DNA of 64,000 nucleotides, taken from NCBI RefSeq assembly GCF_000024405.1, contig NC_013517.1, forward strand, positions 2,666,001 through 2,730,000. Direction: 5' to 3'. Under the pieces are notes generated by a model. The model did no database searches and was not told the DNA's origin. It saw only the letters and a program-made list of their open reading frames with translations. Below, in pieces: positions 1-64,000 of the stretch (its first letter is position 1; every line of letters begins with the position of its first letter). A program made the translations under genes and the position numbers. Source of the DNA: Sebaldella termitidis ATCC 33386 (lineage in GTDB: Bacteria; Fusobacteriota; Fusobacteriia; Fusobacteriales; Leptotrichiaceae).

Positions 1-372
1 TAATTTTCTTTGTGCTTCTTTTATTGCGGTTCCGTTTCCAAGATGGCCGTTTATTATTCCAAATATTTTAAAACCATTTTTATACATGCTTTTTCCGATC
101 TCATAAAGCATATTTATCAGAGTTTCATTACTTAGACTTACACTTCCCGGAAATTCCTCAAGACTCCATACCTGTCCATAAGGGAGTGTCGGAAAAACCA
201 GACATTCTACATTTTCAGAAAGCTTTTCAGCAATTTTTTCCGAAAGATAATTATCTGTTCCCAAAGGAAGATGAGGTCCGTGTGCTTCTACTGCTCCCAA
301 AGGCAGGATTGCTACCTTTACCTTTTCTATAATTTCTTTTATTTCTTTTGAGTTTTGTTCCTGATACTTCAT
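1..372 (-). CDS. creatininase-family amidohydrolase, N-terminal part (cut by window edge)
   Basis: The first 124 codons of a leftward gene that runs off the window. The translation carries the creatininase-family pattern: an early GAVEAHGPHLPLGTD stretch supplying metal-binding E, H and D residues, then FPTLPYG and later NGHLGNGT. Members are metal-dependent enzymes that open cyclic or linear amides (creatinine, and precursors in cofactor pathways). The ATG at 370-372 is preceded by GGAGTG at good distance. It is the last visible gene of the leftward PTS operon, about 100 bases after the lactonase-like gene, so it probably acts on the same imported compound. The substrate cannot be read from sequence. 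Confidence 0.8.
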   Translation of the reverse strand, partial: MKYQEQNSKEIKEIIEKVKVAILPLGAVEAHGPHLPLGTDNYLSEKIAEKLSENVECLVFPTLPYGQVWSLEEFPGSVSLSNETLINMLYEIGKSMYKNGFKIFGIINGHLGNGTAIKEAQRKL

Positions 373-414
373 ATTTCACTCCATTTCCTGATAAAAGTAC
401 TGAATTCAAAGAAA

Positions 415-434
415 GGAGAAACCACCGTTTCTCC
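415..434 (-). promoter_or_regulatory. intercistronic hairpin
   Basis: A perfect 8-bp stem (GGAGAAAC / GTTTCTCC) with loop CACC lies between the lactonase-like and creatininase genes. On the minus strand it is followed only by a short T run, so it looks like an RNA-stability or partial-termination element within the operon rather than a full terminator. Confidence 0.45.
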
Positions 435-477
435 TGTTCTTTCTCTATATCAAAATTTTAGGCGGGTATTACCATTT

Positions 478-1470
478 TTATACTTTAAAAGTAAAACAAT
501 TTTTAGGGTTTTCGACAAAAAATTTCTTAATCAGACCTGTGCCGTCTAATCCGGCGTTGTCTGCTTCTATTATAAATCTCGGTATCCATTTTTTTATAAT
601 GAATTCCAGACCTAAACCATAATCATAATGCTTGTAATAAGATTTTCTTGCAGTATCACCGCTTATCAAAATCTTATCAGAATAACCTTTTTTACAAAGT
701 TCTATAATTGCTGATATTCTTGCACTTTCAGGAGCATATTTTATTTTACCTATTCCGTCAAAAGACAGATATGCACCTTTTTTTAATATCTCCTGATAAT
801 AATATGGATCAAGGTTTCTGTCCATATGCCCGAAAGATACATTTCCTATATCTATTCCTTCGGATTCCAAAATTTCTATTTGCTCCAAAGCCATTGTTCC
901 GGCTTCTGTATGTGAATGTACTGGGGCTTTTGTAGCTTTATGTGCTCTTGCCACAGCCCTTATTGTCTTTTCCTCAAGAGGTGAAATAGAATTATACCAT
1001 GTTCCGAATTTTACCTGACCGGCCTTAAAGCCTGTCCCTTCCAGTCCTACTTCCACTTCTTTGATTACAAAATCTGCAAGTTCATTTATACTCTTATCCT
1101 CTATCCAATCACCATAGGTAGAATAATTACCTACGACTTTTTTCAAATGATCTGTTAAATGAGCTTTCCATAAAAAGCTTTTGTTAAATCCTGCTGTACC
1201 TATTATCTGAATTCCTGTTTCTTCTGAAATTTTTGCTACTTCTTCTACCTGTCTTCCATAATCTATTGCTGTGGCATCTACTATTGTTTTTCCGCCCAGT
1301 TCTTTAAAGTCAAGAACATCCAGCTTTGACTTTTCAGGATCATCAAGTAATAAGTCATCTGCGTTTTTTTCTTTCCAATACTGCGGTATACATACTATGT
1401 GTTCATGTGAATATGTAAATCCCAAATCTTCGGGATCTATATCTTTAAAAAAAGTTCTTATAAAACTCAT
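478..1470 (-). CDS. phosphotriesterase-family lactonase-like hydrolase
   Basis: 330 residues, full length for the phosphotriesterase (amidohydrolase superfamily, COG1735) family. Expected binuclear metal ligands are visible: H22 and H24 (SHEH), a lysine at about 154 in the AGQVKFG strand (candidate carboxylated bridge), H187 in HSHTEAG, H215 in FGHMDRN and D272 in ISGDTA. Bacterial relatives next to ascorbate-type PTS genes hydrolyse phosphorylated sugar lactones, so a sugar-lactone phosphate is the best guess; true organophosphate hydrolysis is unlikely. GAGGTG precedes the ATG. It lies 20 bases after the EIIC gene, in the same leftward operon. Family call is firm, substrate is inferred. Confidence 0.8.
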   Translation of the reverse strand: MSFIRTFFKDIDPEDLGFTYSHEHIVCIPQYWKEKNADDLLLDDPEKSKLDVLDFKELGGKTIVDATAIDYGRQVEEVAKISEETGIQIIGTAGFNKSFLWKAHLTDHLKKVVGNYSTYGDWIEDKSINELADFVIKEVEVGLEGTGFKAGQVKFGTWYNSISPLEEKTIRAVARAHKATKAPVHSHTEAGTMALEQIEILESEGIDIGNVSFGHMDRNLDPYYYQEILKKGAYLSFDGIGKIKYAPESARISAIIELCKKGYSDKILISGDTARKSYYKHYDYGLGLEFIIKKWIPRFIIEADNAGLDGTGLIKKFFVENPKNCFTFKV

Positions 1471-1490
1471 GTTTCACCTCTTCTTGATTG

Positions 1491-2813
1491 CTATCCTATT
1501 ATCTGAGCAATGAACTTAAATATAACTCCTAAAATAAACATATCAGAATCCGCTGCCCACATTGCTGTATCCGGTATAGTATGTGTAATAAGGAAAGTAA
1601 CCATTAAATATTGTCCTATTGCTACTATTGTTGCTGTTATGAAACCTGCTATTACTGCTCCTCTTATTCCTCCGGTAGAGTTTCCGAATACTCCTGCTGT
1701 ACCTGCATGGAAGAAGAGAACTATCATTGTCGGAACAAATACATAACCTGCAGTTTTTCCAAGTACCACAAGCCAGAATAATGCTCCTATAAATGCTCCT
1801 AGGAAACCTAGTATTACTGCATTTGGTGCATATGGAAATACTACCGGACAGTCAAGAGCCGGTCTTGCGCCCTGTACCAGTTTTTCCGCGATACCGTTAA
1901 ATGCCGGAACTATTTCTCCTATAAACATTCTTACACCCATTAGTACTACTGCTATTCCACCGGCAAACATAAATGACTGCTTTATGGAATAAACATAAAA
2001 GTTTGTCTGTCCTGCCTGAGCTATTAAAGCTTTAGCTCCTTCAGTATCTTTAGTAGAAAGTATAGCTGCTCCTACCAGAAATAACAGTCCCATTGTACAT
2101 GCCGTTACTATATTGGAATCTCTCAAAAATTCCAGCTTTTCAGGAAGCTTTATGTGTTCTGAATCTCTTTCTTTATTCCCGAGAAATTTACCAAATATTG
2201 CACCCAGTATTGCCACTGATGCTGATGTATGACCTAAAGCTATGTTGTCGCTGTTCATTATCTTTCTCAAAAAAGGCTGTACCAATGCTGGCTGGAGTGT
2301 CCAGTATATCCCCATAAATACAGATAGAACCAAGATTAATTTCCATGGTGCTATTTCAGGTGCTGTGTTAACCATTATTCCTGCAAATATCATTGTTGTC
2401 CAGAACATCATATGTCCTGTAAGATAAATATACTTAAATTTGGTAAATTTTGCCAGTAAGATATTTATCAAAAATCCCATTGCCATGGAAAAAGTTACCA
2501 CACTTCCGTATTTATCAATAAAACCTGCCTGCCCAATAAATGAGCCTAGATTTTGCGGCGGTAAATTAAATACTTCCTGCCACATAGGCTGAAAAATTAC
2601 CAATGCTCCGACTACTATTCCGGCTCCTGCACCTATTATCAGAAACCCGATCATCGCTTTTATTGTTCCGCTCGCTATAGCACTGATTGACTTTTTTTGG
2701 AGAACTAATCCCAGTAAAACTATTATTCCCACTAAAATAAATGCTTCGCCAAAAATATTGGTAGCAATCCATGACAGCGGCTTGATGATTGAATCATAAA
2801 TCTGTATTAACAT
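1491..2813 (-). CDS. PTS EIIC, ascorbate (UlaA/SgcC-like) family
   Basis: 440 residues, about ten hydrophobic segments, and the UlaA-type pattern throughout (start region with GEAFILVGIIVLLGLVLQ, a central GHTSASVAILGA motif, late HAGTAGVFGNSTGG). It would form the membrane channel that imports a sugar acid or lactone while EIIB phosphorylates it. AGGGAG precedes the ATG. Order EIIA-EIIB-EIIC-hydrolases in one leftward run supports one transport and catabolic unit. L-ascorbate itself is only one possible substrate: no ulaD/E/F-type genes are visible here, and the neighbours are a lactonase-like enzyme and a creatininase-like enzyme. Confidence 0.88.
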   Translation of the reverse strand: MLIQIYDSIIKPLSWIATNIFGEAFILVGIIVLLGLVLQKKSISAIASGTIKAMIGFLIIGAGAGIVVGALVIFQPMWQEVFNLPPQNLGSFIGQAGFIDKYGSVVTFSMAMGFLINILLAKFTKFKYIYLTGHMMFWTTMIFAGIMVNTAPEIAPWKLILVLSVFMGIYWTLQPALVQPFLRKIMNSDNIALGHTSASVAILGAIFGKFLGNKERDSEHIKLPEKLEFLRDSNIVTACTMGLLFLVGAAILSTKDTEGAKALIAQAGQTNFYVYSIKQSFMFAGGIAVVLMGVRMFIGEIVPAFNGIAEKLVQGARPALDCPVVFPYAPNAVILGFLGAFIGALFWLVVLGKTAGYVFVPTMIVLFFHAGTAGVFGNSTGGIRGAVIAGFITATIVAIGQYLMVTFLITHTIPDTAMWAADSDMFILGVIFKFIAQIIG

Positions 2814-2844
2814 TTTTCACTCTCCCTTTCCAAATTTTTTTATA

Positions 2845-3114
2845 TTAAATAATTGCTGCTTCTTTCAGGGCCGCGATTATTTCTTCCTTATCAAAGAAGT
2901 TTTTTATTACCACAAGTTTTGCCTTGTGTCCTTCCAGATTTCCGGCCAGTTCGTTACTTGTTACTATCAGGTCTGCATCAGTGCTATTTGCTGCCGATAC
3001 ATCCATATGCTCTATATTTGCCTTTACATTATTGTCCTTTAATATGCTTTCCACATTCATTTTTAAGATAAGGCTTGTTCCCATACCTAATCCGCAAACT
3101 GTCAATACTTTCAT
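2845..3114 (-). CDS. PTS EIIB, ascorbate family (UlaB-like)
   Basis: 89 residues, normal size for a stand-alone EIIB of this family. The phosphorylated cysteine is C7 in the signature CGLGMGTS right after the first beta strand. Its ATG overlaps the EIIA stop by one base (TAATG), which suggests translational coupling. It receives phosphate from EIIA and passes it to the substrate held by the EIIC encoded 31 bases downstream. Confidence 0.9.
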   Translation of the reverse strand: MKVLTVCGLGMGTSLILKMNVESILKDNNVKANIEHMDVSAANSTDADLIVTSNELAGNLEGHKAKLVVIKNFFDKEEIIAALKEAAII

Positions 3115-3548
3115 TACTGTTCCTCCTTAAATAATTTCATTATTTCTTCTTTATTTTCTGCATTAAATATTGTTTCTCTTTTTTCATTGTCAGAAAAAAT
3201 CTCTGTTATTTTCTGTATTACTTCTACATGTTCATTACTATTATTGGCTGCCAGACCTATAATAAGATCCACCGGATCATTTTCAGCACTCCCGAATTCC
3301 ACACCTTCCTTTAAGGTAAGAATAGAAAAACCTGCTTTCAAAACTCCCTCTTCCGGTCTTGCATGAGGCATTGCAAATCTTGGTGCTATTACTATATATG
3401 CTCCGTTTACTTTATAAGATTTTACCATCGCATCTATGTAATTTTGTGTTACATTACCGTTTTTCAGCAAGAGCTCCCCAGCTCTAATTACTGCTTCTTC
3501 CGGTGTTTTACAGCTTTCTTTCAAAGCTATCATATTTTCATTAATCAT
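3114..3548 (-). CDS. PTS EIIA, mannitol/fructose type (UlaC-like)
   Basis: 144 residues from the ATG at 3546-3548; this start is chosen because AAAGGGG stands eight bases upstream, whereas a GTG nine bases earlier lies inside that ribosome-binding site. The active histidine is in the motif APRFAMPHARPEEG (H62 from this start). It is the first gene of the leftward PTS operon and lies divergent from the Rep_3 initiator gene at 3768. It takes phosphate from HPr and feeds the EIIB gene that it overlaps. Confidence 0.88.
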   Translation of the reverse strand: MINENMIALKESCKTPEEAVIRAGELLLKNGNVTQNYIDAMVKSYKVNGAYIVIAPRFAMPHARPEEGVLKAGFSILTLKEGVEFGSAENDPVDLIIGLAANNSNEHVEVIQKITEIFSDNEKRETIFNAENKEEIMKLFKEEQ

Positions 3549-3657
3549 TATTTTCACCCCTTTAAAATTTTTTTTATATATTCAAAACAGAAGATATTTA
3601 TTTTACTATTAATATTTTACTATCCCTTTTACCTTTATACAATAAGTCTTTTTTGCC

Positions 3658-3746
3658 ATTCGTCTAATTTTTTTTATTTTACTTTACAAGTGCCTTTAAA
3701 ATATAGTACAATAACATTGAACGAATTAATTCATATTCGTATTCGT
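3658..3746. promoter_or_regulatory. shared divergent promoter region with iteron-like ATTCGT hexamers
   Basis: Four copies of ATTCGT or its complement occur between the divergent PTS operon and the rep-like gene: 3658-3663, 3721-3726 (as ACGAAT), 3735-3740 and 3741-3746, the last two in direct tandem and forming an inverted pair with 3721-3726. A possible rightward promoter is TTTACA at 3683 and TACAAT at 3707 (18-base spacing). The hexamers lie on and just after it, as expected for autoregulation by a Rep_3 protein. Confidence 0.5.
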
Positions 3747-3767
3747 CTATATAAAGGTGATAAAACT

Positions 3768-4865
3768 ATGATAAATTTTCTTGATCTAAACAGGACAATT
3801 AACTTTTATGACAAAAAAATTATGAAATTCATTTTAGATAATAATGAATTCAAAAACCAAAAAATTTTTAACTGTTCCATTGTAAACCTAAAAAATAAAA
3901 CAAACTTATTTTCAAATGATGAAATCTTTAATATCTTAAATGATTTCAAAAATCTTAATATAAGCTATAATATCATAACTTCCAAATCAGAATATTTAGG
4001 AAGCTTTTCCATAATATCCTCTTACAAAGTCATTAATAATGAGAAAATAGAGCTTACTTTTTCCAATGATTTCATTAATACCTTTAATAATCAGCACTTT
4101 TTATCAGAGATCAATATAAATGTATTCTTTTCATTTTCTTCATTTTCATCAATACATTTATATAATTTTTTACTTAACAAACTTTCAGACTTCCCGTACA
4201 CCAAGATAGAAATAGACAAGCTTAAAGAAGTCCTGCATCTCAAAAACAGCTATAAAAGAATATATGATTTTGAAAAATATGTATTGCAGCCATCATTGAA
4301 TGAAATCAATAAAATTTCCCAAACCAAGTTTTTTTACAATAAAGTCAAGAAAAGCAATAAGAGAAATGCAAAAGTTACAGGCTTTGATTTCTTTTCACTT
4401 ACAGAAGCCAAATTTGAGAAGATAAATAATATTCTGAGATTTTTTGATACAGTGGATAATTATGATACACTTTTTAATCAAATCCTTTTCGGACTGAATT
4501 CCATATCATATGAAGAATTTTTGGAAGTAATCAGAAAAATGCTTTCGGAATATGAGAATGAACTCCAAGGGGCCAAAACTACTTTTGAAACCTATTTCAT
4601 TGAAAAAATGGAAGAAAATATATCAAAATACCAAAATCAATATACACTTATCACGAATATCACAAAAATTGATTCTTTTAATCAGTATAAATCATTAATA
4701 TTTGAGAACTCTTATGCATTAAATAATTCATTTTTATTTATGTGGAATGATATCTCCAGTATTTACAGAAACCAAAATTTTGAGTATGAGGATGATATTC
4801 TGAAAATTCAGGCGCAGTATTTTGATGACGGGGAAAAGAGCATAAAGATATTTAAGAAAAAATGA
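3768..4865 (+). CDS. Rep_3-family (RepB-type) initiator protein, chromosomal
   Basis: 365 residues from the ATG at 3768, preceded by AAAGGTGAT; the frame is open further upstream but lacks a better start. The central part has the typical Rep_3 winged-helix signature: a segment with LYNFLLNKL and a helix-turn-helix, then SYKRIYDFEKYVLQPSLNEI and KVTGFDFF. Family members bind iterons to start plasmid replication and usually repress their own promoters. Here the gene stands alone between a PTS operon and groES-groEL with no partition or mobilisation genes. It may be a plasmid relic or, as inferred from the divergent layout and repeated hexamers, a regulator of the PTS operon. Confidence 0.75.
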   Translation: MINFLDLNRTINFYDKKIMKFILDNNEFKNQKIFNCSIVNLKNKTNLFSNDEIFNILNDFKNLNISYNIITSKSEYLGSFSIISSYKVINNEKIELTFSNDFINTFNNQHFLSEININVFFSFSSFSSIHLYNFLLNKLSDFPYTKIEIDKLKEVLHLKNSYKRIYDFEKYVLQPSLNEINKISQTKFFYNKVKKSNKRNAKVTGFDFFSLTEAKFEKINNILRFFDTVDNYDTLFNQILFGLNSISYEEFLEVIRKMLSEYENELQGAKTTFETYFIEKMEENISKYQNQYTLITNITKIDSFNQYKSLIFENSYALNNSFLFMWNDISSIYRNQNFEYEDDILKIQAQYFDDGEKSIKIFKKK

Positions 4866-4893
4866 TGGCTGCTTTCACAGTCATCATTTTTTT
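4861..4893. terminator. bidirectional terminator between rep-like gene and groEL
   Basis: An 11-bp stem (4861-4871 with 4878-4888, one G-T pair) and a six-base loop, with T run to the right and A run to the left. It overlaps the rep-like stop codon and serves both convergent genes. Confidence 0.85.
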
Positions 4894-4896
4894 ATA

Positions 4897-6802
<1,906 letters not shown>

Positions 6803-6834
6803 GTTAACCCTCCTTATCATAGTTTTTTTCTTTT

Positions 6835-6861
6835 TTAGCACTCACTAACTCTGAGTGCTAA
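6835..6861 (-). promoter_or_regulatory. CIRCE operator (HrcA binding site)
   Basis: Perfect consensus: TTAGCACTC, nine bases, GAGTGCTAA. It lies between the groES start and the promoter, the standard place for repression by HrcA. No hrcA gene is in the window. Confidence 0.97.
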
Positions 6862-6865
6862 AAAC

Positions 6866-6894
6866 ATAATAATACATTTTTTCATTTTTTTCAA
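6866..6894 (-). promoter_or_regulatory. groES-groEL promoter
   Basis: On the minus strand TTGAAA (6889-6894) and TATTAT (6866-6871) are separated by 17 bases, immediately upstream of CIRCE. This fits a housekeeping-sigma promoter occluded by HrcA. Confidence 0.75.
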
Positions 6895-7535
6895 GTACTT
6901 TTTTGAATATTTTACAAATTTTTATTTCTCTTTTTGGATTTTTCCAAAAAATTTTAAATTTTCTTCCTTAACTTAACTGTAAATAATAAATTTTATTATT
7001 TTTGGTTATAAAAATTCTGTATTCTGTTTCATCTGCTGTAAGTACATTTTTCTCTTTCCACAGAATTTCCATATGTGTATATTCTCATATTTATACTTTA
7101 TTCCCTTTCCTGCTACATCTCTACTCTATTTTTTCCAGATACCCCGTTTTTATCACATAGTTTTATTGTTTATAATGCTGTTTCCCGGTCTGTCTTTTCG
7201 GTTCTGCAGGGCATAGCCGAGAAAAATACAAAGAAATATAAGAAAATCAGCTTTAATTCTTTCATTCTCCTTTCTTTCTGTATTCACCGGAGAAAAGTTT
7301 TCTCTGATAAATATACACCCTGTAATTATAACTTTATTTCGCATAATTTTCAACTGTTCTTATTATGAAAAATCCCTGTTTATTCTGAATTATTCTTTTA
7401 ATACTTTTATATATATTTTATTTATTATATGTTATAATTATATAATATAACTGCCTATAAATAAGGCTTTCAACACCATTTTGTATATTATGTGTATATT
7501 TATATTATGTGGTATAATTCCGTAAATTATAAATA
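6895..7535. other. intergenic, no gene supported
   Basis: About 640 AT-rich bases between the groE promoter and the next gene. Short overlapping open frames exist on both strands around 7075-7368, but none has a ribosome-binding site or protein-like composition. A run of TATAT-rich sequence lies at 7400-7530. No repeat or RNA was recognised. Confidence 0.5.
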
Positions 7536-7560
7536 AAAAAGACCAGAAAAATCCGGTCTC
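7536..7560 (-). terminator. terminator of the broken membrane-anchored gene
   Basis: Read leftward: AGACCGGA, loop TTTT, TCTGGTCT, then six T. One G-T pair in an 8-bp stem. It follows the stop of the leftward broken gene at 7589. Confidence 0.75.
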
Positions 7561-7588
7561 ATATTATGATGAACAAAAAAAATATAAT

Positions 7589-8430
7589 TTATTTCTTCTG
7601 AATCATCACTTTATATCCCATGCAATTTGTAATATACGTATTAGGTGGAGTTTCTATATCCTTAGCATCTCCATCAACTACAATTGATCTAAAACTTTCA
7701 TTTTCGCTTTTATGTATAACTCTCTATAAATCTCATATGTAAATTATCAGATTTATATTCTCCCTGTATTCTGTCATCTACAAGTCTTATTATCTTAGCC
7801 ACTAAATGATCTCTTAAACTTTTTTCATCTATATACGGAAGAACCTGCAGGAGTAATTCTGCTTTTTTATTTTGATCTGGAATATCATCTGATAGCTTAT
7901 TATCTGCTTCAGGTATAAAATCATCAAAATAAGCCAATATTTGAGGTTTTACTTTTTCAGAGATTCCATTTTGAGATAATAAGCCATGTTAGTTTCTTTT
8001 TTCAACTCTTTACACAGTTTATCAAATTCTGCATCACCCGTATTTCCCCAACTTTGTTTGTCAGAATCTAACCAAATCGCTTTTACCTGTTCCAATGCTT
8101 TATCAGCATATTCATATGATGCGAAAACGTCTGATTTTTGCATACTTTCACTCATTGTATTCCATGTTGATAAATGAGCATCCTCATATTCTGACAATTT
8201 TTCTTTTCTTCACTTACTTTCTTTTTCGTTATTTCTTCCTGATTAATCTCTTCTTTCGGAGATTCCACCTGTTTTGGCGGTTCTGCTTTCTTTTCCTCTG
8301 GTTTAGCTGAAACAGTTTCTGTAGTTTTAGAATCATCAGATATCGCAGTAATCCCAATACTACCTAAAGCTAAAACTCCAAAAACTATTAATCCTACTAT
8401 AAGACCTGTTTTCTTTTTGCCTTTTTCCAT
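7589..8430 (-). pseudogene. membrane-anchored protein of unknown function, three frameshifts
   Basis: Read in three successive frame changes this is one gene of about 275 codons. It begins with MEKGKKKTG and one membrane helix (residues about 9-30), then a Lys/Glu/Pro-rich linker, then a soluble domain that includes YEDAHLSTWNT and QVLPYIDEKSLRDHL, ending MGYKVMIQKK at 7589. The frame jumps near 8205 (in an A-rich run), near 7980 and near 7725. The three pieces fit end to end with almost no overlap, so this is a recently broken gene or repeated sequencing indels. I do not recognise the domain. GGGAGG stands upstream of the ATG. Confidence 0.65.
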
Positions 8431-8554
8431 AAATACATAAACCTCCCTATAAAATATTTTATAAATTATTATATTATAAGTTTAATTTATTACAAATAAA
8501 AAAGACACTTCTTAGTCCTACAAAAACTTTCTAGTAATTTTTCAACAGCAATGT

Positions 8555-8842
8555 TTACCTACTATAATTTAGATATTCAAGAAATTTATTCTTCAGTTCT
8601 TCATATTTATTTATAATCTCCAAATTTTCATTATATATTTCAGATAAATCATCCAAAAGGCATATTCGATTTTTCTTTCCGGCTTTTTTTAAATAACGTT
8701 CAAACTTTTCACGCCACGCATGGCGGCCTGTTCCGCATACATAAATATTTTTATTTGTTATCGTCACCTTATCCCACGCTAATAAAAACATTTCATATTC
8801 ACTACCATCAATATAATATTCGAACAATATTTTTTCTATCAT
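8555..8842 (-). CDS. small hypothetical protein
   Basis: 95 residues, soluble, mixed charge, no signal peptide or membrane segment, with a C-terminal helical stretch rich in Glu, Asn and Lys. AAAGGGAGTG precedes the ATG, which supports expression. I do not recognise the family. It lies alone between the broken membrane-anchored gene and a secreted DUF4189 protein; toxin-immunity style proteins of this size occur in such places, but nothing here proves that. Confidence 0.55.
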   Translation of the reverse strand: MIEKILFEYYIDGSEYEMFLLAWDKVTITNKNIYVCGTGRHAWREKFERYLKKAGKKNRICLLDDLSEIYNENLEIINKYEELKNKFLEYLNYSR

Positions 8843-9037
8843 AATACACTCCCTTTAAATCCTTTTAAAATTAAATATACACTATTTATACAAAGTAGAA
8901 AAGATCCATTCAATTTGTCCTCTAACTTAATATTTTAATCTTTTTCCATTAATTTATATATTGTTTTTTTCATCTAATAAATTATAATTTATTCATGATT
9001 CAAAGAGGAATTAAATTTATTCAAATGAGAAAAATAT

Positions 9038-9547
9038 ATGAAAAAATTATTGTTTTTTATTTTAATATTATTTGGCGTTCTTAGCGTGCAATCTTTAGCT
9101 AATGGCTGCAGTGCTCAAATATGTACATGTCCTGGTGGTGGCTATGTTACTACTGGTCAATATTGTCCTGTTTATAATAATAATACACCTAGTCAGCCAG
9201 TTTTAACCAAATGGTATGCTTTTTCTTATGACAAAAATAAAAACATTTATGGAGTCGGTACTGGTTATGATAAAAAAACAGCACAAAATGAAGCTTTAAA
9301 AAATTGCGGAACATCTGAGTGTAAAATTGAAAAATCACAAAAAATCCCTGGTGGCATTTCTCTTGCGGCAGTTTCATCCAACGGTGTAATGGTAACATAT
9401 TCATCATTCGGAAGTTCTACTTGGGAACAATATGAGAAAAGAATTGATAACTTAATCAAAAAATGTAAAGCTAAAGGCGGTTCAAATTGTAAACTTGTAT
9501 TTGATTCTGCTTATCTCTATCGAAAAGATAAAAATTTAGGTTACTAA
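9038..9547 (+). CDS. secreted DUF4189 domain protein
   Basis: 169 residues. An N-terminal signal peptide (hydrophobic core residues 4-20, likely cleavage after SLANG or nearby) precedes a cysteine-bearing segment and a domain from about residue 60 with the DUF4189 look: WYAFSYD, GVGTGYDKKTAQNEALKNCG, CKIEKS and a final CKLVF. Such domains are found in secreted bacterial proteins, with no established activity. Cysteine pairs suggest disulfides. It is monocistronic, with its own strong terminator. Confidence 0.65.
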   Translation: MKKLLFFILILFGVLSVQSLANGCSAQICTCPGGGYVTTGQYCPVYNNNTPSQPVLTKWYAFSYDKNKNIYGVGTGYDKKTAQNEALKNCGTSECKIEKSQKIPGGISLAAVSSNGVMVTYSSFGSSTWEQYEKRIDNLIKKCKAKGGSNCKLVFDSAYLYRKDKNLGY

Positions 9548-9549
9548 AT

Positions 9550-9590
9550 AATAATGTCTGTACTTGATAGATACAGACATTATTATTTTA
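9550..9590. terminator. bidirectional terminator
   Basis: A perfect 13-bp stem (9550-9562 with 9572-9584), nine-base loop, and T-rich end. It serves the secreted DUF4189 gene and possibly the convergent membrane gene that ends at 9604. Confidence 0.85.
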
Positions 9591-9603
9591 AAAAAGAACC
9601 TAA

Positions 9604-9975
9604 TTATTCAGGTTCAAAATATTTTGTTTTTTTCACTATAGCCATCAGAATAAAACATAGAATTGCAGGAATTAAAATAGGGTCTAAAGATTTTGAGCTA
9701 TCTAATAAATCAGTAGTTTTAGCTACAACATAATATACAAGCAACATTGCTATAATCAAAACCCTATATAATATATAACCATATTTTTTTCTTAATAATA
9801 TTAGAATTCCTGAAACAAAACATAATAGGCCAAACAAAAACTCTATAAAAAAATAAAGCATATAATTTATTCCTACCCCTTTCGTAAAAAAATATACTAT
9901 CAAAGCTCCCATTTTTATCAATGCAAATAATAAAATCAACACAGTTATTACTATTAATGGTGTAGGTCTTTTCAT
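9604..9975 (-). CDS. small integral membrane protein
   Basis: 123 residues with four predicted membrane segments (about 7-29, 38-60, 67-86, 98-113) and a charged C-terminus. AAAAGGAGGG precedes the ATG. No family is recognised. It is flanked by terminators on both sides, so it is a single-gene unit. Confidence 0.6.
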   Translation of the reverse strand: MKRPTPLIVITVLILLFALIKMGALIVYFFTKGVGINYMLYFFIEFLFGLLCFVSGILILLRKKYGYILYRVLIIAMLLVYYVVAKTTDLLDSSKSLDPILIPAILCFILMAIVKKTKYFEPE

Positions 9976-10021
9976 CCATTCCCTCCTTTTTTATCAATTA
10001 TATCTTATTTTTAAAGATATT

Positions 10022-10047
10022 AAAAGAACCTTCTCAGGTTCTTAAAA
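10022..10047. terminator. terminator hairpin
   Basis: A 7-bp stem AAGAACC / GGTTCTT with loop TTCTCA. Nearly the same hairpin recurs at 12959, so this is a reused local terminator type. Confidence 0.6.
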
Positions 10048-10195
10048 TAATTCTTTTTAAATCTGTCACAGCTCTTTCTTCGAACTGCTCCATCTCTATT
10101 TCTATATTTTTTTACTCTCATCAAGTTTTTCTGATATTATAAAGTTAATTAACTTGAATATTTTTTTACTCGGCTACCTCAAAAATATATATTAA

Positions 10196-10319
10196 AAAGG
10201 GACTGCATTAAAATAGAATTATACATAAATCAGTAACAAGATATTGATAAATTTATTTTTTTAATTACTATATCTTGTATCAGCATTAAAAAACATATCT
10301 ATTTTGATACAGCCCCTTT
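10196..10319. mobile_element. MITE-like palindromic element
   Basis: The outer 21 bases on each side (10196-10216 and 10299-10319) are inverted repeats matching at 18 of 21 positions, starting AAAGGG and CTG. Similarity continues inward around the arms AACAAGATAT and ATATCTTGT, so nearly the whole 124 bases could fold on itself. There is no coding capacity. This is the layout of a non-autonomous miniature element moved by a transposase elsewhere. No clear target duplication was found, and no transposase gene lies in the window. Confidence 0.6.
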
Positions 10320-10376
10320 CTTTATTAAGCCTATTATTTCAACCTATTTCTAGCTTTATATCTTGCCCACCAATTC

Positions 10377-10673
10377 TCAAGGATGTACCTTAATATAATT
10401 AGGAACAATACTATTTATTACTTCAATATCACTTTCAAAGGATAGTGCCTTAGCTCCTTCTGGGATTAAAACTCTACTAATATGTATTCCATGATTACAA
10501 TAATTACACCATACCTGCAAGTATCCAACTTTTGATTTAAAATTCCCTATATACAAATAATCGATATCTTTATGACCACATCTTGGACATTTTAATTTTT
10601 CTGTACTATCAAGATTTTCAGTAACCTTCGCTGCTAATAACAACCAATTTTCAAATGCCTTTTCTGACATCAT
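10377..10673 (-). CDS. small zinc-ribbon protein
   Basis: 98 residues. Two cysteine pairs, CPRCG near residue 29 and CNYC near residue 56, make a zinc-ribbon. The rest is a short alpha/beta domain. GGAG precedes the start. It is the last gene of a leftward group with the SUKH-3 protein (25 bases away) and the deaminase toxin, so it may be an extra immunity or accessory protein; that link is inference from position only. Confidence 0.6.
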   Translation of the reverse strand: MMSEKAFENWLLLAAKVTENLDSTEKLKCPRCGHKDIDYLYIGNFKSKVGYLQVWCNYCNHGIHISRVLIPEGAKALSFESDIEVINSIVPNYIKVHP

Positions 10674-10698
10674 TTAACTCCATTCTTTACTTAATAGA

Positions 10699-11241
10699 TT
10701 ACAACTTCATATTTCTCAATCTTTCTTTTATAAATTCTCTATCCAAATCATAATTTTCATCATCATAATCTTCAACCTCTATAATTGGCGAAGTAATCCC
10801 ATTTTTCAAATTATACAGAACTGTATTCAAATTATTTCCAAATTCTATAACACTTTCATCAAATCCACCGTAAAAAACACCATCTTCTGCTAGAAATACT
10901 GTCATCTCTTCTGTTGGAACTTCTGCTATTGGAATCATATTTTTATTAAAATGTATTTCATAATCTCTAACTCTCATTCTAAAAACACTTTCTGCTGCAT
11001 CTAACGGATACAGCATAAATCTAACTGGTATATTTTTTAAACGGGGGAATTTTTTAACATGTGGATTTTCAAAAGTAATTTCCAAATAAGAAAAATTCTT
11101 TAAAAATTTTAATTGCATATCATTACAAACATATCTTATTTTTTCATAATATTCAAGAATATTATGAATGGGAATCTCTCTATTCTCCTGCCATCCACTT
11201 TTTTTCAGTGTCTCTAAAATATCTTTATCAAAATTATACAT
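10699..11241 (-). CDS. SUKH-3-type immunity protein
   Basis: 180 residues. The opening (LKKSGWQENREIPI) and the core with FLAEDGVFYGGFDE resemble the SUKH-3 immunity family, whose members neutralise nuclease and deaminase toxins by direct binding. It begins one base after the end of the deaminase-type toxin gene, the classic toxin-then-immunity order. It is intact, while the toxin gene carries a frameshift. It acts in the cytoplasm. Family call is moderate because SUKH sequences diverge strongly. Confidence 0.65.
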   Translation of the reverse strand: MYNFDKDILETLKKSGWQENREIPIHNILEYYEKIRYVCNDMQLKFLKNFSYLEITFENPHVKKFPRLKNIPVRFMLYPLDAAESVFRMRVRDYEIHFNKNMIPIAEVPTEEMTVFLAEDGVFYGGFDESVIEFGNNLNTVLYNLKNGITSPIIEVEDYDDENYDLDREFIKERLRNMKL

Positions 11242-11242
11242 G

Positions 11243-12882
11243 TTACTTCCTCTCTACGCTAATATCATTTTTATTATAGTACCAATTCCAATATTCTACA
11301 CCAAATATAAAATGTACTTCGCTATCATACATCAGTACACAATTAGGGCATGGGGCTTTATATGTTCCTTTGACTATATTTACACTATATATAGCAAAAT
11401 TTTTCCCGCCAGAATTATATCCATTATTTAAAGCACAAAATTCTCCACAATTATCTAGCGTATAATTTGTTAAAGATTCATTGTTTACCTTTTCCATAAA
11501 TTTACTCATTTTTGCATTATACGGTTTTAATCTTGTTGGATTATTATTTTTTCCACTTACACCATAGTAAATTTCATCTGTATCAAGGTCAATAGCAACT
11601 GTTAAGGATTTTGCGGGAAGCCTTCCGCCAGTTGTCTTTCTTATTTTGCCATCTACAATATCTTGAGCTATTTCTATCGCTGTATTTTTTACTAATTCTT
11701 CTTGCCTTAAAGTCGGTTTTTTTACTTCTTTTTCCTTGATTCCAGTTTTAACTTTTCCTTTTCCTGCCATATCTATAGCTTTAACCATTTGATAATATCC
11801 ATAAACCTCGTTATATGCTGACATCCCGTCATTCGCCGTTTTCCTTAACATATATGCCGCTTTTCCATCATCACTTAATGAATTTACTATCTGAGCTGAT
11901 TCCATTGGGTCATAATTTGTATACCCTCCTGAATATGCTGCTTGCAATGGATGATAACCTAACACCCCAGGAAGCATTTTTTTGTTTTGACAATCCATTC
12001 CTTTTTCCCAAAGCTCTGTTATTCCTTCTTTACTTGTTCCCCTGCTAAAGAAATCACCTATTGTCATATCAGGTAGTACTGAACGGATATCCCTTACTTT
12101 TGTTTCTATATAATAACCTGCTGCAAATAAAGGATTTGTTAAAGCCATTAATCCTGATATCTTTCGCGGTCCCAGATCTACTTTATTAGGATTTTCCTGC
12201 ATTTTAGCATAAACATCTCTTAAATTCACATTTTTAATATCCTGCCAGTTATTAGATTCATAGATTGCTTTGCTCCTCTGTAACTGTGCCAGTTCTTCCC
12301 TTGGGTTATAGCCTGTCTGCATATGCATATAAGAATTTCCTGTATTATTTCTTTCCATATCGCGAACTGCATTTTTTAATCTGTTTTCCTCATTTGCATA
12401 ATATTCTGTCATTGCCCCGTCAAACATTCCTATCAAAGACTTTACAGCCATATCAGATAAACCTTCTATACTATCTTTCATCTGCTCCACTGTGTCTGCA
12501 AAATCTCCAAATAATTCTGTCATTGCTGAAGCATAATCAATCTGTTTACTGTCTGATACTGTTATCTTCCCGCCATACGGGCAAAAACAATAACTATCCT
12601 CAAGTAATGCCTCACTTCCTGCAAATATTACTTTTGAATAAGTCTCAAACCAAATTAAAAACTGACCATATAAATCTGATTCCATTTTACATTTTCCCAT
12701 AACACTACAGCTGCCAAATGATTTTATATGTTTTCCTGCCACATTATCTGCCTGACTTGCTACATGATAACCCTGTAATTTAATATTTTCTTAGGAGATA
12801 CTTCAAACTTACTTTCAAATTCTCCTTTATCGCAAGTAAGCTCACTTTCAAGAATTAAATACTCCTTATTTTCCCTGCTAAT
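11243..12882 (-). pseudogene. PAAR-like (DUF4280) / YwqJ-type deaminase polymorphic toxin, frameshifted near N-terminus
   Basis: The C-terminal 499 codons (11243-12742) are open. The end carries a deaminase-fold toxin signature: IDLDTDEIYYGVSG, then C432-G-E434 and a second zinc site C465-P-N-C468, as in YwqJ-type toxins. The N-terminal part reads like the DUF4280 PAAR-like domain (ADN...IKSFGSC and later CPYGGKI). About 45 further codons containing LILESELTCDKG lie upstream in another frame, so one frameshift near 12770 separates them from the rest. GGAGGGG lies near 12895, but no normal start codon follows in frame. If expressed, it would be a contact- or particle-delivered toxin acting on nucleic acid or nucleotides. 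Confidence 0.65.
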
Positions 12883-12958
12883 TTAAATACACCCCTCCCT
12901 ATTAAAACTTCTCAATCATAAATTAATATAACATAAAATAATAATAATTACAAGAAAA

Positions 12959-12980
12959 AAGAACCCTCACAGGTTCTCAA
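12959..12980 (-). terminator. terminator at the end of the prophage late genes
   Basis: Read leftward: AGAACC, loop TGTGAG, GGTTCT, then T run. It follows the leftward gene that ends at 13010. Confidence 0.75.
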
Positions 12981-13009
12981 AATATTTTATTTAATTGATT
13001 TATTGTTTC

Positions 13010-13546
13010 TTATTCAAATAGTTCCATTTCTCTATTTGTTACACTTTTCAGATTCTCATAATCAATACTTTCTCTTGCCAGTTCTTCTGAAAATACTTTT
13101 TTTATTTTACTTATATGGTATGTCAGGTTTTTTTCTGTTATACTTCTAAACTGATTTACATTATTGTAAGTAGTTAGACTGATCAGAGCTTCCCGTTTTT
13201 CATTTACCTGAGCCAATCCTCTATTCAGTATATTATTTTCAATATATCCTTCGTAGTATTCAGCAAGTTGATTCTTTTCTATTTTGTTATATATGTAACT
13301 CTGTTCTTTATTCCGTATATCTGATATATAAATCTCTAATACATTTTTTAATGCCTCATCAGATATATAACCTTTTGTATTCCGGTCTATATTAATTAGA
13401 GTTTTATTTATCCTGTTAAACTGAATCCATAAGAATGGCATTACTAATATTATGAATACTACTGCTATTAATGTAGCCGTTCCTTCTCTTGCTGCTATTT
13501 GTGTCAATCTTTCTACTTCTTCTATATTTATTTGTGTTGGATTCAT
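13010..13546 (-). CDS. prophage membrane protein, holin-position gene
   Basis: 178 residues. One strong membrane segment near residues 24-42 follows a short charged N-terminus; the rest is a long, mostly helical, charged cytoplasmic or periplasmic domain. It sits after the endolysin gene in the late leftward run, where holin or lysis accessory genes often lie, but it is longer than most holins. No family recognised. Confidence 0.5.
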   Translation of the reverse strand: MNPTQINIEEVERLTQIAAREGTATLIAVVFIILVMPFLWIQFNRINKTLINIDRNTKGYISDEALKNVLEIYISDIRNKEQSYIYNKIEKNQLAEYYEGYIENNILNRGLAQVNEKREALISLTTYNNVNQFRSITEKNLTYHISKIKKVFSEELARESIDYENLKSVTNREMELFE

Positions 13547-13561
13547 GACTCCCCCTGTATA

Positions 13562-13882
13562 TTATATTCCTATTGCTTTTTTCTCATCTGAAAATATGCT
13601 TTCCAATAACTCTCTCAGATTCAGTATTCCTTTAATTTCAGTAAATACCCCACCAAAGATATCTTCTGAAAAATCTTCTATAAAATTAGGAATAAACTTA
13701 TTATCCTTTGATTTTGCCGATTTAATGAACTTTTCTATATTATCCCATACATGTTCGTCAAGAATGTTTTGAAGCTTATCTGCTCCGGCTTTTCCTTTAC
13801 TTACAATTTCTTCTTCCAAAATTCTTTTTCTTATCCATTCGTTGATTTTTCCTACAATATACATCTTTGCCATTAGTTCCAT
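13562..13882 (-). CDS. small prophage protein, unknown
   Basis: 106 residues from the ATG at 13880-13882; AGGAG stands ten bases upstream. Mostly helical and charged, with LNLRELLESIFSDEKK near the end. It lies 16 bases upstream of the membrane-protein gene and 20 bases downstream of the endolysin. No family recognised. Confidence 0.5.
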   Translation of the reverse strand: MELMAKMYIVGKINEWIRKRILEEEIVSKGKAGADKLQNILDEHVWDNIEKFIKSAKSKDNKFIPNFIEDFSEDIFGGVFTEIKGILNLRELLESIFSDEKKAIGI

Positions 13883-13902
13883 AATTTTCACTCTCCTATA
13901 AT

Positions 13903-14331
13903 TTATTTTTTTAGTTCAAAATGTGGTGGATCAAAAGGACTTTTCCAATATCCTCCACATTCTACTTTTATTCCCAATCTTTTAGCAGTACTTAATATAT
14001 GCTCTGCTATTGCATTTGTTTCTTTTTTGTATCTCTCATATTCCACCCTTACACTTCCATTTATATATGGATAAAGGTCTACTGCATAACCATAAGCATC
14101 TGATTTTGCCTGATGATTTGACTTTTTATTATATCCATCTAGGCTTGTTACCTTTATTCCCGGTTTCGCTCTTCCTTGCTGATATAGTTCGTTCTGTCTC
14201 TTTGCTGTTCTCAGTCCTTCAGTAATGGTAAAATCATACGGGCTATCTTTTATTGATTCATTCATGAGCCTTACCATATTAGGATGAACTCCTTTTAGAT
14301 TATTCAATGATCTACTTCCGAATTTATACAT
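13903..14331 (-). CDS. prophage endolysin, M15-type peptidase
   Basis: 142 residues. Motif ITEGLRT near residue 36 and the zinc ligands H73 (SNHQ), D85 (AVDLYP) and H137 (DPPHFEL) match M15 D-Ala-D-Ala carboxypeptidase-like phage endolysins, which cut the peptide stems of the cell wall. No signal peptide, so release would need a holin. Length is normal and the frame is intact despite decay around it. Confidence 0.85.
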   Translation of the reverse strand: MYKFGSRSLNNLKGVHPNMVRLMNESIKDSPYDFTITEGLRTAKRQNELYQQGRAKPGIKVTSLDGYNKKSNHQAKSDAYGYAVDLYPYINGSVRVEYERYKKETNAIAEHILSTAKRLGIKVECGGYWKSPFDPPHFELKK

Positions 14332-14334
14332 ATT

Positions 14335-14656
14335 TTATCCCTCCAGTTCTTCATATCTTTTATATTTATTTTCTATTTTCTCATTAAGTTTCTCTATCTC
14401 TTCATTAAGCTGCTTTTCTCTCATTTTAAGTTTTCTTGCTGTTGCTTTGTCCAGTTCATCATATAGTCCCGATATCTCCCCTTCTAAAGTTCCAATTTCT
14501 TCTTCTAAGGCATTTATTTCTAATTCCTGATCATAAATTAGTATCCCAGAAATGGAAATTATTAGGCTTTTCTACCATGATAATTTCATTATCTTTGATA
14601 CATTCGCCATCTTGCAGTTCTTCTAATTTCTCATTTATTCTGTCAAGTCTTATCAT
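14335..14656 (-). pseudogene. small coiled-coil prophage protein, frameshifted
   Basis: A gene of about 106 codons starting MIRLDRINEKLEELQ at 14656 with GAGGGAG upstream. The first frame stops after about 40 codons near 14545. The adjoining frame continues IYDQELEINALEEEIG into a long Glu/Lys-rich coiled coil that stops four bases before the endolysin start. Position between tail fibre and endolysin fits a tail-fibre assembly or spanin-like accessory, but that is a guess. Confidence 0.55.
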
Positions 14657-14660
14657 TGAT

Positions 14661-14813
14661 CTAATCTCCCTCAACAATTGCTTTTTCGCCCAAATACTCA
14701 TTAGATATAAATATATTTTCTGAAAACTCTTGCTTAAATTCTTTATCTGTTCCAGTTTGTTGTGTAGATATCAAAATACCTTTTTTATCATATATATAAT
14801 ACATTTCTCCCAT
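14661..14813 (-). CDS. very small prophage protein
   Basis: 50 residues starting MGEMYYIYDKKGILIST, with AAAGGA upstream, ending five bases before the start of the coiled-coil gene and starting nine bases after the tail-fibre gene. The tight packing supports it as real. No family recognised; similar tiny genes follow tail-fibre genes in many phages. Confidence 0.5.
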   Translation of the reverse strand: MGEMYYIYDKKGILISTQQTGTDKEFKQEFSENIFISNEYLGEKAIVEGD

Positions 14814-14821
14814 TCCTTTCC

Positions 14822-15910
14822 TTAGACTTTTACTAATTTTATACTTACCGTTCCCGAATGCAGATGATATAAAGTAGATTCCACAGGGGTATTAGCTTCC
14901 CCAGCCCAAAAAACCCAATTCGGATTGACGTATAAGCCAAAGCAGCTTAAAACCCTGTAGTCTGGCGGTTGAAATACTTTAAAATCAGAAATAATTGTTG
15001 CTGGTCCGTATCCATAGCCAAACACCTTACAAAAGTTACTTAATATGGCTAATAGGCTTTGAATCGAATATGTTATTTCTTGCTTATCAATGTGTACACA
15101 AAGAATGCTTTCTTTTAAATTTAATGATATTGTGTACGGACCATCTGTATAGACTATATCAGAATTATTGGCGTTACTGACATCAACAAAATTAGCTATT
15201 GAGGGTGTTATAAATCCACTTTCTTTTATATCACTGTTCAAAGCTTTATAAGGAATATATATTTCTTTTACATTGTCCCAGTAATAATATACTTTCTTTG
15301 CTTCTATACTTGTTAAGTCACTTCCAAACTTTCCGCCATATTCAGCCCCCAGAACATATGCAGTTTTACCTTCTCTAATATCCAGACCTGACGTTATACC
15401 TCTACCACTTTCAGTAGCAATCTGATCTTTCCCTACATATTTTTCAGCAGCTTCTTCCTTTGTTATATAAGTCATACTTGGATCAATCACAGCAGTTATA
15501 TTTTGTGCCTGATCCACTATGATAATATTATTATATTCAAACTCTACAGCATTTGAACTATTAAAAGCCGGAAAATAATCTGCTTCTATTGCTTTATTGT
15601 ATGCATATAATATTTCTATATTATTAGCACCATGAGCAAAAACTCCTATTTCTCTGATGTAATATCCTGTAGTCGTGCTTTGATTATTTATTATTGCTTT
15701 TAACACCACTTGACCATTTCCCTGATTTGTTATCTGATTTATATTAAAATCATCTTTTTTACTTACTAATGCAGTTAATGTTTTTATATCTCCGGTAAAA
15801 GTTCCATCTCCTACTTCCATTTTTGTAAAAGTAAGCTGCTCCCCTTCCACTGCTTTTGCCAATAATTCCCTTCCCTTGTTAGTAAGAATAAACCCGTTAA
15901 AACTTGCCAT
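14822..15910 (-). CDS. phage tail-collar / tail fibre protein
   Basis: 362 residues. The first 150 match the P2-type tail-collar fibre domain (opening FILTNKGRELLAKA, then KMEVGDG, YYIREIGVFA and a NAVEFEYN stretch). The remainder is a beta-rich distal part that would bind the host surface. GGAG precedes the ATG. It follows gpI by 13 bases in the P2-like order J-I-H. Confidence 0.8.
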   Translation of the reverse strand: MASFNGFILTNKGRELLAKAVEGEQLTFTKMEVGDGTFTGDIKTLTALVSKKDDFNINQITNQGNGQVVLKAIINNQSTTTGYYIREIGVFAHGANNIEILYAYNKAIEADYFPAFNSSNAVEFEYNNIIIVDQAQNITAVIDPSMTYITKEEAAEKYVGKDQIATESGRGITSGLDIREGKTAYVLGAEYGGKFGSDLTSIEAKKVYYYWDNVKEIYIPYKALNSDIKESGFITPSIANFVDVSNANNSDIVYTDGPYTISLNLKESILCVHIDKQEITYSIQSLLAILSNFCKVFGYGYGPATIISDFKVFQPPDYRVLSCFGLYVNPNWVFWAGEANTPVESTLYHLHSGTVSIKLVKV

Positions 15911-15923
15911 TATCTGCTCCTTT

Positions 15924-16565
15924 CTATTTCAATCTTATTTTTCTTAATTCTTGTGTTGCTATTCCTAGATTATTTTCTATTACTTCATCCGGAATATTTA
16001 TAATTGCACTATTCAAAATATATACATTTTTTCTTTTTGAGATATGACCAAAATATAAGTTACTTTGATCATCTCTTTTAAACGTAAGGCTATCCAGCCA
16101 TGATCTTAGATTTTTATAAATATTTATTACTTCTATTACTTTTTGAAAATCTTTTTCATCTTTAAGATCTCCTGCTGTTGTAATTTTAAACCTTGCTACT
16201 TGTCCGGAATATTCAAACCACTCTTGTACCTTTCCTGCTCCAAATAATATAGTTGATATCATTTCTACTGCAAACGGTGTCCCTTTTGTCCTGTGGGTAA
16301 GAAGGGAAGTTTTGATAAGTTCTCTTTTCTGTTCAATATCTAAGTCTTCCCGATAATAATCTACATGTAAATCAAGGGCGAGTTCATCGACTTTCCATTC
16401 TTCCAGTTCATTTATTCTGTCTAAAAGTATTACTTCAGGAATGTTTGCAATAAATTTTCTTAATATATGATCTATAGATTTTAATATATACAAAGTGTCT
16501 TCATCATCTTTAAAGTTAAAAGGTATTAAGTCTAATAAACTTACATCAGAAATAAACTTTTTCAT
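15924..16565 (-). CDS. phage tail protein I (P2 gpI-like baseplate protein)
   Basis: 213 residues with the gpI pattern: an N-terminal segment on baseplate association, then WKVDELALDLHVDYYR and TKGTPFAVE. It helps build the baseplate edge of contractile tails. Its ATG overlaps the stop of the gpJ remnant (ATGA). Length is normal. Confidence 0.85.
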   Translation of the reverse strand: MKKFISDVSLLDLIPFNFKDDEDTLYILKSIDHILRKFIANIPEVILLDRINELEEWKVDELALDLHVDYYREDLDIEQKRELIKTSLLTHRTKGTPFAVEMISTILFGAGKVQEWFEYSGQVARFKITTAGDLKDEKDFQKVIEVINIYKNLRSWLDSLTFKRDDQSNLYFGHISKRKNVYILNSAIINIPDEVIENNLGIATQELRKIRLK

Positions 16566-16900
16566 TCTTGCTCAGTCCCTTCTGATTTTATAATATAAGG
16601 TTCCTTAGCTACAGCAATCGTATTTTCTGCTATTTCTGTAAATACTGGGTTGGTTATAGTTACTCTTTTTACTCCTGCCACTTTAAGTCTATGAATAAGT
16701 TCATCTGTATTTATATCCCGTCCTAATTTAGCCTTCTGCCAATCTACCCATTCCTGAACAGCTGCATTAACATTATTTCCTATTTCAGATGATCTGCTTT
16801 CATCAGACTTTTCTATATAATATTTTATTTCAACATTATATTCCTTTATATCCGGCTCTTTGATGTTCACAAGATCAGTCAATGGTCTTATTTCTCTATC
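16562..16900 (-). pseudogene. baseplate protein J (P2 gpJ-like), C-terminal remnant
   Basis: Only about the last 110 residues of a baseplate J protein remain: RPLTDLVNI, then KLGRDINTDELIHRL and AGVKRVTITNPVF, all from the C-terminal part of a family that is normally about 300 residues. The matching frame runs upstream to about 16900 and then meets the truncated portal gene. The missing N-terminal two thirds show that a deletion endpoint lies here. Confidence 0.8.
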
Positions 16901-16902
16901 AT

Positions 16903-17640
16903 TTAAAGTATGTGGATTAAATTAAGTTGTCCTTCTTCTCCATATCTTTTAATGTCTTTTACTTCTTCATTCCCTGAAAAGTCTGTATCTAATGGGTGTT
17001 TATTAGTTATTCTGTATGATTTTACCCTACCATTGCTGTCAAATTTCACTCCTTCCGTATACTCTTTCTCTTTTCCCAATGGTGTAAATATCCTATCGGG
17101 CTCTATTATCTGCAATTTTAAAGCATAGGGATTTTTTTCTGTTTTAAAATAATTAAGCTTTATAAAACATTCTCCGTTCAACAAAGTTGTTAAAAATACT
17201 AATTCTTGTACCTGATAAAAATTTAAAACTCCCTGTTGGTCTACTTTACTCTCAGCCCAATAGTTAAATTCTTTTTCAATTTTTTGTTGTATAATTTGAG
17301 ATTTCTCTCTTGTCAAACCTAAACTTTCAAAATCTAATGTCGATTTTAACTTTAAACCCGATCCTATTACATTTTTAACTATTGTTTTCAAAGCACCTGT
17401 TGCCAAAGGTGCCCCCATATATAAATCTCTGGATCTCTGTACTAATATATTTCTATTCTTATATACATCTTGCTTTACAGACCCTCCTCGAAAAAACCAA
17501 CCTATCACTGATTTTTTAAAAGTGTTGGCACCATGATTTGAGTACCCAGTATTAAATACATCAATAGCTTTTCTCGCAGTTATTCTCTCTAGACCTTTTT
17601 TGGGACTTATTATTGATACTGCTTTATCGATAACATTCAA
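16903..17640 (-). pseudogene. lambda-type phage portal protein, N-terminal half only
   Basis: 245 residues matching the N-terminal half of lambda-type portal proteins (ARKAIDVFNTGYSNHGAN, SRDLYMGAPLATGALKTIV, VLNFYQVQELVF, IIEPDRI). Family length is about 500, so the C-terminal half is gone. The frame ends in LIHIL right where gpJ sequence begins. The portal would be the DNA entry ring of the capsid; this copy cannot work. Confidence 0.82.
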
Positions 17641-17654
17641 TCATACTCTCCTTT

Positions 17655-17879
17655 CTACAGATCTCTTGGAACTGCCCTTAATGATTTATACCTTTTCCCT
17701 CCATTTTTGGCTTTTTCCAACTCATTTTCCCAGTAAGTTATCATTTTCCGTACTTGTGATAGATTTACCCTTGTTAATTCCTGTGTTCCCATTTTATAAC
17801 TTTGGCTAGTCGCCAACGCTTCTTCTGCTTCTAGCCACATATCTAAACGACGTTTACAAAATTCTATACTGTGCACCAT
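17655..17879 (-). CDS. gpW-like / DUF6148 head protein
   Basis: 74 residues with RLDMWLEAEEALATSQSYKMG and SQVRKMITYWENEL, the pattern of the short head-completion proteins found between terminase large subunit and portal genes. Its ATG overlaps the terminase stop (TAATG). It would help seal the head-tail connector. Confidence 0.7.
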   Translation of the reverse strand: MVHSIEFCKRRLDMWLEAEEALATSQSYKMGTQELTRVNLSQVRKMITYWENELEKAKNGGKRYKSLRAVPRDL

Positions 17880-19693
17880 TAAACCATCACTCCTTTCGAT
17901 AATATTCTTCTTGTTTTTACTTTAGCTACTACTTTTCTAGTATTGTAATAATCTCCTCTTGGCAGTTGATATAATCTCTCCAGTTGCGGACTCAATATAT
18001 CAAACGCTGCCATCGCATAGTTTCTACAATCCAAAGCCTCGTTATTTTTTCTTAATTTTTTCCATATTATTTTCCCATTGTCCTGTATTATCATTTTTTC
18101 TGATGTCAGCGATAAGAAATACTCCGCATTATATTTCTTTTCTTCCTCAATCGGAAAGTGACAATATTTCGGTCCGGGATTTTCTATACTAAGTCTTGAA
18201 TATACATTTGCTTTCCCGCCGTCAACTCCTACCATAAACAGATTAACTCCTGCCTTATTATTTTTACTTGGCTTACTTGTTAACGGTATTCTTTCACCGC
18301 CTTTTCCTTTTATCGCAAACCAACGTTTAAATTCATTAGGTTTCACAAATTTATATACACTATCAGTGTTATGACCTCCTGAATCAATACATACACAAGA
18401 TATTGTTATTTCTGTTCCATTAGAATATTTAAATTTTTTATCAAGGAACATTTCCAATTCTTTCCATACATGATCCTGTGCTGGATCTCCTACAAATACT
18501 GCATATTGTATCCCCCAAGATTCCTGTCCTAACCCCCAACCGACAACTTCTACTTCAAGTCTATTACCCTGAGTATCCACCCCTGCTGTCAGTACAAGCA
18601 CATCATCAGGAACCTCGCAGCCATAGTGTTCTCTGTTTTTCAAAAGAACCATATCATCAACAGTTTTCCCTCTGGCCCCCCATACTTCTCCTAGCGATGT
18701 ATTTACGAATGTTTGTAATAATAACTGATCATCTTTAGCAGTTAGAAAATCCTCGATTATTTCCTGCCAAGTTCTCCATGGTGAAACAAGCTCATTTAGG
18801 TGAAATCCTCTTGTAGTTCCTTGGTATTCAGTATTTGTAACTAGCCATTTCCCCATTCCTTTTTTCCACTCTTTTTCTGTACTCATTACCCCACATTTAC
18901 TACAAGTCATAGTAATCGGCTGATAATCAGCAGCTGTAGGATCAAAATTTAAAGATTCTTTGAATTTAGGTATGTGGTAATCCCCACAAGCAGGACATTT
19001 TAAAGACCATTCCTCCATAGTAGAATTTTTAAACTCTTTTTCTATCCTCGAAATACCCGCAATTGTTGGAGTGGAAACATACACTAATTTCATAGTTTTT
19101 GTGTATGCTGTCGTTTTCTTTTCAGCGAGTCTTACAGGATCACCTTCACCTCCAACAGATGCAGGAAATCTGTCTACTTCATCTAAAACTAACACTTTTA
19201 TTGATCTTGATGATAAATCTGATGTTGAATTCGCTCCTGCTAATGTTAAACTTCCTCCGGGAAAACTTTTATACAATGTTGTATTTCCTGAATCTCTTGC
19301 TTTTTCATCCAAAACTTTATTTCTTATTCGCTTATTTACTTTTATCATTGGTGTAAGTCTGTCTTTCGAAAATACTTTTAAGAGCTTGTCTACAGGCATG
19401 ACCATCATCATAGGGCAAGCTTTGTGATCAATATAATAAGCTATTATCATAAGTAAAATTAATGTTTTTCCTACTTGTGCCGAACTCATTATTACAACTT
19501 TTCTGATGTCTCTATCAGAAACAGCATCCATAATGCCTTTTTGGTAAGGTGCTCTGTCTGGTCTCCATCTTCCGGGTTCTGCTGATGACTCACTTGTTAA
19601 AACCATATATTCTTCAGCATATTCACTTATTGTCAGTTTCGGAGGTGGTTCCAGCAATTTAAGTGTTTTATTCAGTGATCTCAGAATTTTCAT
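17879..19693 (-). CDS. terminase large subunit, lambda gpA family
   Basis: About 604 residues from the ATG at 19693; a longer in-frame start at 19720 overlaps the small-subunit gene even more. The ATPase has a Walker A-like SSAQVGKT and Walker B LVLDEVDRF, then a zinc-knuckle region (CPACG, CSKCG) and a nuclease region with VDTQGNRLEVEVVGW. It cuts concatemers at cos and drives DNA into the head. The frame is intact. Confidence 0.88.
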   Translation of the reverse strand: MKILRSLNKTLKLLEPPPKLTISEYAEEYMVLTSESSAEPGRWRPDRAPYQKGIMDAVSDRDIRKVVIMSSAQVGKTLILLMIIAYYIDHKACPMMMVMPVDKLLKVFSKDRLTPMIKVNKRIRNKVLDEKARDSGNTTLYKSFPGGSLTLAGANSTSDLSSRSIKVLVLDEVDRFPASVGGEGDPVRLAEKKTTAYTKTMKLVYVSTPTIAGISRIEKEFKNSTMEEWSLKCPACGDYHIPKFKESLNFDPTAADYQPITMTCSKCGVMSTEKEWKKGMGKWLVTNTEYQGTTRGFHLNELVSPWRTWQEIIEDFLTAKDDQLLLQTFVNTSLGEVWGARGKTVDDMVLLKNREHYGCEVPDDVLVLTAGVDTQGNRLEVEVVGWGLGQESWGIQYAVFVGDPAQDHVWKELEMFLDKKFKYSNGTEITISCVCIDSGGHNTDSVYKFVKPNEFKRWFAIKGKGGERIPLTSKPSKNNKAGVNLFMVGVDGGKANVYSRLSIENPGPKYCHFPIEEEKKYNAEYFLSLTSEKMIIQDNGKIIWKKLRKNNEALDCRNYAMAAFDILSPQLERLYQLPRGDYYNTRKVVAKVKTRRILSKGVMV

Positions 19694-20386
19694 TGTCCTC
19701 ATCCACGCCGTCGTCATCAATTAAGTCTTTGCTTTTGAATTCTTCCGGATCTACATTCATCAACTCTTCCAATGCCTCTAAAACTTCATTTTAAAGTTCT
19801 TCTTCTATTACATTGCTAGTTTCCCCTTCCAGTTTTACCGCCACTTTCGACGGCATTCCTAACAGTTTAGCTTTAAATATTTCTATAAGCTTAGACCAGA
19901 CTTTTTCTACATCTGCTGCTTCGTATAATTCGCCACGCATTTTCCTTAGTTTTATCTCTTTTTCCTCTATTTATTTGGCTTTATATTCAATATTTTTTTG
20001 ATATAAAGTTCTTTTAAATTGACAGATTTTGTTTCTCCGTTCTCTTCTTCAAACTCTTCAAAGACATTGTTTATGCTTTCTATATAATTTTTTATACTTG
20101 GTATAAATTCATATTCGCCTCTTCGGGCTCTTATTATCAGACCATCTTCTGTCATCTGCTGTATTCTACGTTCTGATAAACTAAGAAAACTTGCTAAATC
20201 TGCTAATCGTACAATCTCAGGAATTTTATATCTTTCATACAGAACGAAATCAGTAATATTAGATAACTCATAGCTTCCAGCACTGTTTTTCGTTATTCTT
20301 CCTTTATATTCAAGCTCTTGTAATTTTTTATTATACAAATCTAAAAGTCCTGTTAATTCTTTTTTTGTTACTTTTTCTGGCAGCAC
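19668..20386 (-). pseudogene. terminase small subunit (Nu1-like), frameshift plus in-frame stop
   Basis: Starts GTG at 20386 with GAGGTG upstream. The first 139 codons include a MerR-like winged helix (VRLADLASFLSLSERRIQQM), the cos-binding type seen in Nu1. After a frameshift near 19975 the gene continues KMRGELYEAADVEKVW, then meets an in-frame TAA near 19793, after which acidic Nu1-like C-terminal codons (NEVLEALEELMNVDPEEF) run to 19668 inside the large-subunit start. Two lesions make it non-functional. Confidence 0.7.
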
Positions 20387-20448
20387 GTTTTCACCTCGTA
20401 TAACGAAACGTAATAAAAATTTTTTTTATAAAAAAGTAGTCATATCTT

Positions 20449-20470
20449 GGGATCGCGAGACCCGCAAGTC
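20449..20470. other. GC-rich palindromic patch, candidate cos region
   Basis: A GC-rich island (GGGATCGCGAGACCC, centred on the palindrome TCGCGA) in otherwise AT-rich DNA, located just upstream of the terminase small subunit. Lambda-type phages carry cos at this place. This is a suggestion from position and composition only. Confidence 0.3.
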
Positions 20471-20472
20471 AT

Positions 20473-20520
20473 TTAAATCTCTGGAAGTACCTTTCTCATT
20501 GCGATTGATCGCATATTCAT
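20473..20520 (-). CDS. possible 15-codon ORF coupled to the upstream gene
   Basis: ATG at 20520 overlaps the TGA of the upstream membrane gene (ATGA) and has GAGGAGG right before it. The product would be only 15 residues. Good initiation signals but minimal length, so it may simply be a remnant of a larger gene cut off by decay. Confidence 0.25.
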   Translation of the reverse strand: MNMRSIAMRKVLPEI

Positions 20521-20936
20521 CCTCCTCGGTACAGTCCATGCTCTTTAAGCTTGTATATCAGTGCTTCGTAGTCCTTGTCTCTTTCACTCCTGCTACCATA
20601 CCTCAATGTACTCATCCATTGCCCTGTCTGTCCTGCATCTGTCACTATATCCATTACATATCCTTTATCAAGTAATAATGCATATCGATATCCCCTGATG
20701 TCTGTAATGTATATCTCTGTATTCTCTACATCATTAAACTTTATGACCACCTCTTCTAATGGATCCTTTTTATTAGATTTAATTTTAAATTCTATCTTTC
20801 CAAATAAAACCATTAGAATAAATTCCCAAGATATAACTCCTGTTAAAACAAATATCCACAGATATATCTCTCTTGGGATTGTAAATAAAATACATCCTAA
20901 TAATACTGTTGTTATTGTTTTATAGAAAAAGTCCAT
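20517..20936 (-). CDS. prophage-region membrane protein, unknown
   Basis: 139 residues: two membrane helices (about 7-22 and 26-46), then a soluble domain with ENTEIYITDIRGYRYALLLDKGYVMDIVTD. AGGAG precedes the ATG. The domain resembles small PH-like or tail-accessory folds only vaguely. No family is recognised. Confidence 0.5.
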   Translation of the reverse strand: MDFFYKTITTVLLGCILFTIPREIYLWIFVLTGVISWEFILMVLFGKIEFKIKSNKKDPLEEVVIKFNDVENTEIYITDIRGYRYALLLDKGYVMDIVTDAGQTGQWMSTLRYGSRSERDKDYEALIYKLKEHGLYRGG

Positions 20937-20961
20937 TCAGTTCTCCTTTGATATATAAAAT

Positions 20962-21016
20962 AAAAAAGAGCTAACACATATATAACTACTTTACATAGTT
21001 ATTCTGTATTAGCTCT
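20962..21016 (-). terminator. terminator
   Basis: Arms AGAGCTAA (20967-20974) and TTAGCTCT (21009-21016) with further internal pairing (ATAACTA / TAGTTAT), followed leftward by six T. It separates the lipoprotein unit from the terminase-side genes. Confidence 0.8.
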
Positions 21017-21051
21017 CCAGCCTTTCCTGTTAAGTCACTAATTTTAATATT

Positions 21052-21196
21052 TTATTTTAGATATCCTTCTTTCTTCAAATATTCTTTGCTTAATTTTATA
21101 TTTTGAATAATTTTTATATTAACTATTTCTCCATCATTTATATCTGTTTATTAAATCATAGTATGCATTTCTTTTGGCTTCCTTTTCATTCAACAT
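21052..21196 (-). pseudogene. tiny gene, frameshifted
   Basis: ATG at 21196 with GAGGTG upstream reads MLNEKEAKRNAYYDLIN, then shifts frame near 21135 and continues DINDGEIVNIKIIQNIKL to the stop at 21052. About 47 codons in total. It starts 12 bases after the lipoprotein gene. Function unknown. Confidence 0.4.
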
Positions 21197-21207
21197 CCTA
21201 CACCTCA

Positions 21208-21717
21208 TTAATATACTTGATATATTTCATTTTTTAATTCTAAATATTTTATTATTTCATCAATTTCTTCTCCATATTTTTTATTTAACATAAATGTTCT
21301 AAATGGTTCGTCATCTTCTAGAAAATATATAATCGTATAAATTTGATTATCAGGATTTTTATCTTTCGTATAATCATAGTGAACCATTGATATATTATTA
21401 TTTTTAAGATCATTGATTCCTAACTTATTAAATAAACTATCTGCGACAAAAGAATTATCTTCTAACTCTTTTAAGAATTTCTCTTTATCTTCTATATTAT
21501 TTTCTAAAATAAATCCATTTACTAATAAATTTCCGAATTCTTTCATATTAACAATATAAATAATTTTTTTCCATTCTTCATCACAAACTATTTTATCTTG
21601 TAATTCCAATTCTTTTACTGAGTTTATAGCTCTCTTCTCTATTAAATTTTTAGTTTCTACAAAATCACATCCATAATTCATACTAAATAAGAATATAAAT
21701 AAAATAAGTTTCTTCAC
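21208..21717 (-). CDS. putative lipoprotein, unknown
   Basis: 169 residues from a GTG start with GGTGGG upstream. A short N-terminal hydrophobic segment ends at MNYGC, a possible lipobox with C17. The mature part is acidic and helical with no recognised domain. It resembles the many small secreted proteins of this region in build. No paralogue in the window is obvious. Confidence 0.5.
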   Translation of the reverse strand: MKKLILFIFLFSMNYGCDFVETKNLIEKRAINSVKELELQDKIVCDEEWKKIIYIVNMKEFGNLLVNGFILENNIEDKEKFLKELEDNSFVADSLFNKLGINDLKNNNISMVHYDYTKDKNPDNQIYTIIYFLEDDEPFRTFMLNKKYGEEIDEIIKYLELKNEIYQVY

Positions 21718-21769
21718 AATCTCTACCCACCTTTTTTATCCTCTGCCATTTTATATTCTTAGTATAATC

Positions 21770-21943
21770 TTATTTATTATTTTTTGCAATAGTTTTGCCA
21801 CCTACTTTTTTATAACAGGCCCGTTTTAAATAACTTTTTACTGCGTTTCTAGTTATAGATAACTTAATAGCTATTTGGTTTTGAGTATATCCTGTCTCTG
21901 TCAAATCCAATACTTCCTTTTCTCTGGCACTAAGCTCTTTCAT
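21770..21943 (-). CDS. small LuxR/sigma-region-4-like HTH protein
   Basis: 57 residues, almost all helix-turn-helix: SAREKEVLDLTETGYTQNQI and IKLSITRNAVKSYLKR match the GerE/LuxR and sigma-70 region 4 type. Phage late-gene activators of this size and type sit near terminase genes. The start at 21943 has only a weak ribosome-binding site (GGTGATTGTAAG). It probably regulates prophage genes. Confidence 0.6.
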   Translation of the reverse strand: MKELSAREKEVLDLTETGYTQNQIAIKLSITRNAVKSYLKRACYKKVGGKTIAKNNK

Positions 21944-21954
21944 CTTACAATCAC

Positions 21955-22272
21955 CTATTCTTTCCCAAATGCCTTCCCATGAAGTGGGTAGATTTTCTTT
22001 ATCAATTTTGCTTCCTGTTCCGTCTTTATCTCAAACCAATAAGCTTTTATTATTCCGTCTTCTTCATAATAAATATTATGTTCTATCAATAAATTTTCTA
22101 ATTTATTTCTTCCGCCTCCAACTCCATGATCTATTCCCATTATAATATTCTACGGCTAACGGCAAATAAGAATTTCCTATTAATCCATCATATTTTTATC
22201 CTCCCATACTTCCAGCACTTTTATTATGTGCTAATTGTGCAGGCTTTTTTCTTTAACATCCAGTATATCCAT
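21955..22272 (-). pseudogene. small prophage gene, stop and frameshifts
   Basis: From the ATG at 22272 (MDILDVKEKSLHN) an in-frame TAG follows, then VLEVWEDKN, a frameshift to YDGLIGNSYLPLAVEYYN, and a second shift into GIDHGVGGGRNKLENLL, which stays open to 21955. The pieces join into one protein of about 105 residues. The last 61 codons alone could still be translated. No family recognised. Confidence 0.45.
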
Positions 22273-22756
22273 GATTTCATTTCCTGCTGTTTTATTAATT
22301 CATGCATTTCTTCCCATATCGGTATTTCATTCTCCATAAAATAATCAAATAAGAATCTTATCAGCCTTTTCTGTCCTTCATAACTAAAAGTAGACAATGC
22401 TGTTGTAAATGTTCCTTCTAACTTCAATAATAAATATTGTATTTCTTTTATTGCACTTTCTTCTATTAACTCCAGTTCTTTTTCCAGCTTTTCATCTTCT
22501 GATATACTCAAGTTCCTTATATCTTTTATTTGACCCTGCAGACTATTCTTTAAATTAGAAAATGGAGTGTATTCTTTCAGATTTAGTTTATATACTGCCT
22601 TTTCAAAAATTCCTTTACTTTTGCTAAATGTAAATCGCTTGTGGGTGGTCTTTTTTTACTATTCAAGCCTCTTATATCTATACCGCGCAAATGATATTCA
22701 TAACAGTCAAAAAAACAGTGTATTAATCTATTCATTTTCTCATTTCCAAATTGCAT
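22224..22756 (-). pseudogene. helical prophage protein, one frameshift
   Basis: ATG at 22756 begins MQFGNEKMNRLIHCFFDCYE; this frame stops near 22576 after about 60 codons. The next frame, entered near 22610, continues FEKAVYKLNLKEYTPFSNL and then the 95-codon open part that ends at 22224. Together about 176 residues, helical and charged, no recognised domain. AGAGA-type weak ribosome-binding site. Confidence 0.5.
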
Positions 22757-22784
22757 ATTATCTCTCCTTATTTCGGGTAATAAA

Positions 22785-22819
22785 AAAACAAGACTATTTT
22801 TATATTTAGTCTTGTTTTC
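22785..22819. terminator. AACAAGACT-type terminator, copy 1
   Basis: ACAAGACTA (22788-22796) pairs with TAGTCTTGT (22807-22815), A run left and T run right. It terminates the DKNYY-protein gene that ends at 22830. Near-identical hairpins follow the genes ending at 23922, 47184 and 54791. Confidence 0.85.
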
Positions 22820-22829
22820 TATCAGTTAA

Positions 22830-23726
22830 TTAGTCGATAACCCATCCTTTCACATCACAATTATACTCATATTTTTTATTTTTATCTTCTCCTTTTATAC
22901 AACTTCCTGTCAGAGCATATTCAAATGTCTTTATATCTACATTTAATTTTTCTCCATTATAATAAAAATCATTTTTATCTCTTGATAAACTTGAATTAAG
23001 AACTTCGAATGTCTCTGTATCTACTCCTATTATCTCTTTTTCTTTAAAATAAACACTACTTCTATCAGATATGTATTCACTTCTAAATTCATACTTTTGA
23101 GAATCTACTACTTGTGTCGCTAATAGTTTTAGCGTATTCGGATCCGCACCTCTTACTATTACATCTCGATAATAAACATACCTCTTATCTTTTGAATACA
23201 AAGAAAAGAATGGATCGCAAGGCTTAAATGTTTTGGGATCAGAGCCATTCAATTTTTGCCCTTGAAAATATACTGACTTCTTATCTTTTGCGTAATTTTT
23301 TTCAATTATCTCAAAAGTTTTTACATCTATTCCTATTATTTTTTTATTTTCAAAATATACATTCTTTCTATCTTTTGAATACAAAGAATAACTTAAAGCT
23401 TCAAAAGTTTTTGGATCTGCTCCATTTACTAATTTCCCTTCATAATAAACATGATCTTTATCTTTAATATATCCATTATATCGAGCTACTATTTCAATTG
23501 ATTCTGTATCTGCTCCTATTAAAATGTCATCTTTGTAATATACATTTTTTTTATCTTTCGCATATAAAAAAGGGGTTAGTATCTGGAATGTTTCAATATT
23601 TACTTCTTCCATTTTTTTACAAGCAAAATAAATTGAATCACCTCTTTTTTCATAAGTATAACATCCCATTGTTACCGCTACATTCATACTAAATATCAAT
23701 GTAAAAAATAAAATTATTCTCTTCAT
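22830..23726 (-). CDS. secreted DKNYY-repeat protein
   Basis: 298 residues. A signal peptide (residues 1-21, ending near GC) is followed by about eight degenerate repeats of roughly 25-40 residues in the pattern KDKKNVYYKDDIL.GADTESIEI, the DKNYY family. These proteins are exported; their role is unknown. The repeat number is much higher than in the three short paralogues at 47-50 kb. It carries a 29-base upstream element shared with the gene at 23922. Confidence 0.75.
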   Translation of the reverse strand: MKRIILFFTLIFSMNVAVTMGCYTYEKRGDSIYFACKKMEEVNIETFQILTPFLYAKDKKNVYYKDDILIGADTESIEIVARYNGYIKDKDHVYYEGKLVNGADPKTFEALSYSLYSKDRKNVYFENKKIIGIDVKTFEIIEKNYAKDKKSVYFQGQKLNGSDPKTFKPCDPFFSLYSKDKRYVYYRDVIVRGADPNTLKLLATQVVDSQKYEFRSEYISDRSSVYFKEKEIIGVDTETFEVLNSSLSRDKNDFYYNGEKLNVDIKTFEYALTGSCIKGEDKNKKYEYNCDVKGWVID

Positions 23727-23774
23727 TATAACTCCTAATTTTTCTTTAATTATATATAAAATAAAGGAATTTTA

Positions 23775-23803
23775 CAAGACTAAATATTCAATTGTCATTG
23801 TCC
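23775..23803 (-). repeat. 29-base upstream element, copy 1
   Basis: Matches 24605-24633 at 27 of 29 bases and, more loosely, 55440-55456. It lies 49-77 bases upstream of the DKNYY-protein start. Its left end (CAAGACTAAATAT) equals the left arm of the local terminators, so it may be half of an old terminator left by gene duplication. Confidence 0.55.
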
Positions 23804-23865
23804 TTCTGGATTACATACTCCATTCTCCAGTTATTTATGTTTTTTTATTTTTCTATTGCAATAAA

Positions 23866-23899
23866 AAAACAAGACTGTTTTATATTTAGTCTTGTTTTA
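23866..23899. terminator. AACAAGACT-type terminator, copy 2
   Basis: ACAAGACT (23869-23876) pairs with AGTCTTGT (23888-23895), with A and T runs on the two sides. It terminates the leftward gene that ends at 23922. Confidence 0.85.
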
Positions 23900-23921
23900 T
23901 AGTTTTTTATTTTATCAGATC

Positions 23922-24557
23922 TTAGAAACCTTCAAATCCTTCAAACTCTGTAGTAATTTCTAAAAACTTTTCTAAAAGTGGCGTCATTGTAGATATAAGC
24001 TCCATATTTACAATATCATCATCATTATCTTCATCTTCTATAAGATCCCATTTCCCATTTACTTTATCCATATATACTTTTATTTCTTTAGTTTCTTTTT
24101 TAGATTTATCCATAAGCTTATTTGTTACGTTAATCATAAATTCTTCATCAAAGATATCATCCTCTTCATCTAGAGACTTTATTTTATTTTTAGATGCTTT
24201 ATAAACTTCTGTAAATATAATACCCATAACGTCATCATTTGGTATATCAGCAAAAGAATTAAATGTTGCTTTTACTGTAAGTGTACTTTTATTTTTACCT
24301 TCTTTTACTTCCAAAACCTCATATTTATTTTCTTTAAACCATTGTAAATAGGTGTCCCAGTTTTCATCTTCTAAACTTTCTTTACTAGTCATTAAAGCTC
24401 TAGTCATTTCAGGATCGTCTTTATATTTTTCAAAATTATTATTAAAAATAGCATCCATAGTTTTATCAAAAACTCTTTTAGATTCATACTTGTTTAGATT
24501 GTTACTATAGACTAAACTTGTTATCATAACCAATAATACTATTAATATTTTTTTCAT
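23922..24557 (-). CDS. secreted NTF2-like protein
   Basis: 211 residues from the ATG at 24557, which GGAGG precedes by six bases. Signal peptide to about residue 19 (SLVYSNN). The mature part follows the pattern LNKYESKRVFDKTMDAI, KENKYEVLEVKEGKNKSTLTVK, then IKVYMDKVNGKWDL, the layout of exported NTF2-like (DUF4878-type) domains. It is a clear paralogue of the protein at 54791 and more distantly of the lipoproteins at 28577 and 29565. Role unknown. Confidence 0.6.
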   Translation of the reverse strand: MKKILIVLLVMITSLVYSNNLNKYESKRVFDKTMDAIFNNNFEKYKDDPEMTRALMTSKESLEDENWDTYLQWFKENKYEVLEVKEGKNKSTLTVKATFNSFADIPNDDVMGIIFTEVYKASKNKIKSLDEEDDIFDEEFMINVTNKLMDKSKKETKEIKVYMDKVNGKWDLIEDEDNDDDIVNMELISTMTPLLEKFLEITTEFEGFEGF

Positions 24558-24604
24558 TTTCATCCTCCATATAAATATTTATACTATTATAACATATTTT
24601 CATT

Positions 24605-24633
24605 CAAGACTAAATATTCACTTGTCATGGTCC
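24605..24633 (-). repeat. 29-base upstream element, copy 2
   Basis: Second copy of the element at 23775, about 48-76 bases upstream of the NTF2-like gene start. On the minus strand it is followed by TATAAT near 24589-24594, so it could sit on the upstream edge of the promoter. Confidence 0.5.
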
Positions 24634-24654
24634 ACTGTTCCATATTTTATTCTC

Positions 24655-24915
24655 TTATTCTTCTATTTTTGTATCGGAAGGTATATATTCTTGTCCATTT
24701 ATTCTTGTTATTTCATCTTGATCAAATATATATTTACTTTCTGTTATTCCATCTGAATATGTAACAAGCATATTGCAATCGTCTTCGTCATTTAATCCTA
24801 TGTCTATTACTTTCAAAATGTGACTTCTACCTATAGGCCCATAAACCATTTTTATTAAATTATTTGCTTCTTCTGCCAGATTCATTATGCTTTTTCCGGT
24901 TTTAACTAATCTCAT
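24655..24915 (-). CDS. small prophage protein, unknown
   Basis: 86 residues from the ATG at 24915; GGAGG stands four bases upstream, and an earlier ATG includes that site. A beta-rich segment (ILKVIDIGLNDEDDCNMLV, then ESKYIFDQDEITRINGQEY) suggests a small SH3-like or DNA-interacting fold. It belongs with the phage replication genes upstream. No family recognised. Confidence 0.5.
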   Translation of the reverse strand: MRLVKTGKSIMNLAEEANNLIKMVYGPIGRSHILKVIDIGLNDEDDCNMLVTYSDGITESKYIFDQDEITRINGQEYIPSDTKIEE

Positions 24916-24968
24916 TCTTCCTCCTGTCAATATCTAATAAGCAAGCAAATTTATGTTCTATTTTTTTC

Positions 24969-25379
24969 TTAACTCCAGTACAAATCTTTTATTATCAATC
25001 CTTTTCTTTTAAAATCTTCTATAGCTTCCTTTACATCCAGAAATGATTTTTTTACTGGTAGATCTACAAAACGTATTAAATATAATTTCCCGTTTACTTC
25101 TTCAAATTTGACATCTCCTAGTATTGCATTCACATTTTCCAGTTCCCGCTTATACAATACACGGTCTACTCTCTTTTTTAATTTCAAAGTTGTATCTCCA
25201 GCTTTTCCATGAATTTGAATATCTTTATTCCCCTGTCTCAGAACTTCAAGTTCTACTTCTGTTATGCTATAACATACTGGAAAGCTAAGTATATGTATCG
25301 TATTCGAACTAATTTCTCTATCTTCTTCTATCGCACTTCTTCCTACTTTTACAATATATAATAAAAATCTTTTTAACAT
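24969..25379 (-). CDS. prophage early-region protein, unknown
   Basis: 136 residues, no signal or membrane segment beyond a short hydrophobic start. Alternating beta strands and helices, ending IEDFKRKGLIIKDLYWS. AGGAG precedes the ATG. It follows the ssb remnant by 20 bases, so it belongs to the replication module. No family recognised. Confidence 0.5.
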   Translation of the reverse strand: MLKRFLLYIVKVGRSAIEEDREISSNTIHILSFPVCYSITEVELEVLRQGNKDIQIHGKAGDTTLKLKKRVDRVLYKRELENVNAILGDVKFEEVNGKLYLIRFVDLPVKKSFLDVKEAIEDFKRKGLIIKDLYWS

Positions 25380-25399
25380 TCTTTTTCTCCTCTCAGTTA

Positions 25400-25612
25400 T
25401 TAAAATGGAAAATCATCATCATTTATATCATTGTTATCAGAGCCCCCGGGTTCCCAGTTATGAGGTTCTGTAGCCTTGTCTGTTTTTGGCTTATTTGACT
25501 TTGGAAATTCCTTCTGATCTACCAGCACTTTTAATCTACTTCTCTTATTTCCCTCATGATCCACCCATTTATCCTTTTTTATTTTTCCACTTATCTCTAT
25601 TCCTTTTCCTTG
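25400..25612 (-). pseudogene. single-stranded DNA-binding protein, C-terminal remnant
   Basis: The frame reads GIEISGKIKKDKWVDHEGNK, then a linker rich in Lys, Pro and Asn, and ends in DDDFPF, the canonical acidic SSB tail that recruits replication partners. The first half of the OB-fold is missing; upstream sequence is dnaB in another frame. So an ssb gene has lost its 5' part by a deletion that also removed the 3' end of dnaB. Confidence 0.8.
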
Positions 25613-26678
25613 CCTGTTCTATTCCGCCAGAGTCTCTTAAATCTGATAATATTGGTCTTTTATCAGCTCGCTTTTCTACTTCTCTGCTTAGCTGAGCCAA
25701 TACTACTATGCATGTATTCAGTTCTTTTGATAATGCTTTTAATCTATTCGCCATATATTCAACTTCAAGATTCTTATTTGAAAACCCTCTGGCCTGCATC
25801 AAAGTTAAATAATCAATGACTATCAAATTTAAATTATTTTTTTCATGTACTCTTTTGATTCCCTGAATGATAGTATGAAAATTTGTATCTGAACAATCAA
25901 GGATACTCAAATTCAATTTTTCAAATTTCTCCAAGTTTTTTATTATTTCTTGTATCTCTGTATCTTCTATTTTTTTATGCTTAATTTTCCATAATGGTAC
26001 TCCAGACATACTTGCTAATATTCTATTAGTTATCTGCCTTGTACTCATTTCTAAGTTCACATACATAACATTATGATTTATTGAATTTTTATATGCCATA
26101 TTTAAACCTAAAGCTGTTTTCCCCATAGCTGGTCTGGCACCTATTGTAATTAAACTAGCTTTTTCAAAGAATATATATTTGTCTAATTCACTATAACCGG
26201 TTCTTATTCCATCCAGTTCTCTTCTCTCAAGATTTTCCCACCATTCGTTTATGAGTCCCCTCGGACTAAGGATTTTATTATTTTCTTGCTCAAATTCTCC
26301 TGCTTCTTCCAAAATTGAAAGTATTTGTTTTCTTTTTCCATCTGTATCAATACTATCAGCAACAAGTGCATCATTTATTTTTTTATCTAAATATAAGTTT
26401 TTATATTCTTCTCTCAGAGCTTTTATTGCCGTCGGCATATATACCACTTTATCCGATAGTTCACCAAGTTCTATTTGTTTATCAGACTTCAAATTTAAAA
26501 AACTTCGTTCTAATACTCCATGTTTTTCATATATATCCAGCATTTGTTTATATAAGCTTCTATTTTCCCTATTTATAAAATATTTTTCCTTCAGTCCGTT
26601 TTCAATAGCACTTTCCAGCATATTAGGAAATACTATCAATTTCCCTAGTATTGGCTTTTCATTCCTTAATTCCGCCAT
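25569..26678 (-). pseudogene. DnaB-type replicative helicase, C-terminus deleted
   Basis: Open for 369 codons with AGGAGG before the ATG. N-terminal DnaB domain, then the RecA-like core: GARPAMGKTALGLNM (Walker A), MYVNLEMS, IVIDYLTLM (Walker B) and ALSKELN...LAQLSREVEKR, up to DLRDSGGIEQ. The normal continuation of motif H4 and the last part of about 70 residues are absent; from about 25618 the sequence is ssb, read here in the wrong frame as a 10-14 residue tail. Probably inactive. Confidence 0.85.
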
Positions 26679-26754
26679 TTTTCCTCCTGCTTAAATGTAT
26701 TTTTCAAATCCTCGAGTGATATTTCTTTTGAATTTATAACTTCAACTTCTGATC

Positions 26755-27495
26755 CTATAACTGTTCTTTAAAATCACTGTAGTCTCCATTTAGTGTATTC
26801 TTTATCATTCTAAATCCATCATTAGGATTGAAAAAACTACCTATTCCAATTTTATTTTTCCAGTAGCTACTTTTACTAATTTGATCTATTGCATGAATAA
26901 CCTTACCTATACCAAACTTTTTTATTGCTTTATTAATTTCTTCTATAGGTGAATACTCAAAATTCTTTAGATTTTTTTCTTTCCATATGCTTTCTATTTC
27001 TTTAGTTTGAATATTTTCATTCTGAGAATGTCGTCGGTAGTCATATTTTTTTTCTTTATTACTATTATTCTTGTAATATTCATTACTTGTATTATTATTT
27101 ATTTCCTCCGTCTTTTCGTTGATAGGGGTATCAATATTTTTATTGACAGGCTCGCACTCTTTTGATTGATAGCTATCAATTTTTCCATTTATAGGGTTGC
27201 TTATTATATAAATTCTTCTCTCTATTACTTGTTTTGTTGTTTTTCCTTCTTTATCCTTAGCATATATCAATTTTGAATTTATATACCCTAATTTTTCTAA
27301 CTTATTTATCCAAGAACCTGCTGTATTTTTATGTACTTCATATAATTTAGCAAAATAAGAGTTTTGTGCATTGCAATATCCATTTTTAGTTGAAAGTGCT
27401 GTTAATTCCACATACAATATTTTCTCCATTGGTTTTAAGTTTTTATCATACCTCACACTTGCAGGTAATATTCCATAATAATTTGGATTTTCCAC
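26755..27495 (-). CDS. phage replication initiator (winged-helix), probable frameshift near its end
   Basis: About 246 residues from the GTG at 27495; AGGAG precedes it by eight bases. The N-terminal winged helix (YYGILPASVRYDKNLKPMEK, then YCNAQNSYFAKLYEVHKNTAGSW) is typical of replisome-organiser proteins of phages and plasmids of Firmicutes and Fusobacteria. A low-complexity Asn-rich linker follows, then a helical C-terminal domain. After its stop the neighbouring frame stays open and coding-like (EVEVINSKEISLEDLKN) to 26666, overlapping the dnaB start, which suggests a late frameshift. Confidence 0.7.
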   Translation of the reverse strand: MENPNYYGILPASVRYDKNLKPMEKILYVELTALSTKNGYCNAQNSYFAKLYEVHKNTAGSWINKLEKLGYINSKLIYAKDKEGKTTKQVIERRIYIISNPINGKIDSYQSKECEPVNKNIDTPINEKTEEINNNTSNEYYKNNSNKEKKYDYRRHSQNENIQTKEIESIWKEKNLKNFEYSPIEEINKAIKKFGIGKVIHAIDQISKSSYWKNKIGIGSFFNPNDGFRMIKNTLNGDYSDFKEQL

Positions 27496-27571
27496 TTCAA
27501 TCACTCCTACTTTATTTTTTCTTAATATAATGTTATAATTAATTATTGAATTTATGTAATATAATTTCTCT

Positions 27572-27595
27572 GACCTCTTCGGAGGTCTTTTTTTA
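27572..27595 (+). terminator. strong rightward terminator without an obvious gene
   Basis: GACCTC, loop TTCG, GAGGTC, then eight T. It stands between two divergent genes, so no rightward gene precedes it. A lost repressor gene or an antisense transcript over the initiator gene could explain it. Confidence 0.75.
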
Positions 27596-27686
27596 TTTTT
27601 CTAAAAAAATAGAATACGTTCTCCAATCCTCTTTCTTTTTTTGAAATTTTATGATATTCTTTAAATTAATAATTTGAGGTGATTTT

Positions 27687-28101
27687 TTGAAAAAATTTAT
27701 TTTATTTTTTATTTTTAGCATTTATCTTTTTCCATGTCGTATTTATTTTAATGTTGATTTTGAAATATCTCTCTCAAAATCTGCTTTAGAAAGAGAATAT
27801 CTTAAAAATTTAATTCTAGATAATAAATATAATGATATTCTAGAATCTTACAAAATTTTAAAAAACTCCAAAGGATTTGGCGATGATAATTATGACCTTT
27901 ATCTATACGTCTTGGTTAAAAATAAGCGACTAGATTTACTCGAATCTTTATTTTATAAATCTAAATCTAATGCAGGTAAAATATATGCTCTTCGTGGAAT
28001 TTTTGAACTTGATTCCATATGAAAATCTTGATATTACAAATATACCCTCTGATAAAATTGAAAACTGGCAGTTATATATAAAACAACACCTTCATACTTA
28101 A
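27687..28101 (+). pseudogene. secreted protein, frameshifted
   Basis: TTG start at 27687 with GAGGTG seven bases upstream. A signal-peptide-like start (KKFILFFIFSIYLFPC) is followed by a helical domain (YNDILESYKILKNS, then GKIYALRGIFELDS). The frame ends at 28022, but the next frame continues YENLDITNIPSDKIENWQLY to 28101. Exported, function unknown. It runs directly into the first ImmA-like copy. Confidence 0.55.
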
Positions 28102-28558
28102 TGGGATGGGAAGATGAAATTAGACTGAGAATTAAAAACCTGATCAAAAAATATAACACATCTGATCCTGCTATTTTATTAAAAAACTAGGTATTATAGT
28201 ACTATATGATGATTTAGGAGACTTAAAAGGATATTATAAACACCCACGAGGTAGAAAAGTAATAGTAGTCAACTCTTTACTCAGTAAATTTGCACAAATA
28301 ATAGTCCTTGCACATGAACTTGGACATGCTATTTTACATTCAGGTTCTACAGTGGCTTTAATGCATAGACATATATTGCAATATAGTAGCATAATGGAAA
28401 ATGAAGCTAATAAATTCGCTGCAGAATTATTATTGAATGGATATGATACAGATAATATTGAATACTCCTACTGTTACTGTGATGAGGTATCTAATGATGA
28501 AAATGACAGGGTCTTATTAGAAAGATTAAGAGAATTCAAGTTTAGTAATAAATATTAA
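28101..28558 (+). pseudogene. ImmA/IrrE-type metalloprotease, tandem copy 1 (frameshift)
   Basis: Codons from 28101 read WEDEIRLRIKNLIKKYNTSD, then a one-base loss near 28186 shifts the frame; the other frame then gives KLGIIVLYDDLG and the zinc-protease motif LAHELGHAIL, with NEANKFAAELLL further on as the third ligand region. ImmA-like proteases cut phage or element repressors to switch gene programmes. Copy 2 (29135-29568) is about 95 percent identical at the DNA level, judged by eye, but broken elsewhere. Confidence 0.75.
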
Positions 28559-28576
28559 AATACACAAGGAGGTAAC

Positions 28577-29125
28577 ATGAAGAAAATAATAATATTGCTA
28601 TTTTTATTAATTTTAATGAGTTGTAGCAAAGAATCCGGTTCACAAAAATCATTTGAAAACTTAATGTCAACATTTCAATCCGGCAATGAGGATCAAATAA
28701 TTAAAATTTCAGAAAGAAATTTTTCTGATAATCCATTTAATCAATATTTTTTTGAGGAAGCTCCGTTTTATCTTCAATCTTTCAAAAAGATAAAATATAA
28801 AATAATTGAAGTAAAAGAAGATAAAAATACCGCTACTATAAAATTTTTAATTGAAGCACCAAATTTATCTGAGTATAGTATTGAACCGTATCTAAAATTA
28901 TCAACGAGTCAATTAACATTTTCAGGTTATAATAAAAAAGAGATACTTTTTCAAGCAACTAATGCTGCTTACTCATCTATTTTAGCTAGAAACGACCTAA
29001 AATATATTAAAAAAGAGCTTTCTTTAAATATTGTGAAAAAAAGAGGCAAATGGGTTATAGATGAAAATAGTCCTGATTTTATAGAATTTGTTGCTGTTCT
29101 TATTGAGCGAAAAACATCTTTTTAA
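28577..29125 (+). CDS. NTF2-like lipoprotein, copy 1
   Basis: 182 residues with AAGGAGG before the ATG. The signal peptide ends in the lipobox LMSC (C16). The mature part, FENLMSTFQSGNEDQIIKIS and FKKIKYKIIEVKEDKNTATIKF, ending WVIDENSPDF, is the exported NTF2-like layout. It would be anchored to a membrane. Its partner at 29565 shares the signal peptide almost base for base but the mature region has diverged widely. Role unknown. Confidence 0.65.
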   Translation: MKKIIILLFLLILMSCSKESGSQKSFENLMSTFQSGNEDQIIKISERNFSDNPFNQYFFEEAPFYLQSFKKIKYKIIEVKEDKNTATIKFLIEAPNLSEYSIEPYLKLSTSQLTFSGYNKKEILFQATNAAYSSILARNDLKYIKKELSLNIVKKRGKWVIDENSPDFIEFVAVLIERKTSF

Positions 29126-29134
29126 AATTATTAC

Positions 29135-29568
29135 AGGTTAGATCAAAAAATATAACACATCTGATCCTGCTATATTATGTAAAAAACTAGGTATTATAGT
29201 ACTATATGATGATTTAGGATACTTAAAAGGATATTAAACACCCACAAGGTAGAAAAGTAATAGTGGTCAACTCTTTACTCAGCAAATTTGCACAAATAAT
29301 AGTCCTTGCACATGAACTTGGACATGCTATTTTATATTCAGGTTCTACAGTGGCTTTAATGCATAGACATATATTGCAATATAGTAACATAATGGAAAAT
29401 GAAGCTAATAAATTCGCTGCAGAATTATTATTGAATGGATATGATACAGATAATATTGAATACTACTACTGTTACTGTGATGAGGTATCTAATGATGAAA
29501 TATTGTTGGAAAGATTAAGAGAATTCAAGTTTAGTAATAAATATCAAATATACAAGGAGATAACATGA
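29135..29568 (+). pseudogene. ImmA/IrrE-type metalloprotease, tandem copy 2 (2-base deletion)
   Basis: Second copy. The N-terminal codons (KKYNTSDPAILCKKLGIIV) are in frame here, unlike copy 1, but loss of two bases at about 29235 gives a TAA; the following frame is open from 29263 and contains LAHELGHAIL. A small in-frame deletion near 29500 also separates it from copy 1. Its stop overlaps the next ATG (ATGA). No start codon or ribosome-binding site is seen upstream. Confidence 0.75.
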
Positions 29569-30518
29569 AGAAAATAATAATATTATTATTTTTATTGATT
29601 TTAATGAGTTGTAGTAAAACTCCCGAATCTCAAAAAGCATTTGAAAGTATAATGGCAGCTTTGCAATCTGGTAATTCTGAGCATGTAACTAAAGTTTCAA
29701 ATGAAGATTTATCTAGTGGTACATTTAAAGCATCTTATCTTGAGCAGCTACCATTTTATCTCGAACATTTTAAAAAGATAAAGTATAAAATAATTGAAGT
29801 AAAAGAAGAAAATAATACTAGTACTATAAAATTTTCAATTGAAGCTCCAAATCTATTCGAATATGCTCCTGAAGTATTTCAAAAAGTACTAGCTGCATCA
29901 TATGCAGGAACTACTCAAGAAATGGCTACTAAAACAATGAATAATGAATATTTAGAAATATTAAAAAAGAATAATTTAAAATATGTAAAGAAAGAACTTA
30001 TTTTAAATATGCTAAAAAAGGATGGGAAATGGATAATAGATGAAAATAGTCCTGATATTACAGAATTTACATCTATTATTATTGGTAGACTCGATAAACT
30101 AAATAATGGAGAACCTGCTAACAATGAAAAAGTTGAAACAAAATATTTCAAAAAAGGTGAAAGAGGTGTTTTAACTTTATCAGCTCAAACTGTTTTAAGT
30201 GTTGAGTTTTATGAGAATGCAAAATATGAAAAATTACGTGAAGGTTATGAATTTGTTGTAATAAAATTATTAAAAGAAAATATAACACAAGATATAATTC
30301 CTGGAACTCCAAGAGGTGAATATCAAATTGAAACCAAAGATAACATCTTAATCAAGCCAATATACATCTATGATTTTGGAGAATATAATCAGGAGGCTAT
30401 ACCATCTGGCAACAAAATAGAACAAACTTTAGTTTATATGGTTCCAAAAGGGCAATCTAAAAATTTAGTAATTGTTGATGAGGGAATCAAATATGCTAGT
30501 TTTGATTTAGGACTTTAA
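29565..30518 (+). CDS. NTF2-like lipoprotein with C-terminal beta domain, copy 2
   Basis: 317 residues, lipobox LMSC at the end of the signal peptide. Residues to about 170 are the NTF2-like domain seen in copy 1. The extra C-terminal part (GERGVLTLSAQTVLSVEFYE, then YEFVVIKLLKENI, ending KYASFDLGL) looks like a beta-sandwich of the DUF4352 type often found in lipoproteins. Only this copy carries it. Translation may be coupled to the broken protease gene just upstream. Confidence 0.65.
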   Translation: MKKIIILLFLLILMSCSKTPESQKAFESIMAALQSGNSEHVTKVSNEDLSSGTFKASYLEQLPFYLEHFKKIKYKIIEVKEENNTSTIKFSIEAPNLFEYAPEVFQKVLAASYAGTTQEMATKTMNNEYLEILKKNNLKYVKKELILNMLKKDGKWIIDENSPDITEFTSIIIGRLDKLNNGEPANNEKVETKYFKKGERGVLTLSAQTVLSVEFYENAKYEKLREGYEFVVIKLLKENITQDIIPGTPRGEYQIETKDNILIKPIYIYDFGEYNQEAIPSGNKIEQTLVYMVPKGQSKNLVIVDEGIKYASFDLGL

Positions 30519-30554
30519 ATAAAAAAATCTCTCCCGACCAAGAAAGAGACTTAA

Positions 30555-30624
30555 AACGTGATATAAATACCACCTTTGACATTGGAATTATATCACACTT
30601 TTACTAAAAATAAAAGGATGTGAT
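30555..30624 (+). promoter_or_regulatory. integrase promoter region with inverted repeat
   Basis: GTGATATAA (30557-30565) and TTATATCAC (30588-30596) form an inverted repeat that surrounds a TTGACA at about 30576. A weak TTTACT lies 17-18 bases further. This is a plausible regulated promoter for the broken integrase. Confidence 0.4.
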
Positions 30625-30630
30625 TTTTTT

Positions 30631-31666
30631 ATGCGTAACCCAAATGGATACGGATCCATTTTTAAATTATCTGGGAATCGGAGAAAGCCTTTTGCTGTTA
30701 GAATTACAAAAGGATATACCGATGAAGGAAAACAAATTTATAAATATTTAAGCTATCATAATACAAGAAGGGAGTCCATGCAAGCACTTGCAGCATACAA
30801 TACAACCCCATATAATGTTGATGAAAACAATGTTACTTTTGGTGAATTATATGAAAAATGGAAAGAAAGACATTTTAAAGATTTAAGTAAGAATTCTATC
30901 AAAGGATATGAGACAAGCTACAATCACTGCAAGTCCATCTTAAATCTAAAAATAAAAGATATAAAAGCAATACATATGCAGAATTTAATTGATAGTTTAG
31001 GTAAAAACCACGCTACTCTAAAAATTCTGAAAAGTTTATTAAATTTATTTTTCAAATATGCTATGGAAATGGATATTATCCAAAAAAGACTATAGTAAAT
31101 ATATAAAAATTGGCAAACATGTAGTCATTAAATAAAGAACTATATTCACAGATCACGAAATCGATTTATTGTGGGCTAATTTGCAAAATTTCAAATATGC
31201 CGTCCCAATCCTCATTATGATCTATACAGGCATGAGAATCAGCTAATTATTGACTCTGAGGAAGCAAGATATTGATTTAGTCGAGCAGACTATTACAATT
31301 AAAGAAAGTAAGACTATCGCTGGAAGAAATAGAATCATGCCAATACATCCAAGATTGAAAGATTTAATACAAAGTAGGTATGAATATTCCTGCATTGATA
31401 ATCTAGTTTCATCAACAACCTATAAAAAACCTTTAATCTATGTTAATTATTTAAATCGCTTATTTACACCTATTATGGAAACTCTTAATATGGATCATAC
31501 CCCTCATGATTGTAGACATACATTTGCGACAAGATTAAACGATACAGGTGGAAATTCCACAGCAATTAAGAAAATGATAGATCATGAATCTTTTGCTTTA
31601 ACTAAAAAAGTATACACTCATAAAAAAGTTGATGAATTGAGAAAAGCTTTGGAACTTGTAAATTAA
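30631..31666 (+). pseudogene. prophage integrase (tyrosine recombinase), broken
   Basis: The first 154 codons hold an N-terminal arm-binding segment (NPNGYGSIFKLSGNRRKPFA) and the SAM-like core-binding domain. A frameshift in an A run near 31085, then in-frame stops near 31130 and 31243, interrupt the catalytic domain; the remaining frame shows TGMRIS before the stop, HDCRHTFATRL and DHESFALTKKVYTH, so the RHRHY residues are largely kept. It marks the right end of the prophage. Three lesions make it inactive. Confidence 0.85.
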
Positions 31667-31823
31667 CATATTTTTTTAACTGGTTTTGTATACTGGTTAT
31701 ATATTACAGATTAATTTTATACAAATTTCAGAAAAATCATAGTCATTCAAAGTACTATTGATTGGCAGAAGTCAAAAAAATAATATAATTTTATATTATC
31801 AAAATAATAACAGGAGGCAGCAA

Positions 31824-33002
31824 ATGTTAAATTTTACTTATAATATTCCAACTAAAATAATATTTGGAAAAGATGAATTAGGAAGACTCCCGAAAGAAAT
31901 TCTTCTTCACGGGAACAGAGTTTTATTTTTATATGGAAAAAATAGTATAAAAAAGACCGGACTATATGATAAAGTTGTTTCACTTTTAAATGATAAAGGC
32001 ATATTCTTTAAGGAGCTCTCAGGCGTAAAGCCTAATCCTGACATATCCAGCGTAAGAGAAGGAATTAAAATAATAAAGGAAAATAACCTTAATTTTATAC
32101 TCGCTGTGGGAGGAGGCAGCACTATTGACTGTGCTAAGGCTGTTTCAGCCGGCGCGAATTATACAGGAGACCCATGGGACTTTCTTCTTGGCAAAGCAAA
32201 GGTGAAAAATGTACTCCCTATAGGCTCTATATTGACGCTTGCCGCTACAGGCTCTGAAATGAACGGCGGCTCTGTTATTTCAAATGAAAAGACACAGGAA
32301 AAACTGGCTTTTGGTCATCCGCTTCTTGTACCGGTCTTTACATTTGAAGATCCTACACTTACATTTAGTGTCTCAAAATACCAGACTGCTGCCGGTGCTA
32401 CTGACATAGTCAGTCATCTTCTGGAACAATATTTTTCATCCCATAATGATGACGGACTTCCTGACAGACTTACCGAGGCAATGATGATAAATGTTATTAA
32501 TTATGCAAAAAAAGCTGTCTTAGAACCGGATAATTATGAAGCCAGAGCAAACCTTATGTGGACAAGCTCTCTTGCTCTGAATAATCTGGTTACATATGGA
32601 AAAAAACACGGGGACTGGGCTTCACACGGGATTGAACATGAAGTAAGTGCTATTTATGATATTACTCATGGTGCCGGACTTGCCATACTTTTCCCGAATG
32701 TTCTGAAATATTATCTGAATAAAGACATCGCTGAATCTCTTCCGCTTACAAAATTCCTGAATCTGGGGAAAAATGTATTCGGCATATCCAATGATGATGA
32801 AAAAGCAGCGGCTTTGAAAACTATTGAAAAAATAAGGGATTTCTTTGATACACTGGACATGCCGTCAAAGCTTTCCGATGAAAATGTGGATGATTCCAAA
32901 ATTGATGTCATGGCCAAAGGTGCTGCCAGAAAAGGAACACTCGGCTACTATCATATGCTTGAAGAAAGAGATATTTTTGAAATACTTAAAAAATCTGTAT
33001 AA
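31824..33002 (+). CDS. iron-containing alcohol dehydrogenase (YqhD/BdhA type)
   Basis: 392 residues from the ATG at 31824 (GGAGG upstream). Type III alcohol dehydrogenase features: GGGSTIDCAKA for the nucleotide, and metal ligands in ATDIVSHLLEQ, HGIEHEVSAIYDITHGAGLA. The YqhD/butanol dehydrogenase group reduces aldehydes with NADPH at the end of fermentation. It stands alone with its own terminator, outside the prophage, and the frame is intact. Confidence 0.9.
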   Translation: MLNFTYNIPTKIIFGKDELGRLPKEILLHGNRVLFLYGKNSIKKTGLYDKVVSLLNDKGIFFKELSGVKPNPDISSVREGIKIIKENNLNFILAVGGGSTIDCAKAVSAGANYTGDPWDFLLGKAKVKNVLPIGSILTLAATGSEMNGGSVISNEKTQEKLAFGHPLLVPVFTFEDPTLTFSVSKYQTAAGATDIVSHLLEQYFSSHNDDGLPDRLTEAMMINVINYAKKAVLEPDNYEARANLMWTSSLALNNLVTYGKKHGDWASHGIEHEVSAIYDITHGAGLAILFPNVLKYYLNKDIAESLPLTKFLNLGKNVFGISNDDEKAAALKTIEKIRDFFDTLDMPSKLSDENVDDSKIDVMAKGAARKGTLGYYHMLEERDIFEILKKSV

Positions 33003-33020
33003 TTAAATAAATTTTGAAAT

Positions 33021-33055
33021 AAATCACCTGTATTTTCTTCTATCAGGTGATTTTG
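33021..33055 (+). terminator. terminator of alcohol dehydrogenase gene
   Basis: Arms AATCACCTG and CAGGTGATT with a central loop, followed by a short T-rich stretch. Confidence 0.8.
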
Positions 33056-33065
33056 TTATAAAAAA

Positions 33066-33096
33066 TAAAAGCAACAGTTTTATAAAACCGTTGCCT
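33066..33096 (-). terminator. terminator of recombinase gene
   Basis: GCAAC...GTTGC with the inner arm GTTTT/AAAAC, followed leftward by TTTTATTTT. It terminates leftward transcription from the recombinase at 33170. Confidence 0.7.
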
Positions 33097-33169
33097 ATAT
33101 TTAGGTTTCTGCTCTTTGATTTAATATAAAAACATTTTGTTTCATATAAACTTTTGCATGTCTATATTT

Positions 33170-33961
33170 TTATATTATATCCTCCAGCATCTCCTGAAAT
33201 TGTCTCTTATTCAGACTTGTATATATTCTGGTGGTTTCCAGTGAGGAATGTCCCAGTATATCTGCAAGTGCAGCAATATTATTATTCTTTTTCAAAAACT
33301 GAACAGCAAATAAGTGCCTGAAAGCATGTGCATGTACCTTGCTCTTTTTCAAACCGCCGCGTGCATTGGCTGCACTTTGTTTCAGTGAATTATGTATGTA
33401 TATCCTGCTTACTTCGATTATGCTTCCGCTTTTTATATTTCTTTCTCCGCAGTATTTTTTCAATATATTTATCAAATTTTTTGAAAGAATTATAATTCTG
33501 ATTTTTCCTTTATTCTCTATTTCCACTATACCTGTTTTCAGATTTTCTACATGAATATACTTGAGTTCGGATACTCTTATTCCAGTATGAGCCAGAACCA
33601 CCATAGTAATCCTGATTTTCTCGTTAATAGCAAATTTCAGAAGTCTTTTATACTCCCTTTCCGTAAGAAAGTCATCTTTAATACTCATTCTGTGCACTTT
33701 CTCTGCTTTTAATCTTACATCTATACCCAGACTCTTAAAAAAATTATTTAAAGTAGTTACTTTTCTGTTTATTGTACTCACTTTATAATTGTTTTTCAGA
33801 TATTTTCTGTAATTATGAATCTCTTTTGGAATAATCTCCAGATTTTTTTCAGGAAGAAATTCCAAAAACTTTTTTATATCCGCCATATATGCGTTAATTG
33901 TAGTCTGCGAAAAAAATTTCATCTGAAGAGTATTTTTATATTCTTCTATAATTTTATCCAT
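33170..33961 (-). CDS. stand-alone tyrosine recombinase (XerD/Mpi-like)
   Basis: 263 residues from the ATG at 33961 (a TTG 15 bases earlier is possible). N-terminal SAM-like domain to about residue 90, then the catalytic domain with R129 (HTGIRVSEL), H212 and R215 (HAFRH), H238 (LGHSS) and the nucleophile Y247 (TRIYT), so all active residues are present. It lacks arm-binding extensions. Its start lies about 220 bases from two inverted 29-bp palindromes, so a role as a DNA invertase on that switch is more likely than chromosome dimer resolution. Confidence 0.85.
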   Translation of the reverse strand: MDKIIEEYKNTLQMKFFSQTTINAYMADIKKFLEFLPEKNLEIIPKEIHNYRKYLKNNYKVSTINRKVTTLNNFFKSLGIDVRLKAEKVHRMSIKDDFLTEREYKRLLKFAINEKIRITMVVLAHTGIRVSELKYIHVENLKTGIVEIENKGKIRIIILSKNLINILKKYCGERNIKSGSIIEVSRIYIHNSLKQSAANARGGLKKSKVHAHAFRHLFAVQFLKKNNNIAALADILGHSSLETTRIYTSLNKRQFQEMLEDII

Positions 33962-34009
33962 AAATATTTTCCCCAATGTGTTATCTTCATAATTAAAGTT
34001 ATTTATTAA

Positions 34010-34184
34010 TTTGTTTTATTTATTTCGAAAAACTTTATAACTGTAAAAAGTATTTCAAATAATTTATTTTCAAATATTACAGAAGCTTTTTTCCTTTATT
34101 TTGCAGAAAAAAAAAATTTTGTATCAATTTATTAATAGCTTCTCTAAACCCTTATTTTTTGATTATAACACAAAACTACAAAAT
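34010..34184. other. leader between recombinase and left inverted repeat
   Basis: AT-rich DNA with poly-A and poly-T runs, no gene. It would be the untranslated leader of the recombinase transcript if the promoter inside the invertible segment is used. Confidence 0.4.
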
Positions 34185-34213
34185 AGTTAACATAATTATA
34201 TATTATGTTAACT
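34185..34213 (+). repeat. left recombination site (palindromic, 12-5-12)
   Basis: A 12-base arm AGTTAACATAAT and its exact reverse complement flank the asymmetric core TATAT (34197-34201). The arm-core-arm layout and size are those of tyrosine-recombinase crossover sites. The core orientation is opposite to that in the site at 34421. Confidence 0.7.
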
Positions 34214-34420
34214 TATTTAAATAAAAAATAAAAAGCCCTAATTTTTTAAGAAAAATATTTTTAGCTTATCAACTATACTTTTTAATCTTTTTACAATTAT
34301 ACTCATTTTTTGTTTTATAAACTTTTCTTTAAAATATCAATCTTTAAATCAAAACTTTTTATATATACGATATTGTATAATTTTATCATTTAGTTTGTCA
34401 AGTATTAATTCTATTAGGTA
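34214..34420. other. putative invertible segment, 207 bp
   Basis: DNA bounded by two oppositely oriented crossover-like sites. It has no coding capacity but contains a near-consensus promoter pointing left. Recombination between the sites would flip it and turn that promoter to the right. Confidence 0.6.
34372..34401 (-). promoter_or_regulatory. promoter inside the invertible segment
   Basis: On the minus strand a perfect TTGACA (34396-34401) and TACAAT (34372-34377, 18-base spacing) or TATACA (16-base spacing). In this orientation it reads toward the recombinase gene. Confidence 0.65.
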
Positions 34421-34449
34421 AGTTAACATAATATATAATTATGTTAACT
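34421..34449 (-). repeat. right recombination site (palindromic, 12-5-12)
   Basis: Same 12-base arms as the left site, with core ATATA (34433-34437), the reverse complement of TATAT. So the whole 29 bases are the exact reverse complement of 34185-34213. Confidence 0.7.
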
Positions 34450-35092
34450 AAAAAATTTGAGAAAGGAGTATCTTGAAACAAAAGTTTTGATTTTAACTAC
34501 CTTCCAATGAAAATGTAACAGCGTATAACGGATTATATTAAGTGCAAAAAGCAGTCTGCATAAATTAATAAGTATTATATTTAGCAGCTAGACCACATCT
34601 TTTGTATTATACTATAAATAGAATATTCATGTAATAATATACCCCGTGAAAATATATAAATTTACATTTTTTACTTTAGTACATTTTAAAACCATATGCT
34701 TATACAGAGATTTTTTCAAAACCGGAGAATTATCCAGACTGTTTACTGTAATCTGTTATAATTTTTTTTGAAATACTCGTCACAGTATTATTTATTAAAG
34801 TAACTAGTATATTAAACATTGTAGTGGAATAAGAGTTTTGGAAATAATATTTTTTAATTTTGATAAGTTATAACCCCGCATATACCTCAAAATTTCATGA
34901 TAATATATAATTATAAAACCACCGCTTGCAAGAAACTTTAAATAAATAAAAACAGATGTATTTGAATTATCGGGGTCAAATTTTCTAAATAGTATAATCG
35001 CAAAATCAAATTTTAAGATCAGCACAGATGGTTTTTGAAATAAATCATATATGGTTTAAAAATCTTTCTTAAAGTGAAATAACAGTACAAAA
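34450..35092. other. region right of the switch, decayed or non-coding
   Basis: About 640 bases. A good ribosome-binding site (GAAAGGAG near 34461) is followed by TTG AAA CAA AAG TTT and then a stop, so the gene that the switch might have driven is not intact. A 73-codon leftward frame at 34804-35025 has no ribosome-binding site and is not accepted. No other repeat or RNA recognised. Confidence 0.45.
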
Positions 35093-35127
35093 AAAGTTAC
35101 TTCCACAGATCAGGTGGAAGTAACTTT
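35093..35127. terminator. terminator of coaBC
   Basis: A perfect 14-bp stem (35093-35106 with 35114-35127) and a seven-base loop. On the minus strand it ends in a T run. One of the strongest hairpins in the window. Confidence 0.9.
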
Positions 35128-35142
35128 CTTAATTATATGATT

Positions 35143-36327
35143 TTATAAAAATTTTTCTTCAATAGTTTTCCATATCTCTTTCGAGACCTTCTTTTTTTCC
35201 ATTTTTTCAAAATCTGTTTCAAAATCTTTTCCCAATAAAGTAATTGTATTATCATCAGTTCCGAAATTATCGACAGAATTTACTACAATCATATCAAGAT
35301 TTTTTTTCTGGAGCTTTTCTTTTGCATTTTCAATTAAATTTTCACTTTCAGCAGCAAAGCCCACCAGAATTTTATCCTTTTTTATTTTTCCTAATTCCAG
35401 AAGAATATCTTTATTTCTTATAAAATTAACTGTTAACATATCACCTTTTTTTATCTTTTTATCTGCAGTATATTCAGGTCTGTAATCGGCTACTGCTGCT
35501 GCTGCAATGATAATATCCTGCTCCGCCTCATATTTCATCACTTCTCCGTACATTTCCTCCGCTGTTCTTACCTCTACTATATTTACCCGGTCAGGCTTGT
35601 CTATATTTGTCGGTCCGCTCACAATTGTAACATCAGCTCCCAGCTTTTCAGCTTCTTCACCGAGAGAATATCCCATTTTTCCTGTAGATCTGTTTGAAAA
35701 ATATCTTATAGGGTCTAACGGCTCCTCAGTTCTTCCCGCTGTTATCAATACCTTTTTCCCTGCCAAAGGCTTATCTGTACTGATTTTTTCAGTTTCTTCC
35801 AGTTCTTTTGAAATTATCTTTATAATCTCCTGCTCGTTTTTCAATCTTCCTTTAGCATTTACATTACAAGCCAGAAGTCCTTCATCTGCTTCTATAAATT
35901 TATAACCGTATTTTTTTAATTTTTTTATATTTTCAGCCAAGATTGGATTTTCATACATTCTTACATTCATTGCCAGTGCAAAATAAACAGTTTTATTAAA
36001 TGCTGAAATTACAGTGGAAAGCATATCATCTGCTATACCTCCGGCTACCTTTCCCACTATATTATATGTAGCTGGTGCTACCAGTATAATATCAGCCCAG
36101 TCAGCAAGAGCAATATGTTCCACATTCACATTAAAATTTCTTTCCCACATATCCACTGCTACATCATGCTTTGATAACGATTCGAATGCTAGCGGCGTTA
36201 TTATTTTAGCTGCATTTTCAGTCATCACTACTTTTACGTCATATCCCCTTTTTCTCAAGCCTGATACTATATTCGCAGCCTTATATGCTGCAATACCTCC
36301 GCTTACCCCGATTAAGATATTTTTCAT
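35143..36327 (-). CDS. coaBC: bifunctional phosphopantothenoylcysteine decarboxylase / phosphopantothenate-cysteine ligase
   Basis: 394 residues, normal for CoaBC (Dfp). The N-terminal flavoprotein half has GVSGGIAAYKA, the catalytic histidine H71 (VEHIALADWAD), ALAMNVRMYENP and C154 (LLACN). The C-terminal ligase half has AGRTEEPLDPIRYFSNRSTGKMG-type motifs in parts and later GFAAES. It makes 4'-phosphopantetheine for coenzyme A. It is near the pantothenate uptake genes on the opposite strand, which suggests a CoA-supply locus. Confidence 0.95.
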   Translation of the reverse strand: MKNILIGVSGGIAAYKAANIVSGLRKRGYDVKVVMTENAAKIITPLAFESLSKHDVAVDMWERNFNVNVEHIALADWADIILVAPATYNIVGKVAGGIADDMLSTVISAFNKTVYFALAMNVRMYENPILAENIKKLKKYGYKFIEADEGLLACNVNAKGRLKNEQEIIKIISKELEETEKISTDKPLAGKKVLITAGRTEEPLDPIRYFSNRSTGKMGYSLGEEAEKLGADVTIVSGPTNIDKPDRVNIVEVRTAEEMYGEVMKYEAEQDIIIAAAAVADYRPEYTADKKIKKGDMLTVNFIRNKDILLELGKIKKDKILVGFAAESENLIENAKEKLQKKNLDMIVVNSVDNFGTDDNTITLLGKDFETDFEKMEKKKVSKEIWKTIEEKFL

Positions 36328-36800
36328 TATTTTATCCTTTCCGGTACACTTTACTTTTTGTTTAAATTATAAAATTTTACAGTTTCCCTGATTTCTGTTA
36401 ATATTATATTTTTTTATAATCAGGATATCAAAATTTCATATATTATTTTATTTCATTTTTCAAATATTTGCAAGCTTTACTGATGTAATATCAAGCAATG
36501 TCAGATATCCAAAGCCCCTTTTACAGATATGGCTGATAATAATACTGCCGATAACAGAATATGAAATAATATAAGAATAAAAACTACACTTGGAATATCA
36601 TAATAACAAAATACTTTCTGTTCCATGACAATTCTTTTATATAAAATTTATTTATTTTGCACATCTGATTTATAAAAATAAAATTAACAGATATCAGTGT
36701 TCACAGTATGTTTATTAATATCTCCTGATATTTTTACTGTAGCTGTCATTTTTATAAAATCACTTCATTTTGCCATAATATACCCTGAGATTTAATATAC
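36328..36800. other. intergenic, no gene supported
   Basis: About 470 AT-rich bases between divergent coaBC and the YhdT/PanF genes. No open frame with a start signal, hairpin with T run, or repeat was recognised; the rightward promoter lies at its right end. Confidence 0.5.
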
Positions 36801-36829
36801 TTGATATCTTGGATTATATCATGTATAAT
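36801..36829 (+). promoter_or_regulatory. promoter of the YhdT-PanF genes
   Basis: TTGATA (36801-36806) and a perfect TATAAT (36824-36829) at 17-base spacing, about 50 bases before the first start codon. Confidence 0.75.
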
Positions 36830-36878
36830 CACTTAAACAATATTTTTTCTAAAATATTACATTTAGCGGAGGTGTATT

Positions 36879-37169
36879 TTGAAAGAAAGTATAAAAAAAC
36901 AAATTCAAAAAGAAGTAATTATTACGTGTATATTGTATATCTTTTATTTTTTATGGTGGTGTCTGTTCGGCTTCGGACTGGGGAACAGAAAGACTGAGGA
37001 ATATACTTATATTTTCGGACTTCCGAGCTGGTTTTTCTATTCATGTATTTTGGGATTTATGGTTTTTTCCACTCTGGTTTACTTTTCTCTGAAATACTTT
37101 TTTAAAGATATACCTTTAGATGAAAATTTTGAAAATGAAGAGCAGGGATGTGAAAAAATTGACAAATAA
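36879..37169 (+). CDS. YhdT-type small membrane protein (DUF997)
   Basis: 96 residues from a TTG start with GGAGGTG six bases upstream. Two membrane helices (about 15-33 and 49-72). YhdT-type proteins are the usual small partner encoded directly before panF. Its end overlaps the next gene's longest reading by 50 bases. Contribution to transport is not established. Confidence 0.75.
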   Translation: MKESIKKQIQKEVIITCILYIFYFLWWCLFGFGLGNRKTEEYTYIFGLPSWFFYSCILGFMVFSTLVYFSLKYFFKDIPLDENFENEEQGCEKIDK

Positions 37170-38622
37170 TAAATTACTTATCATATTACCTATAATAATC
37201 TATCTGATGATCATGCTTTATATCGCATACAGGGTAAAACGGATGGAAAAACGTTCAAATTTAAATTTTATTGAAGAATACTACATGGGAAGCCGGAGCA
37301 TGGGCGGTTTTGTTCTTGCCATGACCATTATAGCAAGTTATGTAAGTGCAAGTTCGTTTATAGGCGGTCCGGCTATTGCATATAACATAGGACTCGGCTG
37401 GGTTTTTCTTGCCTGTATACAAACACCCACAGCTTTTCTGACTTTGGGAATACTTGGAAAAAAACTGGCTATTATATCAAGAAAAATAAACGGCGTTACT
37501 ATAATAGATTATCTTAAAGCACGGTACAGCAGTGATATTGTAGTGGTAAGCGGCGCTCTGCTGACTCTTGTTTTTTTTATAGCCTCGATGATTGCGCAGT
37601 TCATAGGCGGTGCACGTCTTATTGAAACTGTTACCGGATATGACTATACTACCGGACTTATTTTATTTTGCCTTATTGTTATTATTTACACTGCTTTCGG
37701 CGGTTTCAGAACTGTAGCCATAACGGATGCCATACAGGGCGTGGTTATGATTATTGCCGCTGTATGTTTGTTTTTAAAGCTGTACCAGGTAGGCGGAGGT
37801 ATGGGAAATATTGTAAAAAATATAGCTGAAATAAATCCTGATCTTTTGAGACCTGATTCAGGCGGAAATCTTCCTATCCCTTATCTTCTTTCATTCTGGG
37901 TGCTTGTAGGAGTGGCAATTTTAGGACTGCCTCAGACTACTGTCAGATGTATGGGATTTAAAGATTCAAAATCTATGCATAATGCTATGTTTATAGGAAC
38001 ACTTGTAGTAGGCTTTCTTATGATTGTTACACATATGATAGGATTTATGTCTATTCCGCTGATGCCCGGAGCAGAGGTCGGTGATAAGCTGATTCCTATG
38101 GTCAGCCTGAAGTATCTGAATCCTATTTTAGTAGGTATTTTTATAGGAGGACCGCTTGCGGCAATTATGTCCACTATTGATACAATGCTTATTATTGCTT
38201 CATCAGCAATAGTAAAAGACTTATACCTTAACTATTTTTCAAAATCAAAAAAAATAAATGAGAAAAAAATAAGAACTATCAGTACTATGACTACTCTTAT
38301 TATTGGGTTAATTGTATTTTTTCTGTCTCTTGACCCTCCAAAGCTGCTGGTTTATATTAATCTTTTTGCATTCGGAGGACTTGAAGCATCTTTTCTGTGC
38401 CCTATACTTTTCGGACTTTACTGGAGAAGGGCAAATTCCACAGGTGCTGTATTATCCATGCTAAGCGGTGTTGTTTCCTTTATCTATCTTTCATACAAGA
38501 AAATAACTGTTTTTGAAACAAACCAGATTGTACCTGCTATTCTGATCTCTATATTATTTTTTATAATCGGATCGTTTCTTGGTAAAAAAGAGCCTGAAGA
38601 GAAATTAAAGTATTTCTTTTAA
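37120..38622 (+). CDS. panF: sodium/pantothenate symporter
   Basis: Up to 500 residues; the true start is probably GTG at 37150 or ATG at 37135, since the longest reading lies deep in the preceding gene. Solute:sodium symporter family with about 13 helices; MGSRSMGGFVLAMTIIASYVSASSFIGGP is the conserved sodium-site region, then FGGFRTVAITDAIQG and GLPQTTVRCMGF typical of PanF. It imports pantothenate for the CoA pathway served by the nearby coaBC. Confidence 0.9.
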   Translation: MKILKMKSRDVKKLTNNKLLIILPIIIYLMIMLYIAYRVKRMEKRSNLNFIEEYYMGSRSMGGFVLAMTIIASYVSASSFIGGPAIAYNIGLGWVFLACIQTPTAFLTLGILGKKLAIISRKINGVTIIDYLKARYSSDIVVVSGALLTLVFFIASMIAQFIGGARLIETVTGYDYTTGLILFCLIVIIYTAFGGFRTVAITDAIQGVVMIIAAVCLFLKLYQVGGGMGNIVKNIAEINPDLLRPDSGGNLPIPYLLSFWVLVGVAILGLPQTTVRCMGFKDSKSMHNAMFIGTLVVGFLMIVTHMIGFMSIPLMPGAEVGDKLIPMVSLKYLNPILVGIFIGGPLAAIMSTIDTMLIIASSAIVKDLYLNYFSKSKKINEKKIRTISTMTTLIIGLIVFFLSLDPPKLLVYINLFAFGGLEASFLCPILFGLYWRRANSTGAVLSMLSGVVSFIYLSYKKITVFETNQIVPAILISILFFIIGSFLGKKEPEEKLKYFF

Positions 38623-38648
38623 TCCAGAAACACAATTATTTATATAAA

Positions 38649-38695
38649 AGAAAGACCATATAAATCCTTCTTGTGATTCATATGGTCTTTCTCTT
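38649..38695. terminator. bidirectional terminator
   Basis: A 13-bp stem (38649-38661 with 38680-38692) with an 18-base loop, between convergent panF and the DUF1439 lipoprotein gene. Confidence 0.8.
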
Positions 38696-39206
38696 AGTTT
38701 TTTACCGTTACATAAAGACTTCCTTTTTCTATTTTTATACCAAGAATTTCATAATCTTTATATTTTTCCTCCATCTCATAAACAGGCTTTTTAGCAAGAT
38801 AATTTGCCAGAAGCTCATTTATTACATCATAAATTCTCCCCTTTTCTACAAGTGAACCATCCTTATTTCTGATCTCATCTACTGACAGATTAGTAAGATA
38901 AACTTCTCTTGTAGCACTGTCATATGACACTGCGCTGCTTACTTTTGTTTTACCCTCTGACTTGTTTCCGGCAAGTGAAATTTTATAATCCAGATCCATA
39001 ATAAGTCTCTCATCACTAAAAGATACTTTCGGATTTTCAAGAAGAGCTCTTGCCAGAACCAGATTTTTATCCACAGGAAATTCTTTGGCAACAGCTTTAT
39101 TTACTAAAAACAAAGGTACTCTTACCGTTTTTTCCCCTTTTTCACAGGAAACTACCAGCAGTATTACTGTTATTAATGAGATCATTAATAAAAAAAATCT
39201 TTTCAT
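38694..39206 (-). CDS. DUF1439-type lipoprotein (YceB-like)
   Basis: 170 residues. Lipobox LVVSC with C21. The mature domain has the DUF1439 layout: FLVNKAVAKEFPVDKN, then LDYKISLAGNKSEGKTKVSS and IYDVINELLANYLAKKPVYE, a lipid-binding-like beta/alpha barrel fold. It would be a periplasmic lipoprotein. Monocistronic and divergent from azlCD. Confidence 0.75.
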   Translation of the reverse strand: MKRFFLLMISLITVILLVVSCEKGEKTVRVPLFLVNKAVAKEFPVDKNLVLARALLENPKVSFSDERLIMDLDYKISLAGNKSEGKTKVSSAVSYDSATREVYLTNLSVDEIRNKDGSLVEKGRIYDVINELLANYLAKKPVYEMEEKYKDYEILGIKIEKGSLYVTVKN

Positions 39207-39261
39207 TTTATCACCAAACCTTTATAATGTACATATAGATTTTAATATTGAAAGGGAGTAT

Positions 39262-39984
39262 ATGTCAACTACTAATTTAAAAAATTTCAAACTCGGTCTT
39301 CTGACTGGCAGCAGTATTGCAATTGGTTATATTCCTCTCGGGGTTTCCTTCGGAATTTTCTCTAAAAATTCCGGTATGAATTCTTTACTGTCTTTTTTTA
39401 TGTCTTTGGTTAACTATGCAGGAGCTTCACAATTCATCAGTACAAAGCTGATGTTTGATGGTACTTCCAGAATTTTTGAGATTATTTTGGCAGTTATTAT
39501 ACTGAATTCCAGATATTCTCTTTTAAACCTGCTAATTTATCAAAAACTGGAAAATAAAGCATCATTTAAATTTAAGGCCCTTATAGGGCTGGGACTTACA
39601 GATGAAACTATATCTTATCTTTCTTTTTATTCCAATAATAACCCTTACTACATGCTGGGGCTTAATACACTGCCTTACCTCTCATTCGGGTTTGGAACAC
39701 TTGCAGGTTCTTTATTCGGAGACGTACTGCCGCAGACTCTGTCAAACAGCCTTAATATAATATTATATGCATTATTTCTCGGGCTTATTGTACCTTCCCT
39801 GAAAAAGGAAATAAAGTATATACGTGTAGTAATATTAGTTATTATAATAAAACTGATGTTTATGTATGTTCCTGTAATAAGCCTGCTTTCAAACGGTTGG
39901 AAAATAACTCTTTCCATACTTTTAGCAGCTGTTATATACACGAATTTATTCTACAAGGAAGAAACAGGTGAAGAGAATGACTAA
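39262..39984 (+). CDS. azlC: branched-chain amino acid exporter large subunit AzlC
   Basis: 240 residues from the ATG at 39262 (GGGAG upstream); a longer upstream reading overlaps the divergent lipoprotein gene. AzlC features: IAIGYIPLGVSFGIF, the MNYAGASQF-like stretch (VNYAGASQFIS), NSRYSLL and GLTDETISYL. Six to seven helices. With AzlD it exports branched-chain amino acids or analogues. Confidence 0.9.
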   Translation: MSTTNLKNFKLGLLTGSSIAIGYIPLGVSFGIFSKNSGMNSLLSFFMSLVNYAGASQFISTKLMFDGTSRIFEIILAVIILNSRYSLLNLLIYQKLENKASFKFKALIGLGLTDETISYLSFYSNNNPYYMLGLNTLPYLSFGFGTLAGSLFGDVLPQTLSNSLNIILYALFLGLIVPSLKKEIKYIRVVILVIIIKLMFMYVPVISLLSNGWKITLSILLAAVIYTNLFYKEETGEEND

Positions 39985-40282
39985 CCAGAAAATCTTTTTT
40001 ATTGTTGTTATTTTATCATGTTCTACAATTTTTCTTAGACTTATTCCTTTATTTATAAAAGTGGATACTTCTTCGCCTAAGGTGAGAACCTTTTTTAAAG
40101 CTCTGCCTTTTGCTGCATTGAGCTCTCTCATTTTTCCCGATATTTTTACGTCTACAGGAAATATTGTTACTTCTGTCATAGGAGCTTTTATAGCATTTGT
40201 GCTGGCATATAAAAAAGTCAATTTAGGACTTAATATACTGATCTCTGTAATTAGTGTTTATTTAATTAGCCTGTTTATTTAG
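39977..40282 (+). CDS. azlD: branched-chain amino acid exporter small subunit AzlD
   Basis: 101 residues from the ATG at 39977 (AGGTGA upstream; a GTG nine bases earlier is possible). Three to four helices and the AzlD motif PFAALSSLIFPDI. It overlaps azlC by eight bases, so the two are co-translated as one transporter. Confidence 0.88.
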   Translation: MTNQKIFFIVVILSCSTIFLRLIPLFIKVDTSSPKVRTFFKALPFAALSSLIFPDIFTSTGNIVTSVIGAFIAFVLAYKKVNLGLNILISVISVYLISLFI

Positions 40283-40453
40283 TTTATTTTTAATTCAACG
40301 TTTTTTACTTTATAAACAGCTTAATATATTGATTTTTAGTACTTTATAAGTTATAATAGAATATGATCGACATTTTTATTTTAAATATGGTTTTAGCTTT
40401 TTATTATTTTTTATCACCCCTATATTAAAAGACTGTAGGGGAAAGGGGAGAAA

Positions 40454-41479
40454 ATGAACAATAAGGAAAATATCATTAATTTGATCAAAACTTATGAAGT
40501 ATTAACCAAACCTCAAATTTCAAAGCTTACTAAATTAAGCCTTCCTACTATCAATAAGTATGTAAATGATCTTATTGATGAAAAAATTTTAGAGGTTGAT
40601 TCTACTTCAAGAAGACGTACTGAGGGAAAGCCGCCGACATATTACCGTCTGAACAGAAACTACGGTAAACTGCTGGGAGTTTTCTTTCACAGAAACAGTA
40701 TCATTTTTTTAGTAACTAACATAATCGGAAATATTGAAAAAAAGACCCAAAAAAGAATTTCTACTACTAAAAATTTTACAAAAGAAAAAATTGGCGAGAT
40801 TATTTCTAAATATATAAGAGAAAATAATCTGAAAAATCATATTAAATTTATTTCTATCGGTATCCCGGGAATTATAGAAAATGCATCTAAAATAGTGGAA
40901 ACTACAATAACACCTTCACTTAACAATCAGAAACTGGGTTCATATCTTGAATCTAAACTGGATATCCCGGTAATTCTGGAAAATGACATTAATCTTGTAG
41001 TAAAAAATCTCCATAATAAAAGAGAATATCAGGATTATAATAATTTAATATATCTGCATATCGGAGATGAAAATAAAAGTATTGTTGGTGGAAGTGTTAT
41101 TCTAAACGATAAGCTTTATACTGGAAAATCAAGCTTTATCGGCGAGTTTTCATATCTGGCTTTTGACGATCATCTTTTTGATTCTAAAAGCAGAATTTCA
41201 TTTGAAAGTATGGAGCAGTATTTTCTGGAAAAAATAAAGACTCCCGATGAAAAAATAAAGTTTGTTTCTTCACTTATTCTGAAACTGATTCCTACTTTAA
41301 ACCCGGAAATTTTGTTTATAGAATGTAAGTTAATTTCACATGAAGAAATTTATGAAATAAATTCACTCCTTGAGACTTTCATTGATAAAATGCATCTTCC
41401 GGTCATAACTAAAATGGAAAGTAAAGATTTGGGACTTTTGGGAACAATAGATCATGCTCTGGAATTTTTATATCCATAA
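40454..41479 (+). CDS. ROK-family transcriptional regulator
   Basis: 341 residues. N-terminal winged helix (KPQISKLTKLSLPTINKYVND), then a ROK/actin-like fold with GIPGIIEN, LENDINLVV and a glycine-rich loop. The zinc motif CxCGxxGC of sugar kinases is absent, so it is a regulator rather than a kinase. GGGGAG precedes the ATG. No sugar operon adjoins it on the same strand; the beta-glucoside locus downstream, in the opposite direction, is one possible target. Confidence 0.85.
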   Translation: MNNKENIINLIKTYEVLTKPQISKLTKLSLPTINKYVNDLIDEKILEVDSTSRRRTEGKPPTYYRLNRNYGKLLGVFFHRNSIIFLVTNIIGNIEKKTQKRISTTKNFTKEKIGEIISKYIRENNLKNHIKFISIGIPGIIENASKIVETTITPSLNNQKLGSYLESKLDIPVILENDINLVVKNLHNKREYQDYNNLIYLHIGDENKSIVGGSVILNDKLYTGKSSFIGEFSYLAFDDHLFDSKSRISFESMEQYFLEKIKTPDEKIKFVSSLILKLIPTLNPEILFIECKLISHEEIYEINSLLETFIDKMHLPVITKMESKDLGLLGTIDHALEFLYP

Positions 41480-41499
41480 AAATTCATTAACAGTTATTG

Positions 41500-41527
41500 T
41501 ACGGACAGTTTATACTGTCCTTTTTTG
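41500..41527 (+). terminator. terminator of the ROK gene
   Basis: GGACAGT and ACTGTCC arms with a four-base loop, followed by six T. Confidence 0.88.
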
Positions 41528-41536
41528 TTATATAAA

Positions 41537-41577
41537 AAGAGACAGAAATACTACATTATTTCTGTCTCATAAAGGGG
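41537..41577. terminator. hairpin, second terminator
   Basis: GAGACAGAAATA and TATTTCTGTCTC form a 12-bp stem around CTACAT. It could stop leftward readthrough from the phosphatase gene. Confidence 0.7.
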
Positions 41578-41661
41578 GGGTTATGAGGTTTTAAACTCAT
41601 GTGTTAATTATACCACATATATTACAAAAATCAAGCACAAAATTTATTTTTTTCTTATTAA

Positions 41662-42429
41662 TTAATTTTCTAACTGTTTTTTTCCTTTTTCTACATATTT
41701 CATGCTTCCAATTTCATCTACAGTAAATTTCCCGTTATTGTATATGATTTTTACTACAGCAGCATTTGAAAGTCCTTTATTTTTTTGCGGATTATCTGTC
41801 ATATCAGAAATCATAACCTGAATAGACATTCCCGATGAAATAACAAGTACATTTCCTCCGCCTTTTGCAGCAGTCTCCTCAGCTATTTCCTTTAATGCTC
41901 TTTGTGTTCTTTCCTTTACCTGGCTGTAATTTTCCGCAAGACCTTTGGGATCTTCCTTTGCTATAGCATCTACTACTCTGGAAATATCTATTTTATCAAA
42001 GTTTTTCAGATACTCCTCAGTGCTCATTCCCATTCCTTTTGCAGCAGCTTCTTTGGCGGCAGAATTAAAATCTCCTTCGAATCCTCCGTAAAATACTTCT
42101 CTCAAGCCTTTTTTTTCCACCAATTTATAATTTTTTATTCCCATTTGATTTAGTATTACTTCCATCGTTTCCCTCTGACGTCCGGCATCACTGGAATAAT
42201 ATCCGGAAAATTTTATATCCTTTAATCCTTCACCGAGATATTTTGCTACTTCAATGCCCGGCTCAGTCAAGGGCGAGTCAGCCCACCCCTGTACTCTGTC
42301 AAAGGTATTAAATAAAGTTTTTCCATGTCTGGCAAAATAAATTGTTACCGTGTTATTTTTATTTTTTACACTCTCTCCCATTACTCCCCAGGAAAATAGT
42401 ATAATTAATAAAACCAATAGCTTTTTCAT
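41662..42429 (-). CDS. secreted histidine-phosphatase-superfamily protein lacking the second catalytic His
   Basis: About 255 residues from the ATG at 42429 (GGAAG four bases upstream). Signal peptide to about residue 19. The phosphate-site motif is FARHGKTLFN, followed by GWADSPLT and YSSDAGRQRETM as in phosphoglycerate-mutase-like enzymes. The usual late SHG motif reads ISSGMS, so the second catalytic histidine is a serine. It may be a weak or non-catalytic family member. It lies just downstream of the beta-glucosidase gene and may be cotranscribed with it. Confidence 0.78.
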   Translation of the reverse strand: MKKLLVLLIILFSWGVMGESVKNKNNTVTIYFARHGKTLFNTFDRVQGWADSPLTEPGIEVAKYLGEGLKDIKFSGYYSSDAGRQRETMEVILNQMGIKNYKLVEKKGLREVFYGGFEGDFNSAAKEAAAKGMGMSTEEYLKNFDKIDISRVVDAIAKEDPKGLAENYSQVKERTQRALKEIAEETAAKGGGNVLVISSGMSIQVMISDMTDNPQKNKGLSNAAVVKIIYNNGKFTVDEIGSMKYVEKGKKQLEN

Positions 42430-42461
42430 TTTCTTCCACACCATCCTTTGTATTTTTTCGA

Positions 42462-43922
<1,461 letters not shown>

Positions 43923-43945
43923 TTATTTATATTTATTTTAACTTA

Positions 43946-45966
<2,021 letters not shown>

Positions 45967-45978
<12 letters not shown>

Positions 45979-46005
45979 GCCTTAAAAAATATTAAGTAAC
46001 AATCC
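45967..46005 (-). promoter_or_regulatory. RAT (ribonucleic antiterminator) site
   Basis: On the minus strand GGATTGTTACT and AGGCAAGACCTGAA match the BglG/LicT RAT consensus halves. It lies between licT and the permease gene. When LicT binds, the overlapping terminator cannot form and bglF-like and glucosidase genes are read. Confidence 0.9.
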
Positions 46006-46022
46006 ATCTATATTATTCTTAT

Positions 46023-46868
46023 TTAATTCCATTCTTTTCTCAGCTTTTCTATATGAATACTTAAGTATACCATTTCATCTCTGGAAAAGCTATAATTATA
46101 ATTTTTTTTAATATGTTCAAATATTTTTACCGTGCAGGCAAATGATTCTTTATAGCTCGCTCTTATTACATTAAAAAGCTCATCGTCATTGCTGTGATTG
46201 CAGGTTGTATTATTAAGAAGCCTTTGTGCAAGAAATTTCAGATGAACGATAAATCTGTAATATGTCTGATTTTCCTCGTCCAGCTCTACATTGAAATGAT
46301 ATTTTAGTATATTTGTAATCTCTTTTATTATTTTAGTAATAATCATTACATTCATCATATTCTCATTTAACTCTGCATTTACTATATGAAGTGCTATAAA
46401 GCCTGCTTCATCGTCGGGAAGTGAAAGATCTACAGTGTCTTTTATTATTTTCAGCGCTTCCTGTCCTATCAGATATTCATCCTTATAGCTGCTTTTTATT
46501 TCCCAGAACAGGATATTCTTGAGTGACTGTCCGTCGCCGAATCTTTTTACTGCAAAATATATGTGATCTGATAAAGTAATATATATAGTATCACTTAATT
46601 TCATCTGTAATTTTTCTTCTGCAAGCTTTACTATTTTTTCAGTAATATCAATATATTCAGCAGGTATTCTTTCTATCGTGTCTTCCAGTTTTTTGTACAG
46701 ATTTTTATCTTCCCTTGTTTGTGTAAATATTTTTTCTATTTTACTCTCATCTACATTATCACCGCGTTTTTTCCCGAAAGCCAGACCGCATCCCATAATG
46801 ATAACTTCTTCCCCGGCTTCTGTTTTCACAGTGACAACATTATTGTTTAATACTTTTAATATCTTCAT
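46023..46868 (-). CDS. licT: BglG/LicT-family transcription antiterminator
   Basis: 281 residues from the ATG at 46868 (AGAGGGTG upstream); a longer upstream reading has no ribosome-binding site. RNA-binding CAT domain to about residue 55, then two PTS regulation domains with conserved histidines, for example in TLSDHIYFAVKR and FIALHIV (PRD1) and IVHLKFLAQR and YLSIHIEKL (PRD2). It binds the RAT site just downstream. The permease controls it by phosphorylation. Confidence 0.92.
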   Translation of the reverse strand: MKILKVLNNNVVTVKTEAGEEVIIMGCGLAFGKKRGDNVDESKIEKIFTQTREDKNLYKKLEDTIERIPAEYIDITEKIVKLAEEKLQMKLSDTIYITLSDHIYFAVKRFGDGQSLKNILFWEIKSSYKDEYLIGQEALKIIKDTVDLSLPDDEAGFIALHIVNAELNENMMNVMIITKIIKEITNILKYHFNVELDEENQTYYRFIVHLKFLAQRLLNNTTCNHSNDDELFNVIRASYKESFACTVKIFEHIKKNYNYSFSRDEMVYLSIHIEKLRKEWN

Positions 46869-46916
46869 ATTACACCCTCTGTAAAAATATTCTTTTTCCT
46901 GCTGGTTCTCAGCTGA

Positions 46917-46946
46917 CTTATATTTAACATGCTGAATAACTGTCAA
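46917..46946 (-). promoter_or_regulatory. promoter of the beta-glucoside operon
   Basis: On the minus strand a perfect TTGACA (46941-46946) and TATAAG (46917-46922) at 18-base spacing, about 40 bases before the LicT start. No RAT is seen between it and licT. Confidence 0.7.
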
Positions 46947-47165
46947 TATCAAAAACCTTACCCGCATCCGGATCTCTGAGTCAGAATGCCGGAATCAGTA
47001 ATCTATTTTATAATTCTATCCAATTTATATATTTTTGTCAAATTTATTTTTTTTATTTATTTTTAAATAACTAATTTTTCAATACTTATTTATTTTGTAT
47101 GATATTTTTTCCAAAATTTACAGTTTTAAAAAAACATATCTTTTTCAAGCCCTTGATTTACAACT

Positions 47166-47193
47166 AAAAAACAAGACTTTTTATCAGTCCTGT
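47166..47193 (-). terminator. AACAAGACT-type terminator, copy 3
   Basis: Read leftward AACAGGACT, loop, AGTCTTGTT, then T run; one G-T pair. It overlaps the stop of the DKNYY gene. Confidence 0.7.
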
Positions 47194-47678
47194 TTAGAAT
47201 TTTTCTGTTTTATCAGTTTTGGTTTACCTGATTGCGTTGTCCCTATGATGTATACTCCGTTTTTATCCCTGAGTCGGATATCTATCACAGGATAACAGCC
47301 GATTTCTGGTCCTGTTTCTTCGAGCTCCAGAGCATCTGAATATATTACCAGTGTTTTTATATCCAGTCCCTTAATTACTTCTGCACCGTAATAGACATTT
47401 TTCTTATCCCTGCCCATTGATGAATGAATCTGCTTAAACGTTTTAATATCTGACTCAAGAACTTTTTTTGCTTCGACTCCGTCATAATAAAATATTTTAT
47501 TATTTTTTATGAAATATCCTACCTGAAAACAATTATAGGAATAAACAACTAGTTTCCCCGCTTCTGAATTTGCTGTTATTTCTTTTTTTCCTGAATTTTC
47601 TGTTTTTAGATATATATTTGAAAAAAGAAAACACGGGAAAATTGTTATCCCTATTATAGTCCGGAATTTATTATTCAT
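47184..47678 (-). CDS. secreted DKNYY-family protein
   Basis: 164 residues from the ATG at 47678, which GGAG precedes by six bases. Signal peptide-like start (FRTIIGITIFPCFLFS). DKNYY-type units are visible: KNNKIFYYDGVEAKKVLESD and GRDKKNVYYGAEVIKGLDIKT, then a variant DKNGVYI. Function unknown. Paralogue of the genes at 22830, 48937 and 49373. Confidence 0.65.
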   Translation of the reverse strand: MNNKFRTIIGITIFPCFLFSNIYLKTENSGKKEITANSEAGKLVVYSYNCFQVGYFIKNNKIFYYDGVEAKKVLESDIKTFKQIHSSMGRDKKNVYYGAEVIKGLDIKTLVIYSDALELEETGPEIGCYPVIDIRLRDKNGVYIIGTTQSGKPKLIKQKNSKQD

Positions 47679-47844
47679 TCTATACTCCTTTATTATATAA
47701 AACAGCATGTATTCCTGCTTGTCTTACAATATATTTTTTTTATGTAAATATTTGTTATATCTTTATTTTTATTTATGTTATAATAAATTAATAGTATCTG
47801 TAAAAATACAGTCATGTAAATCTAACTACAGAGAGGTGTTTTTT

Positions 47845-48051
47845 ATGATTCATAATTTAAAAAAAAGATACGTTCTTGATATTTCAACAGGAATTTGTCA
47901 TGATTTAGACCACATTCGTAAAAATTGTCAGCTTAAGGAACTAAAATCACATCATATTTTTAATGCAGATTCTTTAGATGAAGAAATAAAAAGACATCCT
48001 GCGTATAAGATTAAATGTAAATACTGCATGCCACACCATGACTATGACTGA
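47845..48051 (+). CDS. small Cys/His-rich protein, unknown
   Basis: 68 residues from the ATG at 47845, with GAGAGGTG upstream. It holds paired cysteines and histidines (CHDLDHIRKNC, SHHIF, KCKYCMPHHDYD), so metal binding is possible. No family recognised. It has its own terminator at 48104. Confidence 0.55.
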   Translation: MIHNLKKRYVLDISTGICHDLDHIRKNCQLKELKSHHIFNADSLDEEIKRHPAYKIKCKYCMPHHDYD

Positions 48052-48103
48052 TTTTTTTCACTTAGTCAGAAGTTTAGTTAAAATATAATAATAAAGAATT
48101 TGA

Positions 48104-48130
48104 AAGAAGTCCGGAAAAGACTTCTTTTTT
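48104..48130 (+). terminator. terminator
   Basis: AAGAAGTC and GACTTCTT arms with a seven-base loop, followed by T run. Confidence 0.85.
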
Positions 48131-48169
48131 ATAATTAAAATTTTTAAAACATTCTGTTTACGTTTATTC

Positions 48170-48877
48170 TTACGATAATATTGACTTATCCAGCCAGTTA
48201 TCAAAAAATTCCAGCTGTTCATTTGTATGAAAAAAATGCCCGCTGTTATCCATGATATACAAATTACAATGAAAAATCTCTGTAAAATGGAGTATCGTCT
48301 CATATTCACAAACATCATCTTTTGAACCGTATAAAATTGAAGTCGGAATATCCCATACAGTAACAGGATGAGACCTTACATAACAATAAAAATCCCAGTA
48401 AAGCCTTTGCCCTATAGGAGTCATTATCTCCTTTTCTTTTTCCAGTCTTTCTTCACTGATATCAAACCAAAGCATCATATTATCAATAATTTTACCCATA
48501 TTTACAACCGGGGATAAAAATAATGACTGGCTTAATTTTTCATTTTTATACGCCATAAGACTAAAATAAGCTCCCATGCTGCAGGCAAACAAGCTTACAT
48601 TTTCATATCTTTCTTTTATATAATTTATTATTGCTGTAAGCTCTGACACACACTCCTGAACCTTACACAATGTATCTTCATTTTTTCTGTCTCCGTGCTC
48701 GGGAAGGTCAAAGCTCAATACCTGATAGCCTGAGCTTACAGCTTTTTCAGCAAATTTCATAATTATAATATCTTCTTTATGTGACATATTTCCATGTACC
48801 GCTATAAAAACCTTCTTGCTTTCCTTTCCCCACAGAACCGCCGGAATTCCTTCCACTGTTAATTTCTGTTTTATCAT
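48170..48877 (-). CDS. alpha/beta hydrolase
   Basis: 235 residues from the ATG at 48877 (AAGGGAAG upstream). Oxyanion-hole HGN in VFIAVHGNMSH, the nucleophile elbow ACSMGAY, an acid in YGSKDD and the final His in SGHFF make a complete catalytic triad. It probably is a cytoplasmic esterase or lipase-like enzyme. No operon partner tells the substrate. Confidence 0.8.
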   Translation of the reverse strand: MIKQKLTVEGIPAVLWGKESKKVFIAVHGNMSHKEDIIIMKFAEKAVSSGYQVLSFDLPEHGDRKNEDTLCKVQECVSELTAIINYIKERYENVSLFACSMGAYFSLMAYKNEKLSQSLFLSPVVNMGKIIDNMMLWFDISEERLEKEKEIMTPIGQRLYWDFYCYVRSHPVTVWDIPTSILYGSKDDVCEYETILHFTEIFHCNLYIMDNSGHFFHTNEQLEFFDNWLDKSILS

Positions 48878-48936
48878 TTTTCTTCCCTTTTTACCTTTCA
48901 TAAATTATATATTTGGGTTTAAACTTAATAAATTAT

Positions 48937-49311
48937 TTATAATACTTCTTTTACTTCATATCTTATTCCTTTATCTTCCAGTATATAACCGGAGCTTCCG
49001 CATCCATATCCCCACACCGGTCTTATCGCCGGCTTTATTTCTTCTATTATTTTGAATGTTTGCGGATTAATATTTTCAAGTATTTTTCCCTGATAATATA
49101 CATTATTTGTATCCTTTGCCAAAAGACTGTAATTTACAGAGCTTATGATTTCAAAAGATTTATAATCGGCTGCTTCCAATTGTATTTTTTCTCTGGATTC
49201 ATAATACACTTTGTCATTTTCCAGTATATACCCTCTAAATAAACAGCTTAAAGAAAAGCTAAACTGAGAAAGTATAAACATTCCAGCTAAAATTATCAAT
49301 TTTTTTTTCAT
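48937..49311 (-). CDS. secreted DKNYY-family protein, tandem paralogue A
   Basis: 124 residues. Signal peptide to about residue 22 (LSQFSFSLSC). One complete DKNYY unit (AKDTNNVYYQGKILENINPQTFKII) and a degenerate one before it, then GYGCGSSGYILEDKGIRYEVKEVL. Close paralogue of the next gene upstream (49373): the same signal peptide, order and C-terminal motif. Two cysteines in the mature part may pair. Function unknown. Confidence 0.7.
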   Translation of the reverse strand: MKKKLIILAGMFILSQFSFSLSCLFRGYILENDKVYYESREKIQLEAADYKSFEIISSVNYSLLAKDTNNVYYQGKILENINPQTFKIIEEIKPAIRPVWGYGCGSSGYILEDKGIRYEVKEVL

Positions 49312-49372
49312 ATTTTCTCCCTTTTGTAACTTTTTATTCTGTCGTATTTTTTAGAATTCTTGGGTATACATC

Positions 49373-49753
49373 TTAAAATACTTCTTTTAATTCATATTGT
49401 ATTCCCTTATCTTCGATAATATATCCGGAAGAACCGCAGCCATATTTCCATGGTCCCTTATCTGGGGGAAAATTTTCTTTTACTATTTTAAAGGTTTTTG
49501 GATTTACACCTTTAATTACTTTTCCCTGATAATATACATTTTTTTTATCTTTGGCAAGAAGATCAAAATGAGGCAGTGAATCCACCACTTCAAATGTCTT
49601 ATAATCAATATTTTTTAATTCTTCTTTATCTTTTCCATGTACATAGAAAACTTTATTATTCTCCTTTAAATATCCCCTGTACATACAGCTCAGAGAAAAA
49701 CTAAGCTGACAAAACAATAACATTCCTGCTAAAATCAATAACTTACTTTTCAT
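49373..49753 (-). CDS. secreted DKNYY-family protein, tandem paralogue B
   Basis: 126 residues. Same architecture as the gene at 48937: signal peptide, CMYRGYLKENNKVFY, unit AKDKKNVYYQGKVIKGVNPKTFKI and the tail YGCGSSGYIIEDKGIQYELKEVF. The two are clearly products of a tandem duplication. TAGGAGG precedes the ATG. Function unknown. Confidence 0.7.
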   Translation of the reverse strand: MKSKLLILAGMLLFCQLSFSLSCMYRGYLKENNKVFYVHGKDKEELKNIDYKTFEVVDSLPHFDLLAKDKKNVYYQGKVIKGVNPKTFKIVKENFPPDKGPWKYGCGSSGYIIEDKGIQYELKEVF

Positions 49754-49769
49754 TATTACCTCCTAAATT

Positions 49770-49889
49770 TTATCTGTTTACTGCCGGACCGCATACATTA
49801 ATACCGTTTGTACTGCATTTTCTGCTGCCACATGATCCCAAAGCCGACATACATATCATTACCAGAATAAATAATCTGACTTTTTTCAT
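49770..49889 (-). CDS. tiny lipoprotein
   Basis: 39 residues from the ATG at 49889 with GAGGAG upstream. Signal peptide ends in the lipobox ALGSC (C20); the mature peptide is only about 20 residues (GSRKCSTNGINVCGPAVNR after the Cys). It is the first gene of the group with the two DKNYY paralogues. Function unknown. Confidence 0.55.
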   Translation of the reverse strand: MKKVRLFILVMICMSALGSCGSRKCSTNGINVCGPAVNR

Positions 49890-50334
49890 GCTATCACTCC
49901 TCTTTACAAATAACTTATTATAAATTATATATAAATCATAGTATATTTTCAAGCCAGAATATATATTTTTATTATTATATATTTAATATTATGATTAATT
50001 CCTGATTATCAGGCAAAACAAAAGAATCACACAAAATAAGAAAAATAAAGAAATACTTCTGTTTATTCAAAATTTTACATTTTATATAATAAAAAAACTA
50101 TATTTCTCCAAATAGTAAATCTATGTATCCGGTCTTTTTCCATGAAAATCTTACATATTATTTATTCAGCTGAAAAAAGAGCCGATAGTATCGGCTCTAA
50201 TCAATTTATTCAAATATCTGTATTTTTTACAAAAGCAAAGTATTGTATCATTCAAAATATTTTTAAACTGTTTACTGCTTTTTTTAATCACTTTTTTATT
50301 TCATAAAAATATTCAGATGTAAAAATTCTTTTTG
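49890..50334. other. intergenic with one terminator
   Basis: About 445 AT-rich bases. Apart from the hairpin at 50172-50199 nothing was recognised: no start signals, repeats or RNA-like structures. Confidence 0.5.
50172..50199 (-). terminator. terminator of the gene at 50335
   Basis: GAGCCGAT and ATCGGCTC arms with a three-base loop and six T on the leftward side. It lies about 135 bases after the stop. Confidence 0.85.
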
Positions 50335-50685
50335 TTACAATACTGTATTATTATTTAACAGCTCTATATATTCATACATTGAATATCTCAATATTTCATT
50401 CTGATTCTTGAAAGTATAGTCTGTTATTTGTCCCTCATTCCCGTTAATCAAATTATACCCCTCTTTATTTCCAGTCAGTATCATTGAATTTTTTAATAAA
50501 TATACTTCTCCTTCTATTAATTTTTTGACACTTTCTTCTCCGAATTTATTTATTAAATCTGTCACCTTCTGGGTTCTGTTATTATTAGGAGTTTTTATTC
50601 CTGATATTTTTTCTTTTATTATCTGCATTTCCTGAGATGTATAAAACTTATTTCCCGTGTTTTCTTTTTCTTTTATCTTTACCAT
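50335..50685 (-). CDS. hypothetical protein
   Basis: 116 residues, soluble, charged, helical first half (QKVTDLINKFGEESVKKLI) and a mixed second half ending EYIELLNNNTVL. GGAGGT precedes the ATG. No family recognised and no clear operon partner. Confidence 0.5.
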   Translation of the reverse strand: MVKIKEKENTGNKFYTSQEMQIIKEKISGIKTPNNNRTQKVTDLINKFGEESVKKLIEGEVYLLKNSMILTGNKEGYNLINGNEGQITDYTFKNQNEILRYSMYEYIELLNNNTVL

Positions 50686-51054
50686 AGTGATACCTCCGAT
50701 TGCCTCTTTATTTTATATAGTGATTCTAACACTAGAAATTTAAAATTCCCATTCGGATAACATCCGGTTAATGGAGATTTTAAAAATATACTTATTTAAG
50801 ATTTTGACATTTAAAACAATATTTTTCATTTTTCTTACTTTTATTAAATTTTAAAATCCATACTTTCCCTAGTTAGAAAATTATACTTTTTAATACTTAG
50901 ATTTTTGTTATTTCCCTATTATAAATAACTTACAGATATCAATTATAGATTTTTATAATGTCAAGTATTCTCTTTATTTAACAGCTGATATTAAGTTGAT
51001 AAATCCGACAAAAATAATTTGCTTTCAGCTGTTCATTATGAAGATTTTTTTAAA
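50686..51054. other. intergenic with long inverted repeat
   Basis: An imperfect inverted repeat spans about 50739-50787: left arm TTTAAAAT..CCATTCGGAT, centre AAC, right arm ATCCG..AATGG..ATTTTAAA. It lies about 60-100 bases upstream of the hypothetical gene and may be an operator or an RNA hairpin. Nothing else recognised. Confidence 0.4.
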
Positions 51055-51082
51055 TAAAAAGCCCTCTTTAAAGGGCTTTATT
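51055..51082 (-). terminator. terminator of the metal efflux operon
   Basis: AAAGCCCT and AGGGCTTT arms with a six-base loop and a T run leftward, about 90 bases after the ATPase stop. Confidence 0.82.
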
Positions 51083-51174
51083 ATATCACAATTTTTTAAC
51101 AGCTGATTTTCTGATATATAATAATTTAGTTAAGCGGGATTTTTATCTAAATTTTATATTTTTGAAATTATGTA

Positions 51175-53064
51175 CTATTCTTCATCTTTAAATTTCATAG
51201 CTCTCATAGCATTTAAAATAGCAAGAACTGACACACCTACATCGGCAAAAATTGCTTCCCACATAGTCGCTATACCTCCGGCACCTAAAATCAATACTAT
51301 CAGCTTTACAATAAGTGCAAAGAAAATATTCTGCCTTACAATATTAAGTGTTTTTTTGGCAATTTTTATAGTTGTTGCTATCTTAGACGGTTCATCATTC
51401 ATTATAACTATATCTGCTGCTTCAATAGCTGCATCTGATCCTAATCCGCCCATGGCAATTCCAACATCTGCCCTTGCAAGTACTGGTGCATCGTTTATAC
51501 CATCTCCGACAAATGAAAGATTTTTATTTTTAGGCTTTTCTGCCAATAATTTTTCTACCTTTTCTACTTTATCCCCCGGAAGCAATTCAGCATAAACCAG
51601 ATCAAGTCCTAATTCCTCCGCGACCTTTTCTCCTACTTTCCTTGAATCTCCTGTCAGCATAACAGTTTTCTGAATTCCGAGTTTTTTCAGATTTTCAATT
51701 GCTTTTTTTGAATCAGCTTTTATTTCATCGGATATTACTATATATCCCTTATAAATTCCGTCTATTGCTATATGAACTATTGTACCTGTTATATTATCAC
51801 TGTCAGCATACTTTATTCCTTTGCTTTTCATCAATTTAGCATTTCCTGCCAGAATAATTTTATTATACACAGCAGCTTTTACGCCATGTCCGGGAATTTC
51901 TTCCACATCAGAAATTTTTGAATTGTCTATTTTCTTTCCGTAAGCTTTTAATAAAGAAACTGAAATGGGATGATTCGAATAACTTTCTGCATAAGCAGCC
52001 ATTTCCAGTAACTCTTCTTTTGTTATACCCTCAGTGACTATTTCGGTTACATTAAAGACTCCTTTTGTTAAAGTCCCTGTTTTATCAAAAACGACTGTTT
52101 CTGTTTTGGAAAGAGCTTCCAGATAATTACTTCCTTTTACCAGAACCCCGTGTGCCGAAGCCCCTCCGATACCTCCGAAAAAACCAAGCGGTATTGAAAT
52201 GACAAGTGCACAGGGACAAGATATAACAAGGAAAATCAGTGCTCTGTATAACCAGTCATAAAATACTGCATCTTTCAATATAAGCGGCGGAATAACTGCC
52301 AGAAAAGCTGCAATTATAACTACTGCCGGAGTATAATATTTTGCAAATTTAGTTATAAATTTTTCAGATTCCGATTTTTTACTGCTGGCATTTTCCACTA
52401 AATCCAATATTTTAGAAACCGTTGATTCCCCGAATTCTTTGGAAACTTTAACGGTAATTACCCCGCTCATATTTATACACCCGCTTAGAACTTCGTCTCC
52501 TTCCGAGACTTCCCGCGGTAAAGATTCTCCGGTTAAAGCTGAAGTATTAATTGTCGAATTTCCGCTGGCAACTTTTCCATCCAATGCAATTTTTTCTCCG
52601 GGCTTTATAATAATTATTTCCCCTACTTTAACTTCGTCAGGATCGACTCTGATGATTTTATTGCCGCGTTTTATATTTGCATAATCAGGTCTTATATCCA
52701 TAAGATCTGCTATTGATTTTCTGGATTTATTGACAGCATAATCCTGAAACAGCTCCCCGATTTGATAAAACAGCATTACAGCTACCCCTTCAGGATACTC
52801 TCCAATTATAAAGGCTCCTATAGTTGCAATTGACATTAGAAAGTTTTCATCAAAAATCTGACCGTTTAATATATTTTTTACTGCTTTTAAAACAACATCT
52901 CCCCCGACAATCAAATATGCTGTAAGATAAATCGATAATAATACTATGCCGGGATTAATACCCGGAAACAAAAGTACCATTTTATCATCAAAAGCCGGAA
53001 AAAGACCTACAATAAAGAAAAATGATCCTACTATAATTTTTAAAATCCTGTTTCTATATTTCAT
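51175..53064 (-). CDS. Zn/Cd-type heavy-metal P1B ATPase
   Basis: 629 residues. P1B features in order: membrane entry region, TGES loop (TSALTGESLP), the CPC metal site (ISCPCALVIS), phosphorylation motif DKTGTLTKG, HP motif (NHPISVSLL), GDGINDAP, and the last-helix region with MWEAIFADVGVSVLAILNA typical of Zn/Cd/Pb pumps (CadA/ZntA group). No N-terminal metal-binding domain is fused; a separate HMA protein is encoded 24 bases upstream. It exports divalent metals. Operon with an ArsR-type sensor. Confidence 0.92.
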   Translation of the reverse strand: MKYRNRILKIIVGSFFFIVGLFPAFDDKMVLLFPGINPGIVLLSIYLTAYLIVGGDVVLKAVKNILNGQIFDENFLMSIATIGAFIIGEYPEGVAVMLFYQIGELFQDYAVNKSRKSIADLMDIRPDYANIKRGNKIIRVDPDEVKVGEIIIIKPGEKIALDGKVASGNSTINTSALTGESLPREVSEGDEVLSGCINMSGVITVKVSKEFGESTVSKILDLVENASSKKSESEKFITKFAKYYTPAVVIIAAFLAVIPPLILKDAVFYDWLYRALIFLVISCPCALVISIPLGFFGGIGGASAHGVLVKGSNYLEALSKTETVVFDKTGTLTKGVFNVTEIVTEGITKEELLEMAAYAESYSNHPISVSLLKAYGKKIDNSKISDVEEIPGHGVKAAVYNKIILAGNAKLMKSKGIKYADSDNITGTIVHIAIDGIYKGYIVISDEIKADSKKAIENLKKLGIQKTVMLTGDSRKVGEKVAEELGLDLVYAELLPGDKVEKVEKLLAEKPKNKNLSFVGDGINDAPVLARADVGIAMGGLGSDAAIEAADIVIMNDEPSKIATTIKIAKKTLNIVRQNIFFALIVKLIVLILGAGGIATMWEAIFADVGVSVLAILNAMRAMKFKDEE

Positions 53065-53088
53065 TTCAGTACCCTCCTTTTTTTTATT

Positions 53089-53307
53089 TTATTTTTTAAT
53101 TATAACTGCAGACTCTATTTTTTTTACAGTTTTTTTTATTTCCTCTATTACAGAATCTGAATTTTCGTCAACAAGTTCAAGATTCATCTTTGCAGTCATA
53201 AAATTCACATTAACACTGTTAACACCTTCCACCTTTTGAACAGATCTTTCAATTTTTGCTGCACAATTGGCACAATCCAAGTTTTCTAGTCTGAATGTTT
53301 TTTTCAT
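53089..53307 (-). CDS. stand-alone HMA metal-binding protein
   Basis: 72 residues, one HMA domain with the metal site C12 and C15 (LDCANCAAK), the DCxxC form typical of the N-terminal domain of Zn/Cd pumps rather than of copper chaperones. It overlaps the ArsR-type gene (ATGA) and precedes the ATPase, so it looks like the pump's N-terminal domain encoded as a separate protein. Confidence 0.85.
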   Translation of the reverse strand: MKKTFRLENLDCANCAAKIERSVQKVEGVNSVNVNFMTAKMNLELVDENSDSVIEEIKKTVKKIESAVIIKK

Positions 53308-53600
53308 TTTTCTACCTCCGAATTTTTAGTTTCAATTATTTGTGTTAAAACTTTTCTAACATATGATTTTTTTAGTGAATAGAATAATACTCTTCCTTTT
53401 CTTTCGTATCTTACTAAATGTGCCTCTCTGAGTACAGCTAATTGATGTGAAACAGCCGATTGATTCATGTTAATCAATTTTGCTATGTCATGTACACACA
53501 TTTCAGTATCTATTAAAAGGTATAATATTTTCAATCTTGTCTCACTGGAAAATATTTTAAAAAGTTCTGCTAATTCAGTTATTTCTTTTTTATTGATCAT
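53304..53600 (-). CDS. ArsR/SmtB-family metal sensor (CadC-like)
   Basis: 98 residues from the ATG at 53600 (GGGAG upstream; eight further codons are open before it). Winged helix with MNQSAVSHQLAVLREAHLV. C35 and H37 in EMCVHDI form part of an alpha-3 metal site. It represses the operon until Zn, Cd or Pb binds. It is the first gene of the efflux operon. Confidence 0.88.
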   Translation of the reverse strand: MINKKEITELAELFKIFSSETRLKILYLLIDTEMCVHDIAKLINMNQSAVSHQLAVLREAHLVRYERKGRVLFYSLKKSYVRKVLTQIIETKNSEVEK

Positions 53601-53648
53601 TTTTTCTCCCAATATCTGTTCCATGAGTCATGAGTTAAGTTTTTTATT

Positions 53649-53662
53649 TGAATATATATTCA
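53649..53662. promoter_or_regulatory. probable ArsR-type operator
   Basis: A perfect 14-base palindrome TGAATATATATTCA followed by a second related half (TGTTCATATG). It lies about 50 bases upstream of the sensor start, the usual position for autoregulation. Confidence 0.6.
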
Positions 53663-53856
53663 TGTGTTCATATGTTTAAACGAATTATATCTAATCTGAT
53701 AAATTATGTCAAGATATTTTTGTAGAAAACTTTTTAAAGTTTTTATATTTTTGTTATTTTTTGAATAATCTTCAGATTATATTGCAAATATAAATACTTT
53801 GAATTTTATCTTTAATTAATGGTGATACCACAGATATAATAATTTATCTGCATAAT

Positions 53857-53882
53857 AAAAAAACTCCGAAGAGTTTTTTTAT
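53857..53882. terminator. terminator
   Basis: AAAAAACTC, loop CGAA, GAGTTTTTT; usable on both strands. It follows the leftward DUF554 gene. Confidence 0.8.
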
Positions 53883-53906
53883 TAAATATTATCTTATTAA
53901 ACATTC

Positions 53907-54617
53907 TCAGAAAAACATTCCCCATAATTTTGAAATAGGAATAACAATTAACAATGAAGGAAGCATATTTGTAATTCTTATATATTTCATTTCACAAATT
54001 CTGAAACCTGTGGCAAGGGCAATAATTCCTCCGCATGACATAAAATCATTAAGTGCTTCCGGAGTAGTCAGCGGAAGGATAAAGCCTGACAATAAATACA
54101 ATGCCATAAAAAATAAAAACTGCGGAACAGCAATTCCAGCTACTAAAAATCCTAATGATGCCGCAAAAATAGCTGATGTAAAAATATCAAGCACTGCCTT
54201 GGCAAGCAGGATACTGTGATCTCCGGTCATAGCCTCTGCCATAGAACCGAGAATTCCCGTAGAGCCTGTACAAAACAGTACAACCAGACTAACATATTTC
54301 TGAATAAACATATCATCCTCGGAACTGTTTTTACCAGAAATTTTTTCTATAAACAGTTTTATTTTAACAGTAAAAACTTCCATCCAGTGTTCTAAATCAA
54401 TCATTTCTCCAATAAAAGTCCCTAAAATAACAGAAAGAACAATACTCGGCAGAGAATGCAGCTTTACGATCAGATTTATTCCTATAGCCATTGATGCTAC
54501 GCCGAATATAAATGTAAGATTTGTACGTATACGTTCCGGGAAGTGCTTCCCAAATATTCCTCCAATTATCCCCCCAAGTAAAATTGCCGACGCGTTAGTA
54601 ATAATCCCAATAGGCAT
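53907..54617 (-). CDS. DUF554 membrane protein (YdfK-like)
   Basis: 236 residues with the DUF554 pattern: ITNASAILLGGIIGGIFGK, FGVASMAIGINLI, FCTGSTGILGSMAEAMTGDHSIL and a late GGIIALATGFRI. Six to seven helices. Probable transporter of unknown substrate. Monocistronic. Confidence 0.88.
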   Translation of the reverse strand: MPIGIITNASAILLGGIIGGIFGKHFPERIRTNLTFIFGVASMAIGINLIVKLHSLPSIVLSVILGTFIGEMIDLEHWMEVFTVKIKLFIEKISGKNSSEDDMFIQKYVSLVVLFCTGSTGILGSMAEAMTGDHSILLAKAVLDIFTSAIFAASLGFLVAGIAVPQFLFFMALYLLSGFILPLTTPEALNDFMSCGGIIALATGFRICEMKYIRITNMLPSLLIVIPISKLWGMFF

Positions 54618-54664
54618 AACTTCCCTCCAATTCTAAATTTCAAAGCATGTTAACATAACTGATC

Positions 54665-54702
54665 AAAAAATGCAAACGATTTTTCATTAATCATTTGCAA
54701 TT
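54665..54702 (-). promoter_or_regulatory. hairpin upstream of the DUF554 gene
   Basis: GCAAACGATT (54672-54681) pairs with AATCATTTGC (54689-54698) with one G-T pair; six T follow leftward. It could be an attenuator or a second terminator before the DUF554 gene. GTTAACATAA at 54649, just beside it, equals ten of eleven bases of the 34-kb recombination arms, but only as a single half. Confidence 0.45.
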
Positions 54703-54735
54703 TAATAAATTTAGTTTATAACTTAAAGATATAAT

Positions 54736-54772
54736 AAAAAACAAGACTAAATATAAACAGTCTTGTTTTTTA
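54736..54772. terminator. AACAAGACT-type terminator, copy 4
   Basis: AACAAGACT (54740-54748) and AGTCTTGTT (54759-54767) with A and T runs. It follows the leftward NTF2-like gene that ends at 54791. Confidence 0.85.
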
Positions 54773-54790
54773 TTATTTAATTAATCAATT

Positions 54791-55363
54791 TTATCTCATC
54801 ATTACATTAAAAAATTTAGTCGGAAATACTGAAAGTGTAGAAATAAGATCCAGATTTTTATCATAATTTACTTTCCACAAACCATTAATTTTATCCATAG
54901 TCACTTTTATATTTTTTGTTTTTAATACTCCTTTATGTCCATATTTTTCATATAATTTTTCATAAATCAATATTGCATTTTTATTATTAATACTATCTGG
55001 TGAAATCCCTAGATCGTTAAGTGATTCTAAAAAAGCTGAAACAAATTCATCGTCTGAAAGATTATCATATGAAACATAATTTACTTTTACATTCAGTGTA
55101 CTTTTATTTTTTGATTCACTTACTTTTGTAACTTCATATTTATTTTTCTTTGAGTATCCGCTCATTGCCTTAAATTCATTTTCATTGGATGCCATTTCCA
55201 TAAAGATTAACATTTCAGGATCTTGTCTGTAAGCCTTATAATCCTGGGCTACTAAATATTTCATTCCCTGTTCAAAAACCTGTTTTGACTCATATTTCTC
55301 TAAATTATTCCCCAACGTTAAACTCATTAACATTAAAAATAGTGCCAGTACTGCTTTTTTCAT
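54791..55363 (-). CDS. secreted NTF2-like protein, paralogue of the 23.9-kb gene
   Basis: 190 residues. Signal peptide to about residue 18. Mature part: NNLEKYESKQVFEQGMKYL, KKNKYEVTKVSESKNKSTLNVK and IKVTMDKINGLWKVNYD, matching the protein at 23922 block by block. Both also share the same terminator type and an upstream element. Exported, role unknown. Confidence 0.65.
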   Translation of the reverse strand: MKKAVLALFLMLMSLTLGNNLEKYESKQVFEQGMKYLVAQDYKAYRQDPEMLIFMEMASNENEFKAMSGYSKKNKYEVTKVSESKNKSTLNVKVNYVSYDNLSDDEFVSAFLESLNDLGISPDSINNKNAILIYEKLYEKYGHKGVLKTKNIKVTMDKINGLWKVNYDKNLDLISTLSVFPTKFFNVMMR

Positions 55364-55439
55364 TTTACCTCCTAGAAATTATAATAATAATTTATCTTAA
55401 CACCTTTATATGTATTTTTTGTGAAGTTTAATAAAATTG

Positions 55440-55456
55440 AATATTCAGTTTTCATT
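55440..55456 (-). repeat. degenerate third copy of the upstream element
   Basis: AATATTCAGTTTTCATT resembles the core of 23775-23803 and 24605-24633 (AATATTCA.TTGTCAT). It lies 77-93 bases upstream of the NTF2-like gene start. Confidence 0.35.
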
Positions 55457-55664
55457 ATTCACAGTTTTTTTGTAATACACTATACTTTATCCTAATCAAT
55501 TAATTCCTTCTTCTATTTTTGTAGAAACAACAAATCGGTTATTTATATTGAAGCTATGAATTCCAATACTTATAACTCTTTTTATTTTTAGATTATCTAT
55601 AATTTTTCATTCATTCTTTTCACTTTTTCATGCTATAATTTTATTAGATGAAGAGGTGATTTTT

Positions 55665-56243
55665 ATGTATATAAAAATTTTTTTCAGTTTTTTACTATCT
55701 GGAATAATGATCCAATTTTTTAAAATTTATAATGTTATTCATAATTTAAATCTCCTGAAAAACTTCAAAAGGTATTTTTTTATCATTTTTAACCAAATGT
55801 ATTTTCAAAAATCAAAATCAAATTTAAAATATATACAGCATACCGGATATCGCAAACTAGCTCACAGCACTAAAACTATTCGATTCTTTCCTGAATTTGA
55901 CAGAAATTTAAAACTTTATTCAAAATTACATTCTTTTATGAAAATCAATGAAACTCTATGTCCTAATGAACAAGAAGAAAAAATACATAAATTCGGAATC
56001 AGCTTCTATGATGAAATTATTTCAAATATTACTTTTCATCATGAAAAATTAGATAAAGAAATACTATTTTTATTCAATCCCTTTATACTTATTTTTAACT
56101 CTATAAAATTCATTATCAGTTTTTTGCTTAATTTTTTCGATTTTAAGTTTTCCGCTAGATCTGTTAATTTATTTAGTTTCTTTATTACCCTTTTTATTTT
56201 TCTCATCGGATATATAAAAATATACTATCTCTTTATTGTTTAA
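55665..56243 (+). CDS. membrane protein, unknown
   Basis: 192 residues from the ATG at 55665 (GAAGAGGTG upstream). One membrane helix at the N-terminus and two near the C-terminus (about 135-155 and 165-188), with a soluble middle domain. No family recognised. It has its own terminator at 56311-56338. Confidence 0.5.
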   Translation: MYIKIFFSFLLSGIMIQFFKIYNVIHNLNLLKNFKRYFFIIFNQMYFQKSKSNLKYIQHTGYRKLAHSTKTIRFFPEFDRNLKLYSKLHSFMKINETLCPNEQEEKIHKFGISFYDEIISNITFHHEKLDKEILFLFNPFILIFNSIKFIISFLLNFFDFKFSARSVNLFSFFITLFIFLIGYIKIYYLFIV

Positions 56244-56310
56244 TACATTCAGTATTTTATGCAAAGAATAAAATATTGATTTTACATTTATATTTTCAAT
56301 AAAAATATAA

Positions 56311-56338
56311 AAAAAGAAGTAGTTAAACTACTTCTTTC
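56311..56338. terminator. terminator
   Basis: GAAGTAGTT and AACTACTTC around a single A, with A run left and TTT right. Confidence 0.75.
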
Positions 56339-56339
56339 A

Positions 56340-57404
56340 ACACACCTACATAGTTCAGTAGACGTTAACCTTTAAGGGAATATATATAATACAGGAAAAA
56401 AAAATATTTTTATATATAATTCTTCAGGAAAAAAATTGATATTTTTAAAAACATTAGACTAATATCAATATATCTAAAGCATATTATAAACAAAAAACAA
56501 CATTTATCAAAAGCTCAACCAGTAATTTTGTAGAGTAATTATACCTGAAAACGAATTTTAAATGATAAAAATATAAAATCTTGCTGTTATAAAATGATCA
56601 AACTTAATAATACTAAAAAAGCTTTCTGATTTATTTGATTTCGAAAAACTTAAAACTAAAATATCCGAAAAATTTAAAAAGAGATAACCGCTATTCTGTT
56701 ATCTCACTGTTACTAGCGTTTGGCACTAGAATTAAAATATATCATGAAAATTTTAAAAATGCAACTATTATATAAATAAATATAAACTCTTTTAACAGAT
56801 CATAAAAATAAATGATAGATTATGATTTAAATTATAAATTGCCTCATAGTTATTACTAAAAGGCAATTCGATATTATATTTTTATTCGTATTTGATGCAT
56901 ACTTATATCATAATCAAATACTATTGTCAAACCAATAAAAAAAATATTATTCAATAAACTATTATAACGCATTTTACAAAAAATAACAAGAAGTATTCTT
57001 AGCAAACATGATAAACTATCAGATAAAATTCTAAATATTCTACCTAAAAATATTAATAACTCAGAAAAATACTTATCTTATGGAAAATTTAAATAATTTT
57101 ATCCTGGCTGCTATAAATAAAATAACGTACTTTAATTTTATTTCCAATAAAAATCTGGTTGAAGCTTTAGAGAATATAATGCTTTTCCTAGTGTTGATAC
57201 AGCTCTCTTTTCCCCTTCTCATGTCCGTACTGGACTTATCTGAGTTTTGTGTTTTTATAAATATTTGAGTATTGATAAATATCATCTTTCTTACTAAACA
57301 GTATCTAAATTCTTTCAACTTTAGCTATAACAGCTCATATATATTTTTTTCTAACTCTAAAGAAATAATAATATTTAAATTCTTAATTTTTTTAAAATTA
57401 TTGC
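56340..57404. other. intergenic, no gene supported
   Basis: About 1.06 kb, very AT-rich. A perfect hairpin GAGATAAC / GTTATCTC lies at 56684-56708 without a T run. Two short opposite frames around 57073-57318 lack ribosome-binding sites and convincing composition. It may be the remains of lost genes; nothing can be named. Confidence 0.45.
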
Positions 57405-57743
57405 TTAGATATCACATTTTTCTTTCTTAACTGCAAAATACTTTTCTAAATTTTCTAAATCTTCCTGATATATGCTTTCTTTTCTCAAATAATTCTCTAC
57501 CAATACTTTTAATAGCTCATTTTCCTTTTTTATCAATGCATAATGTGACCATTGAGCTTCTTTTCTGTCCCTGACAAAACCGTTATTTTTCAGATATGCC
57601 AAATGTCTTGAAGCTTTTGTCTGTGTGATATCAAGAACCTTTAAAATATCACACACGCATAATTCCTTATCATATAACAGATTAACTATTCTTAATCTGG
57701 TTTCATCTGACAAAGCTTTTAACTGGTCCGCAATATTAACCAT
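57405..57743 (-). CDS. arsR: ArsR-family arsenic-type repressor
   Basis: 112 residues. Winged helix (DITQTKASRHLAYLKNNGFV) and the As(III) motif ELCVCD with C29 and C31 in helix alpha-3. It probably represses the operon of the ArsP-like permease from the palindrome at 59047. It is the last gene of that operon, which gives feedback control. Confidence 0.88.
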   Translation of the reverse strand: MVNIADQLKALSDETRLRIVNLLYDKELCVCDILKVLDITQTKASRHLAYLKNNGFVRDRKEAQWSHYALIKKENELLKVLVENYLRKESIYQEDLENLEKYFAVKKEKCDI

Positions 57744-57763
57744 TATTTACCTCCATACTTTTA

Positions 57764-57991
57764 TTAAATAATTTCTTTTAATTCTTTTATTGTTGCTACT
57801 CTTCCGGAAATTACTACTTTTTCATCAATTACCAAGGCAGGAGTTTTCATTACGCCGAATTTCAAAATCTCTTTCATATCTGTTACCTTTTCCACCTCTG
57901 CTTCTTTTCCGCTTTCTTTCAAAGCCTCTTTAACATTTTTTTCTAAATTTTGACAATTTTTGCATCCGCTTCCCAAAACTTTAATTTTCAT
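57764..57991 (-). CDS. thioredoxin-like small protein (redox-active disulfide protein 2 type)
   Basis: 75 residues: VLGSGCKNCQNLEKNV with C10 and C13 as CxxC, then the cis-Pro region KTPALVIDEKVV and GRVATIKELKEII. Such proteins accompany ArsP-like permeases and are thought to handle the thiol or metal cargo. It lies between permease and arsR, about 20 bases from each. Confidence 0.85.
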   Translation of the reverse strand: MKIKVLGSGCKNCQNLEKNVKEALKESGKEAEVEKVTDMKEILKFGVMKTPALVIDEKVVISGRVATIKELKEII

Positions 57992-58010
57992 ATTTTTTTC
58001 CTCCTTTAAA

Positions 58011-59027
58011 TTATATAAACATATAACCGAAAAAATTAAAAGAATATCCGATTATTATTATTCCTATACCTACTATTAAAACAAAAATCGTTAATAACTT
58101 TGGCTTTACCACTTTACTTAACATTATTACTGAAGGCAGAGACAGTGCTGTAACTGCCATCATAAAAGATAATATTGTTCCTATTCCTACTCCTTTTAAA
58201 AATAAAGCTTCTGCTATCGGAATAGTACCGAATATATCTGCATACATCGGTATTCCTAGTATTGTTGATATTAATACAGCAAATTTATTATTATTCCCTA
58301 TTAGATTTTCTATTAATTCCTGCGGTATCCAGTTATGAATCAGTGCTCCTATTCCTACTCCGATTATTACATAAGGCCATACTTTTTTAAATATATCTTT
58401 TACCTGTTCCTTGGCAAACTCATGTCTTTTTCTTTTTGTCATGGTTTCCAGCTCACCATCAACATCAGGCATTTCCCTCACATATTCCTCTACCTGTGAT
58501 TCTAAATTTAAATGGTCTATTATACCACCGCCTGCAACAGCCAGTACTAATCCCACTAAAACATATACAAACGCTATCTTAAATCCAAAAAAAGACATTA
58601 ATAACAAAAAACTTCCGAGATCCACTAATGGTGAGGAAATTAAAAATGAAAAAGTAGTTCCTAATGATAATCCTGAAGCTGTAAATCCTATAAAAATAGG
58701 AATGCTCGAACAGCTGCAGAAAGGTGTTATCGTTCCTAATAAAGCTCCTACTATTCTACCTTTAATTCCTTTCATATTTCCTAATAATTTTTTAGTTCTT
58801 TCGGGCGGAAAATAGCTTTGTATATAAGAAATCCCATATATTAATAATGTCAATAATATAAATATTTTTATAGTATCAAATATAAAAAACTGAATACTTC
58901 CACCTATTTGAGAAGCTAAGTCAAGTCTTAGTAATTTTTGTACTATAAGCCCAGACAAATCATTTAACCAAGTCATTTTAAAAAAAATATCCATTATAGA
59001 ATTAAATCCTTTTATAAACATTTCCAT
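58011..59027 (-). CDS. ArsP/YraQ-type permease (DUF318)
   Basis: 338 residues from the ATG at 59027, chosen because GGAG stands eight bases upstream; an ATG four codons earlier lacks a site. About eight helices, with the motif GTITPFCSCSSIPIFIGF that holds the cysteines of methylarsenite exporters, and the second-half motif GIPMYADIFGTIPIAEAL. It probably exports organic arsenite or a related metalloid, in an operon with the thiol protein and arsR. Confidence 0.88.
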   Translation of the reverse strand: MEMFIKGFNSIMDIFFKMTWLNDLSGLIVQKLLRLDLASQIGGSIQFFIFDTIKIFILLTLLIYGISYIQSYFPPERTKKLLGNMKGIKGRIVGALLGTITPFCSCSSIPIFIGFTASGLSLGTTFSFLISSPLVDLGSFLLLMSFFGFKIAFVYVLVGLVLAVAGGGIIDHLNLESQVEEYVREMPDVDGELETMTKRKRHEFAKEQVKDIFKKVWPYVIIGVGIGALIHNWIPQELIENLIGNNNKFAVLISTILGIPMYADIFGTIPIAEALFLKGVGIGTILSFMMAVTALSLPSVIMLSKVVKPKLLTIFVLIVGIGIIIIGYSFNFFGYMFI

Positions 59028-59046
59028 ATTTTTCTCCATTCTTTAT

Positions 59047-59070
59047 ATTCGTTAAACCGGTTATACGAAT
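59047..59070. promoter_or_regulatory. probable ArsR operator
   Basis: A 24-base inverted repeat: left half ATTCGTTAAACC and right half GGTTATACGAAT, matching at 10 of 12 pairs. It lies 20 bases before the permease start. Confidence 0.65.
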
Positions 59071-59240
59071 AATAACACAAATAAAAAGATATTGTCAATT
59101 TTTTTTATCTTGCTTGTTATTATTTTCTAATTTTTTAATTTGGATATATTCCTATTTTTCTTATATAAGTCATGGTATAATACTCTTTTATAGTATATTT
59201 GTATATTGAAAAAATTTATATTTTTAACAGGAGAAAATAT

Positions 59241-60242
59241 ATGAGTAAAAATAATAAATTATTATTACAGCACGCTGAATCACTTTATAATGCTAAAGTG
59301 GTAAATGAAAACATTTTGGGGAATTCCGCAAACTTAATATTTGAAATAGAAATAGAGCAAGTTCCTTTTATATTAAGGGTATCAGAATACAGCAGCCAAA
59401 AAAAATCACATATAGATTTTGAATTACACTGGGTAAATTATTTAACGAATAAGCTAAATAATATAGTTAAGCCTATAAAAAGTATCAATAATAATCTTTA
59501 TGAAATTATTCAGGCTGATGATAAAAGCTATATTTTATGTTTATTTGAAAAAGCGAATGGTAAAATCGCTGACTGTAATAACCCAATGGAATTTAATGAC
59601 AAATTATTTTTTGATCTAGGTATATTAATGGGAAATATGCATAGATTAACAAAAGAATACAGCAAAAATCTAATAAAACAAAAGTTTGAATGGTGTGTTA
59701 ACAGAGATGACAATACATTTTGCAGGGATGAATTGATTTCGGATGAAGATATTCAGCTGTTTGAACGAAGATACTATACTGAAATTCAGGCCCTTCCAGT
59801 ATCAAAGGATACTTATGGAATAATTCACAGCGATATACATTTATATAACTTTTTTGTTGATAATGATCATATTAAACTATTTGATTTTGATGACTGCCGA
59901 TTTGACTGGTATGCCAATGATATTGCACGTACTCTTTTTTTTATGGTACAAATATTCGGACGTTCAAAGCCAGAAAAAGAGCGTACAGAATTTGCAGAAT
60001 CATTTTTAACAACATATTTAAAAGGATACAGGCAAGCAAATATAATCGATAAATATTGGATTCCAAAGTTTAATTTGTTTATGAAATATAGCATGACGGA
60101 CGGATATAAATTTGTGAAAAATCACTGGAGGAATGAATCTGTTAACCCTCATCAAGAATATCTGGACTGGCATAAAAACAGAATAATTAATGATTTGCCA
60201 TACGTGTTTATCGACTATAATAAAATCATTGCCGGTCTATAA
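59241..60242 (+). CDS. aminoglycoside-phosphotransferase-fold kinase
   Basis: 333 residues from the ATG at 59241 (AGGAG upstream). Kinase-like APH fold: ATP lobe with PFILRVSEY, then the catalytic loop IIHSDIHLYNFF and the Mg-binding LFDFDDCRFDWY. Members phosphorylate small molecules such as homoserine, choline, antibiotics or sugars; the substrate cannot be told. Monocistronic. Confidence 0.82.
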   Translation: MSKNNKLLLQHAESLYNAKVVNENILGNSANLIFEIEIEQVPFILRVSEYSSQKKSHIDFELHWVNYLTNKLNNIVKPIKSINNNLYEIIQADDKSYILCLFEKANGKIADCNNPMEFNDKLFFDLGILMGNMHRLTKEYSKNLIKQKFEWCVNRDDNTFCRDELISDEDIQLFERRYYTEIQALPVSKDTYGIIHSDIHLYNFFVDNDHIKLFDFDDCRFDWYANDIARTLFFMVQIFGRSKPEKERTEFAESFLTTYLKGYRQANIIDKYWIPKFNLFMKYSMTDGYKFVKNHWRNESVNPHQEYLDWHKNRIINDLPYVFIDYNKIIAGL

Positions 60243-60564
60243 GTTTATCTGTACAATAAAGCACCTCTTTTACGTACTTTTTCTATATTTGGATGGGTAA
60301 GTTACTCTAAAAGGAGCGGATATAGCAATGCGGATTACAAATCTTTATTTTCTGATGTATTCCGCCTGACATAGATAATAATATTTTCTTTCAACCATCT
60401 ATAACAGATATAATAAGATATTTTCTAATGTTAGCATAATTTGATTTCATATCTGACATATAGTTAATACTTTTACCATATATTTTGTAAATAAAATAAA
60501 ATATTTTTTTCAAGATAAATACTACACTTGAATAAAATAATAATTTTTTTGTATAAAAAAAATC
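60243..60564. other. intergenic before the magnesium locus
   Basis: About 320 bases. AAAAGGAG near 60312 is followed by a 13-codon frame starting at 60328, too short to accept. No terminator with a clear T run was found for the kinase gene. Confidence 0.4.
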
Positions 60565-60593
60565 TTGACAAAAAAATATCTCAGGTGTATACT
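60565..60593 (+). promoter_or_regulatory. consensus promoter of the magnesium operon
   Basis: TTGACA (60565-60570) and TATACT (60588-60593) at exactly 17 bases. Transcription would start near 60600, at the edge of the first leader RNA. Confidence 0.88.
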
Positions 60594-60601
60594 GAGAAAA
60601 A

Positions 60602-60742
60602 TCGGTAGGTGAGGCTAACATAAGGATAAGGATTGCTGCCGCGAAAAGATGGAGACATTTTTAGCAGGTCTGAACAGTCTGGGTCGAATAAGGCTCAGAA
60701 TAATGCAATTTCATTGCCTTATGAAGTTAAAACTTGAACGAT
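60602..60742 (+). ncRNA. M-box-like magnesium riboswitch, tandem copy 1
   Basis: About 141 bases, almost identical to copy 2. The opening GTAGGTGAGGCT and the following GCTGCCGCGAAA resemble the conserved start of the M-box (ykoK leader). CATAAGG (60619-60625) can pair with CCTTATG (60717-60723); copy 2 changes both sides together. The downstream genes are mgtC and an mgtA-type Mg pump, which fits Mg sensing. Alternative: another metal-responsive leader class. Confidence 0.72.
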
Positions 60743-60772
60743 GATTACATTTTATAGTGATTTGTAATTTTT

Positions 60773-60798
60773 AGTTCGTGTTTTGACGAACTTTTTTT
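60773..60798 (+). terminator. terminator of leader copy 1
   Basis: AGTTCGT (60773-60779) and ACGAACT (60786-60792), six-base loop, then seven T. Confidence 0.88.
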
Positions 60799-60830
60799 AT
60801 TTTTACAGAATAGGATTTTTTGTTAGTATA

Positions 60831-60972
60831 ATCGGTAGGTGAGGCTAACATAGGGATAAGGATTACTGCCGCGAAAAGATGGAGACATTTTTAGCAGGTC
60901 TGAACAGTCTGGGTCGAATAAGGCTCAGAATAATGTAATTTCATTGCCCTATGAAGTTAAAACTTGAACGAT
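60831..60972 (+). ncRNA. M-box-like magnesium riboswitch, tandem copy 2
   Basis: Starts 230 bases after copy 1 and differs from it at about five positions. Two of them are a compensated pair: CATAGGG (60849-60855) with CCCTATG (60947-60953). So the stem is kept although its sequence changed, which supports a real RNA structure. Confidence 0.72.
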
Positions 60973-61007
60973 AAACTGCATTGTATAAATATACATATGT
61001 TTTTTTG

Positions 61008-61036
61008 GATTCGTGTTTTAACGGATCTTTTTTATT
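61008..61036 (+). terminator. terminator of leader copy 2
   Basis: GATTCGT (61008-61014) pairs with ACGGATC (61021-61027), one G-T pair, loop GTTTTA, then T run. It ends 30-odd bases before the mgtC start. Confidence 0.82.
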
Positions 61037-61068
61037 TTAAATTTAAATTCTAACCGGAGGTGAGAAAA

Positions 61069-61761
61069 ATGATGAATTTATTAATGCAATTATCTTTATC
61101 AGTTATTTTAGGAACTTTAATAGGGCTGGAGAGACAATGGCGTCAAAGAATGGCGGGTTTACGTACTAACGCCCTTGTATCGCTGGGGGCAACTCTCTTT
61201 TGTATTTTATCTATTCGAATAGGAAACGGAGCAGATGCAAGGATATCAGCTTATATTGTCAGTGGAATAGGATTTTTGGGAGCCGGGGTTATTATGAAAG
61301 ACAGCGTAAATGTAAGAGGTCTTAACACCGCCGCAACATTATGGTGTTCTGCTGCAATTGGCAGTTTTTGCGGGATGGGTAACATAACAGAGGCAGTAAT
61401 AGGAACAGGATTTATATTAATATGTCATCTTTTACTCCGTCCGATTGGGAACAAAATTGATAAATATGCATTTTCTGCTAAACATAGTAAAAATGGTGAC
61501 CTTGAGTATGAAATAGTAATTATTTGTAAGCCTAAAATAGAAAATAATATCCGGATATTACTAATAAACTGTATTGATAAAGATAAAAACCTATTGCTGC
61601 ATTCTCTGAACAGTATTGATGAAACAGAGAAGAAAAATGTAACAATAGTGGCTGGAATTTTATCACAGGAAAAAAATGACAGTTATATTGAAAAAATTGC
61701 TTCCAGACTGACTATAGAGCCGGATGTTTCAGTGGTAAAATGGCAGTTATTTGATAATTAA
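61069..61761 (+). CDS. mgtC: MgtC-family membrane protein
   Basis: 230 residues from the ATG at 61069 (GGAGG eight bases upstream; a GTG overlaps that site). Five helices with the MgtC hallmark GLERQWRQRMAGLRTNALVSLGA, SGIGFLGAGVIMKD and LNTAATLWCSAAIG, then a soluble C-terminal domain. MgtC proteins help cells survive low Mg and modulate membrane ATPases. It is the first gene after the tandem leaders. Confidence 0.92.
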   Translation: MMNLLMQLSLSVILGTLIGLERQWRQRMAGLRTNALVSLGATLFCILSIRIGNGADARISAYIVSGIGFLGAGVIMKDSVNVRGLNTAATLWCSAAIGSFCGMGNITEAVIGTGFILICHLLLRPIGNKIDKYAFSAKHSKNGDLEYEIVIICKPKIENNIRILLINCIDKDKNLLLHSLNSIDETEKKNVTIVAGILSQEKNDSYIEKIASRLTIEPDVSVVKWQLFDN

Positions 61762-61777
61762 AAAGGAGTGGTCAATT

Positions 61778-62083
61778 ATGTATATATGTTATGTAATGTC
61801 TTTTATTATGATTTTTATTAGTTTTTTATTTTTTACATTGAAAATAAAGGATAAAATTAACGGGTTTAAAAACCTCAGTTCCAGTGAAAAAGAAAAAATT
61901 AATATAAAAGGACTTTGTTATAATATCGGGGTTTTATTTGTCATCTGTGGTCTTATATGGGCTTTGGCCGGATTTTCAATTCTTTTCAGAAGTAATTTTC
62001 TTACCGGCGCAATATTTTGCTGGATATGTATCTGCATTATAAATATTACAGCTATAAATAAATTTGAACTTTATAAAAAATAG
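61778..62083 (+). CDS. DUF3784-type small membrane protein
   Basis: 101 residues from the ATG at 61778 (AAGGAGTGG upstream), 16 bases after mgtC. Three helices; the segment INGFKNLSSSEKEKINIKGLC between the first two is typical of DUF3784 proteins. Role unknown. Its place between mgtC and mgtA suggests a part in Mg transport or sensing. Confidence 0.65.
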   Translation: MYICYVMSFIMIFISFLFFTLKIKDKINGFKNLSSSEKEKINIKGLCYNIGVLFVICGLIWALAGFSILFRSNFLTGAIFCWICICIINITAINKFELYKK

Positions 62084-62143
62084 TTAACCTGTTTGTAAAA
62101 TATAATATATAATTTTTTTATCTGAAAGGCGGTGAATGAGAAA

Positions 62144-62242
62144 ATGAATGAAGGCGAATTATGCAGGAGTGAAAATTTTATAAAACATATGGTGATAAAC
62201 AGCAGGCAAAACGCTCTTTATTCACTCATTCCGTTTCTATGA
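62144..62242 (+). CDS. 32-codon leader ORF upstream of mgtA
   Basis: ATG at 62144 with AAAGGCGG 14-20 bases upstream; product begins [17 protein letters not shown] and ends IPFL. Its codons lie across a long hairpin: GAGTGAAA (62167-62174) with TTTCACTC (62246-62253), and the stop falls in the right arm. This layout suggests a translated leader that controls mgtA, but the ORF is short and may be fortuitous. Confidence 0.35.
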
Positions 62243-62288
62243 AAATTTCACTCTTCTAAAACAATTACACTTTAGAGGAGGAAAGAAA

Positions 62289-64000
62289 ATGAAAAATAAC
62301 AAAATGAAAACTCAGGAAAATGTTTTTAATAACAATATTTCCACAAAACTAAAATTTCTTGCTGGTATAGAAAGCACAGATCTTTTAAAAAAATTAGGAA
62401 CTTCTGATACTGGATTAAAAAATGAGAATATTGAAAAACAAAGGGAAATATTTGGGGATAATAAAATAGCATATCAAAATCAAAAGTCACTTATACATAG
62501 AATTTTTAATGCTTTTATAAATCCTTTTACTATGATTCTCCTGTTTCTTGCAACAATATCATTTGTTATGGATATTTTGATTCCCGTAATGAATAACCAT
62601 GCAGACGAAGCTGATTTTTTAACATTGATAATTATCATAACAATGGTAATTATAAGCGGACTGCTTCGTTTTACTCAGGAAACACGTTCTGGAAATGCAG
62701 CCCAAAAATTACTGGAAATGATTACTACTACAACATGTGTAGAAAGAGATAATAACGGGAAAACAGAAATATCTCTGGATGAGGTTGTAGTGGGAGATAT
62801 AATCCATCTTGCTGCCGGAGATATGATTCCGGCAGATATGAGAATTCTAAAAGCCAAGGATTTATTTATCAGTCAGTCTTCTCTTACCGGAGAAAGCGAG
62901 CCTATAGAAAAATTTCCTGCTGCTGTCCAAAAAGAGTATGACTCTTTTACAGATTTTCCAAACCTTCTTTTTATGGGCAGTAATGTTGTCAGCGGCACTG
63001 CAAAAGGAGTTGTTGTATCGACTGGCCAAAATACAATGTTTGGAACAATGGCAAAATCTATTTCGGATAAACCTGTGATAACAAGCTTTGAAAAGGGGGT
63101 CAATTCAGTATCATGGGTACTTATTCGGTTTATGTTTGTTATGGTTCCGATTGTATTATTTGTCAATGGATTTACAAAAGGTAACTGGATGGAAGCTTTT
63201 TTGTTTGCAATATCTATTGCTGTAGGACTAACTCCTGAAATGCTTCCTATGATAGTTACTACTTGTTTGGCAAAAGGTGCAGTGGCTATGTCTAAGAAAA
63301 AAACAATTATAAAAAATCTGAATTCTATACAGAATTTTGGTGCAATGGACATTTTGTGCACTGATAAGACTGGGACTATCACACAAAATAAGGTTATCCT
63401 TGAGTATCATCTGGATGTTCAGGGAAAAGAAGATACACGGGTATTAAAACACGCTTTTTTAAACAGCTATTATCAGACCGGTTTGAGAAATCTTATGGAT
63501 ATAGCCATTATTAACAGAACACTGGAAGAAAAAGGAACAGAAGATATATTAAAAGATCTGGCCTTAAAATATGAAAAAGTAGATGAGATACCTTTTGATT
63601 TTAACAGAAGAAGAATGAGTGTAGTGGTATCTGATTCAAACGGGAAGAAGCAGATGATAACCAAAGGTGCTGTGGAAGAAATGCTGTCTGTCTGCTCATT
63701 TGTAGAATATAGCGGGAATATAGAGCCAATTACCTATGAATTAAAGGAAAAGATTTTGAAAACTGCAGATGAGCTTAATGAAGACGGGATGAGAGTAATA
63801 GCAGTAGCTCAGAAAACTAATCCTTCACCTGCAGATTCCTTTTCCGTAAAAGATGAAACAGATATGGTTCTCATGGGATATCTGGCATTTCTTGACCCGC
63901 CTAAAGATTCGGCAGCGGCAGCTATTAAGTCATTATCTGAATATGGTGTCACAACAAAAATTCTTACAGGTGATAATGATAAAGTTACTGCCTGCATTTG
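62289..64000 (+). CDS. mgtA: Mg-transporting P-type ATPase MgtA/MgtB type, C-terminus beyond window
   Basis: The first 570 codons, open to the window edge; GAGGAGG precedes the ATG. Features: helices 1-2 ([20 protein letters not shown] and following), the TGES actuator motif at T200, the membrane stretch [14 protein letters not shown] typical of Mg P3B ATPases, the phosphorylated D359 in [17 protein letters not shown] in the nucleotide domain and TGDND. It imports Mg under low-Mg conditions. It is 205 bases after the DUF3784 gene, with a structured leader in between. Confidence 0.93.

Follow-up and report, generated by a model that had tools for sequence, protein, structure and literature searches.

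A conserved pair of inverted 29-bp sites and an adjacent tyrosine recombinase gene form a probable inversion cassette with a self-facing promoter in Sebaldella

Among described systems, the closest in layout to the locus reported here are the invertons, such as Bacteroides Tsr19/BF2766 and the Clostridia inverton group 139 with invertase group 35, which likewise have a lone tyrosine recombinase gene next to a short intergenic promoter segment bounded by inverted sites. In gut invertons, according to a survey, the position of a nearby invertase gene does not generally allow the inverton to regulate it, group 145 being a possible exception (PMC11892184). The tyrosine invertases that shuffle hsdS genes invert coding parts of hsdS instead, and one of them, PsrA, inverts DNA in vitro (PMC7096588). 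XerCD/dif draws on the same enzyme superfamily, pairing housekeeping XerC and XerD with a single 28-bp 11-6-11 site; dif has been described as a 28-nt motif (PMC2731167). Mpi of Bacteroides fragilis inverts promoters too, but is a serine recombinase (PMC4747536), unrelated to an enzyme with a Phage_integrase domain such as the one described below.

We analysed a 64-kb stretch of the Sebaldella termitidis chromosome (bases 2,666,001-2,730,000; hereafter the window) from a genome of 4,486,650 bases in three contigs, among them the 4.42-Mb chromosome and a 13,648-base plasmid-sized replicon, C3. The locus is bounded by genes at 31758-33002 (plus strand) and 35143-36327 (minus strand), which we take to be an iron-type alcohol dehydrogenase gene and coaBC, respectively. 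Between them lie a tyrosine recombinase gene and two inverted sites around a short intergenic segment with a predicted promoter inside it (Table 1), which is the arrangement of an inverton. It departs from the described invertons in that the promoter faces its own recombinase rather than a surface gene, with no target gene on the other side, and in that the sites are 5′ of the recombinase gene, with a 7-bp rather than a 6-bp Xer-style spacer, and overlap the predicted promoter of that gene. Since nearby invertases in the gut survey are mostly not read from invertons (PMC11892184), this self-facing layout is unusual.

Table 1. Coordinates of the features discussed (window positions, or positions under the locus label given).
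Feature	Position	Strand	Remarks
Tyrosine recombinase gene, 263 aa	33170..33961	-	ATG start 33961; Pfam Phage_integrase 2.7e-20 and SAM-like N-terminal domain
Recombinase's own promoter (predicted)	34162..34190	-	-35 TTAACT (34185-34190), 17-bp spacer, extended -10 TGTTATAAT
Proximal recombination site (predicted)	34185..34213	.	12-5-12 (11-7-11 in Xer terms); AGTTAACATAAT-TATAT-ATTATGTTAACT; 100% identical in G089
Segment predicted to invert, 207 bp	34214..34420	.	87% identical to G089, no indel, same orientation
Predicted long-range hairpin of internal transcript, then T-tract	34222..34362	-	z -1.0 and -2.0; 38 pairs kept in both species
22-codon open frame inside segment	34238..34306	-	In both species; substitutions 3/3/1 on codon positions 1/2/3; no Pfam match
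17-bp repeat AAAAGTTTTGATTT, inner copy	34343..34359	-	Just downstream of internal promoter start; 15 bp exact in G089
Internal promoter TTGACA-18-TACAAT (predicted)	34372..34401	-	11/12 consensus; same hexamers and spacing in G089; 96% over 45 bp
Distal recombination site (predicted)	34421..34449	.	AGTTAACATAAT-ATATA-ATTATGTTAACT; 90% identical in G089
Conserved non-coding right flank	34450..34550	+	86% identity to G089 over 101 bp; AAAGGAG; TTG-4 codons-TGA
17-bp repeat AAAAGTTTTGATTT, outer copy	34480..34496	+	31 bp right of distal site
Monoglobus pair (L041)	4832-4853 / 5106-5127		Downstream: small hypothetical proteins
Subdoligranulum pair (L042)	4823-4842 / 5085-5104		Downstream: large repetitive surface-type protein
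Subdoligranulum pair (L048)	5812-5837 / 6098-6123		Third related copy 6046; downstream: exopolysaccharide-type operon
Pusillibacter pair (L043)	4830-4855 / 5124-5149		Downstream: S-layer homology protein

The two 29-bp sites are exact reverse complements of one another; each has perfect 12-bp arms, and the 5-bp cores are in opposite orientation, as the first-pass annotation of this DNA had pointed out. The longest exact inverted repeat within 1 kb has a length of 32 in the real window, against 13-16 in 20 dinucleotide-preserving shuffles of it; when the local AT-rich stretch was shuffled 500 times, the length never exceeded 16. A search of the 4.49-Mb genome allowing up to three mismatches in the 24 arm bases returned no further copy, which leaves the earlier suggestion of arm copies serving other promoters in trans unsupported; one candidate trans target, C1:2441937 (77% match), was rejected because it shares a similar promoter only and lacks a site. 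Fifteen bases at 34900-34914, ATAATATATAATTAT, equal the centre of the 29-bp site with differing outer arm bases; they sit in a conserved right-flank stretch and are present in a second species of the genus (G089) too.

The recombinase has the complete catalytic set of its class, R (TGIR), K (NKGK), HxxR (HAFR), H (LGHS) and Y (RIYT), within a PF00589 domain, and these residues are conserved across five aligned members (the window enzyme and four relatives); dN/dS for the gene is 0.08-0.09. It is related to XerA-type proteins, its nearest solved structures being XerA and an archaeal XerC-like protein, and it scores far below the curated XerC, XerD and XerA model cut-offs. The earlier description of an intact XerD/Mpi-like recombinase thus holds for an intact Xer-type tyrosine recombinase; we dropped the likeness to Mpi because that enzyme is a serine recombinase, and Tsr19-like tyrosine invertases are the right comparison. 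Because a relative begins at the same ATG, the start is more likely this codon than the TTG at 33976; it lies 224 bp from the proximal site, close to the 220 bases first estimated.

In a tree of 23 proteins the window recombinase falls in a supported clade (100/97) with recombinases from Clostridia plasmids, and the branching order inside this clade lacks resolution; the two other Xer-like proteins of the host genome fall outside it. Closest by sequence are plasmid recombinases. One is a 47% paralogue on C3 (13.6 kb), with a single detectable site upstream that matches 19 of 24 arm bases, the best match on that plasmid and a score reached by none of 100 first-order simulated sequences. The other, from another genus (G067), is 77% identical and lies on a 15-kb contig which, since it carries ParA, a weak RepA-type initiator match and a ParE-type toxin gene, is probably a plasmid. 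Both share a site-overlapping promoter and a leader of about 200-250 nt with the window gene; they differ in that C3 has one site and the G067 contig starts inside its own, an exact 12-bp half-site, ATTATGTTAACT, being visible upstream of the recombinase gene. We considered that contig end as a sign of mixed orientations and dropped the idea, as an assembler should keep the whole site.

In four members of the clade the recombinase gene is immediately followed by an inverted repeat pair (Table 1), in neighbourhoods whose gene content appears typical of invertons, and the clostridial recombinases that we found beside surface or exopolysaccharide genes belong to this clade. Half-sites identical to or one base off AACATAAT/ATTATGTT, the window's inner half-site, occur in three of the four; the L043 sequence differs. 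The hsdS-shuffling invertases, including PsrA, form the sister group (union 98/97) at about 32% identity to the window enzyme; there is no hsdS frame between 31758 and 36327, and the inverted repeats here are thus not inside hsdS as they are in those systems. Peptoclostridium litorale (L022) has, shortly upstream of a distant recombinase, a perfect palindrome at 4896-4923 in which AACATAAT/ATTATGTT half-sites enclose a 6-bp Xer-style spacer. Single TTAACATAAT-N5-ATTATGTTAA palindromes, possibly dif-like attachment sites, occur on viral contigs (L065-L070); these 25-bp palindromes number one per contig, and no related recombinase was found in the stretches examined.

Conservation in G089 extends over the whole cassette. 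Its recombinase is 84-85% identical, the order coaBC, cassette, recombinase, alcohol dehydrogenase is kept with the cassette in identical orientation, and both sites, their opposed cores, the promoter and the entire 207-bp segment are present; changes in the distal site are confined to the outermost arm bases. Over the recombinase, dS between the two species is 0.91 (dN/dS 0.086), with synonymous sites near saturation, and yet the segment aligns without indels, which argues that the whole cassette is held by selection. Another genome of the genus (G090) encodes a 95% identical recombinase, cut by a contig start. In a third species (G088, coaBC 69% identical) only 121 bp separate the flanking genes; the locus is therefore absent there. 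A broad DNA search over the phylum returned mostly AT-rich noise below the G089 match. We found no inverted allele: the comparison covers the two complete copies (window and G089), since the contigs of G067 and G090 stop short of the segment or at its edge, and for two copies a shared orientation has a chance of 1/2.

The promoter inside the segment, noted earlier as near-consensus and leftward, proved to have its TACAAT 18 bp downstream of TTGACA (34396-34401, minus strand), pointing toward the recombinase. Promoter-like matches in the region number 14 against 11.5 in shuffles, as expected from shuffles, so that the case for this one rests on its strength and conservation. The predicted transcript from it can fold end to end, with one compensatory change (A-U to G-C), and a U-tract follows the fold just short of the proximal site. 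This AU-rich fold outscores shuffles by little (Table 1), and a terminator scan of the locus did not call it. It may thus act as a weak terminator or a short structured RNA, or as neither of them, and on this pattern the internal transcript may end inside the segment, before the recombinase gene. A coding role for the 22-codon frame within the segment was rejected, as its substitution pattern is opposite to that of coding sequence. The AAAAGTTTTGATTT repeat (15-17 bp) has its two copies in opposite orientation in both species, and these are the only two in the 64-kb window. An Rfam search gave nothing more than two sub-threshold animal microRNA matches, and a plasmid DNA search with the segment as query gave no match.

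The recombinase gene also appears to have a promoter of its own, which ranks among the best sites in promoter scans of both genomes, this one and G089, lies in a stretch (34150-34184) that is 97% conserved, and has its -35 TTAACT in the proximal site, within the outer arm. The same arrangement recurs in four loci (window, G089, G067 and plasmid C3): G067 has TATACT, with TG in front of it, 17 bp after the arm (TTAACT-17-TATACT), and upstream of the C3 paralogue a 17-bp spacer separates TTGACA, at the end of the arm, from TACAAT. Leaders are long in all four genes, at about 190-250 nt. A recombinase occupying the site would cover the -35 box; the four aligned loci therefore predict that the site-bound enzyme should repress its own gene. 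A motif, GAAATACTTTTT, occurs in the leaders of all four compared recombinase genes about 90-160 nt before the start codon (window 34045-34056; L014 2990-3001; also L028 and L029).

To the right of the distal site we found a conserved stretch and no gene. Identity to G089 is 86% over the first 100 bp and then falls to 53% and 61%, with a neighbouring non-coding baseline of 53-61%. The ribosome-binding site that the first-pass annotation had placed ahead of a broken or missing gene is there as a Shine-Dalgarno-like AAAGGAG (34462-34468), but what follows it is only TTG, four codons and TGA. No open frame of note occurs on this side in either species, nor are frames conserved between them; a pseudogene search gave no Pfam match and a single marginal PHROGs match (E 0.085), and a 23-aa minus-strand stretch 83% identical to G089 was discarded, having no start and losing its frame. 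As the side is non-coding in both species, a recent decay of a target there is unsupported. Three of four folds of the flank gave a z near 0 for structured RNA, and coaBC, beyond the flank, is convergent. Leftward from the segment, the gene that could be read is that of the recombinase, possibly behind a terminator, while none readable rightward from an inverted segment was found in either species. New at this locus are the recombinase's predicted own promoter with its -35 in the proximal-site arm, the weak conserved hairpin with T-tract in which the internal transcript may end, and the absence of coding sequence on the right in both species.

We suggest the following mechanism. The Xer-type recombinase would bind the 11/12-bp half-sites of both 29-bp sites and align them as an inverted pair, with core TATAT facing ATATA, so that the 207-bp segment is inverted; inverted cores, kept in both species, are what inversion rather than deletion requires. 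In the present orientation the strong predicted promoter would transcribe toward the recombinase gene, where it would either read through and boost the enzyme or yield a short structured RNA; after inversion its transcription would be directed at the right flank, which is conserved and non-coding. Site-bound recombinase would meanwhile repress its own gene through the -35 in the proximal site. That both sites belong to the adjacent recombinase we regard as very probable, and the segment quite probably inverts in living cells. Because the promoter faces the recombinase now and would face non-coding DNA if inverted, the main effect would fall on the recombinase locus, and we think it likely that this is a site-specific inversion cassette, run by the adjacent recombinase, with its own locus as primary target. 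For self-regulation as the main effect the balance is even, and a second output, as RNA or in trans, is possible. The earlier idea that the switch might control its own recombinase survives in that the promoter points at the gene; the picture is more complex, since the gene has a conserved predicted promoter of its own that overlaps the proximal site, and the internal transcript may terminate within the segment. That possible termination, the single orientation of both complete copies and the unusualness of a self-facing layout among surveyed gut invertons count against the inversion-cassette reading. A more radical version we offer tentatively and consider doubtful: a stand-alone, self-referential cassette, with its own promoter built into one of its two sites, an invertible promoter facing itself and an orientation-dependent feedback memory, whose sole other product would be a short structured RNA and which would have no conventional phase-variable gene.

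The first-pass annotation had called the locus a phase-variation promoter switch. What stands is a recombinase-linked invertible promoter cassette, as judged by the catalytic residues, the conservation in a second species and the relatives beside paired sites; the target gene on the right does not. We consider it unlikely that a classical switch, with a past or present target on that side and only incidental control of the recombinase, explains the locus: the relatives do adjoin inverted pairs that precede genes for S-layer or large surface proteins or for exopolysaccharide, and the AAAGGAG and the first 100 bp of the flank are conserved, but the pairs lie 3′ of those recombinase genes and 5′ here, the right side has the frameless, convergent setting described above, and a target lost before the species split would leave the constraint on the whole segment unexplained. 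Rather unlikely, too, is a role of the sites as operators or relics, with a recombinase that only autoregulates, or a plasmid-derived multimer-resolution enzyme, and inversion rare or never occurring. The -35 within the proximal site in all four loci speaks for it, as do the shared orientation in both species and the plasmid paralogue, whose one detectable site fits autoregulation and plasmid resolution; against it, the distal site is kept with its opposite core in both species, over a neutral baseline of about 55-60% identity, and an operator 236 bp away would need no oppositely oriented core.

The sites could alternatively be dif-like targets of the host XerC/XerD, serving chromosome dimer resolution or marking an XerCD-integrated element. 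Their half-site TTATGTTAACT resembles the XerD arm of dif, and there are two more Xer-like recombinase genes in the genome. We nevertheless judge this improbable: the sites differ from dif in length, copy number, orientation, phyletic pattern and recombinase class, being 29 bp with a 7-bp rather than a 6-bp spacer and with arms alike, present as two inverted copies rather than one, absent from a genome of the same genus (G088), and accompanied by a dedicated recombinase far below the XerC/XerD cut-offs; no convincing match to a classical dif of the Gram-positive-type pattern was found in this genome. Each site is by itself a 12-bp hairpin, but that the palindromes are merely terminators or chance features of AT-rich DNA is next to inconceivable, as no T-run follows them, the terminator scan does not call them, shuffles stay at 16 bp or below, and they are conserved and unique in the genome. 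Overall we see here an inversion cassette of a known kind, conserved and probably functional, whose self-facing layout is unusual.

If the segment inverts, Fusobacteriota would have here a compact, conserved switch whose flipping sets the level of the flipping enzyme, and site-embedded negative feedback combined with an orientation-dependent promoter would, if true, show how an invertase limits its own activity. The relatives suggest how a chromosomal inversion switch with two sites could have arisen from a plasmid recombinase whose promoter contains a single site. Among the papers searched, the one that mentions Sebaldella together with inversion concerns bacterial microcompartments.

To the left of the alcohol dehydrogenase gene, the window holds an integrase gene at 30631-31666, split into two frames, a SAM-like N-terminal part and a Phage_integrase part, with one TAA inside. 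Near it are genes for a DnaB-like helicase, an HTH_36 protein and an IrrE-like peptidase (25569-29568), and we read this neighbourhood as the remnant of an integrated element. The alcohol dehydrogenase gene of G089 and G090 instead has groES/groEL at a distance of no more than about 2 kb.
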